This document shows, piece by piece, positions 1-55,090 of a DNA stretch of 55,090 bases. The DNA comes from Desulfobulbaceae bacterium (GTDB lineage: Bacteria > Desulfobacterota > Desulfobulbia > Desulfobulbales > VMSU01). Both the position numbers and the translations under genes were made by a program. Where the stretch lies: contig JAQUKQ010000008.1 of the NCBI GenBank assembly GCA_028718985.1, positions 1 through 55,090 on the forward strand, written 5' to 3'. Every line of letters starts with the position of its first letter. Position 1 is the stretch's first letter. Under the pieces are notes generated by a model. That model was not told the DNA's origin, ran no database searches, and worked only from the letters and a program-made list of their open reading frames with translations.

Positions 1-2
1 AA

Positions 3-1088
3 TCCGGCCATGCGGTCAACTGTGTATTGCGCAGCATTATCACAGACCTGTTTTACAATGCCATGGTTTTTGATAAGGAGGCGCGTGAGCTTTCAGAAAT
101 CGTCGGGCGCTTGAATCAAACACTCTGTTCCTCAGGTCTTTTCCAGGAGGATGAGTTTTGCACCGGGGTAATGGCGGAACTCGATCACAAGAGCCTGATG
201 CTGACCTACGTCTCGGCTGGGCACCCGCCGATCCTGTTGCTGCGAGGCGATACGGTCATTCCCCTGCCCGGCCCTGATCAGGATGGACGTAACCTGCCGC
301 TAGGCTTTATGGGGGAGGTGGACTTCACAAGTGGCCGCTTTCAACTGCGGTCGGGAGATCGACTGCTGTTCCTCAGTGATGGATTGCAACAGTTGGCAGA
401 GACCCCTGATGCCCCACCACTGTCACTCCAGGAGTTGGTCGAGCACTTGCGGGCCTTGCTGGTCGAGGCACCTGCGCAAAGGATTTCACGCCTGCTTCCT
501 GCCCTCCTCTGTTCAATCCTTGGTTCTATGGAGCAGGTAGCCGCTCTGCTCGAACATAACGCAAGCGGCGACGATTTCAGTTTGATCGCCCTCGAAATCG
601 AAGCAAAACGCTATCAGGGCGAGTGCCAGGTCAAGCCCTGTGATTTTGCCGATATCGACAGCATGCTTAGGCACGTGCTGGAACGGATAGCCCGAGACCT
701 GCAAGCGAGTGAATTTGTCAATGTGGAGCGAGGACTCGCGCTCGTGCTGTCCGAGGCGGTGTTGAATGCCTGGAAACACGGCAATCGGCAAAATCCTACA
801 ACGCCTATTCGTCTGCGTTGGCGTTTTGCCAACGACTTTACCCTGGAGGTCATTGACGCAGGGGAGGGCTTTAATAGTCGGGAACTGCCCAATCCGCTTG
901 CCAGTTGTAACAAGCTGGCGGCCAGCGGCCGTGGCATCTTCATCATCCGCAAATTTACCGATGCTGTGGCGTGGTTTGATGGCGGCAGGCGCGTGGTGAT
1001 GACCTGGAGACACCCTCAGGCGTTGGGTGTTTTGAGTAGTACGCCGGGCAGTTTGCTGCTTGGGCGTGATTTGTGGTTGGATGTGTAA
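3..1088 (+). CDS. SpoIIE-type PP2C phosphatase / RsbW-like ATPase, 5'-truncated
   Basis: The frame is open to the window edge, so the start lies upstream and only about 360 residues are present. The N-terminal part reads as the end of a SpoIIE/RsbU serine phosphatase: SGHAV at the edge, then the AGHPPILLL segment and DRLLFLSDGL. The C-terminal third is a GHKL ATPase of the anti-sigma-factor kinase kind: N box EAVLNAWKHGN, G1 DAGEGF, G2 GRGIFII. Known proteins of this build control the phosphorylation of STAS antagonists, and a STAS gene follows 63 bases downstream. The most likely role is therefore the phosphatase/kinase arm of a partner-switching signal module. Any receiver or sensor domain would lie outside the window. 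The TTG at 27 is an internal codon, not a start. Confidence 0.85.
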   Translation, partial: SGHAVNCVLRSIITDLFYNAMVFDKEARELSEIVGRLNQTLCSSGLFQEDEFCTGVMAELDHKSLMLTYVSAGHPPILLLRGDTVIPLPGPDQDGRNLPLGFMGEVDFTSGRFQLRSGDRLLFLSDGLQQLAETPDAPPLSLQELVEHLRALLVEAPAQRISRLLPALLCSILGSMEQVAALLEHNASGDDFSLIALEIEAKRYQGECQVKPCDFADIDSMLRHVLERIARDLQASEFVNVERGLALVLSEAVLNAWKHGNRQNPTTPIRLRWRFANDFTLEVIDAGEGFNSRELPNPLASCNKLAASGRGIFIIRKFTDAVAWFDGGRRVVMTWRHPQALGVLSSTPGSLLLGRDLWLDV

Positions 1089-1151
1089 AAAAGAGTGCCA
1101 ACAGGCGCTTATTCCGAGTCGCTATCCAGAAATACTACATAGGAGGAGTGC

Positions 1152-1460
1152 ATGGCAATCAGTATCGTTAATGAGTCTGGTAAAATCACGGTCAACGTCG
1201 ACGGCCCAATCGATGAAAAAGGTTCAGAAGAGTTGAAGGACACTTTCAGCAAACTGCAGGTCGCGCCGCCACCGTATGTCGTTTTGAACCTAAGTGGCGT
1301 GACACATGTCGGCAGTTCTGGGATTGGCAAAATACTGTTGTTTTATAAGAATCTGGCAATCAAAAATAGCCGTCTCGAGGTTGTCGGACTGTCACCGATG
1401 CTCTTTGAGTTATTTCATGAGCTGAAATTAGACAGTCTGTTTGCCATCGGGAAACAGTAG
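1152..1460 (+). CDS. STAS-domain anti-sigma factor antagonist (RsbV/SpoIIAA-like)
   Basis: A 102-residue single STAS domain. The segment HVGSSGIGKI corresponds to the phosphorylatable serine loop of SpoIIAA/RsbV proteins (usually DSSGLG). An AGGAGG ribosome site sits at 1141-1146 ahead of the ATG. It follows the phosphatase/kinase gene on the same strand and precedes a chemoreceptor, so the three probably form one transcription unit. The likely role is as the substrate whose phosphorylation state is set by the upstream protein. The downstream partner (sigma regulator, kinase or cyclase) cannot be told from the window. Confidence 0.85.
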   Translation: MAISIVNESGKITVNVDGPIDEKGSEELKDTFSKLQVAPPPYVVLNLSGVTHVGSSGIGKILLFYKNLAIKNSRLEVVGLSPMLFELFHELKLDSLFAIGKQ

Positions 1461-1522
1461 ATGGCCAAGGGGGTCAGTTGGCCATCTGGCTAGTCACGAT
1501 AATCTTTTTGTAGGGAGATTCC

Positions 1523-3241
1523 ATGCGTTTTCAACAGCTTACCATTGGGCATAAAATTACTGTCGGCTTTGGGGCCATTCTGCTGCTTGTTGTCGTTTCC
1601 GGCCTGCTTAATCTGCTTGGTATCAATAGCATTGTGCAAAAGGCAGGGGAGGTCATTGAGGGGAACAAGCTCGACAGTGTGCTGGCCCAAAAGGTTGTCG
1701 ATCATCTGAGTTGGACAAATAAGGTGCCTACTGCCTTACTCAATCCCCAGGCCACGAGTGTTGAGGTCGAGACTGACGATCACAAGTGTGCTCTGGGGAA
1801 ATGGCTTTACGGCGAGGAGCGCCAGGAAGCCGAACGCGCCACCCCATCGCTTGCCCCATTGCTTAAGGGTCTTGAGGTGCCTCATGCCCATCTGCACCAG
1901 ACTGCCATCGCCATCAATAAGGCGTTGCAGAGTTCTGCCCAGTCTAACTCTGGGGAGGTGGCGGAGGGCGGTCGCGAGAGGGCTGTCGACATCTACTTGC
2001 ATCAGACCTTGGGGGCGTTAAAGGAGGTGCAAGGCCAATTGGTCAAGATACGCGAGCAGGCCAGGGCCGATATTAGCACCGATACCGCGATGCTGACATC
2101 GACCAATGACTTTAAGCGTAACTCGGCAATAGGGACGGTTGTGACGGTCTTGGTTGGTTTGGGCCTTGCCTTTGTTATTGTCAGAGGGTCAACCAAGTTG
2201 CTGGCTAAAATCGCCGATGACATTCAAGGAAATGCCATTCAGGTCGCGGCGGCAGCAGCGTCAATCAGCGAGGCAAGCCTCGCCTTGGCCAAGGATGCCG
2301 CGGGTCAGGCCGGCGCCATTCAGCAGACGGCTGCAGCTCTTGACGAAAGTTCGCGGATGAGTATGCAGACCTCTGAGCTGACTGCCGGGTCGCAGGTGTT
2401 GATGAATCAGAATATCGAGAAGTCGGGCCAGACCTTGAAGGCGTTGGTGGAGTTGACCCGGAGTATGGCTCAGATTGAAGAGGATAGCGGTGCCATCCGT
2501 TCGATTATTAACACCATTGGCAGTATCGCATTCCAGACCAACTTGCTCGCCTTGAATGCCGCAGTCGAGGCAGCGCGGGCCGGTGAGGCTGGTGCAGGCT
2601 TTGCAGTGGTGGCCGATGAGGTGAAGAATCTGGCGACACGGACTGCCGAGGCGGCGAAAAATACGCAACAACTGCTCGACAACACCATGACCCGAGTTTC
2701 TGCCAGTGCCGAATCGTTGAAGCAGGTCAATGAGGATTTTGACCACATCGTTACCTCCGCCACCGGTATTGGCGATAAGACGACCGCTATTACGGATGCG
2801 ACAAAAGAACAGGCGGCAGGGATTGCCGAAATCAGCAGGGCGACTCAGGAGATCGAGGCCATCACCCAAAATGTCCAGGCGGCCTCCCAAGCCGCAGCCC
2901 AGGCCGCCGAGCAACTCACCGATCAATCGGAGGAGATGGGGGTTATGGTGGCAGATCTGGTGGCCATGGTTTACGGCAAGGATCAAGCTAAATTGATCAG
3001 CGCCACCCAACGGCAGGTTACCTGCTGGGAGATGAAGAACTGCCCGCCTGAGCGCCGCAATACCTGTCCTGCCTATCCTGAACACGGTGGCCAGTGTTGG
3101 ATGGTGACTGCAACCCTTTGCGGTGGCAAGGAGCAAGGTTCGTATCACGATAAGATGGCTAACTGCAAGCAGTGTAACGTTTACCTCGATGCCCATGGCC
3201 GAACCATCCAGGCACAGCTCCCAGTTCTTGCAAAGTCGTAA
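1523..3241 (+). CDS. Methyl-accepting chemotaxis protein with CZB zinc domain and Cys-rich tail
   Basis: A 572-residue chemoreceptor. The first transmembrane helix is near residues 13-35 and the second near 197-220. Between them lies a CZB-like zinc-binding region: His61 in HLSW, Cys89 in CALGKWLYG, and His121/His125 in HAHLH. The cytoplasmic signalling hairpin contains [19 protein letters not shown], the near-invariant MCP tip. After it comes an uncommon tail (about 507-572) with seven cysteines, beginning CWEMKNCP and ending [10 protein letters not shown] know this Cys-rich motif from other deltaproteobacterial sensory proteins, but its function is not established to my knowledge. The ATG at 1523 follows GTAGGGAGATT. 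It is convergent with cbiB, with a 13-base gap and no obvious terminator. Confidence 0.92.
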
Positions 3242-3254
3242 GGACGGGTGGCGT

Positions 3255-4187
3255 CTAACTTGCCAGCGCTGCCAGCAAGACTGCGAGTCCAGTGGTTAGC
3301 AGCATCAGTTGGTTGGTGGAAAGGATATGCTGTGGGGTGATTGGTGTTATGGCATCGCCGATGGTTGGTTTGTCGATGACGCAGCCGAAATAGGAGGCTG
3401 GCCCTCCCAGTTGGATGCCAAGGGCACCGGCGACAGCCGCCTCGGTTTGGGCTGAATTGGGGCTGGCATGGTTTCGACGATCGCGCCGCCAGGTGAGGAA
3501 GGCGTGACGTGGGGAGCGTCCAAGGAAGGCTGCGGCAATGATCACGAGAACGGCGGTCAAGCGAGCTGGGAGGTAGTTGGCCAGATCATCCAAATGGGCA
3601 GGCGCCCAGCCGAAGACTCGGTAACGTTCATTTTTGTAGCCGAACATGGAGTCCATGGTGTTAATCGACTTGTAGAGCATGGCGCCTATTGGGCCAAAGA
3701 GGGCCGCCCAGAAGAGGGGGGCCGTAATGCCGTCGACAATATTTTCCGCCACCGATTCGACGCAGGCTCGACTGACCTCGGCCTCCGTAAGATTTGCAGT
3801 CTCTCGGCCAACGATCATCGCCACCTGCTGGCGCGCCAAGACTAGGTCGCAAGCGGCCAAGGCCTTGTATACTCCTCGACTGTGCCGTGCCAGGTCTCGG
3901 GTCGCCAGTGAGGAGTAGAGCAGATAAATTGTCAGCCAATCCCCCGCCAGAGGGTGTGCGCTTTTTGCCAGAGTCAGTAAGGCAAAAACGGTGGCACCCA
4001 CTCCCCCTAAGACCGAGATAACCGTCATCACCCCGGCCAGCTTCTGATTGCAGAGCGTCGCACGCCAAAAGTTCTCGCCGGCTTGCGCCAGACCTGCCAT
4101 GGCGCGTACTGGGTGCGGAAGCCAGAGCGGGTCGCCGATCAGGAGATCGAGAGCGTAGGCGATGAGGATTGCATAGCCTAGCGGCAT
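3255..4187 (-). CDS. cbiB: Adenosylcobinamide-phosphate synthase CbiB/CobD
   Basis: A 310-residue polytopic membrane protein starting [20 protein letters not shown], the typical opening of CbiB (CobD in Pseudomonas naming), with HPVRAMAG close behind. The enzyme joins aminopropanol phosphate to cobyric acid in the membrane. I chose the ATG at 4187 because it overlaps the stop of the upstream cobD::cobQ gene by one base (TAATG), which implies translational coupling. The longer open frame back to 4313 would run inside the upstream gene. Last gene of the cobalamin operon. Its substrate donor, threonine-phosphate decarboxylase, is encoded immediately upstream. Confidence 0.92.
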   Translation of the reverse strand: MPLGYAILIAYALDLLIGDPLWLPHPVRAMAGLAQAGENFWRATLCNQKLAGVMTVISVLGGVGATVFALLTLAKSAHPLAGDWLTIYLLYSSLATRDLARHSRGVYKALAACDLVLARQQVAMIVGRETANLTEAEVSRACVESVAENIVDGITAPLFWAALFGPIGAMLYKSINTMDSMFGYKNERYRVFGWAPAHLDDLANYLPARLTAVLVIIAAAFLGRSPRHAFLTWRRDRRNHASPNSAQTEAAVAGALGIQLGGPASYFGCVIDKPTIGDAITPITPQHILSTNQLMLLTTGLAVLLAALAS

Positions 4188-6826
4188 TAAAGCCCCAACA
4201 GACGGTAGATTGTTGTCATGTCGAGGCGTTGGCGGACGGTGGCCGCCAGCCTGTCCAAGGCGGGTTCCAGGTCGTAGGCGGCTCGTTCTCCTTGGTAGAG
4301 GCCGAGACCGCAACGTTGTCTGAGTGCATCGATGAACCAGTGGCGAAAGGCATCGGCATCAAAGATGCCATGCAGGTAAGTCCCCCAGATCAGGCCACTC
4401 CCGAGGCCAACATCGGTCGTGCCATCTCCACAGAGTACCGGTTTCAAAACTTCATGAGGTGCTGAGCGGTCTCGGCGTTTTTCTTCTGTTTGGCCGTGGT
4501 GGATCTCATAGCCATGTACTGCAAGACCTGAATCCAGATGGGTGAGGGATTGCCGGATCAGGGTCTTTTCGGGGGCAAGGACAGTGGTAATGGGTAGCAG
4601 CCCTAAGCCGTCGATGCTGCCGCAGGCCTCAATGCCATGGGGGTCGGCGATCGATTGGCCAAGCATCTGAAAACCACCGCAGATACCGATGATCTCTGTT
4701 GTACCACTGCTCGCCAGCTGCTGGATTTCTGCTGCTAATCCGCTATCGATCAGGTAGCGGAGGTCGTCAATGACGTTCTTTGAACCAGGCAGAATAATGG
4801 CGGCAGGTCTGCCAAGTTGATCAGCCCTTTTAACCACTCGCAGGCAGACGTCTGGCTCGGCCAGGAAGGGCTCGAAATCGGTGAAGTTGGCGATATGAGG
4901 CAGGTCAATTAAGGCGATATTAACCGCATCGGCCAGAGTCGATTTTGGCTTGAACAGTCCGTTTTTGAAGCCCACCGAGTCCTCCTCCGGCAGGTTGAGG
5001 TCGGCGAGGAAGGGGATCACTCCAAGTACCGGTCGGTCGCAAAACGCCTTGACGTACTCAAAGGCCGGAGCGAGGAGGGTCTCACGGCCTCGGAAGCGGT
5101 TGACCACAAAGCCTGCCACCAGGGCACGTTCCCATTCCGCCATAACCTCCATGGTGCCGACAAAAGAGGCGAAAACCCCGCCACGGTCGATATCGCCGAC
5201 CAAGAGCACTGGCGCTTGGGCGTATCTGGCCATCTGCATGTTGACGATATCATGACTCTTCAGGTTGACTTCGGCAGGGGAACCCGCTCCTTCAAGAATG
5301 ATGGTGTCGTACTCTGCCGCCAGGGAGTCATAGGCGGCTTTGGCGGCGGCAAAGGCGGTCGGTTTATATGCGACATACTCTTCAACCGACATGGTGCCTA
5401 TGGCGTGACCGTTGAGAATAACCTGGCTGCCAACGTGGCTGACTGGTTTTAAGAGCACTGGGTTCATTCGGGTGTCTGGATCAAGACGACATGCCTGGGC
5501 CTGCACCACTTGGGCGCGCCCCATCTCGCCACCGTCTCTGGTGACAAACGAGTTCAGCGACATGTTCTGGGACTTGAATGGCGCGACCCGGAGGCCATCC
5601 TGCAGAAGAATGCGGCAGAGGGCGGTGCTCAGGATACTCTTGCCAGCATCGGAGCTCAGACCTTGGAACATCAGCGCAGGTGTTGGTTTTCTGGGGCAGG
5701 GACTTGAGCCGGGCTTGATGAGACTGGCCAAGGCACCGAGCAGGGCGGCGTTCTCTTGTTCGGTGCGCACCGCTACCCGGAAAAAATCAGCGCCAAGGCC
5801 TTGAAAATTAGCGCAGTTTCGGATGGCGATTCCCTTGTGTAGCAGTGCCTCGCAGACCTCAGTGCCTGTCTTGAATCCTTTGGGGAGGCTTTGCCAATGG
5901 CAGAGCAGGTAATTGGCGCAGCCCTTGTAGACTTTGATATTGCCGAGGGCTGTGAGGTTGGTGGCTAAAGAGGTGCGCAGGCGGGTGAGCAGTTCGCGGC
6001 TTGCCGCGGCATAATTGGTGTCTGCCAAGACTTGTGTGCCAACGGCGAGAGCTAGGCTGTTGACGCTCCAGGGAGGCAATTGGCTGCGGATTTTTGCGGC
6101 AAGCTCTGCTGTGGTCAGGGCCAGACCGAGGCGCAAGCCGGGAATGGCGTAAAACTTGGTCAGCGACTTGAGGATGATGAGGTTTTCGAACTGTTGCAGG
6201 AGAGGGACTGTGGTTGGCGGCTCAGGGAGGAAATCGATAAAGGCCTCGTCGACCACAAAAAGTGTTTGCGGGAACTGTCTGGCGATTGCGGCAATGTCCT
6301 GTGGGTCAAGGCAGAGGCCGGTTGGGTTGCTGGGTTGCCCCAGAAAGACCATCTCGTTTCCTTTAAGCATTTGTGCCAAAGTATGCCAGTCAAGAGAGAA
6401 CGAGTTGTCTGGGGCGAGGAGGAGAAATTCCATGTGGCAATCGGCGGCGGTCATTGACTCCTGGTAGCCAGCATAAGACGGAACGGGAATTACTGCTCGT
6501 CTGACGGAGAGCGCGCGCGGCAAGGCATGGATAATTTCGGTTGAGCCGTTAGCCGCAACAACCTGCGACTGGTCGACGGCAAAGTGGTCAGCCGCTGCAC
6601 GACGTAACTCTGTCATCTCAGGGTCTGGATAGTGGAGGAGTGTCTCCAGATTGCGGCTTAGTGTGGCGCGCAGATATTCCGGTGGCCCCATAGGGTTGAT
6701 GCTGGCCGAGAAGTCGATCAGAGAGTTGAGCGCATGACCCGAGGCGGCAGCGAGGCGTTGACGGTTACCTCCATGGCTAAAGGGCGCAGACGCTTGGCAG
6801 GAGGTGCCGGTTGAAGAGATTGACAT
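4187..6826 (-). CDS. cobQ: Fused threonine-phosphate decarboxylase (CobD) and cobyric acid synthase (CobQ/CbiP)
   Basis: One open frame of 879 residues with two enzymes. Residues 1-about 370 form a fold-type I PLP enzyme of the CobD (Salmonella) class: [10 protein letters not shown], then SNPTG near 166 and the PLP lysine K224 in SLTKFYA. Residues about 382-879 are CobQ/CbiP: the GLSSDAGKS nucleotide loop near 389, SQNMSLNSF near 419, and a class I glutamine amidotransferase domain with Cys716 in GICGGFQ and His776 in EIHHGQ. CobQ amidates adenosylcobyrinic acid diamide to cobyric acid; CobD makes aminopropanol phosphate. Both products feed CbiB, encoded next. I saw no frameshift or stop at the junction. 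The ATG at 6826 avoids overlap with cobS; a start at 6949 would overlap it. The ribosome site is weak. Confidence 0.92.
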
Positions 6827-6897
6827 TGTTGCCGTTACTTGATGGAATTGGCTGAAGGAAGCTGTTTGCGGTGTGGTCAGAAACGTTGGAGGACTCT

Positions 6898-7644
6898 CTA
6901 CCAGCCGGCGGACAAGACCAGTGCAACGACGGCTTCGGTAATCTCGCAAGTCGCCCCCAGGGTGTCACCGGTCGCACCACCGAGTTTGTTTCGGCAGAGT
7001 GCTGCGAAGGCAAACATCATGAGGAGTGCCGCTGTGCCGGCTGCGAGCCCTGTGCCGCCCGCACCATACCAGCACCCCGAGTAGAGCAAGGCGCCAGTAA
7101 TGTAGATTATTTTTTTCTGTTGGCTGGCCTTTTCGTAGAAGAGGGCGGCTCGGCCCTCTGAGTCGCGGACGTAAGGGAGGAGCGCCATCATAAATATCAT
7201 CAAACAGCGACCGGCAATCGGCATCAGAAAGAGTGCCCCTGCAGCTTCGGCCTGAGGGAGGCTGGCTAAAGCCGCCGTTTTCACGAGCAGCACCATGATG
7301 AGGGCGATGACGCCCATGCTGCCGGTCTGGCTGTCGCGCATGATGCTGAGCATTTGTTCGCGGGGACGGGCGCTGAACAGGCCATCGGCCGAATCGGCTA
7401 GACCGTCGAGGTGAAAGCCCCCAGAGATGGCAAGCATCAGAAAGACCATGACTGCCGCAGCAGGAAGAGCGGGCAGCAGCGGCCAAAGTAACCAGCCAAC
7501 AGCCGCCAGGCCGAAACCGATCAGGACGCCGACGACCGGGAAAAAAACCAGGCTGCCGGCCAGGTCATCGATCTCATCGCCCAGGTGGCCGGGGACTGGG
7601 ATAGTCGTCAGGAAGCGGAGAGCGGCGAAGAATTTTGCAATCAT
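6898..7644 (-). CDS. cobS: Adenosylcobinamide-GDP ribazoletransferase (cobalamin synthase)
   Basis: A 248-residue membrane protein with the CobS landmarks FLTTIPVPG near the start and [14 protein letters not shown] in the first half. It joins adenosylcobinamide-GDP to alpha-ribazole (or its phosphate) in the last steps of coenzyme B12 synthesis. Its ATG overlaps the cobT stop by four bases (ATGA), so the two are translationally coupled. The C-terminal part is strongly hydrophobic with several transmembrane stretches. The kinase/guanylyltransferase CobU that makes its GDP substrate is not in this window. Confidence 0.93.
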
Positions 7645-8705
7645 TTGTCCGATCCAGCGACCGCTGCCTCCGCGAAGGTGGAAACCTCAGTCAAAATTCG
7701 GACTGCCGCTTCGATAATTGGCATGGCAAGCGCGGCGCCAGTGCCCTCGCCAAGGCGCATGTCCAAGTCGAGCAAGGGGGAGAGACCGAGATGCTCCTGC
7801 ATGATTTTGTGTCCTTGCTCCATGCTGCGGTGGGCAGCGATAATGAATTCTCTGCTTGTCGGGGCTAGGCTGTGGGCGATCAAGGCACCGGCCGTTGAGA
7901 TGAAACCATCGACGACAACAGGTTTACGGAGGGCCGCAGCCCCAAGGATTACGCCGGCGATGCCGCCGATCTCGAAGCCGCCAACCTTGGCCAGGACATC
8001 AAGTCCATCGCTTTGGTCTGGCTGGTTGATGCGCAGGGATTGTTCGATGACCCTGGCTTTGGCGGAGAGCTGTTGGTCGTCAAGACCAGTGCCGCGGCCT
8101 GTGACTGCAGTGGGTGACTGCTTGGTGAGGGTCGCGACAATGGCACTGCTGGGGGTTGTGTTGGCAATTCCCATGTCACCGGTGCCAAAGAGGTCATAAT
8201 GGTCGCTGAACGAATTGACGATACTGATGCCCGCTTCAATAGACTGTACCGCCTGTTCACGTGTCATGGCCGGACCGGTTGCCATGTTGGCTGTACCAAA
8301 TGCTATCTTTTTGTTGATAACCTTGCCTGCCTGAACCAGAAGTGAGAGGTCGGCTGCAACTCCCATGTCGACGACGATGACATCTGCCCCGGCTAGGCGA
8401 GCAAGGGCATTGATTCCCGCCCCGCCATTGACGAAATTGGCTACCATCTGAGGGGTGACCTCTTGTGGAAACTTGCTGACCCCTTCAATGGCAACCCCAT
8501 GGTCACCCGCCATAGTAATGATGGCCTTTCGCGCTATGGGAGGTCGCATGCAGCAGGTTTGTCCGGCGAGATCCATGGCGAGATCCATCAGGCGACCGAG
8601 AGCCCAGTGGGGAATCGCCAACTGATCCAGGCGATTTTTTGCCTGTTGTCGCCACTCTTGATTCTGGCCACGTATCTGTTGAATGGTTGCCTGCAGGAGA
8701 CTCAT
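7641..8705 (-). CDS. cobT: Nicotinate-nucleotide--dimethylbenzimidazole phosphoribosyltransferase
   Basis: A 354-residue protein with conserved CobT segments: TMAGDHGVA, FVNGGAGINALA, FEIGGIAGVILGAA and the C-terminal RLGEGTGAALA that carries the catalytic glutamate of the family. It activates the lower-ligand base as alpha-ribazole phosphate. A purine-rich AAAGGA sits ahead of the ATG at 8705. It overlaps cobS by four bases and follows cobC by about 79 bases. Length matches the family. Confidence 0.95.
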   Translation of the reverse strand: MSLLQATIQQIRGQNQEWRQQAKNRLDQLAIPHWALGRLMDLAMDLAGQTCCMRPPIARKAIITMAGDHGVAIEGVSKFPQEVTPQMVANFVNGGAGINALARLAGADVIVVDMGVAADLSLLVQAGKVINKKIAFGTANMATGPAMTREQAVQSIEAGISIVNSFSDHYDLFGTGDMGIANTTPSSAIVATLTKQSPTAVTGRGTGLDDQQLSAKARVIEQSLRINQPDQSDGLDVLAKVGGFEIGGIAGVILGAAALRKPVVVDGFISTAGALIAHSLAPTSREFIIAAHRSMEQGHKIMQEHLGLSPLLDLDMRLGEGTGAALAMPIIEAAVRILTEVSTFAEAAVAGSDK

Positions 8706-8784
8706 GGCTTTTGTCCTTTCAGGGAGATTGGTTGATTGGAAAGGGGTTGTCTCCCCGATTTGTGATGGGCCAAGGTTGCATTCT

Positions 8785-9366
8785 TCATCGATTTAAATAC
8801 TGTAAAACGCCTCGATGTCCAACGACATCTAGCCGGGTCAAGGCGGCAGGTTTTACCGCAAAGAGCAAATACTTCTCAAAGGGGATGCCGAGGAGAGAGC
8901 AAAGCATGACGCGAATAACCCCGCCATGGCAGATGAGCAGGACAACGTCGTCGGGGAGAGACGTGATTGCTGTCAAGGCCTCCTGGACTCGCTGCCAAAA
9001 GGAGAGGGTGCGTTCACCACCCGGGAACTGAAAAGCTAATGGATCCCGCTGCCAATCGGCGATCAAGGCGGGATCCTGGGCGGCGATCTCGGAGAAAGTG
9101 AGCCCCTCCCAGCGGCCAAAATCAACCTCGCGCAACGAGTCAAGAAGCTCCGTTTGGCAGGGGTAGTCCGCCAGGGTCAGTTCTGCTGTTTCCCTGGCGC
9201 GAAGCATGGGGCTGCAGAGGCAGCGGCTGACCCCGGGGGGAAGGACGTCTGCCAGTCGGTGTGCCTGCAGGCGGCCAGTTGCCGACAGCGGCGGGTCTTG
9301 CGAGCCAACATACCGACCAGTGTTGTGCATCTCTGTTTCTCCATGTCGGGCGAGAAGCAACTGCAT
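8785..9366 (-). CDS. cobC: Alpha-ribazole phosphatase, histidine phosphatase family
   Basis: A 193-residue histidine phosphatase. The start at 9366 gives MQLLLARHGETE, placing the catalytic RHGE motif at the N-terminus as usual, with AGGGAGA just ahead. A second catalytic His lies in LLICHGGVIRVM. The context (first gene before cobT-cobS) supports the CobC role of removing the phosphate from alpha-ribazole 5'-phosphate, although general phosphoglycerate-mutase relatives look alike. Longer starts back to 9444 add a non-conserved N-terminus. Confidence 0.85.
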   Translation of the reverse strand: MQLLLARHGETEMHNTGRYVGSQDPPLSATGRLQAHRLADVLPPGVSRCLCSPMLRARETAELTLADYPCQTELLDSLREVDFGRWEGLTFSEIAAQDPALIADWQRDPLAFQFPGGERTLSFWQRVQEALTAITSLPDDVVLLICHGGVIRVMLCSLLGIPFEKYLLFAVKPAALTRLDVVGHRGVLQYLNR

Positions 9367-10522
9367 AGGTCTCCCTGGGCTACAATTTGTTGTAGAGGTA
9401 ATGATGTTGGATCCGTGGGCGACAAGCCGGGTATAACAGGCCAAAACACAAGAAATTGGTGGTGGCCTAGAGTTTCGGCACGGGATCTGCTTGGGTAAAT
9501 TCTCAGATTGGTGTTTTGGCTTGAAGTGCGACGTGGCCGACTATTCCGTATGCCTGGCCAGATTGTGCTGGCTCCCTTGCTAAGGGCAAGGTTCTTTGCG
9601 CAAGAAACCAATTTGCTCATCTGGAAATATCACATAGATAGCTTATTCAACTGCAAATTTTTAGCAGCTCTTTATTTTTCTGTCAATAACAAAACCGGGT
9701 TGGGCTCTTCTTTTCCCTGGATATCTGTGTATCACTTAGATTCCCTTTTGCAAGGGACAAAATGCCAAAATGAAACATTCGATAGTTCGAAAAAAAGTCA
9801 GGTGACATTGTTCAGTATTCACGGGGGTTGAGGTGAAAATCAACGAAAATAGCAGTAAAAAAGAGAAAAAATGAGTATTCTTGAGATAATATTTTTCAAC
9901 AGGGCTGGTTAATTTTTCCGTCGAGAGAGCTAACCATACAAAAATATGTCCGTTTTTTTTGTAACTTCATTTCTCCCTGTTTATCGGCTATTTCCAAGTT
10001 TATCATGACTAACTACATTACATTACGTTGTTATTGTTTTGTTGAAAACTCAAACCGGCGCCTCTTGAAAATCCCTGTAGACACGCTTTGACAGGTGCCT
10101 TTGATTTCTATTACAAAAGTCTCACACGAGGGAGCTGCCACATTGTTCTCTCGCGAAAAATGCAAGAATTTAAGTAAATGCTAGAATTGTTGACGTTGGC
10201 GTTTTGACAGAAAAAAAGGGGGTGAGAGCGGTAAGGTACAGAGAATGTGCTCCGTCTGACTCTTTTTTCAGAAAGGGGATACCCCCCCCTCGTTAATGTC
10301 GCGCTGTATAGAAAGAAGTATTTCAGCAAGCATGTTGGCTGAGACCGTGGAGGCAAGTGCCGCCTCCAAGAAAGGTATCGGTCAGTATGCGAACTGATCA
10401 AAATGAAAGTACTGCCTTAAATGCCCCCTCTTAAATGATCTTTGTTTGTCTCCTGTCAGTCTGCACGGCATCTGCGTCTTAAATTTGGAAGTGTTTTAAC
10501 CTCAAAGAAAAGAATAACTGAT
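9367..10522. other. AT-rich 1.15-kb intergenic region
   Basis: This stretch separates the divergent cobC and dnaA-like genes. It has short open frames only, none with family-like sequence. The part around 9830-10050 is notably AT-rich with A and T runs. I found no exact DnaA box (TTATNCACA) on either strand; the nearest, such as TGTGTATCA near 9727, differ at two or more positions. I also saw no cobalamin riboswitch core. It must hold the promoters of both flanking genes. Confidence 0.6.
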
Positions 10523-11875
10523 ATGACTTGGCAACAGATTACCAATCAATTGGCAACAGATCTTTCACAAGACCTTCATGAGTTGTGGATCAAACCCCTT
10601 AACTGTAAGCGTTTTGACGATGAGGTCGTTGAGTTGTGTGGTCCGGATAGGTTTTTTTGCTCGTGGATCGCGGATCATTATCTCACCGAAATCAAACGGG
10701 CCTTGGCCGCTTATGGGAAAACGGAGGCTAAAATCGTCTTTTCTGTTAACCAGGGAAAGATGAAGATGCCTGATGCTCAGCAGTCGTTACTTGTTGCGCC
10801 GAAAGAGCAGTTGTGTCTTCCAACAATCAATAAGTCGCCAAGTTTTTGTCGCACCTTGAATCCTCGCTATGTGTTTGATGAGTTTGTGGTGGGATCAAGT
10901 AATGAGATGGCCTATGCCGCTTGTCATGCCTTGGCCTGTGGAGACAAGTCTCTTGGGCAATGTCTCTATATCAGTGCCGGCACCGGGTTGGGTAAGAGCC
11001 ATCTCACCCATGCTGTTGCGCATCACATCTTGGGCGTCAATCCGCGCACCAGGCTCAATTATCTGACGGCGCAGCAGTTGACTAGCGATATGGTGCGCTC
11101 GATTCAGAACAAATCAATGGACGCGTTTAAAGAGCGATACCAGGGCTCCGATGTCTTGTTGATGGAGGATATGCAATCGTTGACCGGCAGGGTGAAGACA
11201 CAGGAGGAGTTGGCTTCATGCCTCGATGTCCTGTTGGAGAGCGGCAAGACGGTTATTTTTACCGGGGCGTACGCACCTCGTGATATTGAAGCGTTGTCCC
11301 CCGGGGTGCAGTCCCGATTGTCCTGCGGCTTGGTGACCGAGATATCCCAACCGGATATTACGACGAGAATTAGGATTGTTCATCAAAAGGCGGCACACAT
11401 CAATCTTGTGCTCACAGAAGAACTGGCCGGTATTGTTGCCGAGAAAATTAAGGGAGATGTCCGCCAGATCAATAGTGTTATCATTGGTTTGAAGGCCAAA
11501 TCTAATCTGCGGAAGATCGACCCCGACCGGGATATGGTCAACGAGGTGATCGCAAATCTCATTGGTCAGCATCAGAACCTGACTCCTGAGGCCATTCGTG
11601 ATTTCGTAGCGGCGCAGTTCAAGCTTTCGGGAGAAGATTTGTCTTCCAAATCTCGGAAAAAGACCTTTGCCTTCCCGCGGCAGGTGTCGATGTATTTCTC
11701 CAGGAAATATACCGAAAAGGGGTTGAGCGAAATAGGGAAAGCTTTTAACCGGGATCATTCGACCGTGGTACATTCAATCCGGGTGGTCACGGAGGCCATG
11801 AATGAACAGTCGAGTGTTCGCGGGCAGGTTGAGCTATTGGATAAAAAATTTAATAGTCGATTCTTGAACTGCTGA
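10523..11875 (+). CDS. dnaA: DnaA-like replication initiator, divergent
   Basis: A 450-residue protein with all four DnaA domains in order: an N-terminal domain I, a short linker to about residue 110, an AAA+ core (NPRYVFDEFVVGSSN at 113; Walker A GTGLGKS at 153-159; Walker B VLLMEDMQ at 211) and a helix-turn-helix domain IV with RDHSTVVHSIRVV near the end. Standard DnaA has DDIQ in Walker B and DHTTVLHA in the signature, so this copy is divergent. The following gene is hemY, not dnaN as in classic dnaA loci, and no clear oriC is next to it. It could be the only DnaA of the genome or a paralog. The ATG at 10523 is chosen over a TTG at 10442 because it begins MTWQQI, typical of domain I. Confidence 0.85.
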   Translation: MTWQQITNQLATDLSQDLHELWIKPLNCKRFDDEVVELCGPDRFFCSWIADHYLTEIKRALAAYGKTEAKIVFSVNQGKMKMPDAQQSLLVAPKEQLCLPTINKSPSFCRTLNPRYVFDEFVVGSSNEMAYAACHALACGDKSLGQCLYISAGTGLGKSHLTHAVAHHILGVNPRTRLNYLTAQQLTSDMVRSIQNKSMDAFKERYQGSDVLLMEDMQSLTGRVKTQEELASCLDVLLESGKTVIFTGAYAPRDIEALSPGVQSRLSCGLVTEISQPDITTRIRIVHQKAAHINLVLTEELAGIVAEKIKGDVRQINSVIIGLKAKSNLRKIDPDRDMVNEVIANLIGQHQNLTPEAIRDFVAAQFKLSGEDLSSKSRKKTFAFPRQVSMYFSRKYTEKGLSEIGKAFNRDHSTVVHSIRVVTEAMNEQSSVRGQVELLDKKFNSRFLNC

Positions 11876-11938
11876 CGTTGGAGAGGTTTGCTGCATGGCT
11901 GTTTCAAGCCTTTGTCCGAGACGACAGAAAAGGGGCGA

Positions 11939-13312
11939 TTAAAAATAGACAGGCTTGACCTTGGCCTCGTCGTCTTGCCGCATGGCACCGGTTTGTATGG
12001 CCATCGCCGTCTTCTTTGCCGATTTTATCATGTCGTTCATGCCGATCCCATCCCAACCGAAGCCGCAAATGTGTAGGTCTTTAAACTCTTCCTCCAGGCT
12101 TTTTCTCCACGACAAAAGGCCTGGGTGGTCCATCTCCAACTGCGGAATGCCATGCTCAGGGCGCAGAACCTTGATCAACAGGGGAGGCTCTGGGAGGTCA
12201 ATCAGTTGGTTGATATCGGCCAAGACACGTTCGCTAATCTCCTCGTCAGATAAAACCAAGCGTTCCGGGTGTCGACGCCCTCCTACCAAGGCTTCGATCA
12301 GTACCTGTCCCCTGGGGGCGCGATCCGGAAACATGTGAGAGGTGAACATGGCGCCTAAGGTGAACCGGTTCTCCCGTTCTGGTGAGAGATAGCCGAAGCC
12401 ATAAGGGACCTTGGCAGAACCGCTGAAACCCAGGACGACATTGATGATCTTCGAGACGGGCACACAGGCAAGTGGGGGTGTCTTAATTGCGGACAACAGT
12501 TGCAGACACTGGTTTACAGGAACCGCCAAGACCAGACTGGCTGCTGTCAACTCACCCTGATCTGTCTTGACTGTCCAGCCCTCCGGGTCGCGGCCCAGGC
12601 CCTGCACCAAGGTGTTGCAGGTGACCGCCTGTTTTTCGTTGAGTACCTTGATCAGGCGCTCCATGCCTTCCGGAAAATTCAACATGGAGGGGAGGCGCTT
12701 CAGTTTTTTATCGCCGCTCTTTTTCTTCTTGATTAAGCCCCGTAAAACGGAGCCTGTCTCCATCTCAAGTTTTCGAACCCCCGGCATAACCGCATCAATG
12801 CAGAGCTTTTGGTAATCTCCGGCAAAGCTTCCTGTGACTGCCGCATCGACTAAGGGTAAGAGTTCTTTGCCAAAACGATGCTCAACCCACTCGCCAATGG
12901 CCATTTTTCCAGGACGTGGACTTTTCCAGAGATCGGCGAGAACCCGCAACTTGCCGAGAGGCGATACCAACGGGGTGCTAAGGACCGTTTTGAGGCTTTG
13001 CGGTAGTCTTACTAATTGGCCATGATGGCAGACATAGCGATAAAAATCACCGAGCGGGGCGGTTTGCGCCTCTTGATAAAGGCCCGTGTCGCGCAGGAGC
13101 TCCTGACTCTCTTCGGTGTTGTCCAGAAAGCCGTGTGGTCCCCACTCACCTTGAAAACCAGCCTGTTTGAACGTCTGAATCGCACCTCCTACCCGGGCGC
13201 TTTTTTCAACGATAAGGACCTTTCGCTCTGGGGCCATCTTCCGTAGAAAATGGGCGGCGCTTAAGCCGGAGAGGCCGCCACCGATGATTATCACGTCATA
13301 TGTATTTTCCAT
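11939..13312 (-). CDS. hemY: Protoporphyrinogen oxidase, HemY/PPOX type
   Basis: A 457-residue FAD-dependent amine-oxidase-fold protein. The dinucleotide-binding motif VIIIGGGLSGLSAA is at the N-terminus, followed by the second glycine-rich element RVGGAIQT and WGPHGF as in PPOX enzymes (also named hemG in some schemes). The reaction is six-electron oxidation of protoporphyrinogen IX in heme synthesis. AAGGAAA precedes the ATG at 13312. Convergent with the dnaA-like gene. The adjacent divergent flavodoxin-fold gene could be a redox partner, but that is speculation. Confidence 0.9.
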   Translation of the reverse strand: MENTYDVIIIGGGLSGLSAAHFLRKMAPERKVLIVEKSARVGGAIQTFKQAGFQGEWGPHGFLDNTEESQELLRDTGLYQEAQTAPLGDFYRYVCHHGQLVRLPQSLKTVLSTPLVSPLGKLRVLADLWKSPRPGKMAIGEWVEHRFGKELLPLVDAAVTGSFAGDYQKLCIDAVMPGVRKLEMETGSVLRGLIKKKKSGDKKLKRLPSMLNFPEGMERLIKVLNEKQAVTCNTLVQGLGRDPEGWTVKTDQGELTAASLVLAVPVNQCLQLLSAIKTPPLACVPVSKIINVVLGFSGSAKVPYGFGYLSPERENRFTLGAMFTSHMFPDRAPRGQVLIEALVGGRRHPERLVLSDEEISERVLADINQLIDLPEPPLLIKVLRPEHGIPQLEMDHPGLLSWRKSLEEEFKDLHICGFGWDGIGMNDMIKSAKKTAMAIQTGAMRQDDEAKVKPVYF

Positions 13313-13523
13313 CACTATTATTTCCTTGTTGATATCGAAACGGCCCCGGCCTCTACGCAACTCCTGGTCAGTTTTCGCGAGTATTTTCCTCATTATGGTC
13401 TTGCGGGCATGACCATATCCATATATTATGCCGATCTGATGTTTTGTGCCAGTCAGGCTGGTGCGGCGGTGCTTTATGTAGATCTTTATCGACGAACCTT
13501 ATTTCCTGAAGAAAGCGAGAGCG

Positions 13524-14225
13524 ATGGCTGCAACAAATTGTCCAACGGGCAATCAAAAGAAGATTCTAATCCTGTCGTATTCGTTCAGCGGTCAGACCAG
13601 TGGCTTGTTACGTCAGATTCAAGGCGCGCTGATTGAAGCAGGGCATCAGGTGCATAAGGAGAGGATTACTCCTTGCCGCCCATTAAAGTTCCCGACTGGT
13701 TCCATCATATCGTGTTTGAAGATGATGGTCACCACCTTCCTGCGATTTCGTGTGCCAATTCAGGAGCTGTCGCCAATTTGTCAGCAGTCATTTGACCTGG
13801 TCCTGCTTGCCGGTCCGACATGGTCATACAATCCGAGTGGCCCCATTCTCGCACTAATTGATCGGGATGGCCCGTCTCTTTTCAAGGGGCAGGTTGTCTT
13901 GCCAGTGATTTCATGCCGGGGATATTGGCGGGTGCACCTCTTTGGTCTTACCCGCATGTTACAACGTTGTGGTGCGAGTATCCCAAACAGTATGGTTTTT
14001 TCGCATCCGCATAAGGAGCCTTGGCGAACCATTGGTGTTTTCTTGAAAATTTCCGGTAAGTCACCAGAACGATGGCCTCTGCTGCGCCGCTACTATAGCC
14101 ATTTCGGCCATTCGAGAGAGCAACAGGAAGAGGCTTGCCGGTTTGGTTCGCTGCTTGGCCAGGCGTTAAGGCAAGGACAGCCGTTGAGTACGATTGATTT
14201 TGCAACATCTTTGGCGATTTTTTGA
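13524..14225 (+). CDS. Flavodoxin-fold NAD(P)H-dependent-oxidoreductase-like protein
   Basis: A 233-residue protein with a flavodoxin-like start: a beta strand KILILSY, then the FMN-phosphate loop SFSGQTSGLL, and later VLLAGPTWSYNPSGP, equivalent to the second flavin loop. It resembles flavoprotein oxidoreductases of the same fold, including the HemG-type menaquinone-dependent enzymes, but I cannot assign a substrate. It is divergent from hemY and convergent with cobO. The ATG at 13524 follows GAAAGCGAGAGCG. Confidence 0.65.
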   Translation: MAATNCPTGNQKKILILSYSFSGQTSGLLRQIQGALIEAGHQVHKERITPCRPLKFPTGSIISCLKMMVTTFLRFRVPIQELSPICQQSFDLVLLAGPTWSYNPSGPILALIDRDGPSLFKGQVVLPVISCRGYWRVHLFGLTRMLQRCGASIPNSMVFSHPHKEPWRTIGVFLKISGKSPERWPLLRRYYSHFGHSREQQEEACRFGSLLGQALRQGQPLSTIDFATSLAIF

Positions 14226-14257
14226 TCGGGGTGAGCTCTCTCTCTTGAAGGCGTTCG

Positions 14258-14776
14258 TTAGAAGTCTATTCCTGCCTGAGCCTTAACCCCACTGGTGTAG
14301 GGATGCCTGATGCATACCATCTCTGTTACCAGATCGGCGACCTCAATCAAGGCAGAACTTGCTGCGCGGCCAGAGATCACCAAGTGCACATGCCTCGGCC
14401 GCTTGTGGATCAGATCGAGAATAGCAGCCTCATCAACGAGTTGGTAGTTGATGAGGTAGGTTAACTCATCCAGCACGACGAGGTCGTAGCTCCCGCTCAT
14501 GATCTTCTCCGAGGCCAAATTCCAGCCTGCCTCTGCCGCTCGTTTAGTCTCGGCGGGGCTCTCTTCCCAGGTGAAACCGCTGCCGGTCGTGTGAAACTCG
14601 ACCCCTTCCAGTTGCGCACACGTCTTGGCCTCGCCTGTCGACCAGTTACCCTTGATGAACTGGATGACGCAGGCACTCAACCCTTGGCCAACAGCCCGCA
14701 TGACTTGCCCCATCGAGGCTGTTGTTTTGCCTTTGCCGTTTCCAGTATAGATGATTGTTAAGCCTTGTCTCGCCAC
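14258..14776 (-). CDS. cobO: Cob(I)alamin adenosyltransferase, CobO/BtuR type
   Basis: A 172-residue enzyme with the N-terminal P-loop TGNGKGKTTAS, FIKGNWSTGE and VVLDELTYLINY, all hallmarks of CobO/BtuR. It transfers the adenosyl group from ATP to cob(I)yrinic acid diamide or related corrinoids. It is separated from the main cobalamin operon by about 5 kb but serves the same pathway. A terminator lies upstream between it and the TPR gene, so it is probably transcribed on its own. No cobalamin riboswitch fits in the 84-base leader. Confidence 0.95.
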   Translation of the reverse strand: MARQGLTIIYTGNGKGKTTASMGQVMRAVGQGLSACVIQFIKGNWSTGEAKTCAQLEGVEFHTTGSGFTWEESPAETKRAAEAGWNLASEKIMSGSYDLVVLDELTYLINYQLVDEAAILDLIHKRPRHVHLVISGRAASSALIEVADLVTEMVCIRHPYTSGVKAQAGIDF

Positions 14777-14863
14777 GCTGGTCGATGCCCCTTGCCTTTT
14801 TCTGCTATGCTTGGAAAGTCCTTGCCCTGAAGCCGTACCGAGGGGTAGCTAGGAATTCCCATA

Positions 14864-14901
14864 AAAAAAGGGTTTGACCATCATCGCCAAACCCCTTTTT
14901 T
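14864..14901 (-). terminator. Intrinsic terminator after the TPR gene
   Basis: GGGTTTG pairs with CAAACCC around an 11-base loop; the stem is flanked by A and T runs on opposite sides, so it could work in both directions. It lies 23 bases after the stop of the 14924-15574 gene and would keep that transcript out of cobO. Confidence 0.8.
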
Positions 14902-14923
14902 CTAACTTGAAAAATCGTTCTTT

Positions 14924-15574
14924 TTAGTGTTTGCCTTCGGCCATCTGTTTCTTAGCCTCTTCGATGACTTGGGAGACGGGCATGCCATTACTGGCGGTCG
15001 CACCTGGATTCTCGTCGACAAGTTTTTGCCAGACATCGATTGCCGCTTGGTGGTCGTGCATATCATTCATTAAGACAATCCCCTTATTAAAGGGAGCCTG
15101 CACATGCTTTGGGTCGACGGCGATGGCGCGATCAAAGGAGGCAATGGCTTCTGAGGGTTCTCCATTATTCCGGTACATAATCCCAAGATCTGTGAGGACA
15201 TTGGCGTTGTTTGGTTGCAGAGTCAGGTAGTGATTGTATGCCGCGATGGATTTACTAAAGTTGTTGGTGTCGAAGTAGGTATTCCCTAACTGTACCCAGG
15301 CATCCGCATCATTTGGGTTGCTGGCAACACGTTGTTCGAGGGACAAGATCGTACTTGCCTGTTGTGGTGTCAGGCCTGTTGTCTGTTGCCCTTGGCCTTC
15401 TTGCATTGCTGGAGGGCCGCCGCCTGTTGCTTGTTGATTTTGAACCATGCCATTAAGGGGGGATGACTGCTGCATGGAGCTATAAATTACTCCACCGATA
15501 AACCCGACTGCCAGAGCCACTACAATGGCGACCACCATCGTTTGGAGTTTTACCGTGCCGTTGTCTTGTGCCAT
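14924..15574 (-). CDS. Membrane-anchored TPR protein
   Basis: A 216-residue protein with one N-terminal transmembrane helix (MVVAIVVALAVGFIGGVIY), a low-complexity Q/G-rich spacer, then about three tetratricopeptide repeats (for example AWVQLGNTYFDTNNFSKSI and VLTDLGIMYRNNGEPSEAI). It is probably exposed on the periplasmic side and acts as a protein-interaction scaffold. The partner is unknown. A GGAG ribosome site sits 8 bases before the ATG. A strong terminator follows. Confidence 0.8.
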   Translation of the reverse strand: MAQDNGTVKLQTMVVAIVVALAVGFIGGVIYSSMQQSSPLNGMVQNQQATGGGPPAMQEGQGQQTTGLTPQQASTILSLEQRVASNPNDADAWVQLGNTYFDTNNFSKSIAAYNHYLTLQPNNANVLTDLGIMYRNNGEPSEAIASFDRAIAVDPKHVQAPFNKGIVLMNDMHDHQAAIDVWQKLVDENPGATASNGMPVSQVIEEAKKQMAEGKH

Positions 15575-15640
15575 GTCTTTGCTCCAGAGAGAGAAAGTGT
15601 CAAAAAAGGATAGGGAGTTTTGTGGTGCCGCAACAGTAGG

Positions 15641-16681
15641 TTACACCGCATCAAGAATGAAGGTGTCAAAATACCGTAAGTTGTTGTAGGTGATAATGTT
15701 TTTTACATCAGCAATATAGCACTCTTTCCTTTCGGAGTAGCGTGCCAAGCCTTCGGCGATAAGCATTGGGTCGAGAGTTTGCTTCCGGATTTGACGTAAC
15801 TTCCGATAGGCCGACAAGCGGTTGATGTTCAGGATATAGGATCGCACTGAATCAAGAATCGATTCATACGCAATGATCTTTGGCTGGATGGAACCGTCCA
15901 CGGCGTTTTCGGAGGAACTGTTCAACGTGGAGTACATGCCGAAAAGATTATTGACCTCGGTGGCGAATCGAGAAGAGCCCCAGCCGGATTCAATAGCGCT
16001 TTGGGCAATAATTAAACTGGGTGGCAGGACATTGATCTTGGCAAGGAGTTTCCCGACATCTTCAGTCCTATATTTCTGAGTCAGACCGAGAATAAACTTT
16101 GTCTTGTCGGCACCAATCTGCTGCTGCCAGCTGAGATCGCTTGCTGAAAACACCAACTGAGGCGAGTGATGTCCGAGTTCGGCAACAATGTTTAGTAACT
16201 GCTGCCGTTCTTGTTTGACCTCATCAAGGGCCACCAGTACCGTTGGCAGTAAAAGATCAATAAAGAGTTTTTTCCGTTCTTCACTGTGGAGGCTGGCAAG
16301 GGTGTCTGGCAGGCGAACAGATAAGGTGACACCCAATTTGGGCGAATCTTCAGAATCGGTGCTGTAGGAATCTTGCAGGGGAGGCAAGAGCTCTTGATTG
16401 AATGCCGATGACGAGAGGGTGCCAGTCGGTTCTTCAGCAAGCGTATGATCTCGTTGACTCTTGAGCCTTGTCAGGAAATTGGATGAACAGATACCTATGT
16501 TGTTGACAAGGGAGGCAGAGAGATCCGGGGAGTCGATTCGTGGGGCAAATGTGTCAAAGGCAAAGCCTATGGTGAGAATTACTGCTAAGGCCGAAAGTGA
16601 ATTTATGTTAGGCAACATTTGGTGCCAATGAAACAGTGTTACTCCACAACATTTTTTTACGTCAGTTAACCAATTATGCAT
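15641..16681 (-). CDS. Bax-like glucosaminidase-domain protein
   Basis: A 346-residue protein with an N-terminal hydrophobic segment (near residues 25-45) that could be a signal anchor. The C-terminal half, from about 175, resembles Bax/FlgJ-type N-acetylglucosaminidase domains: LIIAQSAIESGWGSSRFA contains the catalytic glutamate, followed by NNLFGMY and SVRSYILNIN. It probably acts on peptidoglycan in the periplasm. The region from 60 to 170 is not recognised. The start at 16681 follows GAGAGCATAA; the internal ATG at 16618 is an alternative. Confidence 0.75.
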   Translation of the reverse strand: MHNWLTDVKKCCGVTLFHWHQMLPNINSLSALAVILTIGFAFDTFAPRIDSPDLSASLVNNIGICSSNFLTRLKSQRDHTLAEEPTGTLSSSAFNQELLPPLQDSYSTDSEDSPKLGVTLSVRLPDTLASLHSEERKKLFIDLLLPTVLVALDEVKQERQQLLNIVAELGHHSPQLVFSASDLSWQQQIGADKTKFILGLTQKYRTEDVGKLLAKINVLPPSLIIAQSAIESGWGSSRFATEVNNLFGMYSTLNSSSENAVDGSIQPKIIAYESILDSVRSYILNINRLSAYRKLRQIRKQTLDPMLIAEGLARYSERKECYIADVKNIITYNNLRYFDTFILDAV

Positions 16682-16721
16682 TTATGCTCTCGTTGCAAAA
16701 AGACCCAAACAATCTCCACCG

Positions 16722-16798
16722 TGGTGCGCCAGGAGGGACTCGAACCCCCAACCTACGGCTTAGAAGGCCGTTGCTCTATCCAGCTGAGCTACTGGCGC
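16722..16798 (-). tRNA. tRNA-Arg (anticodon TCT)
   Basis: Read on the minus strand, the 77 bases fold into a full cloverleaf: acceptor GCGCCAG/CTGGCGC, D arm with AGCTCAGCTGGATAGAGC, anticodon loop CTTCTAA giving TCT, T arm GGGGGTTCGAGTCCCTC, and an encoded CCA end. TCT reads AGA/AGG arginine codons. Confidence 0.97.
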
Positions 16799-16994
16799 AG
16801 ATGAAAAAGTTATGAAATCTTTTTGTGAACCAAAGTATTGACAGCCGTGAAAGTCTGGCGCTGCGGCTGTCACCTCACAATTCAAATCAGAGAGGTGTGC
16901 AAATGTCAACATCTCATCTGATCAGCAGCCTTATACTTAAAAGGCATTTTTTTGTCAACCGAAAGCGTACGACAGACCTGTCGCTGGGGATGGC

Positions 16995-17031
16995 AAAAAA
17001 AATCCCCGGCTAATAAGCCAGGGATTTTTTT
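16995..17031. terminator. Bidirectional intrinsic terminator
   Basis: ATCCC-GGCT pairs with AGCC-GGGAT around AATA, with seven or more A on one side and seven T on the other. It lies between tRNA-Arg and HU and can end the HU transcript on the minus strand. Confidence 0.8.
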
Positions 17032-17084
17032 ATCTCAATGCTCATGGAAGAGGTCATGACAGAGCCGCTTTTTAGGGAAGGAAG

Positions 17085-17128
17085 ATGCTGCTTGCCCGTG
17101 ATTAATCTCACAGGGTTTGCAGCAGCAT
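17085..17128. other. Long imperfect hairpin downstream of HU
   Basis: ATGCTGCT at the left end pairs with AGCAGCAT at the right, with an inner CCC-GTGA/TCAC-GGG match around ATTAATC. It has no T run and sits in the 3' region of the HU transcript, 83 bases after the stop. It may be a 3'-UTR structure or a small RNA; nothing else is visible between 17032 and 17210. Confidence 0.35.
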
Positions 17129-17210
17129 TGGAGGGCAGTCTGAAATAAGCTCCTTGAGTAAAGGAGATGTCCTCAGAGCAGAAAAGGCTAGGAGAACGTG
17201 ATAAGCAAGG

Positions 17211-17483
17211 TTAATTCACGGCATCTGCAAGGTGACTGCCCGCTTTAAATTTGGCAACTTTTTTGGCGGCAATTTTGATCGATTTACCGGTCTGTGGGTT
17301 GCGACCAGTCCTTGCGGCGCGCTCAGAAACGGAAAAGGTTCCAAAACCAACCAAAGTGACAGAATCTCCCTTTGCCAAGGAACCTTTGACAGCTTCAACA
17401 AACCCATCCAGCGCTTTTTCTGCAGCTACCTGAGACAGGCCTGCTGATGTTGCCATTGACTTAACTAACTCTGCTTTGTTCAT
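17211..17483 (-). CDS. hup: HU-family DNA-binding protein
   Basis: A 90-residue histone-like protein with the family signature [21 protein letters not shown] and the K-rich end ([11 protein letters not shown]). It bends and compacts DNA. A strong ribosome site, GGAAAGGAG, precedes the ATG. A sigma70-like promoter and a terminator-like hairpin are found in its leader. Confidence 0.96.
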
Positions 17484-17513
17484 CTTTTTCTCCTTTCCAA
17501 AATGTAATTCGTT

Positions 17514-17546
17514 AAAAAAGCCCTCATTGTAAATGGAATCAGGGCT
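17514..17546 (-). terminator. Terminator-like hairpin in the HU leader
   Basis: On the minus strand AGCCCT and AGGGCT form a stem around about 20 bases, followed at once by TTTTTT. It lies 30 bases before the HU start and downstream of the predicted HU promoter. It may end transcripts arriving from cysKS, or attenuate the HU transcript. Confidence 0.65.
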
Positions 17547-17568
17547 AGCCAGTCACCCACTACACTAC

Positions 17569-17597
17569 TTCGTACCAATAACTAAATTGCTTGTCAA
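17569..17597 (-). promoter_or_regulatory. Candidate sigma70 promoter for HU
   Basis: Minus strand: TTGACA (17592-17597), a 17-base spacer, then TACGAA (17569-17574). The -35 box is perfect; the -10 box matches the consensus at three of six positions. Confidence 0.45.
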
Positions 17598-17752
17598 CTC
17601 TCTGTCTAGCAATTTGTTGAAAATATCTCTTTTGCCATGGCTATAATGCTAAAATGGGTTTGTATGTGCTACATTGTGGCGCTTCCAGGATGATTTGCCA
17701 AGAGAATTCTATCCCATGTCTGTCATGCAATGAAACAGATGCCGAAAACGGC

Positions 17753-20080
17753 TCATGTCTCATCAACCTCTGTCCACACAGGACCTTTGACGGTATCGAC
17801 CACCGCAATCCCCTGCCGAACCAATTCATCACGAACACCATCTGCCTTGACCCAATCTTTCTGTTGCCGGGCCAGTTCACGATCCATGATTAATTTGTCG
17901 ATCTCGGGCGTCAGTGGGCACTCCTTCAATCGCAGAACATTGAGAACCTCGTTGATTCTTCCCAAGGACTCGAAGAGGTACTTCTTTTGGTCAGCATCAA
18001 GTTGCCCCTGCTCGAGGACGGGGTTCATTTTCTTGATGAAATCGAAGAGTGCGGCGATGGCTCTGGCGATATTAAGATCGTCATCTAGGCTGGCAAAAAA
18101 GGCTCCCTCCATCGTCGTTACGTAGGTAACCACCTGGGGGTGTGGGAGTCCTAGAGGGAGGCAGATTAGTTTTCGAGTAAATTCGTCTAAGCGTTTCAGG
18201 TTCTTCTTGGCCGCATCAAGGCGCTTGCGAGAGAAATCAATGACTTTTCGGTAGTGCGTGCCGAGCAGGAAAAATCTGACTTCTCTGGCGCTGTATCCTT
18301 GCGCTAACAAGTCTCGTAACGTAACGGTGTTCGTCTTGTCCTTGCCCATTCTCTTGCCATCAACTAAGACCATTTCGCTATGAAGCCAAAACCTGGCCAG
18401 AGGTTTACCGGTGATCGCCTCAGCAATCGCGTTCTCATTTTCATGATGAGGGAAGATCAGGTTGCAGCCACTTGTATGTATGTCCATGGTCTCACCCAAA
18501 TAGTGCAAGGTCATTGCGGCGCACTCAACGTGCCAGCCAGGACGGACATTGCCGAATTCGCTTTCGAAGAAGATCCCCTTTTTGAGTTCGGCAAGGGTGG
18601 AGCGTTTCAGCAGGGTAAAGTCGACCGGATTGTCTTTGGCGTAATCGTCCAAATCAACTGTCTTGCCAACTTGGATCATGCTGAGATCGATGCGAGATAA
18701 GGCGCCATACTTCTGAAATTTTGAAATATCAAAATAGACGGAGCCATGCTTGACGTAGGCATACCCTTTCTTGACCAGTTGCGACGTGAGCTCGATCATG
18801 GCATCGACATGCTGGGAGGCCTTTGGGTAGAGTGTGGCTGGTTTGACACCGAGTTGTCGAATATCCTCCAAGAATTCAGCGATATAAAATTCTGTGAACT
18901 CAGCCAGGGGCTTGCCACTGGCAGCAGCCCCGTTAATGGTGTTGTCGTCGAGGTCAGTGAAATTCATGTAGTACTCGACGTTATATCCTTTGCAGGTTAG
19001 CACCCGTTGCACCAGATCGGCAAAAACAAAGCGGCGACAATGGCCAAGATTTGCGTATTCATAGGCCGTTGGTCCACAGGCGTAGAAGGTGACTCTGTCG
19101 GGATGGATTGGGGCGAAGAGCTCTTTTTTGCGGGAGAAAGTGTTGTGAAATTTTAAGCTGCTACTTGGCTCAGGTTCTGGAGCCTCCGGAGAAAAGAGGC
19201 TGGTGCTGAGATACTTCTCTCCCCCATCCGGAAAGATGACAACGATTACGCCCTCGCCAATCTGTTTGGCGCGGGTCAGAGCGGCACACATAGCAGCTCC
19301 TGAACTCATGCCGACAAAGAGGCCTTCTTTGCGCGCTAACAGACGGGCAGTGGCAAAGGCCTCTTCATCGGGGATATTGATAATCTGGAAGGGCTTAGTT
19401 TTGTCAAAGATGCCAGGGCAATAGGACTCTTTCATATTTTTTAGCCCTTGGATCTTATGACTATAAAATGGTTCCATCGCCGTTACCCGTACTTCGGGGT
19501 GATGGTCGGCGAAATATTGGCACAGCCCCATGACGGTGCCGGTGGTTCCCATGGTCGCGACGACATCGGTCACGCTCCCTTCGGTTTGCTCCCAGATTTC
19601 AGGGCCTGTGTGTTGATAGTGGGCTTGCCAATTGGCTTCATTGTTGAATTGATCGGTCAAAAAATAGCGATCAGGATGCTGCCTGGCCAAGGCGTAGGCT
19701 TGTTCGATGGCGCCGTCGGTACTCTTCTTGGCTGGAGTTAGTAAGATTTCAGCGCCAAAACCGATCATAATCTTACGTCGCTCGATGCTTGCTGATTCAG
19801 GCATGATGAGCTGGCATTTATACCCTTTGACGGCACAAACCATGGCAAGGCCAATACCGGTATTGCCACTAGTTGCCTCAAGCACGATCTTGTCAGGCGT
19901 CAACTCGCCGGAGGCCTCTGCCGCCTCAATCATTGAGAGGGCAATACGTTCCTTGACAGATCCCGCGGGATTGAACGATTCAATCTTGGCATAGATGGTT
20001 ACACCGGGGAAGGGGTTCAAGCGGTTGATGGGAATAATTGGGGTGTTACCGATATAGTCCAGAATAGTTTTCTTTTTCAT
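17753..20080 (-). CDS. cysK-cysS: Cysteine synthase / cysteinyl-tRNA synthetase fusion
   Basis: One frame of 775 residues. Residues 1-about 297 are an O-acetylserine sulfhydrylase: PLP lysine K43 in AGSVKER, the TSGNTG loop at 70-75, and GMSSGAA near 257. Residues about 309-775 are a cysteinyl-tRNA synthetase: zinc ligands C335 (YACGPTAY), C520 (HVECAAM), and H545/E549 (PHHENE). The ATP signatures are altered: HIGH reads NLGH (344-347) and KMSKS reads RMGKD (577-581). If both halves work, cysteine made from sulfide and O-acetylserine would be loaded onto tRNA-Cys by the same protein. It lies just downstream of the dsrMKJOP operon but is cut off from it by a terminator. There is no strong ribosome site at 20080, and no stop or frameshift at the junction. 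Confidence 0.92.
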   Translation of the reverse strand: MKKKTILDYIGNTPIIPINRLNPFPGVTIYAKIESFNPAGSVKERIALSMIEAAEASGELTPDKIVLEATSGNTGIGLAMVCAVKGYKCQLIMPESASIERRKIMIGFGAEILLTPAKKSTDGAIEQAYALARQHPDRYFLTDQFNNEANWQAHYQHTGPEIWEQTEGSVTDVVATMGTTGTVMGLCQYFADHHPEVRVTAMEPFYSHKIQGLKNMKESYCPGIFDKTKPFQIINIPDEEAFATARLLARKEGLFVGMSSGAAMCAALTRAKQIGEGVIVVIFPDGGEKYLSTSLFSPEAPEPEPSSSLKFHNTFSRKKELFAPIHPDRVTFYACGPTAYEYANLGHCRRFVFADLVQRVLTCKGYNVEYYMNFTDLDDNTINGAAASGKPLAEFTEFYIAEFLEDIRQLGVKPATLYPKASQHVDAMIELTSQLVKKGYAYVKHGSVYFDISKFQKYGALSRIDLSMIQVGKTVDLDDYAKDNPVDFTLLKRSTLAELKKGIFFESEFGNVRPGWHVECAAMTLHYLGETMDIHTSGCNLIFPHHENENAIAEAITGKPLARFWLHSEMVLVDGKRMGKDKTNTVTLRDLLAQGYSAREVRFFLLGTHYRKVIDFSRKRLDAAKKNLKRLDEFTRKLICLPLGLPHPQVVTYVTTMEGAFFASLDDDLNIARAIAALFDFIKKMNPVLEQGQLDADQKKYLFESLGRINEVLNVLRLKECPLTPEIDKLIMDRELARQQKDWVKADGVRDELVRQGIAVVDTVKGPVWTEVDET

Positions 20081-20161
20081 GGCAGTTCATTTAGCTAACT
20101 ATACTCATAGGGTGAATAAGATGTGCACGGGGCAGATCGAGATGTATGTTTGACGTAAAGC

Positions 20162-20208
20162 AAAAAAAAAGGCAAGCGCTCAGTTGTTGAGCACCTGCCT
20201 TTTTTTTA
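20162..20208 (-). terminator. Intrinsic terminator of the dsr operon
   Basis: AGGCA...GCTCA pairs with TGAGC...TGCCT around GTTGT, flanked by nine A on one side and eight T on the other. It sits 20 bases after the dsrP stop and ends the operon on the minus strand. Confidence 0.85.
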
Positions 20209-20227
20209 TTGGAACAGTCAGAAAGGG

Positions 20228-21379
20228 TTATTTCTTGTTTTCTACGGTAATGGCAATTTTATAGAGAATGGTAAGAATCAAGGCGCCTGTTGCCCATACT
20301 GCCATGCTGATACCGATCTCGATGACTGTTGGGATATATTCGGTCACTCGATCCAATGGATTTGGCACAAATCCGCCGAGGACCATGCCAACTCCTTTGT
20401 CGATCCAGAGCGAAAGAAAGAGCATGCCGCAGGCCAGAGCAAAAGTACCCTCCTTCTTCTTGATTTGAGGGAAAAGGAGCATGGTCGTAGCGATCAGTCC
20501 AATGGTGAGAGAGAACCTCATCGGCAACACCAAATTGTCATGCCCTTCAAGGCCCCAGAACAGGTAGTCGAGGGTGTGCATGTGGCCTGGGATTCGGCTG
20601 TAATAGGCGACAAAGAACTCAAGACCAAGAAAGAAGAAATTGGCCAAGGCGGCATAGGTGATGATGGTTCCCAGTTTTTGGAACGCTTTTTCTCCGGCAT
20701 CAAAGTCTGCAACGCGTTTGAGTATCATCGATATCAAAACCAATAAGGCAGGCCCAGCGGCAAAGGCGGAGGCCAAAAAGCGTGGGGCGAGGATGGCGGT
20801 CAACCAGAAATGACGCCCAGGCAGACCACAGTACAAGAAGGCAGTTACTGTGTGAATACTGAAGGCCCATGGAATCGATAAGTAGATAAGCGGCTTGACC
20901 CATTGCGGATAATGAACCCCTTTATTATGGGCGTTCAGGATGACCCAACCGCAGATCGCATTTAAGAAGAGATAGCCGTTCAAAACGATCATGTCCCAGA
21001 ACAGCATAGAGTTTGGCGTGGGGTGCAGGAGAACATTCATGATACGCATCGGCTGGCCAAGGTCAGCCGTGATGAACATGATGCACATGGCAACCGCAGC
21101 GATGGCCATGAATTCTCCCAGGATGGTAATCTTACCGAACTCTTTGAAATCATGGATATAGTACGGTAAAACCAGCATGACTCCTCCAGCCGCAACACCA
21201 ACCATGAAGGTAAATTGGGCAATGTAAATTCCCCAAGATACATCGCGGCTCATACCGGTGGCACCGAGACCGTAATTGAATTGATAAAGGTAAAAGAGAC
21301 CGCCTATACTGATAACACCCAGTAAAAAGAAGATCCAAGCCCAATATTTATTATTTCCTACTAGCGCCTTCTCTAACAT
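20228..21379 (-). CDS. dsrP: DsrP, NrfD-like membrane subunit of the DsrMKJOP complex
   Basis: A 383-residue integral membrane protein with about ten hydrophobic helices and the NrfD/PsrC family look (SWGIYIAQFTFMVGVAAGG near the N-terminus). In DsrMKJOP it is the quinone-interacting subunit that pairs with the iron-sulfur protein DsrO and the cytochrome DsrJ. It starts 9 bases after dsrO, with AAGGTGA ahead. It is the last gene before the terminator. Confidence 0.95.
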   Translation of the reverse strand: MLEKALVGNNKYWAWIFFLLGVISIGGLFYLYQFNYGLGATGMSRDVSWGIYIAQFTFMVGVAAGGVMLVLPYYIHDFKEFGKITILGEFMAIAAVAMCIMFITADLGQPMRIMNVLLHPTPNSMLFWDMIVLNGYLFLNAICGWVILNAHNKGVHYPQWVKPLIYLSIPWAFSIHTVTAFLYCGLPGRHFWLTAILAPRFLASAFAAGPALLVLISMILKRVADFDAGEKAFQKLGTIITYAALANFFFLGLEFFVAYYSRIPGHMHTLDYLFWGLEGHDNLVLPMRFSLTIGLIATTMLLFPQIKKKEGTFALACGMLFLSLWIDKGVGMVLGGFVPNPLDRVTEYIPTVIEIGISMAVWATGALILTILYKIAITVENKK

Positions 21380-21388
21380 AGTTTCACC

Positions 21389-22252
21389 TTAAATGATGTA
21401 GAACACGGAAGGTTTCGTCCCGGCAGCCGGATTCCGCTGAATGGTAAAATTGGCACTCAAGACCTGAGCGATTTCTGATTTAGGGTCATTGATGTTGCCA
21501 AAGACCATGGCCTTTGTGTTGCCTGTCGCTTCGACGCAAGCAGGGAGTTTGCCGACAGCCAGCCGTTCTGGGCAGAAGTTGCATTTTTCGACAACACCAC
21601 GCATTCTGGTAGGGTAGTTCGGGTTAATCCCATTCTTGTAAAACTTATAATTGCCGTTCGCGTACTTCTCGCGTGGGTTACGCCAATTGAAGCTTCGTGC
21701 GCCATAAGGGCATGCGGCCATGCAGAATCGACAGCCAATGCAGCGGTGAAAATCCATTACCACAACACCATGATCGTTCTTGAAGGTTGCCTTGGTGGGG
21801 CAAGCACGCACACAGGGCGGGTTTGCGCAATGATTACATGTCAAAAGGACAGGCAGGTCATTGAGGCCAGTCATACTCTTGTTTTGACTATAGCCGGTAA
21901 AGCCATGCTCGTAATCGTCCACCCAAATCCATTTGATCTCATCTTTGGGATTGCCGAAGTCGGGGACATTGTGCTCACTATGACAAGCAGTCACACATTT
22001 TTCAGCAAGGCCCTGATGTTCGGCAAACTTCTTGATGTCAATGACCATCCCATATTGGAAAAGGTTAGACTCTTCCTCGTGACCACCGTGACCGGTAGCA
22101 TGACTTCCTTCAGCGGCGGGCGGGGCACCATGCTCAGTGCTCGAGGCAAAGGCCGCTCCGTTTAAGAGGGAATTAAAGGCCGTTGGCGCGGTTATGCCTG
22201 CTACTGCAGAGAGACCAGCAATCTTTAAAAATTTTCTTCGTTTAACATCCAT
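21389..22252 (-). CDS. dsrO: DsrO, periplasmic ferredoxin-like subunit
   Basis: A 287-residue protein with a twin-arginine signal (RRKFLKIAG at residues 5-13) followed by a hydrophobic stretch. Four cysteine clusters for [4Fe-4S] centres follow: CVTACHSEHN, CNHCANPPCVRACP, CIGCRFCMAACP, and CNFCPE...PAC. It is exported folded by Tat and transfers electrons between DsrJ and DsrP. Its ATG overlaps the dsrJ stop by one base (TAATG). A His/Gly-rich stretch (residues 43-58) follows the signal. Confidence 0.95.
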   Translation of the reverse strand: MDVKRRKFLKIAGLSAVAGITAPTAFNSLLNGAAFASSTEHGAPPAAEGSHATGHGGHEEESNLFQYGMVIDIKKFAEHQGLAEKCVTACHSEHNVPDFGNPKDEIKWIWVDDYEHGFTGYSQNKSMTGLNDLPVLLTCNHCANPPCVRACPTKATFKNDHGVVVMDFHRCIGCRFCMAACPYGARSFNWRNPREKYANGNYKFYKNGINPNYPTRMRGVVEKCNFCPERLAVGKLPACVEATGNTKAMVFGNINDPKSEIAQVLSANFTIQRNPAAGTKPSVFYII

Positions 22253-22635
22253 TACTTTGTCTCCTTAGGCTGGAAGTGGCAATCCCAACAGAAAGGGTCA
22301 ACCGCCGCATAGGTATGGCACTCATCGCAGAATTTTTTACGATCTGGGTGGCATGCCATGCAACCAAGCTGCAGGCTTTTCACATACTGTTTGCCACCTA
22401 ATTCGATTACTTTTCGATTTTCATCGCGCACAACCTCATTTCGCCATATATCCAGAACCTGCATATGCGAACTGCGCATGTAGTCGACAGTTCCAACGCA
22501 CTGTTTGACATCCTTGGGTAGCTCGGTTTTTGGGACATGCTGTGCCCTCACCAAATTGTACCACACCGGAAATGTCATAATAATGACAAAGATTGCAAGT
22601 CCTGTTAACACTTTTCCTCGATCATACATCGGCAT
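22252..22635 (-). CDS. dsrJ: DsrJ, triheme cytochrome c
   Basis: A 127-residue protein with one N-terminal membrane/signal helix and three c-type heme sites: CMACH, CDECH and CWDCH. Cys46 (KQCVG) matches the conserved cysteine proposed as an unusual axial ligand of one DsrJ heme. The ATG at 22635 forms a TGATG overlap with the dsrK stop; a GTG at 22638 is the alternative. It is periplasmic and works with DsrO and DsrP. Confidence 0.95.
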   Translation of the reverse strand: MPMYDRGKVLTGLAIFVIIMTFPVWYNLVRAQHVPKTELPKDVKQCVGTVDYMRSSHMQVLDIWRNEVVRDENRKVIELGGKQYVKSLQLGCMACHPDRKKFCDECHTYAAVDPFCWDCHFQPKETK

Positions 22636-24278
22636 CACCCTTCCATTCCTTCAAGGGGCTCAAAACGAAGGCCCGATTCCCTTTCTTTCTCCCCATCCAT
22701 CACCAAGGCGTTACCAACCAGTTCGGAAACACCGCATACCTGTGTGCCAGGGACCCAAAAGTCTACTAAGGCTGTAAGCGTAGCCCGGTCGATGGCGCAG
22801 ACGCATGACAGTGTGTCGACATCGTGGGTATCTTTGACGTACTGCACGGCGTTGGCCCTAGGTAGACCGGCCCGCATGCGCAGATCCATGATTTCGCCGG
22901 TGTTGAGGCCTGTACCGGAACCGCAGCAGAAGGTTGATTCGCGAATCGTATTCTCCGGCATTTCGAAGAAGTTGTTGGCGACATTTTTGAGGATATAGCG
23001 CGGCTCTTCAATCAAACCCATGGCCCTAGCTGGGTTGCAGGAGTCATGATAGGTGACGCGGCGGTGGTTGTTGCGTGTTGGGTCTAGTTTCAGTTTGCCA
23101 TGGCGGATCAAGTCAGCGGTGAACTCGCTGATGTGCACCATCTTGGTTGAAGCGGCATTGTCAAAGACTGTACCAGTGATTGGTGATTTAGGGATCTGCA
23201 GGAAGTCCGCCGGTCCATTCATAGTGTCCATGTATTGATGGAGCACTCGCCACATGTGGCCGCACTCGCCACCCAGTATCCATTTCACACCCAGGCGTTT
23301 GGCCTCGGCGTACATCTTGGCGTTCAGGCGTTTCATGGTTTCGTTGTTGGTGAAAAGACCGAAATTCCCGCCCTCTGAGGCATAGGTGCTGAAGGTATAG
23401 TCCAGACCAATGTGTTCGAAAAGGAGCAGGTAGCCCATGAAGGTATAAATACCGGGCTCAGCAAAAACATCAGCTGATGGCGTGATAAAGAGAACCTCAG
23501 CACCCTTTCTGTTCCAGCTCGGGGTGATGCGGATGCCGGTGATCGATTCAATGTCATCACAGAGGTATTCTGCATTTTCCTTCAAGGTGTGAGGCTGCAG
23601 ACCCATGTGGTTACCGGTGCGGTTGGAGTTGGCGGCAGGCTCAAGAATCCAGTTGGTGTTGACACCAACCAAATGCAGGAGTTCGCGGGCCATCATCGTT
23701 ACCTCAGCAGTATCAATACCGTAGGGGCAGAAGACCGAGCAGCGACGACACTCTGTGCACTGATAGAAGTACATAAACCACTCTTTCAGTACACCGAAGG
23801 TCATCTCGCGGGCACCGGCAAGTTTGCCCAAAATCTTACCAGCCTTAGTGAACTCGTTACGGTAGATTGACCGCATGAGCTCAGCACGCAGAACCGGCAT
23901 GTTCTTTGGATCTCCAGTCCCCAAAAAGAAATGGCACTTGTCAGCGCAAGCACCGCAACGAACGCAACAATCCATGAAGATCTTGAGCGAACGGAACTTG
24001 TCGAGACGTTCTTTCAGGCCATTGATAATGATCTCTTTCCAATTCTCTGGAAGCTGCCAGTCATCACTCTCGGGATCCCACGTTCTTGCTGGGCCAAATT
24101 TACCTGGCAGGGATTTGGAATGGTATTCAACCATCTCTTTCTTTGCCGGATAACAGAAATTCCCGGGTTTGATTATCGCTGGCACATCCCACCAGTCTGT
24201 GGTTGGAACCGCTCCCGTCATCAGGGAAGGATCCCGGGCGACACTAACACCGAGTTCATCTACTTTCATATTTGCCAT
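22635..24278 (-). CDS. dsrK: DsrK, HdrD-like iron-sulfur subunit
   Basis: A 547-residue cytoplasmic protein. Two [4Fe-4S] motifs, CVRCGACADKC and CTECRRCSVFCP, are followed by heterodisulfide-reductase-like cysteine regions, including SCNPAR and the CCG motif in FCCGSGTG. It is thought to reduce the DsrC trisulfide using menaquinol electrons received through DsrM. The ATG at 24278 has TAAGGAT six bases ahead, so the TTG two codons upstream is rejected. It is followed directly by dsrJ. Confidence 0.96.
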   Translation of the reverse strand: MANMKVDELGVSVARDPSLMTGAVPTTDWWDVPAIIKPGNFCYPAKKEMVEYHSKSLPGKFGPARTWDPESDDWQLPENWKEIIINGLKERLDKFRSLKIFMDCCVRCGACADKCHFFLGTGDPKNMPVLRAELMRSIYRNEFTKAGKILGKLAGAREMTFGVLKEWFMYFYQCTECRRCSVFCPYGIDTAEVTMMARELLHLVGVNTNWILEPAANSNRTGNHMGLQPHTLKENAEYLCDDIESITGIRITPSWNRKGAEVLFITPSADVFAEPGIYTFMGYLLLFEHIGLDYTFSTYASEGGNFGLFTNNETMKRLNAKMYAEAKRLGVKWILGGECGHMWRVLHQYMDTMNGPADFLQIPKSPITGTVFDNAASTKMVHISEFTADLIRHGKLKLDPTRNNHRRVTYHDSCNPARAMGLIEEPRYILKNVANNFFEMPENTIRESTFCCGSGTGLNTGEIMDLRMRAGLPRANAVQYVKDTHDVDTLSCVCAIDRATLTALVDFWVPGTQVCGVSELVGNALVMDGEKERESGLRFEPLEGMEG

Positions 24279-24377
24279 TGTCAATATCCTTACGTGCTGG
24301 TGATTCCTTAACGCTTCTGCCTTTGTCGCTAATCAGCAGTACCAAGTTTGCGTTACAGCCAAACAGTCCAGGTTGGT

Positions 24378-25403
24378 TTATTCCGTCGTTGCTTCTGCAG
24401 CGGCGACAGGCAACTCCTTGTCTACAGGGATGTCCGCATCAACCATGAACTCTCTAAACTCGTCTTCATATGCGGCATATGAGTGGGGCTTCAAATTTGG
24501 ATCGTTCCATGGGTTAATGTGACGAACCATCCGGCTGTTGTTAGCCAAGTTTCTGGTAGGGCTCATAAACACCCCGCCCATGTGCATCAGTTTGCTGAAG
24601 GGGAAGTAGACCAGCAAGGTGCAGACGAGGAAGATATGGACATAGAAGACCATTCCCAAGTCACCAACGATGCTGGGGTGCAGAGTTGTGAGACCGACGG
24701 CTAACTGTTTAACCGCTACGATATCTACTCGTGTTACGTAACGCATCAGCATGCCGGTCGCGGCGATGCTGAAGATAAGAAACAGAGGGAAGTAGTCAGC
24801 AGGGAGAGAGATGTAGCGCACATTGGTGAGAATTATGCGGCGCAGAAAGAGCAAGGTTATGGCACCAAGGATGACCAGGTCAGATTGATACAAATGCGGT
24901 AGACCGATCTGCAGAAAACCATCGGCATACTCTAAGATGTTGACGAAAAATGGAATTGGGTCGGCAAAGAGGCGCAGGTGGCGAACGATAATTACCAGGA
25001 AGGCATAATGGAAGAGCAGACCGAAGAGCCAGAGATATTTGCTTGACCCATAGCGCAACTTTGGTCCATCGTAGACGTCGGCTTGGGTGTTACGAAAGAG
25101 GGAGCGGAACAGGAAGATTTCCAGAGCCATTCGTGCGAGAACGCCGGTTGTGGTTGAAGGGCAATCTAAACAGTCCTGCTTGATCCAGGGAAGGGAGTTG
25201 GCCTGCCCACAGGTGGTTGGGATGCGAAAGGGAACCGGTGACTTGGCCCAACCTACGACCTTGTTGATAAAACCGCCGAGAAAGATAAGCAAGGCCAAGT
25301 AGGGGAAGACAATGCCAAACAATGCCTCCAAACCTGCTTGCGAACCAATAGCGGCAATAATGATGAGACCAAGGACGGCGACGAAGGGATATAGGATTTT
25401 CAT
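24378..25403 (-). CDS. dsrM: DsrM, membrane cytochrome b subunit
   Basis: A 341-residue membrane protein of the NarI-like heme b family, with about six transmembrane helices and histidines in them (for example FHYAFLVIIVRH and YVHIFLVCTLLV). The loop near residues 64-80 has cysteines (TTCGQ, DCLDC). It exchanges electrons with the menaquinone pool and passes them to DsrK, encoded 99 bases downstream. First dsr gene of the operon; a GAGG sits 8-11 bases before the ATG. Confidence 0.95.
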   Translation of the reverse strand: MKILYPFVAVLGLIIIAAIGSQAGLEALFGIVFPYLALLIFLGGFINKVVGWAKSPVPFRIPTTCGQANSLPWIKQDCLDCPSTTTGVLARMALEIFLFRSLFRNTQADVYDGPKLRYGSSKYLWLFGLLFHYAFLVIIVRHLRLFADPIPFFVNILEYADGFLQIGLPHLYQSDLVILGAITLLFLRRIILTNVRYISLPADYFPLFLIFSIAATGMLMRYVTRVDIVAVKQLAVGLTTLHPSIVGDLGMVFYVHIFLVCTLLVYFPFSKLMHMGGVFMSPTRNLANNSRMVRHINPWNDPNLKPHSYAAYEDEFREFMVDADIPVDKELPVAAAEATTE

Positions 25404-25437
25404 TTACTACGACCTCGCTTCAGGTTGAGTTGATAAG

Positions 25438-25989
25438 CTAGCAATCTCGAATAACTTTCAGCTCAATTTTCTCTTCTTGATTGTTGACCGCCATGGAGGA
25501 AGGGCAACGCCCTTCTGCCAAGACATGATTCTTTCTTCTGTATTCATTAACCTTAACCTGTGCGAGAAGTTCACGATCTTCCATGTACAGGTCGAAAAGC
25601 TTTAAAGAGAGGGCGTCAATCTTGGCCTCGAAGGCAAACCATTCTGAGCCTGCTTCCAACAAGATCGCTTCCCCTAATTGTGCCATCATGATCGTCTTGA
25701 GTTGGTATATAAACCCGACGGCGGCGGATGGTAAAAAATTCTGAACCGAGCGCAGTTTGATGAACTGCATTAACTCGGGTGGCATCTCCTGGGTGGTTCG
25801 ATCTCCAGTCAGTTGATCGAAGACTGCCGTCAGCCCGGATTTAGCGGCAAAGCCTAACGGATTGGCGAAGCGATCCTTCTGCTTCATGAAGAAGCTAGCG
25901 CCATCGGCTGAGTAGCTAGCCATAACGCTTTCAATCCACAATTGGACAATCTTTGGTTTTTTTTCTGCGAGAGTATCTTTGAAATTCAT
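25438..25989 (-). CDS. RsbRD N-terminal-domain protein upstream of dsrMKJOP
   Basis: A 183-residue soluble helical protein that reads as an RsbRD-type domain (WIESVMASY near residue 18 and helical signatures onward), with no STAS domain attached. RsbRD domains act as sensors or scaffolds in stress regulation. Genes of this kind are commonly found just ahead of dsrMKJOP in sulfate reducers, and here the gap to dsrM is 34 bases, so they probably share a transcript. Its function is not known. No transmembrane segment. Confidence 0.7.
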   Translation of the reverse strand: MNFKDTLAEKKPKIVQLWIESVMASYSADGASFFMKQKDRFANPLGFAAKSGLTAVFDQLTGDRTTQEMPPELMQFIKLRSVQNFLPSAAVGFIYQLKTIMMAQLGEAILLEAGSEWFAFEAKIDALSLKLFDLYMEDRELLAQVKVNEYRRKNHVLAEGRCPSSMAVNNQEEKIELKVIRDC

Positions 25990-26051
25990 ATCGGTAGTTA
26001 TACCTTAATTTCTTAATCAAATCAAACAATAAGAAGTTCAAAGTGAGCCCT

Positions 26052-26064
26052 CATTCATTGAATG
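26052..26064. promoter_or_regulatory. Palindrome upstream of the dsr operon
   Basis: CATTCA-T-TGAATG is a perfect 6-base inverted repeat 63-75 bases ahead of the first gene of the rsbRD-dsr unit. It could be an operator half-site pair. Nothing else gene-like is seen in 25990-26254. Confidence 0.3.
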
Positions 26065-26254
26065 CTGAACACGGTTATCACGTTTTTTTCTTTTTTTCAA
26101 CAGAAAAATGCGCCATTTGTTCTTCAGTTGAAAAATGCCACAGAGTAGATGAAATGTCGTTGACTGAAAAGTGGGGAGAGTGTTTTGCTCTTTGACGATA
26201 TGCGGGGGGTGGGGGGCAACCTCTGTCTAGCCTGCTTGCCTGGAGGCAGGCGGT

Positions 26255-27553
26255 TTATTCCTTCTCCATCATCCAGAAAAAACGAAGCCGGTATTTTCTG
26301 ATAAAAAAGACAGAGAGGCTGACCAACATGGCAGTGGCCGAGATTAACGACATAAGCCAATAGAAGCGGTCAACGCCATACTCATCGGTGACGTAACCGC
26401 CGATTGATGTGGCAATAGAACCGATGCCAAAAAGCAAAAAGAAGTTGACCCCAAAGCCCATGCCGTGAGAGGCCTTTTTGGTATATTTGGCGATCAAATA
26501 ATTTTGACAGGGTTGCCATGCGTAGTAGACAAGGCTGAACAGGCAGCTCACCACAAGCAGCTTGTTGTCTGAGTATCTGCTGATCAGATAGAAAATTGGT
26601 GTTACGGTTGCAAAAACGAAGGCTGTGAAGAACTCAGGCCACTTGATCTTGTCATTGATATACCCTCCAAACCACGCACCAATGAGGCCAAAGGAGAGAA
26701 CGAAAGTGGTCCAATAGCCAGCCATGACGACCGGTTGATCATGATTGGCTATAAAGAGCACCTCTTGGCGCAGCAGGGCTGGGAAAAAGGTTAATGACCC
26801 TCGGAAGATGAAGCCAGAGAGGGTGCTGCCGACAAAGAGCACGAGGAGGGCAATGGGGATAACGTGAGCGGCATCCGACTTTGTCTGCCAGGCGATGGCA
26901 TCGGTCGTGCCCACAGGAGCAATCTCTCTCTTGGAACGCGAGCGCAGGCCCTGGATGAGTTCCGTAAAGTGAAAGTCAAGCTCGCCTGGGATTTTCGTGC
27001 GGTTGAGGATGAGACTGAAGATAATGCCGATCCCTCCGGACAAAAGATAGGCTGACCGCCAACTATGAAACAGCCAAATACAACCGGCACCCACCATGGG
27101 ACTGAAAAATAGTCCGAGATTTCCCCATACGCCATGAATACCCATGGCCTTGCCTCTCCTCTCCTGCACACGTCGGGCAATGAACGATAAGCCGGCAGGA
27201 TGGTGAATGCTGGAGAAGAGACCGAGAAGGGCGTAGGCGATGGCGAAGGTATAGACGTCGAAGGAGAGGCCAACCAGGATGGAAGAGATCGACATGCCGA
27301 AAACCCCTATCGTCAGAACCCTTTTCGAGCCATAGCGATCTGCCAGGTATCCAGCCGGGAAGCCGCCGAGCCCGTAGAGGAAATAGCCGATATTGGCAAT
27401 AATGCCAAGGGCCATGAAAGACATGGAGTTTTCGCCGGCAATAACGACCATGACCGCGGCAAAGAGGGTCATGAAGCCATGGGTCATGAAATGAGAGCCA
27501 CTGGTAAGCCAGATGACCCGCTGTTCGGAACTGATGCCTTGCGAGTTTTTCAT
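26255..27553 (-). CDS. Major facilitator superfamily transporter
   Basis: A 432-residue protein with about twelve hydrophobic helices and the MFS motif A (GYLADRYGSKR, near residue 70) between helices 2 and 3. A long cytoplasmic loop lies in the middle, with basic residues (SRSKRE). Substrate unknown; the general look is of an anion/drug-type efflux or uptake permease. It stands alone, 70 bases after the beta-helix gene on the same strand. The ribosome site is weak. Confidence 0.85.
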   Translation of the reverse strand: MKNSQGISSEQRVIWLTSGSHFMTHGFMTLFAAVMVVIAGENSMSFMALGIIANIGYFLYGLGGFPAGYLADRYGSKRVLTIGVFGMSISSILVGLSFDVYTFAIAYALLGLFSSIHHPAGLSFIARRVQERRGKAMGIHGVWGNLGLFFSPMVGAGCIWLFHSWRSAYLLSGGIGIIFSLILNRTKIPGELDFHFTELIQGLRSRSKREIAPVGTTDAIAWQTKSDAAHVIPIALLVLFVGSTLSGFIFRGSLTFFPALLRQEVLFIANHDQPVVMAGYWTTFVLSFGLIGAWFGGYINDKIKWPEFFTAFVFATVTPIFYLISRYSDNKLLVVSCLFSLVYYAWQPCQNYLIAKYTKKASHGMGFGVNFFLLFGIGSIATSIGGYVTDEYGVDRFYWLMSLISATAMLVSLSVFFIRKYRLRFFWMMEKE

Positions 27554-27623
27554 AAAAAAGGGGGGCAGTGTAGGGGGATGTTGGAGCGAGCTTCTTTGAG
27601 CGTTTTTTGAATGGAGATGGAGC

Positions 27624-28601
27624 TTACTGCCACGCGACTTTTTGCTTCAAGATTGGATCGATCAGGACAGCACCCATCTCAGGGTCGTCTTGTTTGTCAA
27701 AAATCGATTCCTGAATTTTCTCGGGATTGATGGTGCCGAACCAGTTGCGGCGAGCGTCAACGTCGAAATCCTGGGCTTCTGCTACTGCGACGTTATAATC
27801 GGTATTGTCATAGATGTTGTTGTTATTGATCTTGACGTTTTTTGCCTGGAAGAGATAGATCCCTTTTTTGTTACCGCTGATCTCATTTTCACTGATCATG
27901 GCATCGGCATCGTCTTTAGGAAAGATGCCGTAAAATTTATTGTCTTGAATTAAATTGTGGGAGATGACGGCCTTGGAGTTGCGAAAGCCAATGCCGCCCT
28001 TATTGTTGGTGAATCGGTTATAGGTAACTTCCATGTTGCATATTTTACCGAACCACGGAGCAGAAGGGGTCTCCTCCTCTTTCTTGAAACTCAGGCCAAC
28101 CCCGTTTTTGGCGAATTCGTTGTGGTTGATTGTTGCGCCGGCACCATGACCATGCACCCCATTGTAGGCAAAGAGGATCTTGCAGTACTCAATGATGTTG
28201 CCATCACTGCCCAGCAGGTTAATCGCGCCCCAATCGGCGGGGCGGGCGTCAATTTCCGAAGAGGTGAAGACAATAGTCTTCTCCGGGGTGCCACGGGCGA
28301 TCAGCTTGCCCTTAATGATGAGTTCGGCCTGCGGGTAATATGGGCTCTCGACTCCGTACATGTTTTGATCGGATTTCTCGTCGATTCGTTTGAACTTGAC
28401 GGTAGTGCCAGGTTTGATGGTGAGTGTCATTCCGGGCGGCACCTCGATATCACCGTTGATCTGCACGGTACCCTGCCATGTGGTGTCTTTGGTCAGGGTT
28501 TGCCTATCGAATGACAGCACTTGTGGTTCTTTGCCGCAGCCAATGAGTGTCGTGATCCCGAAAAAACTCAGTGTGAGGGGAAGCAATACCGCTCTTTTCA
28601 C
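27624..28601 (-). CDS. Beta-helix lipoprotein (NosD-like repeats)
   Basis: A lipoprotein with a basic N-terminus, hydrophobic core and lipobox LIGCG, followed by a right-handed parallel beta-helix. The repeats are visible as alternating N/G-rich turns (NVTYNRF-, ISHNLIQDNKFYG-, ISENEISGNKKGIYL-, KINNNNIYDN-type), and the end, RNWFGT, is common in such proteins. I chose the GTG at 28601 because AAGGAG lies ahead with good spacing; the open frame extends to 28628. Probably surface or periplasmic. Role unknown. It follows the YedE gene by 27 bases, so they are cotranscribed. Confidence 0.75.
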   Translation of the reverse strand: MKRAVLLPLTLSFFGITTLIGCGKEPQVLSFDRQTLTKDTTWQGTVQINGDIEVPPGMTLTIKPGTTVKFKRIDEKSDQNMYGVESPYYPQAELIIKGKLIARGTPEKTIVFTSSEIDARPADWGAINLLGSDGNIIEYCKILFAYNGVHGHGAGATINHNEFAKNGVGLSFKKEEETPSAPWFGKICNMEVTYNRFTNNKGGIGFRNSKAVISHNLIQDNKFYGIFPKDDADAMISENEISGNKKGIYLFQAKNVKINNNNIYDNTDYNVAVAEAQDFDVDARRNWFGTINPEKIQESIFDKQDDPEMGAVLIDPILKQKVAWQ

Positions 28602-28628
28602 TCGATTCTCCTTCAATAAAAATCTCAC

Positions 28629-29735
28629 TTAATCCAGACCAAGTTGGTATTCCGGGGCGATGCCATAGCCCCGTTTTCGATTCAATAAGCCCACCGCCAG
28701 CAGCAAAGTGATGCCAAAGAGGACGGCCACCTGGCCTGCCAGCGGGGTGCCGGCTGGAGTGCCGGCCATGCCCCAGTTCTGGACGAGGGCGGCGCCGACG
28801 AGCATTCCCATGACGGTGATGCCAGCGTCGGTATCTCCCTGCCCGGCGGCGACCAGCTGCCGCAAGGGGCACCCTCGAATAAGGATGGAGCCAAACCCGA
28901 CGAGGAACATGCCCAGGAAGGACCAGCCATAGCTGTCATTAGAACTTGGTTGGCCGTTTAAACCAAAGGAAAATTGACCGGTAAGGAGGCTGGCGATCAA
29001 GGCAAAGCTGAAAAAAGAGCCAAGGCTGATTAAAAGTCCGGTGGAGCGTGGGCAATTCATGACCTCACGCGGCCCCCACAGAAAAAAGCGGGCAATGCCG
29101 CCGGTAACACAAAACTGAGTGTGCTGGGCCCAACCGCCGATAAGGAGGCCAACCCCAAGCGACAGCAGGAATGGGGCGTGCATGGCACCGCCACCTTTAG
29201 CGCTTACACCGATGAAGGAGGGTGTTAGCACGGCAAACACGAGAAGCAGTAGCATGAATACCGGCAACAGATAGCCACTGGCTTGAGGGGTTTCGCTTTG
29301 TTTGCCGAGCTGGAAACCGTTTTCGACAAACTCCAAGCCAAGGTATATGCCAGCCAGCAGTCCGGCAACCCCAACGAGGGCGCCGATGTCGCCCGCCGCC
29401 AGCCGCAAAACCATCTTGACGGGGCAACCGATAAAGACCGAGCAGCCAATAATCAGGAATACGCCGACCATGAAGCGCAAGAGGGGGGAGCTACCGCCAG
29501 TGGTCAAAAACTCCTTGCGGTAAACAGACCAGGCAAAGGCACCGAGGACAATGCCGATGATCTCGGGTCGCAAGTACTGCATCCTCATATTATCGTGCAG
29601 GCCGATAGCACCGGCCAAGTTTTCCATGAAGCAGGAGACGCAGAGGCCGGTGTTGGCCGGATTACCGTAATAGGAGAGGAGCACGGCACCGACACCAATG
29701 ACCGCACCCATCATCACAAACACACTTTTTCGCAT
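28629..29735 (-). CDS. yedE: YedE/YeeE-family transporter, putative selenium or sulfur importer
   Basis: A 368-residue polytopic membrane protein of the YeeE/YedE family: GCPVKMVLRLAAGD and GCPLRQLVAAGQGD are the two internal repeats with conserved cysteine-containing GC motifs, and QFCVTGG is a third Cys site. Members carry thiosulfate or are linked to selenium use. The subfamily that this resembles is called the selenium-metabolism YedE, but I cannot separate the two by eye. An AGGAGG sits ahead of the ATG at 29735. The predicted selenoprotein ArsS in this window is consistent with selenium metabolism. Confidence 0.8.
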   Translation of the reverse strand: MRKSVFVMMGAVIGVGAVLLSYYGNPANTGLCVSCFMENLAGAIGLHDNMRMQYLRPEIIGIVLGAFAWSVYRKEFLTTGGSSPLLRFMVGVFLIIGCSVFIGCPVKMVLRLAAGDIGALVGVAGLLAGIYLGLEFVENGFQLGKQSETPQASGYLLPVFMLLLLVFAVLTPSFIGVSAKGGGAMHAPFLLSLGVGLLIGGWAQHTQFCVTGGIARFFLWGPREVMNCPRSTGLLISLGSFFSFALIASLLTGQFSFGLNGQPSSNDSYGWSFLGMFLVGFGSILIRGCPLRQLVAAGQGDTDAGITVMGMLVGAALVQNWGMAGTPAGTPLAGQVAVLFGITLLLAVGLLNRKRGYGIAPEYQLGLD

Positions 29736-29754
29736 AGGATTGCCTCCTGTCAGT

Positions 29755-30270
29755 TCAGCCGCAACTGCCGGCAATTTTTCGCAACATGTAATAGTACTCT
29801 TTGCGGGCAACCAGCAGGGCGGCGTCAGCGTTATTGGCCGTGAGACCGGTCTCGATCACCAGGCGGGCTTCCTCTACCGTTTTCTTTATTTTTTTCCCCT
29901 GGAAGAGGGGGGATTTCTTGTCCAGAAAATCGGGGTTGAGGTCTACCGCTTTACGATACTCCCGCATTGCCCCGACAGGATCTTGTCGATAGAGAGAGAG
30001 ATCACCACGCAAGAGATAGGGCATTGCCTCAAAGGGATAGGCTTTGATGAGCTCAGTCAGCAGTTGCTCGGCCTTTTCCAGTGTGTTACTGGCAAGCAGG
30101 GACTTGGCCAGGTCGATTTTCTTGTCAAGTGCCGGATCAATCAGCTGCACCGCAAGCCGCTTGGTTTCCCTCTGCTCTTCTTGTTTCTCTGGTTGCGTGA
30201 TCAGCAGAAATAGGCACCATAAGACCAAACCGGTGATGGCCAATGCCGAAAATTTATCAAGTTTGTCCAC
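29755..30270 (-). CDS. Membrane-anchored TPR-like protein
   Basis: A 171-residue protein with an N-terminal helix (ALAITGLVLWCLFLLI) and TPR-like helices (LEKAEQLLTELIKAYPFEAM). It starts with GTG at 30270; there is no clear ribosome site. It lies 19 bases ahead of yedE, and the yedE ribosome site falls in that gap, so both belong to one unit. Partner unknown. Confidence 0.65.
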   Translation of the reverse strand: MDKLDKFSALAITGLVLWCLFLLITQPEKQEEQRETKRLAVQLIDPALDKKIDLAKSLLASNTLEKAEQLLTELIKAYPFEAMPYLLRGDLSLYRQDPVGAMREYRKAVDLNPDFLDKKSPLFQGKKIKKTVEEARLVIETGLTANNADAALLVARKEYYYMLRKIAGSCG

Positions 30271-30359
30271 GCAGGTCCCGTCTGTGCACCAGGGTCGAAG
30301 TAATAAGGGCCAGGACGCCTTTCGAAAAGATTGAAGTCGTTTGGGCCAAGAATCGCCAT
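30201..30359 (-). CDS. Possible small protein overlapping the TPR gene start
   Basis: A 52-residue frame beginning MAILGPNDFNLF from an ATG with GGA eight bases ahead, rich in G, P, F, Y and W. It overlaps the first 70 bases of the TPR gene in another frame. It may be a real leader peptide, the true N-terminus of the TPR protein separated by a frameshift, or chance. Not recognised. Confidence 0.25.
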   Translation of the reverse strand: MAILGPNDFNLFERRPGPYYFDPGAQTGPAWTNLINFRHWPSPVWSYGAYFC

Positions 30360-30566
30360 CTCTTCATTCCAGTTTGCACGCAAACGATTCCCGTGATCGC
30401 CTGAAAATGGCTACTCACGGACTCAGTCTGAATGCCTGTTTGACTATTGATGCACGTATGGTTGAAAAGTAGGAATGATTACCCCTCACACTATAAGCAG
30501 AATGCAGTAATAATCAAATGTGTGTCTGAAAATGATTGCCCCTGGTAGTAGGAAGAGTATTGTTCC

Positions 30567-30609
30567 GACCAGGACCTAACATTAATACAATAAAGCATGG
30601 TGCCTGGTC
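30567..30609. repeat. Inverted repeat with 22-base loop
   Basis: GACCAGG-ACC pairs with GGT-CCTGGTC (one bulged G) around an AT-rich loop. It sits in the 470-base gap between the TPR gene and the 30742 gene, where no other gene is visible. Possibly a leader structure. Confidence 0.35.
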
Positions 30610-30741
30610 AAAGGTAAAACTTGTTTCCTGCAAAAATGATCCACTTGCGAAACGCCTATCGACCTGGTACCCAGAGAAGGCATGGCCTGGCCCAGCTGTA
30701 TGTGGCAACTATTACGAGAGTATTGACGAGGAGGGGTGAAG

Positions 30742-31191
30742 ATGGAGATGCAATTTAGCAAGGATGAGTATCGGTTGTTGTTGGATATGATCTATATCTC
30801 AGAATGGGTCATGAATTCTCACAAGGTGGAAGAAGACGTGAGGGTGAGGCCATATAAGCAGGTTGCGCAAAAAATTTTGGCATACGCCCAAGGGGTTGGT
30901 CTTGACAATGTCGTTGAACACGACAAGGCACGTGGGGAGTATCTGCCAACGGAGGAATTTGAAGAGGCGTTGGCCTCCACATCGATTATTGAGGATTTTG
31001 AAGATGACCTGTTTTGGGATGCGTTATGTCATCGTTTGGCGCAAAGGGATCTTATCCGCGAGAAGGGGCTCAAGAAAGTTCAAAAGATGGATCCGGTGGC
31101 ACGAATGCTGGAAGAGGACAGAATCGCTGAGAAATACGACAGTGAGTTCGTGGCCAATGGCATCGAACATTTTATTCTCTTAAAAAAATAG
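30742..31191 (+). CDS. Conserved-looking hypothetical protein
   Basis: A 149-residue acidic, helical, soluble protein (start MEMQFSKDEYRLLLDMIY). I do not recognise it. It has no cysteine cluster, signal or membrane helix, and it is rich in charged residues. GAGGAGG lies 7 bases before the ATG at 30742, which is chosen over a GTG at 30736. It is convergent with the response regulator gene, 70 bases away. Confidence 0.7.
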   Translation: MEMQFSKDEYRLLLDMIYISEWVMNSHKVEEDVRVRPYKQVAQKILAYAQGVGLDNVVEHDKARGEYLPTEEFEEALASTSIIEDFEDDLFWDALCHRLAQRDLIREKGLKKVQKMDPVARMLEEDRIAEKYDSEFVANGIEHFILLKK

Positions 31192-31261
31192 TTGCTTGCA
31201 GGGCCTCTGTGCAATTTGACCGGCAAGCCGGTACTGGTGGTTGCTGGATATCTCCTCCTGC

Positions 31262-31846
31262 TTATTTCTTCAGGCGCTGTTCAATCGATGCCAAAAACTT
31301 CTTGCCACACTCCGGGCAGTACCCATGAGACATGCTCTTTCCTGCCTTCTTGGTGAGGTATTGGTCAACCGGTACCCATGGGCCTTGTCCAGGTTCGCTG
31401 TTGCTGTCGTCTCTGATTTTCTTACAGTCGAGGCAGATGGGCAGGATGTCTTCGTAGAACTGAACCATTTGTTTCAGTGATTGCTTTTCAAGGCATTTGT
31501 TCATCCGAAACAGGAGTTCGTTTAAGTCACAGGGCTTGAGCAGGTAGTCGTCTGCACCCAGGCGGAGGGCGTCGATGGCCGAAGTCAGGTCGCCATAACC
31601 GGTCAGGATGATGACCGCAGTGTCCGGATTATTGGCTTTGACCGCCTCCAGCACCTGAATACCACTCATGCCCTCCATCATCAGATCGGTAACGACAAGG
31701 TCAATATGGGTCGTTGCTAAAAAGGCCAGTGCGCTTTTGCCGCTGTCGGCTGCCAGGACAGTGAACCCCTCGTCTTTGAGCTTGCCTGCCAGGGTTTTGC
31801 GGATGATGGTCTCGTCGTCAACCAGTAAGATCGTATTGTTACTCAT
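31262..31846 (-). CDS. Response regulator with C-terminal zinc-ribbon-like tail
   Basis: A 194-residue receiver protein: acidic pair VDDE near 9-12, phosphorylation site D54 (TDLMM) and the KPCD lysine near residue 108. It has no DNA-binding domain. The tail has two CxxC pairs, CLDCKKIRDD and HGYCPECGKK, a motif that follows receivers or PAS domains in many deltaproteobacteria. The ATG overlaps the end of the kinase gene by 8 bases, so the kinase at 31839-33719 is its likely partner. Output mechanism unknown. Confidence 0.8.
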   Translation of the reverse strand: MSNNTILLVDDETIIRKTLAGKLKDEGFTVLAADSGKSALAFLATTHIDLVVTDLMMEGMSGIQVLEAVKANNPDTAVIILTGYGDLTSAIDALRLGADDYLLKPCDLNELLFRMNKCLEKQSLKQMVQFYEDILPICLDCKKIRDDSNSEPGQGPWVPVDQYLTKKAGKSMSHGYCPECGKKFLASIEQRLKK

Positions 31847-33719
31847 GAGTTTTTCCCTCGATAGGCATGATGATGGTAAAGGTTGTTCCTTTGCCAGTCT
31901 CGCTCTGCACTTTGATTTCTCCGCCGTGGCGCTTGATGATACCATAGGAAACCGATAAACCCAATCCTGTTCCTTTGACCGCAGTTTTGGTGGTAAAAAA
32001 AGGCTCAAAGATGTGATTGAGGTCGTTGGTGGCAATACCAGTGCCTGAATCCGTGATGCTGATGACGGCCTGGTTATTGATTTTCCTAGTGCTTATGATG
32101 ATCGGGCCGCCGTTAGGCATTGACTCCATGGCGTTATTTAAGAGGTTGAGCAGGACCTGTTTGATCTGGTCGGCGATGGCCATGATGTCACCCAGTTCTG
32201 TGGTGTATTGCTTCCTCACCTCAATGTGCTTGGTCTCCATTTGTTTCTTGGAGAGCAGGAGGATATGGTCGATGGCCTTGTGCAGGTTGACCGGGGTCAT
32301 GATACCCGAGGTTGGCCGATTGAAATTCTGTAAATCCTTGATCAGGTCGCGGATACGGTCGCATTCCTCGACAGCCATTTCGGTGAATTCAAGGTTGTCG
32401 ACCGATAAAGAGCCCTTTTCCTTGAGGCGCTCCAGGACGTTTCTGATGCCGAACAGTGGGTTGTTAATCTCATGGGCAATAGAGGCCGAGAGCTTGCCGA
32501 CGGCCGACAGCTTTTCTGATTGCAGGAGTTGGGCATGCAACTGCTTCTCTTCGGTGATGTCGATACCGATACTGATGATGTATTCGACGCTACCGTCGTC
32601 CGCCAGGAAGGTGGTGTTCGACCAGTCGATGATGCGCCGGTCCTGATTACGAGTGATCAGGGTCCTTTCCAATTTTGCGGGGAAGGGACTCTTGTCAATG
32701 GCGGCAAAGAGTTGTGACATCTGATCGTGTTCTTCTTGGGGGAGCATGATCTCCCAAAAGACTCGGCCGCTGACCTCATTGAAATGGTAGCCAGAGAGAA
32801 GTTCACAGGTGTGGTTGAAGCGGATGATCTCCCCCCGAACATTCAAGACCATGATCAAGGCCCCAGCTGTATCGAGGACGGCAGCGGTAAAGGAGCTCTC
32901 TTTTTGCAGGGCCATTTCGACTCGTTTTCGCTCTTCAATCTCCCGCTGCATGCCAATATTAGAAAGGGCGAGCTTCGTCGTGTTTCGCCTGAGGCGCTCT
33001 GAGCCAAACAACAGGGCAAGACAGCCCAGGATCCAGAGGAAGACAATGGCAACGGTGTGGACGAAGATTTGTTCTTGGGCACGTTTGGTGAAAGGGGCCA
33101 TGGGCAGGCTGACGCCGAGACCGCCTCGGATATCGCCAAGTTTATAGCCTTGATGGCCATGGCATTTCAGGCATTCTTTTTTCACAAGAAGTGGCTGCAT
33201 CAGGCGCAGGACGGGGGGGCTGTTGTTGCTTCTGACAATCTCAATCACCTCCTTGGTGCCGGTTTCGAAGGCGTGGAGTGCCTTGGTCTCCCAGGCATCG
33301 GCACTGTTTTCTGGGCGTAGCGGTTTGAGGCTGGTGATATGTCCTGCTACGCCATAGAGGTCGGCGAAGGTTTGGTTTAAGTGGCGTAGCATGTACTCCG
33401 GATTCATCAGGGTAAGATGCTTACCGGCGGGGGTGGTAATGTCTCGTTCAGGGATGTGAGCCAGGTACGGGTTGGGTTGGGTGTCTTCCTGTACCGGGAT
33501 GTAGACGCCGCCATGCAGGGAGCCCCAGAGGCGGAAAGAGGCGTCTTTGTTGAGATGGGCGCGGGCGGTGTTTAAGGCGATTTCATCGGAGAACTGGTTG
33601 ATGTCGAAAAAGTCTTTCGCTAGGAAAATAGCGGCGATGAACGTCCAGACCCCGATTAGGGTCCAGGTATAGAACATCAGATTGAAAAAACGGTTTTTGG
33701 AACTCATGGGGACGGTCAT
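31839..33719 (-). CDS. Sensor histidine kinase with heme-type Tll0287-like sensor and PAS
   Basis: A 626-residue kinase. The first transmembrane helix is near residues 14-35. The periplasmic sensor contains CLKCH at 183-187, typical of the Tll0287-like (DUF3365) domain that binds heme c. The second helix lies near 220-240, a PAS domain near 275-395, HisKA with His416 in SIAHEINNP, then the ATPase with DSGTGI and GTGLGLS. Phosphoryl transfer most likely goes to the overlapping response regulator. The ATG follows CGGAGCC and overlaps the stop of a small upstream frame (ATGA). Confidence 0.88.
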   Translation of the reverse strand: MTVPMSSKNRFFNLMFYTWTLIGVWTFIAAIFLAKDFFDINQFSDEIALNTARAHLNKDASFRLWGSLHGGVYIPVQEDTQPNPYLAHIPERDITTPAGKHLTLMNPEYMLRHLNQTFADLYGVAGHITSLKPLRPENSADAWETKALHAFETGTKEVIEIVRSNNSPPVLRLMQPLLVKKECLKCHGHQGYKLGDIRGGLGVSLPMAPFTKRAQEQIFVHTVAIVFLWILGCLALLFGSERLRRNTTKLALSNIGMQREIEERKRVEMALQKESSFTAAVLDTAGALIMVLNVRGEIIRFNHTCELLSGYHFNEVSGRVFWEIMLPQEEHDQMSQLFAAIDKSPFPAKLERTLITRNQDRRIIDWSNTTFLADDGSVEYIISIGIDITEEKQLHAQLLQSEKLSAVGKLSASIAHEINNPLFGIRNVLERLKEKGSLSVDNLEFTEMAVEECDRIRDLIKDLQNFNRPTSGIMTPVNLHKAIDHILLLSKKQMETKHIEVRKQYTTELGDIMAIADQIKQVLLNLLNNAMESMPNGGPIIISTRKINNQAVISITDSGTGIATNDLNHIFEPFFTTKTAVKGTGLGLSVSYGIIKRHGGEIKVQSETGKGTTFTIIMPIEGKTHE

Positions 33720-33964
33720 TGTGGCTCCGAGGGGTAGGAAGATTTGAACGCATAATAGACTGCCGCGTTAGGATGGACAAGCAGAATTTTTGGATGTAAC
33801 CGCCGATTGGCGACAATCTTGTGGCGACCAGGGAGGCTCACGGAGACGGGTTCCGCATCGCCGCCCTGCTTGCGGCAATCTGCACACGCGTCTCTTGCTG
33901 GATGCTTTTCGGCAGGATCTAGAGTGATAGGAAAACAATGAGGTTGTTTGCCGTGTTCTCTCAT
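33716..33964 (-). CDS. Small protein coupled to the sensor kinase
   Basis: An 82-residue frame whose stop overlaps the kinase start as ATGA. It contains CADC (residues 28-31) and a basic C-terminal half. I do not recognise it, and no ribosome site is clear at the ATG. The overlap favours a real gene translated together with the kinase; a chance frame remains possible. Confidence 0.4.
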   Translation of the reverse strand: MREHGKQPHCFPITLDPAEKHPARDACADCRKQGGDAEPVSVSLPGRHKIVANRRLHPKILLVHPNAAVYYAFKSSYPSEPQ

Positions 33965-34133
33965 GTTTGTGCGCGAAGGAATGGTGGTCGAGAGGTGCTG
34001 TTAGGCAAGGGTGAGAGCTTGACAATTGGCGTTGCGATGACAACCAAATCTTGCTAGGCTAACCCCTAGGGAAATGAATGAAGTTCGGAGTGTGTTTCGA
34101 TTGACAGCAGAAAGAGAAAGAGGGGGGGAGTCG

Positions 34134-35651
34134 ATGCCTGGACTCGAAATGGCCAGTTGCGCCTGCGCACTTGACGCGACACGGCTTGAATCATGTACGC
34201 TCGTTATCTTTGGGGCCTCTGGCGATTTAACGGGCAGAAAATTACTGCCGGCCCTCTTTACCTTGTTCTGTCAGGGGAGCCTGCCAAAGCGATTTGTCGT
34301 GGTTGGTGCGGGCCGTACCAAGATGACGGACGCTGAATTTCGCGCTACCCTGCGATCGGCCGTGCAAGGGTTCGATGAGAAAAGACTCAAGCGTTGGCCA
34401 GAGTTTGCCGACACCATATTCTATGTGCCGGTTGAGTATACTTCCGAGGAGTCGTTCAAGGAGTTGTCTCAGACCTTGATGGCGATTGAAAAATCAAATC
34501 CTACCGGCGGTAATCGCATCTTCTATCTGGCGACGCCACCCGCTATGTATGTGCCGATCGGCAGGCACTTGGGACAGGTTGGTTTGGCGTCCAAACACAA
34601 TAGTTCGGGTGGTTGGGCACGCCTGGTGGTGGAGAAACCCTTTGGCCGAGATTTGAAGAGTGCGGTCGAGCTTGATGCCGTTCTGCATGGCAGTTTTGCT
34701 GAGTCGCAGATTTTCAGGATTGATCACTATCTGGCCAAGGAGACGGTACAGAACATCTTGATGCTCCGATTTGCCAACTCAATTTTTGAGCCTATTTGGA
34801 ATCGGAATCACATTAATTATATCGGCATCATGGCAACCGAAGATCTGGGGGTTGAACATCGGGCCGGTTATTATGATCAGGCTGGTGTCATCCGAGACAT
34901 GTTTCAAAATCACATGATGCAGCTTCTTGCTTTGACTAGCATGGAGCCGCCCGCTCTGCTCAGTGCCGATCGAGTTTTGAGTGAGAAGAGCAAGGTTTTT
35001 CGGGCCTTAAAAGCCCTTGACGAGCGGACCATTGTGGATTCGGTTATTTTAGGGCAGTATGGCCCCGGGAGGATCAGGGGGCAAGAGGTGCCCGGCTATC
35101 GGCAAGAGGATGGTGTTGCAGCTGACTCCTGCACCCCGACCTTTGCCATGACCCGTCTCTTCGTTGATAACTGGCGCTGGCGCGGGGTGCCGTTTTATCT
35201 GGTCTCTGGTAAGCGCCTGCAGGAGAAGCGGACAAAGATTGTGATTCAGTTCAAGGAGGTGCCGCACTCCATGTTTAGCGACACCTTGGCCGAAAACATC
35301 ACTGCCAATCGTTTAGATATCGGCATCTACCCCCAGGAGAAGATTGCCTTGCGCTTTGAGGCTAAAGGGCAGGGGGCGACGCTCTGTTTGTCATCGGTGA
35401 ACATGGAGTATTGCTATCCGGTCGACCCGCAGGGTTTGCATGACTCTTATGGTAAGGTCTTGCTGGATTGCATCCTCGGTGATCATATGTTGTTTTGGGA
35501 TCAAAGTGGTATCGAGTTGTCGTGGGAGTTCTTGGACCCGGTGAGCGCGAGAGGTGACTGCCCAGAGGCTGGGCGCTTGCTGCAGCCTTATGCCTCTGGC
35601 AGTTGGGGCCCGCAGCAGGCGTGGCCTTGGATGAAATTGCTGCTTGACTGA
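34134..35651 (+). CDS. zwf: Glucose-6-phosphate 1-dehydrogenase
   Basis: A 505-residue enzyme: nucleotide-binding FGASGDLTGRKLLPALF near the N-terminus, the active-site RIDHYLAKE, and RFANSIFEPIWN. It oxidises glucose 6-phosphate with NADP or NAD, entering the pentose phosphate pathway. Most proteins have GKE in the active site, so AKE is a small change. The ATG at 34134 has GGGGGAG ahead; an ATG at 34074 is an alternative. It is a lone gene with no gnd or pgl nearby. Confidence 0.96.
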   Translation: MPGLEMASCACALDATRLESCTLVIFGASGDLTGRKLLPALFTLFCQGSLPKRFVVVGAGRTKMTDAEFRATLRSAVQGFDEKRLKRWPEFADTIFYVPVEYTSEESFKELSQTLMAIEKSNPTGGNRIFYLATPPAMYVPIGRHLGQVGLASKHNSSGGWARLVVEKPFGRDLKSAVELDAVLHGSFAESQIFRIDHYLAKETVQNILMLRFANSIFEPIWNRNHINYIGIMATEDLGVEHRAGYYDQAGVIRDMFQNHMMQLLALTSMEPPALLSADRVLSEKSKVFRALKALDERTIVDSVILGQYGPGRIRGQEVPGYRQEDGVAADSCTPTFAMTRLFVDNWRWRGVPFYLVSGKRLQEKRTKIVIQFKEVPHSMFSDTLAENITANRLDIGIYPQEKIALRFEAKGQGATLCLSSVNMEYCYPVDPQGLHDSYGKVLLDCILGDHMLFWDQSGIELSWEFLDPVSARGDCPEAGRLLQPYASGSWGPQQAWPWMKLLLD

Positions 35652-35853
35652 GGTAATGGATTCGCTCTGCAGTGTCAGCAGCGTTGCTTTTTTAGAGAAA
35701 CTCAGATAGGTTGGCGAAAAGATTTTGCCGAACCGTTCCCAGAGAATACCTTGGCCGCTAAAGCGATGCCTGATGGCATGAGGAGTGGCTCTGAAGAACA
35801 ACACAAAACGTTGTTGTTCCTGAACGCCTTTTGAATAGTTACGAGGATTGAGC

Positions 35854-36186
35854 ATGGAAACATACTACCAGCCGGATGACCTGCAGAAATTTGCTGAGAT
35901 CGCCGAGGGTGCCCCAGAGCTGGCTAAGAAGTTTTTTGAATACTATCAGGCGGTTTTCAGTGAAGGCGAGCTGACAGAGCGCGAAAAATCTTTGATTGCC
36001 TTGGCGGTGGCCCATGCTGTTCAGTGCCCCTATTGCATTGATGCCTACACCAAATCCTGTTTGGAAAAAGGCTCCAATAAGGCCGAAATGACGGAGGCTA
36101 TTCATGTTGCAACCGCCATCCGTGGTGGTGCTTCATTGGTGCATGGGGTGCAGATGCGCAATGTCGCAGGGAAACTTTCGTTGTAA
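35854..36186 (+). CDS. AhpD/carboxymuconolactone decarboxylase-family protein linked to arsS
   Basis: A 110-residue helical protein with the redox CPYC motif in AVQCPYCIDAYTK, typical of AhpD-like peroxidase partners. The arsenosugar-biosynthesis-associated subfamily has this size and sits next to arsS, as here (15-base gap). It is likely a redox partner in the same pathway. The ATG at 35854 is chosen because GAGG lies ahead; a TTG at 35848 is possible. The 195 bases before it hold no gene. Confidence 0.8.
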   Translation: METYYQPDDLQKFAEIAEGAPELAKKFFEYYQAVFSEGELTEREKSLIALAVAHAVQCPYCIDAYTKSCLEKGSNKAEMTEAIHVATAIRGGASLVHGVQMRNVAGKLSL

Positions 36187-36201
36187 CACTGCCCGAGAGT
36201 C

Positions 36202-37179
36202 ATGACTGCCATTCTCCCAGGCCGATGGCCCGCTTTTTCCGAGACCTTAGCCAGTCAAGGACTTGTTTTACGCCGGACGCAGGTGCAGACCTTACAGGTC
36301 AATGTCGGGCGTCTCTGTAATTTGGCTTGCCGCCATTGTCATTTGGAGGCTGGGCCAGCTCGTACCGAGATCATGACGAAAGAGACCATGGCCCAAGTCA
36401 TCGATTGTGCCGGACGACTCTCTTTTCCCTCTATCGACATCACCGGTGGTGCTCCAGAGATGAACCCCCATCTTTTGGAGCTTCTGGAAGGGCTTGCCCC
36501 ACACACGCCACGCTTGATCCTGCGCTCCAACCTAGTGGCAATGCAGGGTAATGCCAGATTGGCATTGCTTGAGCTTTGTCGCCGTTTGCGGGTGGTGATT
36601 GTTGCCTCCTTCCCGGCGGTCAACGAGTCTCAGTCCGAATCGCAGCGCGGGGATGGAAACTTTCAGGCGTCAATTGCCATGCTTAAGCGATTAAATGACC
36701 TTGGCTGGGGGAGAGAGGAATCAGGCCTTGAACTCGATTTGGTCTCGAACCCCACCGGGGCTTTTGTGCCGTCTGCGCAGCAGGCGCAGGAGGCGAGATT
36801 CCGGCAGGTATTGCTCCAGAAGTGGGGTATTGTCTTTACCCATTTGTTTTCTTTTGCCAATGTACCGTTGGGCCGATTCAGGCGTTGGTTGTTGAACTCA
36901 GGCAACTATGACGACTACATGGCGACACTGTCTAAGAGTTTCAACCCCTGTGCGCTGGATGGAGTGATGTGCCGCAGTTTGCTGTCAGTGGCCTGGGACG
37001 GCACGCTGTTTGATTGTGATTTCAACCAGGCACTTGATCTGCCTATGGCAGGGTGTCGGCGTCATATAAAGGACCTGACAGCTCTTCCGGAGGCGGGAAG
37101 TTTGATTGCGCTGTCGGATCACTGCTATGCGTGTACGGCTGGGGCAGGATTTACCTGAGGGGGGAGTATTGACTCCTGA
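36202..37179 (+). CDS. arsS: ArsS-type radical SAM protein, probable selenoprotein (UGA at 37156)
   Basis: A radical SAM enzyme with the cluster motif CNLACRHC (C39, C43, C46). Its layout matches the arsenosugar-biosynthesis radical SAM family ArsS, which attaches a 5'-deoxyadenosyl group to arsenic. The frame meets TGA at 37156-37158, directly after HCYACTAGAGFT. Family members continue here with a cysteine-type ending of the form CxxCTAGxGSSCGG. Reading TGA as selenocysteine gives U319-GGSIDS and a second TGA at 37177-37179, 325 residues. A SECIS-like hairpin starts about 15 bases after the UGA. Several members of this family are known selenoproteins. If not Sec, the protein ends at 37158 with 318 residues. 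Confidence 0.85.
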
Positions 37180-37193
37180 GTTCAGGAGGGAGT
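37156..37193 (+). promoter_or_regulatory. Predicted bacterial SECIS element for ArsS
   Basis: After the TGA at 37156-37158, CTCCTG (37173-37178) pairs with CAGGAG (37183-37188) around an AGTT loop. The loop begins 21 bases after the UGA and has G at its second position, as bacterial SECIS elements require. A competing 5-bp hairpin, GGAGT/ACTCC (37163-37176), is also possible. Confidence 0.6.
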
Positions 37194-37241
37194 AACTGTA
37201 GCACTACGTTTCACTCAAATTGTATCAAAAAGGATGAAATC

Positions 37242-38603
37242 ATGAATATTGGATGGACGACGGTCGCAAATGTTGAGGATGCTGAAAGGCTGGCCAGGGA
37301 AGTGGTGATGGCGCATCTTGCAGTCTGTGTGCAGGTCGAGGGAGCAATCAGGAGTTTTTACCGCTGGGATGATGAGCTGACCAGTGCCAAGGAGTATCGG
37401 TTGACTATAAAATTTCTGGCAGAGAATACCGAACGGCTTGAAGCCTGGATCAACGAACATCACCCGTACGAAATTCCTGAATGGCTCGCCATTTCGGCTG
37501 ATCGGGTGCATCCGGCTTATAAAAAATGGGCAGAGGCAGATAGTGAACTTCCTGTGAGTAAGGTAAAGCCGAACAAGGAGGTCTTGCGACTCAGTAAACT
37601 TGGGCGCAGTTATCTGCGGAAACATCTCTACAGTGAGGCGGAATCCGTTTTTCGCGAGGCATTGGAGCTTGACGGACGTAACCCCTATATTCTGGTCGGT
37701 TTAGGAGATACCACCCGTGAATTAAAGAAGTTTGAAGAGTCGATCGCCTACTACGAGAGGGTGCTGGAATTTGATGCGGTCAATGTCTTTGCCTTGCGGG
37801 GGATTGGCGATTCGTACCGGGGGATTTTACAGCATAAACGGGCTATTCCCTATTGGATGCGCTACCTGGATTGCAATAAGGACGATATCTATGTCATGGT
37901 GCGTCTGGCTGAGTCATTTAACAAGACGGGGAATTTCGATAAGGCCGAGGCCTTTTATCTGAGGGCGCTGGAGGTTAACCCGGAAGACAAGTACGCACTG
38001 CTCGGGGTTGGAAGTTTGTACTACAAGGTTGAAAATGATGAGAAGGCGTTGGCTTGTTTTGAAAAACTTTTGAGCCTTGATAGTAGCTATGTCGCGGTGT
38101 TGACCATGGTTGGCAATATCTATCGGCGCCGCAGGGAGTTCGAGAAGGCGGCTGAATATTACGAGAAGGCGACGAATCTCGAGTCGTGGAACGCCTTTGC
38201 CCTCTTTGGCTTGGGGGATTGCCAGCGGGGATTGGCAAATCTTGATAAGGCGGTATTCTGGTGGTCGAAAATCTTAGAGAATGAGCCTCATAATCAAGAT
38301 CTGTTGACTCGGGTCGGTGATGCCATGTTGAATCTCGATAAGCTCGATCAGTCTTTGGAGCATTACATGCGCAGCCTGCAGGTTGGCTTTGACCTGTACG
38401 CCCTGCTCGGCATGTCGAAGTTGTACCGCACCCAGAAAAATTGGTGCGAGGCCGAAAAGGCCTGCCTGCAAATTCTTGAGAAGGTGCCCGGTCACCCTCG
38501 GGCCTTGACTGAGTTGCTAAATGTCTATGAAGGGATGGGTCGAGAGGATAAGATGCGTGACATCCGCCACCAACTTGAAGAGTTAGGGCAGGGGGATGAC
38601 TGA
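37242..38603 (+). CDS. CutA-like domain fused to TPR repeats
   Basis: A 453-residue protein. Residues 1-about 100 match CutA: TVANVEDAERLAREVV, VCVQVEGAIRSFYRWD, YRLTIKF, and HHPYEIPEWLAI. The rest is about nine tetratricopeptide repeats (for example YSEAESVFREALELDG and NFDKAEAFYLRALEVN). CutA proteins are trimers linked to metal tolerance and protein interaction; the TPR arm suggests docking to other proteins. AAGGATG sits ahead of the ATG. It follows arsS by 62 bases, so it may share its transcript. Confidence 0.85.
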   Translation: MNIGWTTVANVEDAERLAREVVMAHLAVCVQVEGAIRSFYRWDDELTSAKEYRLTIKFLAENTERLEAWINEHHPYEIPEWLAISADRVHPAYKKWAEADSELPVSKVKPNKEVLRLSKLGRSYLRKHLYSEAESVFREALELDGRNPYILVGLGDTTRELKKFEESIAYYERVLEFDAVNVFALRGIGDSYRGILQHKRAIPYWMRYLDCNKDDIYVMVRLAESFNKTGNFDKAEAFYLRALEVNPEDKYALLGVGSLYYKVENDEKALACFEKLLSLDSSYVAVLTMVGNIYRRRREFEKAAEYYEKATNLESWNAFALFGLGDCQRGLANLDKAVFWWSKILENEPHNQDLLTRVGDAMLNLDKLDQSLEHYMRSLQVGFDLYALLGMSKLYRTQKNWCEAEKACLQILEKVPGHPRALTELLNVYEGMGREDKMRDIRHQLEELGQGDD

Positions 38604-38648
38604 CGGAGTTCTTTTGAGGGGAGCGATGTTTGACCGGGTTATTGCTGG

Positions 38649-39383
38649 ATGCTCGTGAGCGCAAGGGGTAGGCTTTGGGAGATTGATTGTTTGCGTGGGG
38701 TGGCCGTTGCCCTGATGGTGGTTTCGAATTTTTTGTTCGATCTGATTTTTTTTGCTGACCAAAGTCAGCTTCAATCCGGTGTTTTGGACTGGTTTGCCCG
38801 GTTCATCGCCGGATTTTTTATTGCGTTGGCCGGGCTCTCCCTGACCTTGAGTCACGCCCGAGTGGATGCGAAGCGCGCTGGCTTTGGCAAGAACCTGCGA
38901 CGTGGTCTCATGTTGATGGGCTTGGGGATGGTGATAAGCGGGGCAACCTGGTTTGCGGTGGGAGAACAGATGGTGCTCTTTGGTGTCCTGCACCTGATTG
39001 GTGCGGGTGTCATTTTGGCCCATCCTTTTTTAGGTCGCCCCGGATTGAGTCTGCTCGTTGGGGTGTTGGTGCTCGCGGTTAACCCTTTTGTCAATCAACT
39101 ACGCCTTTCTGTCCCGTGGTTCCTATGGTTGGGTTTGCAGCCGCATAATTATGGCAGTGTCGATTATGCGCCGCTGATTCCTTGGTTTGGGGTCATGTTG
39201 ATCGGTGTTTTCCTGGGGCAGGTTCTCTATCCGCGCGGTGTGGCACGCTGGCCGTGGCCCGACTATGCGCATGTTCCTCTTTGTCGAATGCTCTCTTGGT
39301 GCGGGCGTCGTTCGCTATGGGTCTATTTTACTCATCAGCCTGTCCTCTTGGCGGGCATCATTTTGACCAAGAGATGGTGGTAG
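38649..39383 (+). CDS. DUF1624 (HGSNAT-like) membrane protein
   Basis: A 244-residue protein with about seven transmembrane helices. It starts with a conserved WEIDCLRGVAVALMVVSNF and has PWFGVMLIGVFLG and SLWVYFTHQP, as in heparan-alpha-glucosaminide acetyltransferase-like and DUF1624 proteins. Acyl transfer across the membrane is likely but the substrate is unknown. The start is uncertain: there is no ribosome site at 38649, and GTG at 38655 fits as well. A short frame (38626-38658) preceded by GAGGGGAG overlaps it. Confidence 0.75.
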   Translation: MLVSARGRLWEIDCLRGVAVALMVVSNFLFDLIFFADQSQLQSGVLDWFARFIAGFFIALAGLSLTLSHARVDAKRAGFGKNLRRGLMLMGLGMVISGATWFAVGEQMVLFGVLHLIGAGVILAHPFLGRPGLSLLVGVLVLAVNPFVNQLRLSVPWFLWLGLQPHNYGSVDYAPLIPWFGVMLIGVFLGQVLYPRGVARWPWPDYAHVPLCRMLSWCGRRSLWVYFTHQPVLLAGIILTKRWW

Positions 39384-39386
39384 GCT

Positions 39387-40304
39387 TTGCATTCCTCTGA
39401 CCCTGTTATCGAGGTAGCCGAGCCGAGAGAGGAGCTTCTCTCGTTTGGCAGTGTCAGCCAGGAGCAGGTAGAGCTCTATTCCTTGGTGCTGCTTTCGGTG
39501 AATATCAGCCACAAGGTTATCCGTCGAGAAGACGGCTGGCGACTTAGTGTCGCCTCGGCCGATTTGGCAGAGGCGTTCCACCACCTTGCAGCTTTTGAGG
39601 AGGAGAATCGGCAATGGCCTACGCCGAGTCGGGAGGTGTTGCCGGAGACGTCATACCCACAATCTAGCTGGGGGTTTATTGCCCTTTTGCTGGGACTCAT
39701 GATCTTTTATGGAGTCACCGGACCGTGGGGAGCTGATAACAGGTGGTTCGTGCAAGGTGCGGTGATCAGCCAGCAGGTGTTGACGGCTGGAGAGTCGTGG
39801 CGAGTGGTGACAGGGCTTACCCTGCATGCCGATGCCAGCCATCTGCTGGGAAATGTTGCGCTGGGCGGGCTTGTTCTCTCTTACCTGGCAAGTCAGACCG
39901 GAACGGGAGCGGTATGGTTCATTGCCTTGGTCACCGGGGCGATGGGGAATTATCTCAATGCCCTCTATCATGGCGGGGGACATCGCTCAGTTGGTTTCTC
40001 GACGGCGGTTTTTGGTCTTATCGGCTGCCTTTGTGGGTTAAGGATGCTGGGAGCGAGGTCGCCAAGGTCTCTCATGTTGCCCTTGGGGGCTGGGGCTGGG
40101 TTGCTGGCTATGTTAGGGATGGAAGGTGAAAGAACCGATGTCGGAGCACACCTTTGGGGATTTGCAGTTGGGGTGGTGCTGGGTGTTTTATGGCATTGGC
40201 CGATTTCGCGCCGGTTGTTTCAGTCAGGGTGGAGCCAGTTCGCACTGGGGTGTGTAAGTTTTCTTACCGTTTTAGTTGCTTGGGGCTTGGCCCTGGGACG
40301 ATGA
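39387..40304 (+). CDS. Rhomboid family intramembrane serine protease
   Basis: A 305-residue protein: a soluble N-terminal domain (about 1-90), then six or seven helices. The catalytic pieces are HADASHLLGN, the serine in GFSTAVFGLIG, and the histidine in GAHLWGFAVGV. It cleaves transmembrane segments of unknown substrates. The start codon appears to be TTG at 39387, three bases after the preceding stop, because there is no ATG before the first helix. The usual GxSG reads GFST. Confidence 0.85.
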   Translation: MHSSDPVIEVAEPREELLSFGSVSQEQVELYSLVLLSVNISHKVIRREDGWRLSVASADLAEAFHHLAAFEEENRQWPTPSREVLPETSYPQSSWGFIALLLGLMIFYGVTGPWGADNRWFVQGAVISQQVLTAGESWRVVTGLTLHADASHLLGNVALGGLVLSYLASQTGTGAVWFIALVTGAMGNYLNALYHGGGHRSVGFSTAVFGLIGCLCGLRMLGARSPRSLMLPLGAGAGLLAMLGMEGERTDVGAHLWGFAVGVVLGVLWHWPISRRLFQSGWSQFALGCVSFLTVLVAWGLALGR

Positions 40305-40467
40305 GAACGGCCGACTGGTGCTCTGGGTTTGTGCTTGAAACCGAAAAAGCTTGTCAAGCGCAGGCAAATCAATGATAGTTACCCCAATTTGATTGTTATG
40401 CCGACTCCCTGTCGGCGCTAGTAGTGGTATTTTGAATCGTCTTACTCCAACAAGGATAAACTACCCA

Positions 40468-41589
40468 ATGAGTATTCAGAACCAACCCCCGTCATGGGCG
40501 AAGAAGAAAGGGCCGCCATCGTTAGAAGAGCTGATCGCGGCTCTCTTGAAAAAAATTAAGGACGCTTTTGAAGGCGGAGGGCAGGATAACGGCCCTGATC
40601 CCGACAAATCACAGCCGCCAACGCCGAGCTTTGCCGCTATCGTACCCAAAGTGATTACGGTGCTGGGGATTTTGTTGGTCTTTAACATGGTGAGCGGCTC
40701 TTTCTACACCATTGAGCCAGGAGAACGTGGTGTGATCCTTCGGCTTGGGAAATTTCAAACCCTCACCCATCCAGGTCTGAACTTCAAAATTCCCATGCTG
40801 GACACCTTGATCAAAGTTGATGTAGAGACGGTGCGCAAACAGGAGTTTGGTTTCCGCACCGTGACCCCTGGGCAAAGAACGGTTTATGAGAAGAGCGGTT
40901 ATGGTGCTGAATCTCTTATTCTGACCGGTGATAAAAATGTGATCGATGTGGAGTGGATCGTTCAGTATAAGGTGCAGGATCCGGTTAATTACCTTTTTAA
41001 AGTCAAGAATACCGAGCAGGCGGTTCGCGATGTCTCCGAGAAATCCATCCGCCGGGTGATGGGTAATCAGGATTTTGACTTTGCCCTTCAGAATCGAGAG
41101 GTTATTGAGATGTCCATGGCCAAGGATCTGCAGGCAACACTCGACACCTATGAGAGTGGGATCAAGATCGTCACAGTCAAGCTGCAGGATGTCAACCCTC
41201 CCGATGCGGTCAAGCCAGCCTTCAATGAGGTAAACGAGGCGGATCAAGACATGAAACGCTTGGTTAATGAGGCCGAGGAAAACTATAACCGAGTGATTCC
41301 AAAGGCGAAAGGCAGTGCCAAGCAGATCTTGGAAGAGGCTCACGGGTATGCCGTCGAGCGGGTGAATTTAGCAAAGGGGGAGGCGGCCCGCTTCACGAAC
41401 ATCTTGGCCGAATATAAAGGGGCCAAGGAGGTAACCAGAAGAAGGATGTATCTGGAGACCATGCAAAAGGTGCTCCCCAAGGTCGATTCCATCTACCTGA
41501 TTGACAAGGAACAGCGTTCAATTATGCCGTTTCTTGATCTCGGCAAGGCGACGACTGCCCAACCTGCTCAAGTTGATACCACTAATTAA
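40468..41589 (+). CDS. hflK: HflK, prohibitin-family modulator of FtsH
   Basis: A 373-residue SPFH protein: a proline/glycine-rich N-terminus, one transmembrane helix (IVPKVITVLGILLVFNMV) and the band-7 domain (PGERGVILRLGKFQ, PGLNFKIP). With HflC it forms a membrane complex that restrains the FtsH protease. The ATG at 40468 has AAGGAT ahead. The next gene, hflC, starts 12 bases on. Confidence 0.95.
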   Translation: MSIQNQPPSWAKKKGPPSLEELIAALLKKIKDAFEGGGQDNGPDPDKSQPPTPSFAAIVPKVITVLGILLVFNMVSGSFYTIEPGERGVILRLGKFQTLTHPGLNFKIPMLDTLIKVDVETVRKQEFGFRTVTPGQRTVYEKSGYGAESLILTGDKNVIDVEWIVQYKVQDPVNYLFKVKNTEQAVRDVSEKSIRRVMGNQDFDFALQNREVIEMSMAKDLQATLDTYESGIKIVTVKLQDVNPPDAVKPAFNEVNEADQDMKRLVNEAEENYNRVIPKAKGSAKQILEEAHGYAVERVNLAKGEAARFTNILAEYKGAKEVTRRRMYLETMQKVLPKVDSIYLIDKEQRSIMPFLDLGKATTAQPAQVDTTN

Positions 41590-41601
41590 GAGGGACTCTC
41601 T

Positions 41602-42525
41602 GTGAATAAAATACTTCGTATCTTACTGATTGCCGTGCTTGTAGCCCTGGCAGTCTCTGCTTGGAATAGCTTTTTTATCGTGCCAGAGGGTGTGCAGGCG
41701 GTGGTGACTCAGTTCGGCAGGCCTGTTGGCGAACCGGTGGTGACTGCTGGCCCACACATGAAGACCCCTTTTGTGCAGGAAGTCGCCTATTTTGACAAAA
41801 AGATCCTGATCCATGATGGGGATCCCAATCAGATTCCGACCAAGGATAAGACCTTTGTTTATGTCGATGTGACGGCTAGATGGCGGATCGCCGATGCCTT
41901 GATTTTCTTGCAGGCCGTCAATAATGAGACGAGAGCAATGACGATTCTGGATGACATTATCGATTCTACCGTACGTGACATGGTCAATAAAAACGATCTG
42001 GTGGAGATTATCCGCAGTTCTGATTGGGTTCCCGGCGAGAGGGCGAAGGCACGGGGTGAAGATGAACCGATTATCTTGGGTCGTGATAAGATGGCGACCC
42101 AGATTTACAAGATTGCCTCAGAGGCCACCAAGAAGTACGGCATTGAGCTTATCGATGTCATGTTTAAGCGGGTCAACTATATCGACACCGTGCAGAGCAA
42201 AGTCTATGAGCGGATGATCTCGGAACGGAAACGGATTGCGGCAGAGAAGCGCTCCCAGGGGGAAGGGCAGAAGGCAGAGATTCTTGGTAAGGTCGATCGA
42301 GAGTTGAAAACGGTTACCTCAAGCGCTATGCAGGAGGCGGAGCAGATCAAGGGTAAGGCCGATGCTGAGGTTACTAGGATTTATGCCGAGGCGTATAGTC
42401 AGGACCCAGAATTTTATGCCTTTTTTAAGACCTTAGAAAGTTATGAGAAGACGCTTGGCAGTAATACCAGGCTGGTTATTCCTGCTGATTCGGAGTTTTA
42501 TCACTACCTGAACACGATGCAATAA
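41602..42525 (+). CDS. hflC: HflC, prohibitin-family modulator of FtsH
   Basis: A 307-residue partner of HflK with an N-terminal membrane anchor (ILLIAVLVALAVSAWNSFF) and the SPFH core (VPEGVQAVVTQFGRP, YVDVTARWRI). GTG start at 41602 with AGAGGGACT ahead. The same order hflK-hflC is conserved in most proteobacteria. No terminator is clear after it. Confidence 0.95.
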   Translation: MNKILRILLIAVLVALAVSAWNSFFIVPEGVQAVVTQFGRPVGEPVVTAGPHMKTPFVQEVAYFDKKILIHDGDPNQIPTKDKTFVYVDVTARWRIADALIFLQAVNNETRAMTILDDIIDSTVRDMVNKNDLVEIIRSSDWVPGERAKARGEDEPIILGRDKMATQIYKIASEATKKYGIELIDVMFKRVNYIDTVQSKVYERMISERKRIAAEKRSQGEGQKAEILGKVDRELKTVTSSAMQEAEQIKGKADAEVTRIYAEAYSQDPEFYAFFKTLESYEKTLGSNTRLVIPADSEFYHYLNTMQ

Positions 42526-42555
42526 CAAATGGGGGTTGCGTAACATGCCAAGGTC

Positions 42556-43203
42556 TTATGGTGTTTTGAAGCCAACACACTGATCTGTGGCGTCGAAGGG
42601 GACGCGACCCTTGCCCTCCACGGCTTCGATGAATTTTTCCAGTTGACCGTCAGAGGTGAGTTGGTCAACGCCTGCCTCGCTGAATCGGCAATTACAGCGG
42701 GTCAGTTGGCCCCCGCACCACGGGCAGACCTCAAGCGGGCAGCCCAGACGGTGTAATTCTCCATGATCAACCGCACAGACTAAGCATAAACTCTTGTCAA
42801 GGTTCACCGGCACGTAGACAGGGAAGGCGTTCAGGTCCAGAAATTTGCGCAGGGACTCTTCACGACTGTAGCCGAAATATTCCAGCACCTCTTCGTCCCA
42901 TATCCCGTCTTGGTGGTTTCCGAGAAACTCAGCCCCTTCACTGTTAGTGAGATACAGGTAGGTGTCTTTGGTGGTGGTGGCGGCAATCAGGAAGTTGCCG
43001 CCTCTCTTGTCAAGGCGCCTGAGAATGCGTATCGCGTCATTTTCCGCCTCCGGTAAATAGCTGTAGAACTCCTGGAAAAGATGGAGGGCGATGGTGTCGG
43101 CCGCGTATTTTTCGAGGAGTTCTCGTGCTGGGGCTTGATCGTCTTCGTCGACGGCGAAATCCATGAGTAACAGGATGGCGTTTTTTTGTTCGTTTAGGGT
43201 CAT
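42556..43203 (-). CDS. Hypothetical protein with zinc-ribbon cysteines
   Basis: A 215-residue soluble, acidic protein. Its C-terminal third has a cysteine set: CLVC, CPLEVCPWCGGQLTRCNC. This looks like a zinc-binding treble or ribbon. The N-terminal part is helical. I do not recognise the family. It follows thiE by 64 bases on the same strand. Confidence 0.7.
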   Translation of the reverse strand: MTLNEQKNAILLLMDFAVDEDDQAPARELLEKYAADTIALHLFQEFYSYLPEAENDAIRILRRLDKRGGNFLIAATTTKDTYLYLTNSEGAEFLGNHQDGIWDEEVLEYFGYSREESLRKFLDLNAFPVYVPVNLDKSLCLVCAVDHGELHRLGCPLEVCPWCGGQLTRCNCRFSEAGVDQLTSDGQLEKFIEAVEGKGRVPFDATDQCVGFKTP

Positions 43204-43267
43204 GACGGGTCTCTTTGTGCCTATGATGCTGATAGCTGCAGGGCATCAAGCGGCAAGGTTATCGTTG

Positions 43268-43933
43268 TTATTTTGTTAGCGGAATCGCCGCAAGCCATCG
43301 TCTGGTTTCGGCCTCGATGTCATCAGCTTCGGTGAGGGCGGTGACTACGGCGATCCTTTGGGCACCAAGGACACTAAGTTCCTTGACGTGGGGCAATTTG
43401 ATGCCGCCCATGACCGTGAAGGGCAGGGTCGATACGGCGGAAAAATGTTTGATCGCCTCCGGGCCCAAGAAGCTGGAAAGCCCCTCTTTGGTCGAGGTGT
43501 GAAACAGGGGGCCGATGTTGTAGTAGGAGGCGCCACGGGCGGCGGCTGAGGCGGCTTGTTCGATGTTGTTGGCCGAGACGCCGATGATCAGCTCTGGGGC
43601 TAAGCGCCGGGCCTCTTCTGCCGGCAGGTCGTCATTGCCGAGATGGACGCCATCGGCGTGAGAGGCGAGGGCGATGTCGATACGGTTGTTGATGATCAGC
43701 AAAGCACCTTGGTCGGCTGTTTTCTGGCGAAAACGGCAGGCCTTCTCGAAAAGGACGCGGTCGGTTGATTCCTTGTCGCGGAGCTGGACGATTTTTGCTC
43801 CCGCTGCCAGCACGGCATCGAGCCATTCGATGTCTGAGCGGCCCCTGGCCAGACGTTCACAGGAGACTGGGTAGAGAGTGACCTCTTTTGTGAAGAGGGC
43901 GAGGCGGGTTTGCAGCGTGCTGGTTAATGGCAT
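43268..43933 (-). CDS. thiE: Thiamine phosphate synthase
   Basis: A 221-residue TIM-barrel enzyme with VQLRDKES near residue 50, GVHLGNDDLPAEEAR, and the HTSTKEG loop. It joins the pyrimidine and thiazole halves of thiamine. No other thiamine gene and no TPP riboswitch is seen next to it. The N-terminal MPLTSTL extension is of uncertain extent. Confidence 0.92.
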   Translation of the reverse strand: MPLTSTLQTRLALFTKEVTLYPVSCERLARGRSDIEWLDAVLAAGAKIVQLRDKESTDRVLFEKACRFRQKTADQGALLIINNRIDIALASHADGVHLGNDDLPAEEARRLAPELIIGVSANNIEQAASAAARGASYYNIGPLFHTSTKEGLSSFLGPEAIKHFSAVSTLPFTVMGGIKLPHVKELSVLGAQRIAVVTALTEADDIEAETRRWLAAIPLTK

Positions 43934-44175
43934 TGAAGAACCGGCTTGATTTTGTTATATGATACTGGATCAGGGAGCTCTGTGTTACTCTGCTACAGTT
44001 GTGGGAAGGCAGATGGCAGTTTAGGGGGAGTGGGATGAGCTGCAATTGTCTCCTGCCCTATTGTGCGAGTGCTGCACAGGTAGCCGCACCTCTTTTACCT
44101 TATTGGTTGCCGCTGCGCAAGAGGGCTTGTTTTAGTAAAGGACGATGTTTGTTCGGAGTGTTAAGGAGACGTGCC

Positions 44176-45486
44176 ATGAAGTTAGAAAAGTATTATGTCC
44201 CGGAGAAGGCTGAACTCAAACTTGACGGTAAGGTCTATGAACTGCCGGTGATGGTTGGTGAGGAAGGGGAAAAGGCAATTGATATTAGTAGGTTGCGTAG
44301 TATGACCGGCTGCATCACGCTGGACTATGGCTACATGAACACCGGCTCTTGTGCCAGCGCCATTACCTATCTGGATGGTGATAAGGGGATCCTTAGCTAT
44401 CGGGGATACTCCATTGAGGATCTTGCCGAGAAGTGCACCTTTGTTGAGGTCGCCTATCTCCTGGTGCACGGCGCACTGCCTACAGAGACCGAACTCAAAG
44501 GTTTTTCAGGGATGCTCAATAAGTACTCTTTGTTGCACGAAGATATGGTCCATTTCTTTGATCGCTTTCCGCCGGGATCGCCACCGATGTCGATCTTGTC
44601 TTCAATGGTGAATGCCCTGGCCGTCTTTTACCCGGACATGATCAGCAATCCGATAGAGAATATCGATAAGATGTCGGCTCGCCTCATCTCCAAGGTGCGG
44701 ACAATTGCCGCTTTTTCCTATAAAAAGGCGATGGGGCAGCCGCTGGTCTACCCACGACACGACTATTCGTATTGCGCCAACTTCCTGAATATGATGTTTC
44801 ACTCGTCGGTGGATCCTTACGAGGTTAACCCGATTGTTGTTGATGCCTTAAATAAGCTCTTGATCCTGCATGGTGATCATGAGCAGAACTGCTCTACCTC
44901 CACGGTGCGCTTGGTGGGTAGCGCCCACGTCAACCTCTATGCCTCAATCTCGGCTGGAATCAGTGCCCTGTGGGGCCCATTGCACGGTGGGGCCAATCAG
45001 GCGGTGATCGAAATGCTTGAGCGGATACACCTGGAGGGTGGAAATTATAGGAAGTACATCGAAAAGGCCAAGGATGCCAATGATCCGTTCCGCTTGGTTG
45101 GTTTCGGGCACCGGGTTTATAAAAATCATGACCCGCGGGCGCGGATTATCAAGAAGGCCTGTGACGACGTGTTGCAGGCGTTGAAAATCGAAGATCCGCT
45201 GCTGGATCTGGCCAAGGAGATCGAAGAGGTTGCCTTGACCGACTCCTATTTTGTCGAGCGCAGACTGTATCCCAATGTCGATTTCTATAGCGGGATTATT
45301 TACAAGGCGATTGGCATCCCGACAGATATGTTTACCGTCATGTTTGCCCTGGGGCGTCTGCCCGGTTGGATCGCTCACTGGAAAGAGATGTGGGACGATG
45401 ATAACTGGAAGATCGGACGTCCTCGGCAGATTTATGTCGGTCCGGTGGCGCGGCCGTTCGTGCCGATGGAAGAACGTTCGCTGTAA
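44176..45486 (+). CDS. gltA: Citrate synthase (type II, GltA)
   Basis: A 436-residue enzyme like hexameric bacterial GltA: GCITLDYGYMNTGSC, YRGYSIEDLAE, active-site histidines in GPLHGGANQ and GFGHRVYKNHDPRA, and aspartate in PNVDFYSG. It condenses oxaloacetate and acetyl-CoA. The ATG at 44176 has AAGGAG ahead; an in-frame extension back to 43999 lacks family similarity. Convergent with the radical SAM gene, three bases away. Confidence 0.96.
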   Translation: MKLEKYYVPEKAELKLDGKVYELPVMVGEEGEKAIDISRLRSMTGCITLDYGYMNTGSCASAITYLDGDKGILSYRGYSIEDLAEKCTFVEVAYLLVHGALPTETELKGFSGMLNKYSLLHEDMVHFFDRFPPGSPPMSILSSMVNALAVFYPDMISNPIENIDKMSARLISKVRTIAAFSYKKAMGQPLVYPRHDYSYCANFLNMMFHSSVDPYEVNPIVVDALNKLLILHGDHEQNCSTSTVRLVGSAHVNLYASISAGISALWGPLHGGANQAVIEMLERIHLEGGNYRKYIEKAKDANDPFRLVGFGHRVYKNHDPRARIIKKACDDVLQALKIEDPLLDLAKEIEEVALTDSYFVERRLYPNVDFYSGIIYKAIGIPTDMFTVMFALGRLPGWIAHWKEMWDDDNWKIGRPRQIYVGPVARPFVPMEERSL

Positions 45487-45489
45487 CGG

Positions 45490-46428
45490 TTAGCGGGCAA
45501 ACGGTTGATCTTTATCGAAGTCTGGCAGGTAGACCTCCTGGCTGCTTAACGCCTGAACAAAGACGTTGTCTAGGCCAAGTGAGAGGGCGAAGTCGGTGAT
45601 TTCCTCATACTCGGCGAGTGATAGGGTGCGGTTGATGTTAGGGTGTTGTGCCGCATGGTGCTGCGGTGAGTACTGAGACATGAGGCTGATCGTCGTTTGT
45701 CGGTCTAGTTTTGCCAGGAGTCGCAGGCATTGCTTGCTGTTTTCCATGCCGTCAGGCATGACCAAGTGTCGCACTAAAAGGCCCTTCTGGGCGACATCAT
45801 TGTCATCTAACTCCAGATGTCCAACTTGATCGAGCATCTCGGCCAGCACCCCTCCTACCACCTCAGCATAGTCATCCACCTTGGAGTAGTTGTGCGCCAT
45901 GCTCGTATCCATATATTTCAGATCCGGTAGATAGATGTCAATGAGGCCGCGAATCTGACCGAGTGCGGCCGGCGAGTCATAGCCGTTTGAGTTGTAGACA
46001 ATGGGCAGGACAAGGCCTTTGCTCTTGGCGCTCACGATGGCATCGGCCATTTGCCAGAGGACATGGGAGGGCGAGACGAAATTGATGTTGTGGGCGCCAT
46101 CCGCTTGTAGTCGCAACATGGCGTCAGCCAACGCCGCAGTCGACATGGGGGTAACGGAGCTGTGCTGGAAATTCTGGCTGATCTGGTGATTTTGACAGAA
46201 CACGCAGCGCAGGTTGCAGCCAGCGAAAAAGATAGTTCCTGAACCGTGGTCGCCAGAGATGGGGGGCTCCTCGCCATGGTGCAGTCCAACGTGGGAGACG
46301 AGAGCCTGCCCACCTATCTTGCAAAAGCCCACCTCTCCGGCCAGTCGATCGACCCGGCATCGGCGGGGGCAGCAATGGCAGTGGCGCAGTTGCTTGCTGT
46401 AAACAGGAAATTGAGGAGTAATCAGCAT
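45490..46428 (-). CDS. PflX-like radical SAM protein
   Basis: A 312-residue radical SAM protein: GCNLRCVFCQN is the CxxxCxxC cluster motif. An N-terminal cysteine group (CHCCPRRC) precedes it, as in pyruvate-formate-lyase-activating-enzyme-related PflX (COG1313) proteins. Substrate unknown. It is divergent from the PGPGW gene with only 21 bases between start codons, so promoters must overlap coding sequence. Confidence 0.85.
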   Translation of the reverse strand: MLITPQFPVYSKQLRHCHCCPRRCRVDRLAGEVGFCKIGGQALVSHVGLHHGEEPPISGDHGSGTIFFAGCNLRCVFCQNHQISQNFQHSSVTPMSTAALADAMLRLQADGAHNINFVSPSHVLWQMADAIVSAKSKGLVLPIVYNSNGYDSPAALGQIRGLIDIYLPDLKYMDTSMAHNYSKVDDYAEVVGGVLAEMLDQVGHLELDDNDVAQKGLLVRHLVMPDGMENSKQCLRLLAKLDRQTTISLMSQYSPQHHAAQHPNINRTLSLAEYEEITDFALSLGLDNVFVQALSSQEVYLPDFDKDQPFAR

Positions 46429-46449
46429 GGGTCGTTATTGTGAAGTAGG

Positions 46450-46692
46450 ATGAATTTCTCTTGGGCATCAACTCTTGGTAGGGCCAAGCGTTTGATCAGG
46501 ATTGTTATCGGCACGACGATCCTGATCGTTGGCGTATTCATGATCGTTTTGCCTGGTCCTGCCGTTGTGGTCATTCCGGTGGGACTTATGATCCTTGCTA
46601 CCGAGTTTGTTTGGGCCAGGAAGCTTATGGAGCGTTTCGAAAAGAGAGTTAAATCGATCAAGAACAAGGGGGTGAAGACCGATGAAACGTAG
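46450..46692 (+). CDS. PGPGW-type small membrane protein
   Basis: An 80-residue protein with two hydrophobic segments around LPGPAVVVIPVGLMILATEF and a basic tail, like the PGPGW family of small transmembrane proteins. Function unknown. It lies 62 bases ahead of the cardiolipin synthase gene on the same strand, so a membrane-lipid link is possible. Confidence 0.7.
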   Translation: MNFSWASTLGRAKRLIRIVIGTTILIVGVFMIVLPGPAVVVIPVGLMILATEFVWARKLMERFEKRVKSIKNKGVKTDET

Positions 46693-46754
46693 AACCTCTT
46701 GGTCGGGCGCGGTGCGTCTGGCGATACCTTTTTAACGACGGCGTTCGACTTGGC

Positions 46755-47912
46755 ATGGAGCTTCAATTCCTCGATGGCAATAAGCTCTCTCTGCTCAGCA
46801 ATGGGGCGGCCTTTTTCCCGGCGTTATTGCAGGCAATCGATGCGGCACAGGTCGTTATCTTTCTTGAAACTTACATCTTTGCCAATGACGAGACCGGACG
46901 AACGGTGGCGGTAGCGCTTATCCGTGCGGCCGAACGTGGGGTTGCGGTTCATCTGCTGGTCGATGGGTTTGGCTCGAAAGATATGTCGCGGCGAGTACAG
47001 CAAAAACTGCTTGCAGCCAATGTCCGCTTACTCGTTTACAACCCTAAGATTTCGGTTTTCGCCCTCAGGCGCCAAAGTTTGCGGCGGATGCACCGAAAGC
47101 TTGCCGTTATCGATTGTCGAGTGGCCTTTATTGGCGGTATCAACATCATCGATGATATGGTAACCTCAACCCTCCTGCTGTCGCGTTACGACTACGCGGT
47201 CTGTGTCGAGGGGGCCCTGGTGGTGAGAGTGCAGGAAGAGGTCGAGAAGCTGTGGCGCCGGGTCTCATGGGTGAATTTCCGCTGGCACTGGCGGCAGAGT
47301 GGAGTGCTCCCCGTTTGCACTGTCGAAGGCAATCAACGTGCCGCCTTGGTGGTGCGTGATAACCTGCGGCACCGTTTCGATATCGAACATGCGTACTTTG
47401 CCGCGATTGAGCACGCTGAATCTGAAATTGTCATTGCCAATGCCTATTTCTTTCCGGGGCGGCGTTTCCGGCAAGCCTTGCGGCGGGCGGCTCAACGTGG
47501 TGTCCGGGTGGTGCTTTTGCTGCAAGGGAGAATGGAGTATGTGCTGCTCCATTATGCCACACGGGCCTTGTATGGGCCACTGCTCGAAAGTGGTGTTGAA
47601 ATTTATGAGTACCATAAAAGTTTCATGCACGCCAAGGTCGCGGTGATCGATCAGCAGTGGCTTACAGTTGGTTCCTCGAACATCGATCCCTTCAGCTTGT
47701 TGCTGGCTCGTGAGGCGAACATCGTTGTTTTGGATAAACCGTTTGCGCAGGAGTTGCGGGCGAGTCTTTATGGTGCGATGGAGGCGGGTGCTCATCGGGT
47801 AGAGAAGATAAGTTGGTACCGGCAGCCGTTGTGGCAAAGGCTACTGATCTGGAGTGCGTACGGCATTGCACGTTTGGCGCTTGGCCTGGTTGGTCATGGC
47901 TGGACGCACTGA
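46755..47912 (+). CDS. cls: Cardiolipin synthase, phospholipase D superfamily
   Basis: A 385-residue protein with two HKD motifs: HRKLAVID near residue 115 and HAKVAVID near 292, each followed by a GG or GS-N motif (FIGGINI, VGSSNIDP). It lacks N-terminal transmembrane helices, so it is nearest to ClsB-type enzymes. It makes cardiolipin from phosphatidylglycerol or related lipids. No clear ribosome site precedes 46755. Confidence 0.88.
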   Translation: MELQFLDGNKLSLLSNGAAFFPALLQAIDAAQVVIFLETYIFANDETGRTVAVALIRAAERGVAVHLLVDGFGSKDMSRRVQQKLLAANVRLLVYNPKISVFALRRQSLRRMHRKLAVIDCRVAFIGGINIIDDMVTSTLLLSRYDYAVCVEGALVVRVQEEVEKLWRRVSWVNFRWHWRQSGVLPVCTVEGNQRAALVVRDNLRHRFDIEHAYFAAIEHAESEIVIANAYFFPGRRFRQALRRAAQRGVRVVLLLQGRMEYVLLHYATRALYGPLLESGVEIYEYHKSFMHAKVAVIDQQWLTVGSSNIDPFSLLLAREANIVVLDKPFAQELRASLYGAMEAGAHRVEKISWYRQPLWQRLLIWSAYGIARLALGLVGHGWTH

Positions 47913-47990
47913 GATGGAAGCGTTGTGTCTGCAGTGAGCAAGCAACGTCAGCCGCGGCAGGATTTTTTCATGTGATAGACGATACTTGCC

Positions 47991-49568
47991 TCAGGTTTTC
48001 CAGGTCATGCCATCGGTATAAAAGACCACACGGTTTTTGCCGGTGCTTTTTGCATGGTAGAGCGCTTTGTCGGCGTAATCAATGTAGCTCTCAAGCTGAT
48101 CGTCGTCGTTAAGTTCAAGTAGGTCCACATCCCCGCTCCACCCACCGATACTGGCAAACAGGGGGACCTCCTCCCCTTTATGAATGAATCCGCCCTTGGC
48201 GATGTTGGCCCGGATGCGTTCTGCGACCTGTTGGGCGCCGCTGCCGTTGGTGTTCATCAGGATGACGCAAAACTCTTCGCCACCCAAGCGCAAGGCGTAC
48301 TGGTCTGTTTTGCCGATGTTCTCCAAGTTTTTGCCCAGCCCCAGCAGATCACAGCTGCGGACCGCTAAGCGTAACACATTGCCGACCTTTCTCAAGGCGG
48401 CATCCCCAGCCTCATGTCCATAGGTGTCGTTCACCTTTTTGAAATCATCCAGGTCGATCATCAGTACCGAGAGTTGCATGTGGGTGGTGGTGCTTCGTAC
48501 CAGCTCGTGCCGCCAGACCTTCATCAGGAAACGGCGGTTGTAGAGTCCGGTGAGTGGGTCGGTGATCGACTCCTCTTCCGACATCATGGCCTGCTGATGG
48601 TAGAGGCTGTTTAAGATAAGCTGCACCATCTGGGTTTTGAAGATCTCCAAAAGGCCACGATCAATACGGATATCAACAGTCCTTTTTGCCTCAATGTACA
48701 TCGCACCGAACTGTTGTGCCTGACTGACTAGTGGCACGAAGCACACGTTGTCGGCAATGTGGCAGCGGTTAATTTGCAAGGAGGATTTGAAGTCGGGGTT
48801 TTCTTCAACGAGATGATGCAGGTTCTCTTGGTTTTCAAAGCGGCCGATGCCGTATTGCAGCTTCTTTTGGCCATCTTTGTTCGGCCAAAAGACGGCAAAG
48901 CCATGGTCGGCCTCCAGGAAGGCCATGAATTGGAAGAGGAGTCCGGTGAGCATTGATTGCAGCGAGTGTGGTGGAACACAAGAGAGGATGCCGACGGCAT
49001 GCAGGATATGGCTGAGTCCGTGTTTGTGCTTCTCAATGGCCCGCATGTACTCTTCAACCCGGCGTTTGTTGTTCCAGGAGCTGATCATGTTCAAGGCGGA
49101 CTGGGCCAGTTCCTCCGGGGCAAAGGGTTTTTTGAAGTAGAGCAGTTGATCCTGGTGCGAGCCGGAAAAGAGCTCGCGGATCTGGGTGACGCTGCGGTCG
49201 GTATAGGCAGTTACCACCGTACAGACCAGGTCAACGTCCAGTTCGAGAAGGGCCTTGATTGTTTCGTAGCCATCCATGCCCGGCATTCGCATGTCGAAAA
49301 AGCCAGCTGCCACTCGACGGCCAGCGGCCATTTCGGTGCGTAGGATTTCAATCGCCTTAGCACCGGAGTCGGCAAAGAGCAGGGTGTAGTTTGGAACATC
49401 ATCCTTTGGGGTGTGACTGCTATCTCCCGAACGTTCGTCGGCCATGGCTAAAATGTCAGCGAGTTCCGTGTCCTCTTCTGAGATGCTGAGTACCTGACGA
49501 TACGACTCCAGGACAGATTCTTCGTCATCAACGCAGAGTATTGTGCGGCAGTGCCAAGTGTTCATCAT
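47991..49568 (-). CDS. Response regulator-diguanylate cyclase
   Basis: A 525-residue protein. A receiver domain comes first (CVDDEES, then FDMRMPGMDGYE) with a long inserted loop after the first helix. A central GAF-like region follows. A C-terminal GGDEF domain has the active GGEEF sequence and SVLMIDLDDFKKVNDTYGHEAGD. The usual RxxD inhibitory site is missing, and the segment just before GGEEF has an insertion (LGKNLENIGKTDQ). It would make cyclic di-GMP when phosphorylated by the upstream kinase, 49 bases away. The start is 49568 or 49565. Confidence 0.88.
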   Translation of the reverse strand: MMNTWHCRTILCVDDEESVLESYRQVLSISEEDTELADILAMADERSGDSSHTPKDDVPNYTLLFADSGAKAIEILRTEMAAGRRVAAGFFDMRMPGMDGYETIKALLELDVDLVCTVVTAYTDRSVTQIRELFSGSHQDQLLYFKKPFAPEELAQSALNMISSWNNKRRVEEYMRAIEKHKHGLSHILHAVGILSCVPPHSLQSMLTGLLFQFMAFLEADHGFAVFWPNKDGQKKLQYGIGRFENQENLHHLVEENPDFKSSLQINRCHIADNVCFVPLVSQAQQFGAMYIEAKRTVDIRIDRGLLEIFKTQMVQLILNSLYHQQAMMSEEESITDPLTGLYNRRFLMKVWRHELVRSTTTHMQLSVLMIDLDDFKKVNDTYGHEAGDAALRKVGNVLRLAVRSCDLLGLGKNLENIGKTDQYALRLGGEEFCVILMNTNGSGAQQVAERIRANIAKGGFIHKGEEVPLFASIGGWSGDVDLLELNDDDQLESYIDYADKALYHAKSTGKNRVVFYTDGMTWKT

Positions 49569-49617
49569 GGTGTTTTGTTGTAATATGGCTGAATGTTGGT
49601 TAGGTCCCACATTCGAA

Positions 49618-51999
49618 TTATTGTGCTTTTTCCGCCAAAGCCAAGAGTACATGAAAGGTGCTTCCCACTCCGGGTGTGCTCTCATGCAGAATGATGTCGC
49701 CGCCGAATTGACGGGCTAATTTCCGTGCGAAACTGGTGCCGATGCCGGTTCCTTGTCGGCCCTTGCTGGTAAATCCGGGAGAGAAGATCTCCTCACGTTG
49801 CGAGCTGTCCATGCCGATGCCGGTGTCGCGGATTGCCACCAAGGCCTGTTGCTCGTTTGCCGAATCCATGGTCACGCTGATGGAGCGCTCTCCCCCGGGG
49901 GCTTGCTTGTCAATGGCCTGCATACCGTTTTTGATCAGGTTGGAGAAGATGGAGTAGACCTCCATGTAGTCGGCCATGATCGTTGGCCTTGCCCGATATT
50001 CGCGGTGGACGGTGATCTGTCGCTTGACGAGGCCGTCGTTGATGTCATCCAGGACCTCATCCAAGAGGTGGGCCAGGTCGATATTTTCGATCGTCTTCTC
50101 CTGGCGCGACATCTCCCGCAGATTATCAATAATTTTGATTATCCGCAAGATTTGACGATCGAGGAACTCCAGATCGCTGATCCGGTCTGATTGGCGCTTG
50201 GCCAGTGTGTCACTGATTTTGCCGAGCAATGCCAAGTCTTTTTTGCCAACGCCGCTCAGGTACTCCGCCATGGTACCGGCTTCTTCCTGTTTCTTCCAGT
50301 CGTGCACGATGCGGCTTAAGACTTCGATGACCTTGCCGAGCTCTTGGGCCTTAGGCAGGCTCAAGTCGATGCGGACCTTGACGGCACTGATTGGGTTGAG
50401 CACCTCATGCGCCACCATGCCGGACATCTGGCCGACCACCGCCATCTTTTCGGTCTTGAGAAGCTCTTCCTGCGTCTCTCGAAGGCGTGTCTCCGCCCTA
50501 TTTCTGGCTTTCTCCAGCAGTTTGCGCTCGCTGATGTCGGTGATGATGATCAAGAATCCGTTCGGGGCGCCGTCATGAGTGTGGATCATTGATATGGTGC
50601 AGGAGACCGGCAACTTCTTACCTCCCTTTGTGGGGACAACGGTATCGTCCAGGCGGACGAAGTGGGTGTCGGTTGCAAGGTCGGCAATTCGTTGGTGCTC
50701 ATCTTTGTCGGTGATCATAGCCTCTGCGGGCAGGATAGCGCTTGCTGGCATCATGAACAGCTCGTCGAAGTCATAGCCCAGAAGTTGGGGAAGGGCGTTG
50801 TTGGTAGTGATGATGTTTTCGTTAACGTCACAATTCGCCATGCCGTCGACCACCGAGGCCAAAACGTTGTCCACAAACTGTTTTTCAGCGATGAGTTGGT
50901 CGTGTGACTCCTCCAGGCGATCCAGCATGTTGTTGACCGAGCGAGCCAGTTCGCCCAGTTCATCCATCGACTGCCACTCCACTCGGTCTTGGATGCGGCC
51001 GCTGTGGATAATGGTTTGGGCCAGCTGGTTGAGCCGAGTGATGGGCTCGCTGATTTTCAGCCCTATAAGGCGGGAGAGGAATTCACCCAAAACGACCAAC
51101 AGCAGCGAGAAAAGCATGATCTTGTTGCGCAGGGTGATGATCGGTCTGCTCCAGTTGGTGAGATCGGCGGACACCATGACGTGCCAGCCCAGCTCTGGAA
51201 TCGTCTCGCGTTGGAACTTGTATTGGTATCCTGCGAAGCTTTCTTGGCCAAAGGGTCGTTCATCATGCCAAATTTTTTCGATCAGGCCACCGGCACCGAC
51301 AATTTCCTTGCCCAAGTCCTCTAGTTTTATCGAATTGTAGATAATTTGACCGCTAGAGCTGACAATAAAGATGTTTTCTGCGGTCTCTATCTTATCCTTG
51401 GGCAACAGATTATCGAGGCGACTCAAGTCGAAGGCGCCGCGTACGAAGCTTAAGCGCTTGTCGAAAAAATCTGTGACCAAGCAATCGTAGACTAACCCGA
51501 AGCCTCCTAGTTCTTCGACAAAGCGGGGGGCGCTGACCAGCGTCTGACCTGGCGTTGACTTGAGAGCACGGAGGTAGTCAGGGTCAGTTTTAAGGTCAAA
51601 GGAGGCGAGAAGCGCCTCGCCACGGGACAGGGTGAAGTCCATTTTGCCGTCATCATCTACCAGGCCTATGCTGTCAATGGGGATGTTGGCTTGCGTGAGA
51701 TAGCTCTGGATCATGTTGAGGCTGAAATTGTTGAAATACTTCTTGACCGGTTCGGCCTTGGCGATATCCAGTACGACCCGTTGGTGTTCGGCAACTTCTT
51801 TGCGCAGTTGGTCAATGATGATTTCGGTGTCGCGGTTTAGGTCATTCTCTCTGATAGTCTCTAACGTGCCGGAAATAATGTAATAACAAAAGGTGCCAAT
51901 GGAGATTGACATGACGATGCCGATGCCGATGCGCAGCAAAAAGAGCTTGCTGCGAATCGAGCGGAGCGTACAAAAGCTGTTCTTTCGGCGTTCTTCCAT
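49618..51999 (-). CDS. Sensor histidine kinase (extracytoplasmic sensor, HAMP, PAS)
   Basis: A 793-residue kinase. A transmembrane helix lies near 19-42; a long periplasmic sensor resembling a cache domain extends to about 290; a second helix and HAMP (SEPITRLNQLAQTI) follow. Then PAS, HisKA (MVAHEVLNPISAVKVRID) and the ATPase with DTGIGMD and GTGIG. The binding-protein gene upstream ends 19 bases before it, and the cyclase follows, so the three form an operon. Confidence 0.9.
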   Translation of the reverse strand: MEERRKNSFCTLRSIRSKLFLLRIGIGIVMSISIGTFCYYIISGTLETIRENDLNRDTEIIIDQLRKEVAEHQRVVLDIAKAEPVKKYFNNFSLNMIQSYLTQANIPIDSIGLVDDDGKMDFTLSRGEALLASFDLKTDPDYLRALKSTPGQTLVSAPRFVEELGGFGLVYDCLVTDFFDKRLSFVRGAFDLSRLDNLLPKDKIETAENIFIVSSSGQIIYNSIKLEDLGKEIVGAGGLIEKIWHDERPFGQESFAGYQYKFQRETIPELGWHVMVSADLTNWSRPIITLRNKIMLFSLLLVVLGEFLSRLIGLKISEPITRLNQLAQTIIHSGRIQDRVEWQSMDELGELARSVNNMLDRLEESHDQLIAEKQFVDNVLASVVDGMANCDVNENIITTNNALPQLLGYDFDELFMMPASAILPAEAMITDKDEHQRIADLATDTHFVRLDDTVVPTKGGKKLPVSCTISMIHTHDGAPNGFLIIITDISERKLLEKARNRAETRLRETQEELLKTEKMAVVGQMSGMVAHEVLNPISAVKVRIDLSLPKAQELGKVIEVLSRIVHDWKKQEEAGTMAEYLSGVGKKDLALLGKISDTLAKRQSDRISDLEFLDRQILRIIKIIDNLREMSRQEKTIENIDLAHLLDEVLDDINDGLVKRQITVHREYRARPTIMADYMEVYSIFSNLIKNGMQAIDKQAPGGERSISVTMDSANEQQALVAIRDTGIGMDSSQREEIFSPGFTSKGRQGTGIGTSFARKLARQFGGDIILHESTPGVGSTFHVLLALAEKAQ

Positions 52000-52018
52000 G
52001 TCCAGGTGTCAGGGTCAG

Positions 52019-52819
52019 CTATTTTGCCGGGATTGCGCCATTGGCAAGCAGGATGGACGCACCTTCTGGGGAGTGTGCAAAGTCAATAAAATCTTTAGCC
52101 AAGGGGATAAGGGTGTCGGTATGTACCAGATAGAAGGGCACCAGGTAGGGGTAGTCTACCGTGCCGTCTGTCTTGGGGGCAGGGTCTTTGCCGTCGATTT
52201 TGAGGATGTTCAAGGCGTGCCCGTGGGCTGAGGCCATCGAGACATAACCGATGGTGAACGCATTGTCCTCAACTCCTTTGACCGCCTCGGGACTGCTGAA
52301 AAACTCCTTGGAGATCAGTTTGAGGTCTTTGAAACCTGGCATAGCGGCCTCCAGGACAATTCTAGCGGAGTCGCCGACTTCGCGACTGGTGGGGTAGATC
52401 TTGTTGTCCGGCCCGCCGACCTCTTTCCAGTTGGTGATGGCACCGGTATAGATGCCGGCGATCTGGGCCGTGGTCAGATTGGTGACGCCGGTAACCGAGG
52501 GATGGGTCACAAAGACGACCGCTGTTTTGCCAAAAAGAACCTCGGTCAACCCCGGCTTTTCGCTATCCTTTAGGGGCCTGCCGGTGCGGGCGAGATCAGT
52601 CTTTCCTTTCTGCAAGGCCTTGATGCCACCGCCCGAGCCGATGCTGTCCGGCACCTCGACGGTAACGCCGGAGTGCTTGGCTTCAAATGCTTGAGCCAAG
52701 GCCCGTGTAGCCTCTTGATTTTCGCCGGTACCGAGTACCCGCAAGGGGTCTTGTGCTTGGACACTGGCTGGCGCCAGGGAGAGCAGGCAGAGGAGAAGCA
52801 GGGCCGTGAGTTGTTTCAT
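52019..52819 (-). CDS. PstS-like phosphate-type solute-binding protein
   Basis: A 266-residue exported protein: signal peptide ending near SVQA, then GTGENQEATRALAQAF, GSGGGIKAL and SREVGDSAR, which fit the PstS/phosphate-binding family. No permease or ATPase genes follow; instead a sensor kinase and a cyclase do. It may therefore present its ligand to the sensor rather than to a transporter. GGAGG precedes the ATG at 52819. Confidence 0.82.
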   Translation of the reverse strand: MKQLTALLLLCLLSLAPASVQAQDPLRVLGTGENQEATRALAQAFEAKHSGVTVEVPDSIGSGGGIKALQKGKTDLARTGRPLKDSEKPGLTEVLFGKTAVVFVTHPSVTGVTNLTTAQIAGIYTGAITNWKEVGGPDNKIYPTSREVGDSARIVLEAAMPGFKDLKLISKEFFSSPEAVKGVEDNAFTIGYVSMASAHGHALNILKIDGKDPAPKTDGTVDYPYLVPFYLVHTDTLIPLAKDFIDFAHSPEGASILLANGAIPAK

Positions 52820-52864
52820 TGTGAGAGCCTCCAAGGAAAAAGTTGCGTTGATGAAGAAAATAGT

Positions 52865-52882
52865 CTCCGTAGTCCTACGGAG
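52865..52882. promoter_or_regulatory. Perfect inverted repeat upstream of the binding-protein operon
   Basis: CTCCGTAG-TC-CTACGGAG is an 8-base perfect inverted repeat, 46 bases before the gene start. It could be an operator or a leader hairpin; there is no T run. The rest of 52820-53201 shows no gene. Confidence 0.45.
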
Positions 52883-53201
52883 TGACAGATGGTATTTGTC
52901 AAAAATAAACGAGACATCCTTATGTCGTATAGGAAAAAAATCGTTAACGCAAATAAAAAAATGGAATTGATTACTAGGCCCATATTTTTATCGTAAATAT
53001 TTTATACTAGTAGTAACGGCTACTTGTTATCTATTGGGCCCTGGATCTGCCCAGCAAAGGCCAGATTTGCCGTTATGCTTTGCAATAAAGCTATGTGTCG
53101 AGGAGGGAGGCTTACTTCTGTATGAAGGGTCATTGCTTTTGCCTGCCATAAGATTGTTCCCTGTCGTTGTTCGGCTTTGGAACATCCTAGGAACGATAGG
53201 C

Positions 53202-53230
53202 AAAAAAAAAGCGGGCCATATGGCCCGCTT
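53202..53230 (-). terminator. Intrinsic terminator of the rhodanese gene
   Basis: GCGGGCCAT-ATGGCCCGC is a perfect palindrome (53211-53228), followed on the minus strand by nine T. It lies 28 bases after the rhodanese stop. Confidence 0.85.
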
Positions 53231-53257
53231 CTCTGCATCTGCAAAAAAAGGTGATGT

Positions 53258-54583
53258 TTATTCCACCATGCATTGCCCTGCAGCCTGGCACTCGACATCG
53301 GCGACCAAAAAGCGGCTCTTGAAACCCTGCTTCTCAAGAATTGCCTGCGCCATTTCCGCTCTGGCACCTGTAGAACAGTGGATCAGCAACTCCTTATCTT
53401 TGGGGAGTTCGGCAAGGCGATTCTCTAGCGTGTCGAGGGGAATGGTGATGGCCCCGTTGAAACTGCCACTTGCGGCTTCATCGGCCGTTCGTACATCTAA
53501 GATGACCTTGTCTTCTGAGCCGCTACTTGCCACCTTGACGAACTCTTCAGAGCTTACTTCGCCTTTGCCCAGTTTTCTCACCCAGGTGATCTCGCTCTTG
53601 GGTTCACCGGAAACAAGCTTGTTGCCTCGGGCGACGTAGCCAGCCAAGCCGCCTTCAATTTGAGAGACCTTCTTGATGCCCAGCCCTGCAAGAGCTTTCA
53701 TTCCCTGTTTACTTTCACTCTCGTTGCCGTAGATGACGACAGGCGCTTTTACCGGGAAATCTTCATCAGTATCGGCCAACTCGGCCGCGGGGATATTGAC
53801 CGCACCCTTGATATGTCCTTTGGTGACCTCTCCTTTCTGTCTCAGGTCAACAAGCACGATGTTGCCCTCGTTGACAAAGGTGTCGCTTGCCACTAGGGCT
53901 CGGCCTGATTTTTTCCAGCCTGGGGCGCCCTTGAGCATGACCTGAATATTGGTATAGCCCATTTTTTTGGCCAACTCTGCCGATTCGGTACTTAAGCCGC
54001 AGGTCAGTCCGCCGCAATAAAAGATCAGGTGTAAATCCTTATTGGCTGGAAGCAGGGGTGCCCCTTCTTTTTTGAGAGAGGGGAGAGGGATTGACACGGC
54101 GGTGGGGACGTGCCCTTCACTGTAAGGCTTTGCAGGGCGAGCATCGACCAGGAAGTATTGCCCTTTCTCAGGACCAAGGGCAACGAGAGCGGCAACGTCG
54201 TCGGGCTGAGTCTCTTTGACGCCTTCGGGCAATTGAGCTAATTTCGGCTTGATATCGACGGCATACTTGTCCTTGCCACGCACTTCGAATGTAATGATCG
54301 CCGCTTCGCCTTCCACGGCCTCATCAAGGCCCTTCGTCGCATCGTCATACTTTAGCATGACGGTCTTCACATCGGGCTCTTTGCCTGTCTGCATGATGAT
54401 GCTCTTTGCCTTCTTCGATTTGCCGGTTATCTTCCCCTTGTAGACGTTGGTTTCTTTTTTCTGCTCAATTACCTGCTTTGGGGCTTCATCGGCAGCGTAG
54501 GCTGACGGAAGGGGGAGAGCGGTCATGAGGAGTCCTGCACAGGCAAGTACAGGGATGCTGCGGGCGAATGTCCTTTTTTTCAT
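53258..54583 (-). CDS. Exported protein with three rhodanese domains
   Basis: A 441-residue protein with a signal peptide (ending near AYAAD). A non-catalytic N-terminal stretch (to about 120) is followed by three rhodanese domains. The first has a possible active cysteine in YCGGLTCG. The second lacks one (IYGNESES). The third has a canonical site in HCSTGARA. It may carry sulfane sulfur in the periplasm. The ATG at 54583 has TTGGAGGT ahead. Followed by a strong terminator. Confidence 0.88.
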   Translation of the reverse strand: MKKRTFARSIPVLACAGLLMTALPLPSAYAADEAPKQVIEQKKETNVYKGKITGKSKKAKSIIMQTGKEPDVKTVMLKYDDATKGLDEAVEGEAAIITFEVRGKDKYAVDIKPKLAQLPEGVKETQPDDVAALVALGPEKGQYFLVDARPAKPYSEGHVPTAVSIPLPSLKKEGAPLLPANKDLHLIFYCGGLTCGLSTESAELAKKMGYTNIQVMLKGAPGWKKSGRALVASDTFVNEGNIVLVDLRQKGEVTKGHIKGAVNIPAAELADTDEDFPVKAPVVIYGNESESKQGMKALAGLGIKKVSQIEGGLAGYVARGNKLVSGEPKSEITWVRKLGKGEVSSEEFVKVASSGSEDKVILDVRTADEAASGSFNGAITIPLDTLENRLAELPKDKELLIHCSTGARAEMAQAILEKQGFKSRFLVADVECQAAGQCMVE

Positions 54584-55090
54584 ACTGACCTCCAATTTGA
54601 GTTTCATCGTCGTTTGTTAGGTGATTATCGGTAAGATTGCCGGGATTAATCTACCGGCAGCGCCGCATGCTTTTTAGTGGTGGTAACTGCCATTGTTGGT
54701 GCACAGCTGGTCTGGATGCAGTCGCGGCGGTTTCTTTGCCAGATGGGTCAATACCTTTGCTGTCTCCGACACACAGCAAGGGGCGTGCCATGCTTAGAGA
54801 TTTGCACTATTGCCTAATAAGTGGGGGCGTTATGAGGTTGTCCCTCTGTGTCTTTATCTTATTTAGTTATTAATGTATTGAAAATACTACGTTGTTTTCT
54901 TGGTGAGGCGCAATAGGTAACGCTACGCATTGGACTTTCTCCGCGATTTGCTCGGTGATATGTGCTGCTTCGGTGTTCCGTTAGGGAGAACTGTTAACTG
55001 GCTTATGGTAAATTGTTGCCTTTTGTTAAGTTAGCGTTTACACACCATGGTGGCATTGCATTGATTTGGTTTTCTGACAGCGACTATTGA
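54584..55090. other. Intergenic end of the window
   Basis: This stretch holds the promoter side of the rhodanese gene. The only open frame of note (54637-54873, plus strand) has no ribosome site or family likeness. I see no repeat, terminator or RNA gene. Confidence 0.5.

Follow-up and report, generated by a model that had tools for sequence, protein, structure and literature searches.

A predicted selenocysteine form of the arsenosugar-biosynthesis radical SAM protein ArsS in a Desulfobulbaceae bacterium

The data presented in this study indicate that the gene at positions 36202-37179 of the window (the whole stretch of 55,090 nucleotides that was analysed) almost certainly encodes a selenoprotein form of ArsS, with UGA-37156 read as selenocysteine (Sec). 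The support for this reading comes from sequence comparison and covers family membership, the pairing of Sec with Cys among homologs, conservation of the SECIS hairpin and the Sec machinery of the source genome, which is a draft of ~3.35 Mb in 225 contigs with 93.7% completeness. The features discussed below are as follows.

35854-36186, forward strand: AhpD/CMD-fold arsenosugar-biosynthesis-associated peroxidase-like partner, Cys CxxC form (TIGR04169)
36202-37179, forward strand: arsS coding sequence with UGA-37156 as Sec (TIGR04167, PF12345 DUF3641, PF04055 Radical_SAM)
36316-36339, forward strand: radical SAM CxxxCxxC motif, CNLACRHC (C39, C43 and C46 invariant in 35 homologs)
37123-37158, forward strand: C-terminal CYACTAGAGFTU motif with predicted Sec as residue 319 (Cys/Sec column in 35 of 35; C308, C311, G314 and G316 invariant)
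37156-37158, forward strand: predicted UGA codon for Sec (29 UGA and 74 Cys codons in 103 loci)
37156-37202, forward strand: predicted bacterial SECIS, stem CUCCUG/CAGGAG (37173-37178 with 37183-37188), loop AGUU (covariance model R1)
37177-37179, forward strand: predicted true stop TGA, within the SECIS apical stem and loop (from the tail lengths and stops of relatives)

The arsS frame and its in-frame UGA

The open reading frame begins with the ATG at 36202 and meets its first in-frame TGA directly after CYACTAGAGFT. This agrees with the earlier note, which had described a frame halted right after CTAGAGFT and expected automatic annotation to cut the protein at 37158, where automatic gene calling does end. 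When the TGA is translated as a residue, the frame continues from U319 through GGSIDS to a second TGA (37177-37179), giving a protein of 325 residues. The end given in the earlier note, 37193, exceeds this stop because the hairpin was included. Profile searches identified the product as a member of the equivalog TIGR04167 (378.7 bits, cut-off 300), a family that NCBI names "arsenosugar biosynthesis radical SAM (seleno)protein ArsS", and also matched DUF3641 (164.6 bits) and Radical_SAM. The SAM-cluster motif CNLACRHC is present with its Cys residues invariant, and the in-frame UGA falls at a column where homologs carry Cys. In the alignment of the C-terminus with Cys and Sec homologs, column 319 held Cys or Sec in all 35 sequences, as expected from the claim that the TGA sits on the conserved Cys of the family; C39, C43, C46, C257, C272, C308 and C311 were invariant as well.

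The comparison was extended to 96 genomes from the organism itself and its genus, family and order. A full-score ArsS was found in 23 of the 96, and all of these except G036 had exactly one TGA inside the match; within the genus and family of the window this was true of every genome with a full-score match. One genome of the set (G077) carries three full-score ArsS copies with one TGA in each. Homologous loci that carry the C-terminal motif numbered 103; at position 319 they divided into 29 with U, a count that includes the window's own copy, and 74 with Cys. The two residues preceding Sec were FT in 27 loci and ST in 2, and those preceding Cys were SS in 73 loci and FT in 1. That single FT locus (L021, Geobacter sp. 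OR-1) uses a TGC codon and reads GFTC-AGAIS, and it is a direct Cys counterpart within the same clade. Since it keeps the tail without needing a SECIS, it shows conservation of the tail as protein. The Sec and Cys forms were grouped in a tree with few changes (3), though the direction of change is unsafe to read from this tree because its branches are long. The order also has a second ArsS subfamily, whose Sec forms read GSTU-TG (L100 and L101) and whose Cys form reads GSSC-TG (L102, in G036); no TIGR04169 neighbor of L100 or L101 was found within the flanks searched.

These comparisons bear on two other explanations of the TGA. It could be a plain stop, the last Cys having been lost and the protein ending at FT. 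Automatic calling terminates there, and with only 6 residues beyond the TGA, truncation would cost the product little of its sequence. However, several families preserve the TGA together with the GG-x-I codons that follow, in step with the Cys homologs, a covarying hairpin comes next and the genome has complete Sec machinery, so that a plain stop is very improbable. The earlier note had read the GGSIDS codons as being in step with the family and had named close relatives ending at the same TGA with nothing conserved beyond it as grounds for abandoning the Sec reading; close relatives retain the TGA as well as the GG[S/A/C/T]I codons beyond it. It could also be argued that a Cys-coding gene recently acquired the TGA by nonsense mutation, or that the TGA is an assembly error in such a gene, given that the genome is a draft and that TGC differs from TGA by one base. 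However, the same TGA is found in about 20 other genomes of the order, one of the same genus (L115) included, and comes with a matching SECIS, an element for which Cys forms have no use. This conservation over independent assemblies, as judged by comparison of the loci, refutes a mutation or error, which is the least probable of the explanations considered here.

The hairpin and the second stop codon

The hairpin predicted to direct Sec insertion, CUCCUG-AGUU-CAGGAG, spans 37173-37188 and consists of a 6-bp stem and a 4-nt loop (37179-37182) located 20 nt from the UGA. Published rules for bacterial SECIS elements (PMC13188914) call for a loop of 3-9 nt, a stem of 4-16 bp, a loop 16-37 nt past the UGA and a G within the first two loop positions. 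The window hairpin conforms in distance and stem length, and its AGUU loop has G at position 2 followed by U; the earlier note's placement of an AGTT-loop hairpin at the right distance is thus borne out. Taken alone, the window hairpin is statistically weak. Hairpins of at least 6 bp that satisfy the loop and distance rules follow 24 of the 2030 TGAs in the window (1.2%), and the folding z-score in tight windows was -1.7 to -2.2. The hairpin alone was rejected as proof of Sec because of this background rate. A search of the window against Rfam at gathering thresholds returned no SECIS family.

Covariation was measured and model R1 was built using 17 relatives, with the window left out. Stem pairing in these relatives was 84.9%, compared with 26-53% at slid positions (maximum 52.9%), and there were 12 double-changed cells versus 5.0 in shuffles (0 of 500 shuffles). 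R1 matched the window at 37156-37202 (29.5 bits, E=1.1e-6), a match that begins exactly at the UGA, and genome-wide the same site ranked first (E=6.6e-5, next E=0.07); part of this score comes from coding conservation of UGG(S/A)I, so it supports the whole recoding site and not the hairpin alone. Judged together with its relatives, the hairpin far exceeds chance. A GC-rich hairpin closing a gene could also be an intrinsic transcription terminator. However, no U-tract follows this hairpin, it is absent from the results of the terminator scan, and its spacing from the UGA is fixed in relatives along with a G[G/U] loop. A terminator in place of a SECIS is therefore highly unlikely.

In the window as in the other Sec loci, the predicted stop codon falls within the SECIS hairpin. 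Of the 29 Sec loci, 25 have a 6-residue tail following U, placing the stop seven codons past the Sec codon. The stops of the Sec loci are TGA in 20, TAG in 9 and TAA in none, and TAA is used in 52 of the 74 Cys loci. One proposal is that termination and the SECIS are under joint selection, in that the recoding hairpin must melt before the second UGA acts as a stop; we regard this as unlikely. GC content and the requirement of the stem for G/C may explain the stop-codon bias, which would make it a curiosity only. The second TGA was also considered as a further Sec codon and was rejected, as it lies inside the hairpin, is often TAG in relatives and has nothing conserved beyond it.

Selenium machinery and gene neighborhood

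The earlier note had proposed looking for selA, selB, selC and selD and would have taken a lack of selB/selC as refuting its Sec reading; all four are present in the window's own genome. Profile searches found selB (370 bits), selA (608 bits) and selD (333 bits), and a tRNA-Sec (selC) with anticodon UCA scored 69.3 bits and was also found by ARAGORN. The selD gene (L010, 1477-2529) has an in-frame TGA of its own at the active-site position (CGU-AAK), which suggests that SelD of this genome is probably itself a selenoprotein. An in-frame UGA (CGU) at the active site is common to many bacterial SelD proteins. The earlier note had also taken a YedE-type transporter in the window as agreeing with selenium use. 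A YeeE/YedE-type protein does exist (28629-29810, reverse strand; PF04143, 28.1 bits, cut-off 27), though it belongs to a sulfur-transport family and indicates selenium weakly.

The partner gene upstream of arsS scored 196.2 bits against TIGR04169 (cut-off 120), and a TIGR04169 gene adjoins arsS in 25 of the 29 Sec loci and 70 of the 74 Cys loci. A Sec role for this peroxidase-like neighbor was rejected, as a plain CPYC is present. Farther upstream is zwf, and downstream is a gene for a CutA-TPR fusion; both are common to some relatives. The fusion (37242-38603, forward strand) joins a CutA divalent-cation tolerance domain at residues 5-98 to a TPR array, an unusual domain pairing that adjoins arsS in several Sec loci. 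An exact search of viral contigs gave no match.

Proposed mechanism and relation to known selenoproteins

In the proposed model, SelB-GTP-tRNA-Sec recruited by the hairpin just 3' would decode UGA-37156, Sec319 would take the place of the last conserved Cys, and termination would occur seven codons later at the TGA inside the hairpin. By analogy with the function established for ArsS, CNLACRHC would hold a [4Fe-4S] cluster at which SAM is reductively cleaved, and a carbon-arsenic bond would be made by adenosylating methylated arsenic. The methylated arsenical may be supplied by ArsM, which is encoded elsewhere in the genome as an intact 291-residue ORF on another contig, unlinked to arsS. An AlphaFold2 model of ArsS is confident (pLDDT 86, pTM 0.87), with its last 10-20 residues, Sec included, less certain (55-70). 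Among solved structures, the closest folds belong to radical SAM enzymes of the SPASM/twitch type, including SkfB, ChlB, SuiB and EpeE; this is consistent with a C-terminal Cys-rich region close to the active site, and Sec319 may sit at such a site. Most likely, Sec contributes to the arsenic chemistry as a ligand or reductant that is soft and strongly nucleophilic, or else belongs to the Cys-rich metal or cluster site at the C-terminus.

Sec in this family with this motif has been catalogued before, a point that the earlier note does not make. In the review PMC13188914, the entry "Radical SAM domain protein, TIGR04167, GxxU, AAR34688.1" stands with the predicted selenoproteins of high confidence, its first report being credited to Zhang & Gladyshev 2005; PMC9312934 also includes a TIGR04167 radical SAM selenoprotein. 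The window protein shares with this rSAM_SeCys protein (AAR34688.1) both the family and the GxxU motif, here G-F-T-U, and differs only in species and in the hairpin sequence. Adenosylation of arsenic by ArsS is described in PMC12159101, which cites Cheng et al. 2021. The ArsS described there belongs to the same named family of arsenosugar-biosynthesis radical SAM enzymes, whereas the window protein has Sec at the last Cys; the likeness drawn here is one of family name. The Cys-type ArsS proteins of Bacteroidota (such as L030 and L050) are 41-47% identical to the window ArsS and have the TIGR04169 neighbor in common, but they carry a Cys codon in GSSCQG or GSSCGG, have SS instead of FT before the Cys and mostly end with TAA.

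Because Sec with GxxU is already catalogued for TIGR04167, the call is a correct one for a known kind of gene. The window ArsS is an ordinary additional member of a catalogued selenoprotein family, and the annotation correction is real: the protein should have 325 residues, not 318, with Sec319. With it, a selenoprotein family linking selenium with arsenic metabolism gains a further member, and the two forms of the enzyme, with Sec or with Cys as in the TGC-coded protein of Geobacter sp. OR-1, are natural pairs for probing the role of Sec in a radical SAM enzyme.
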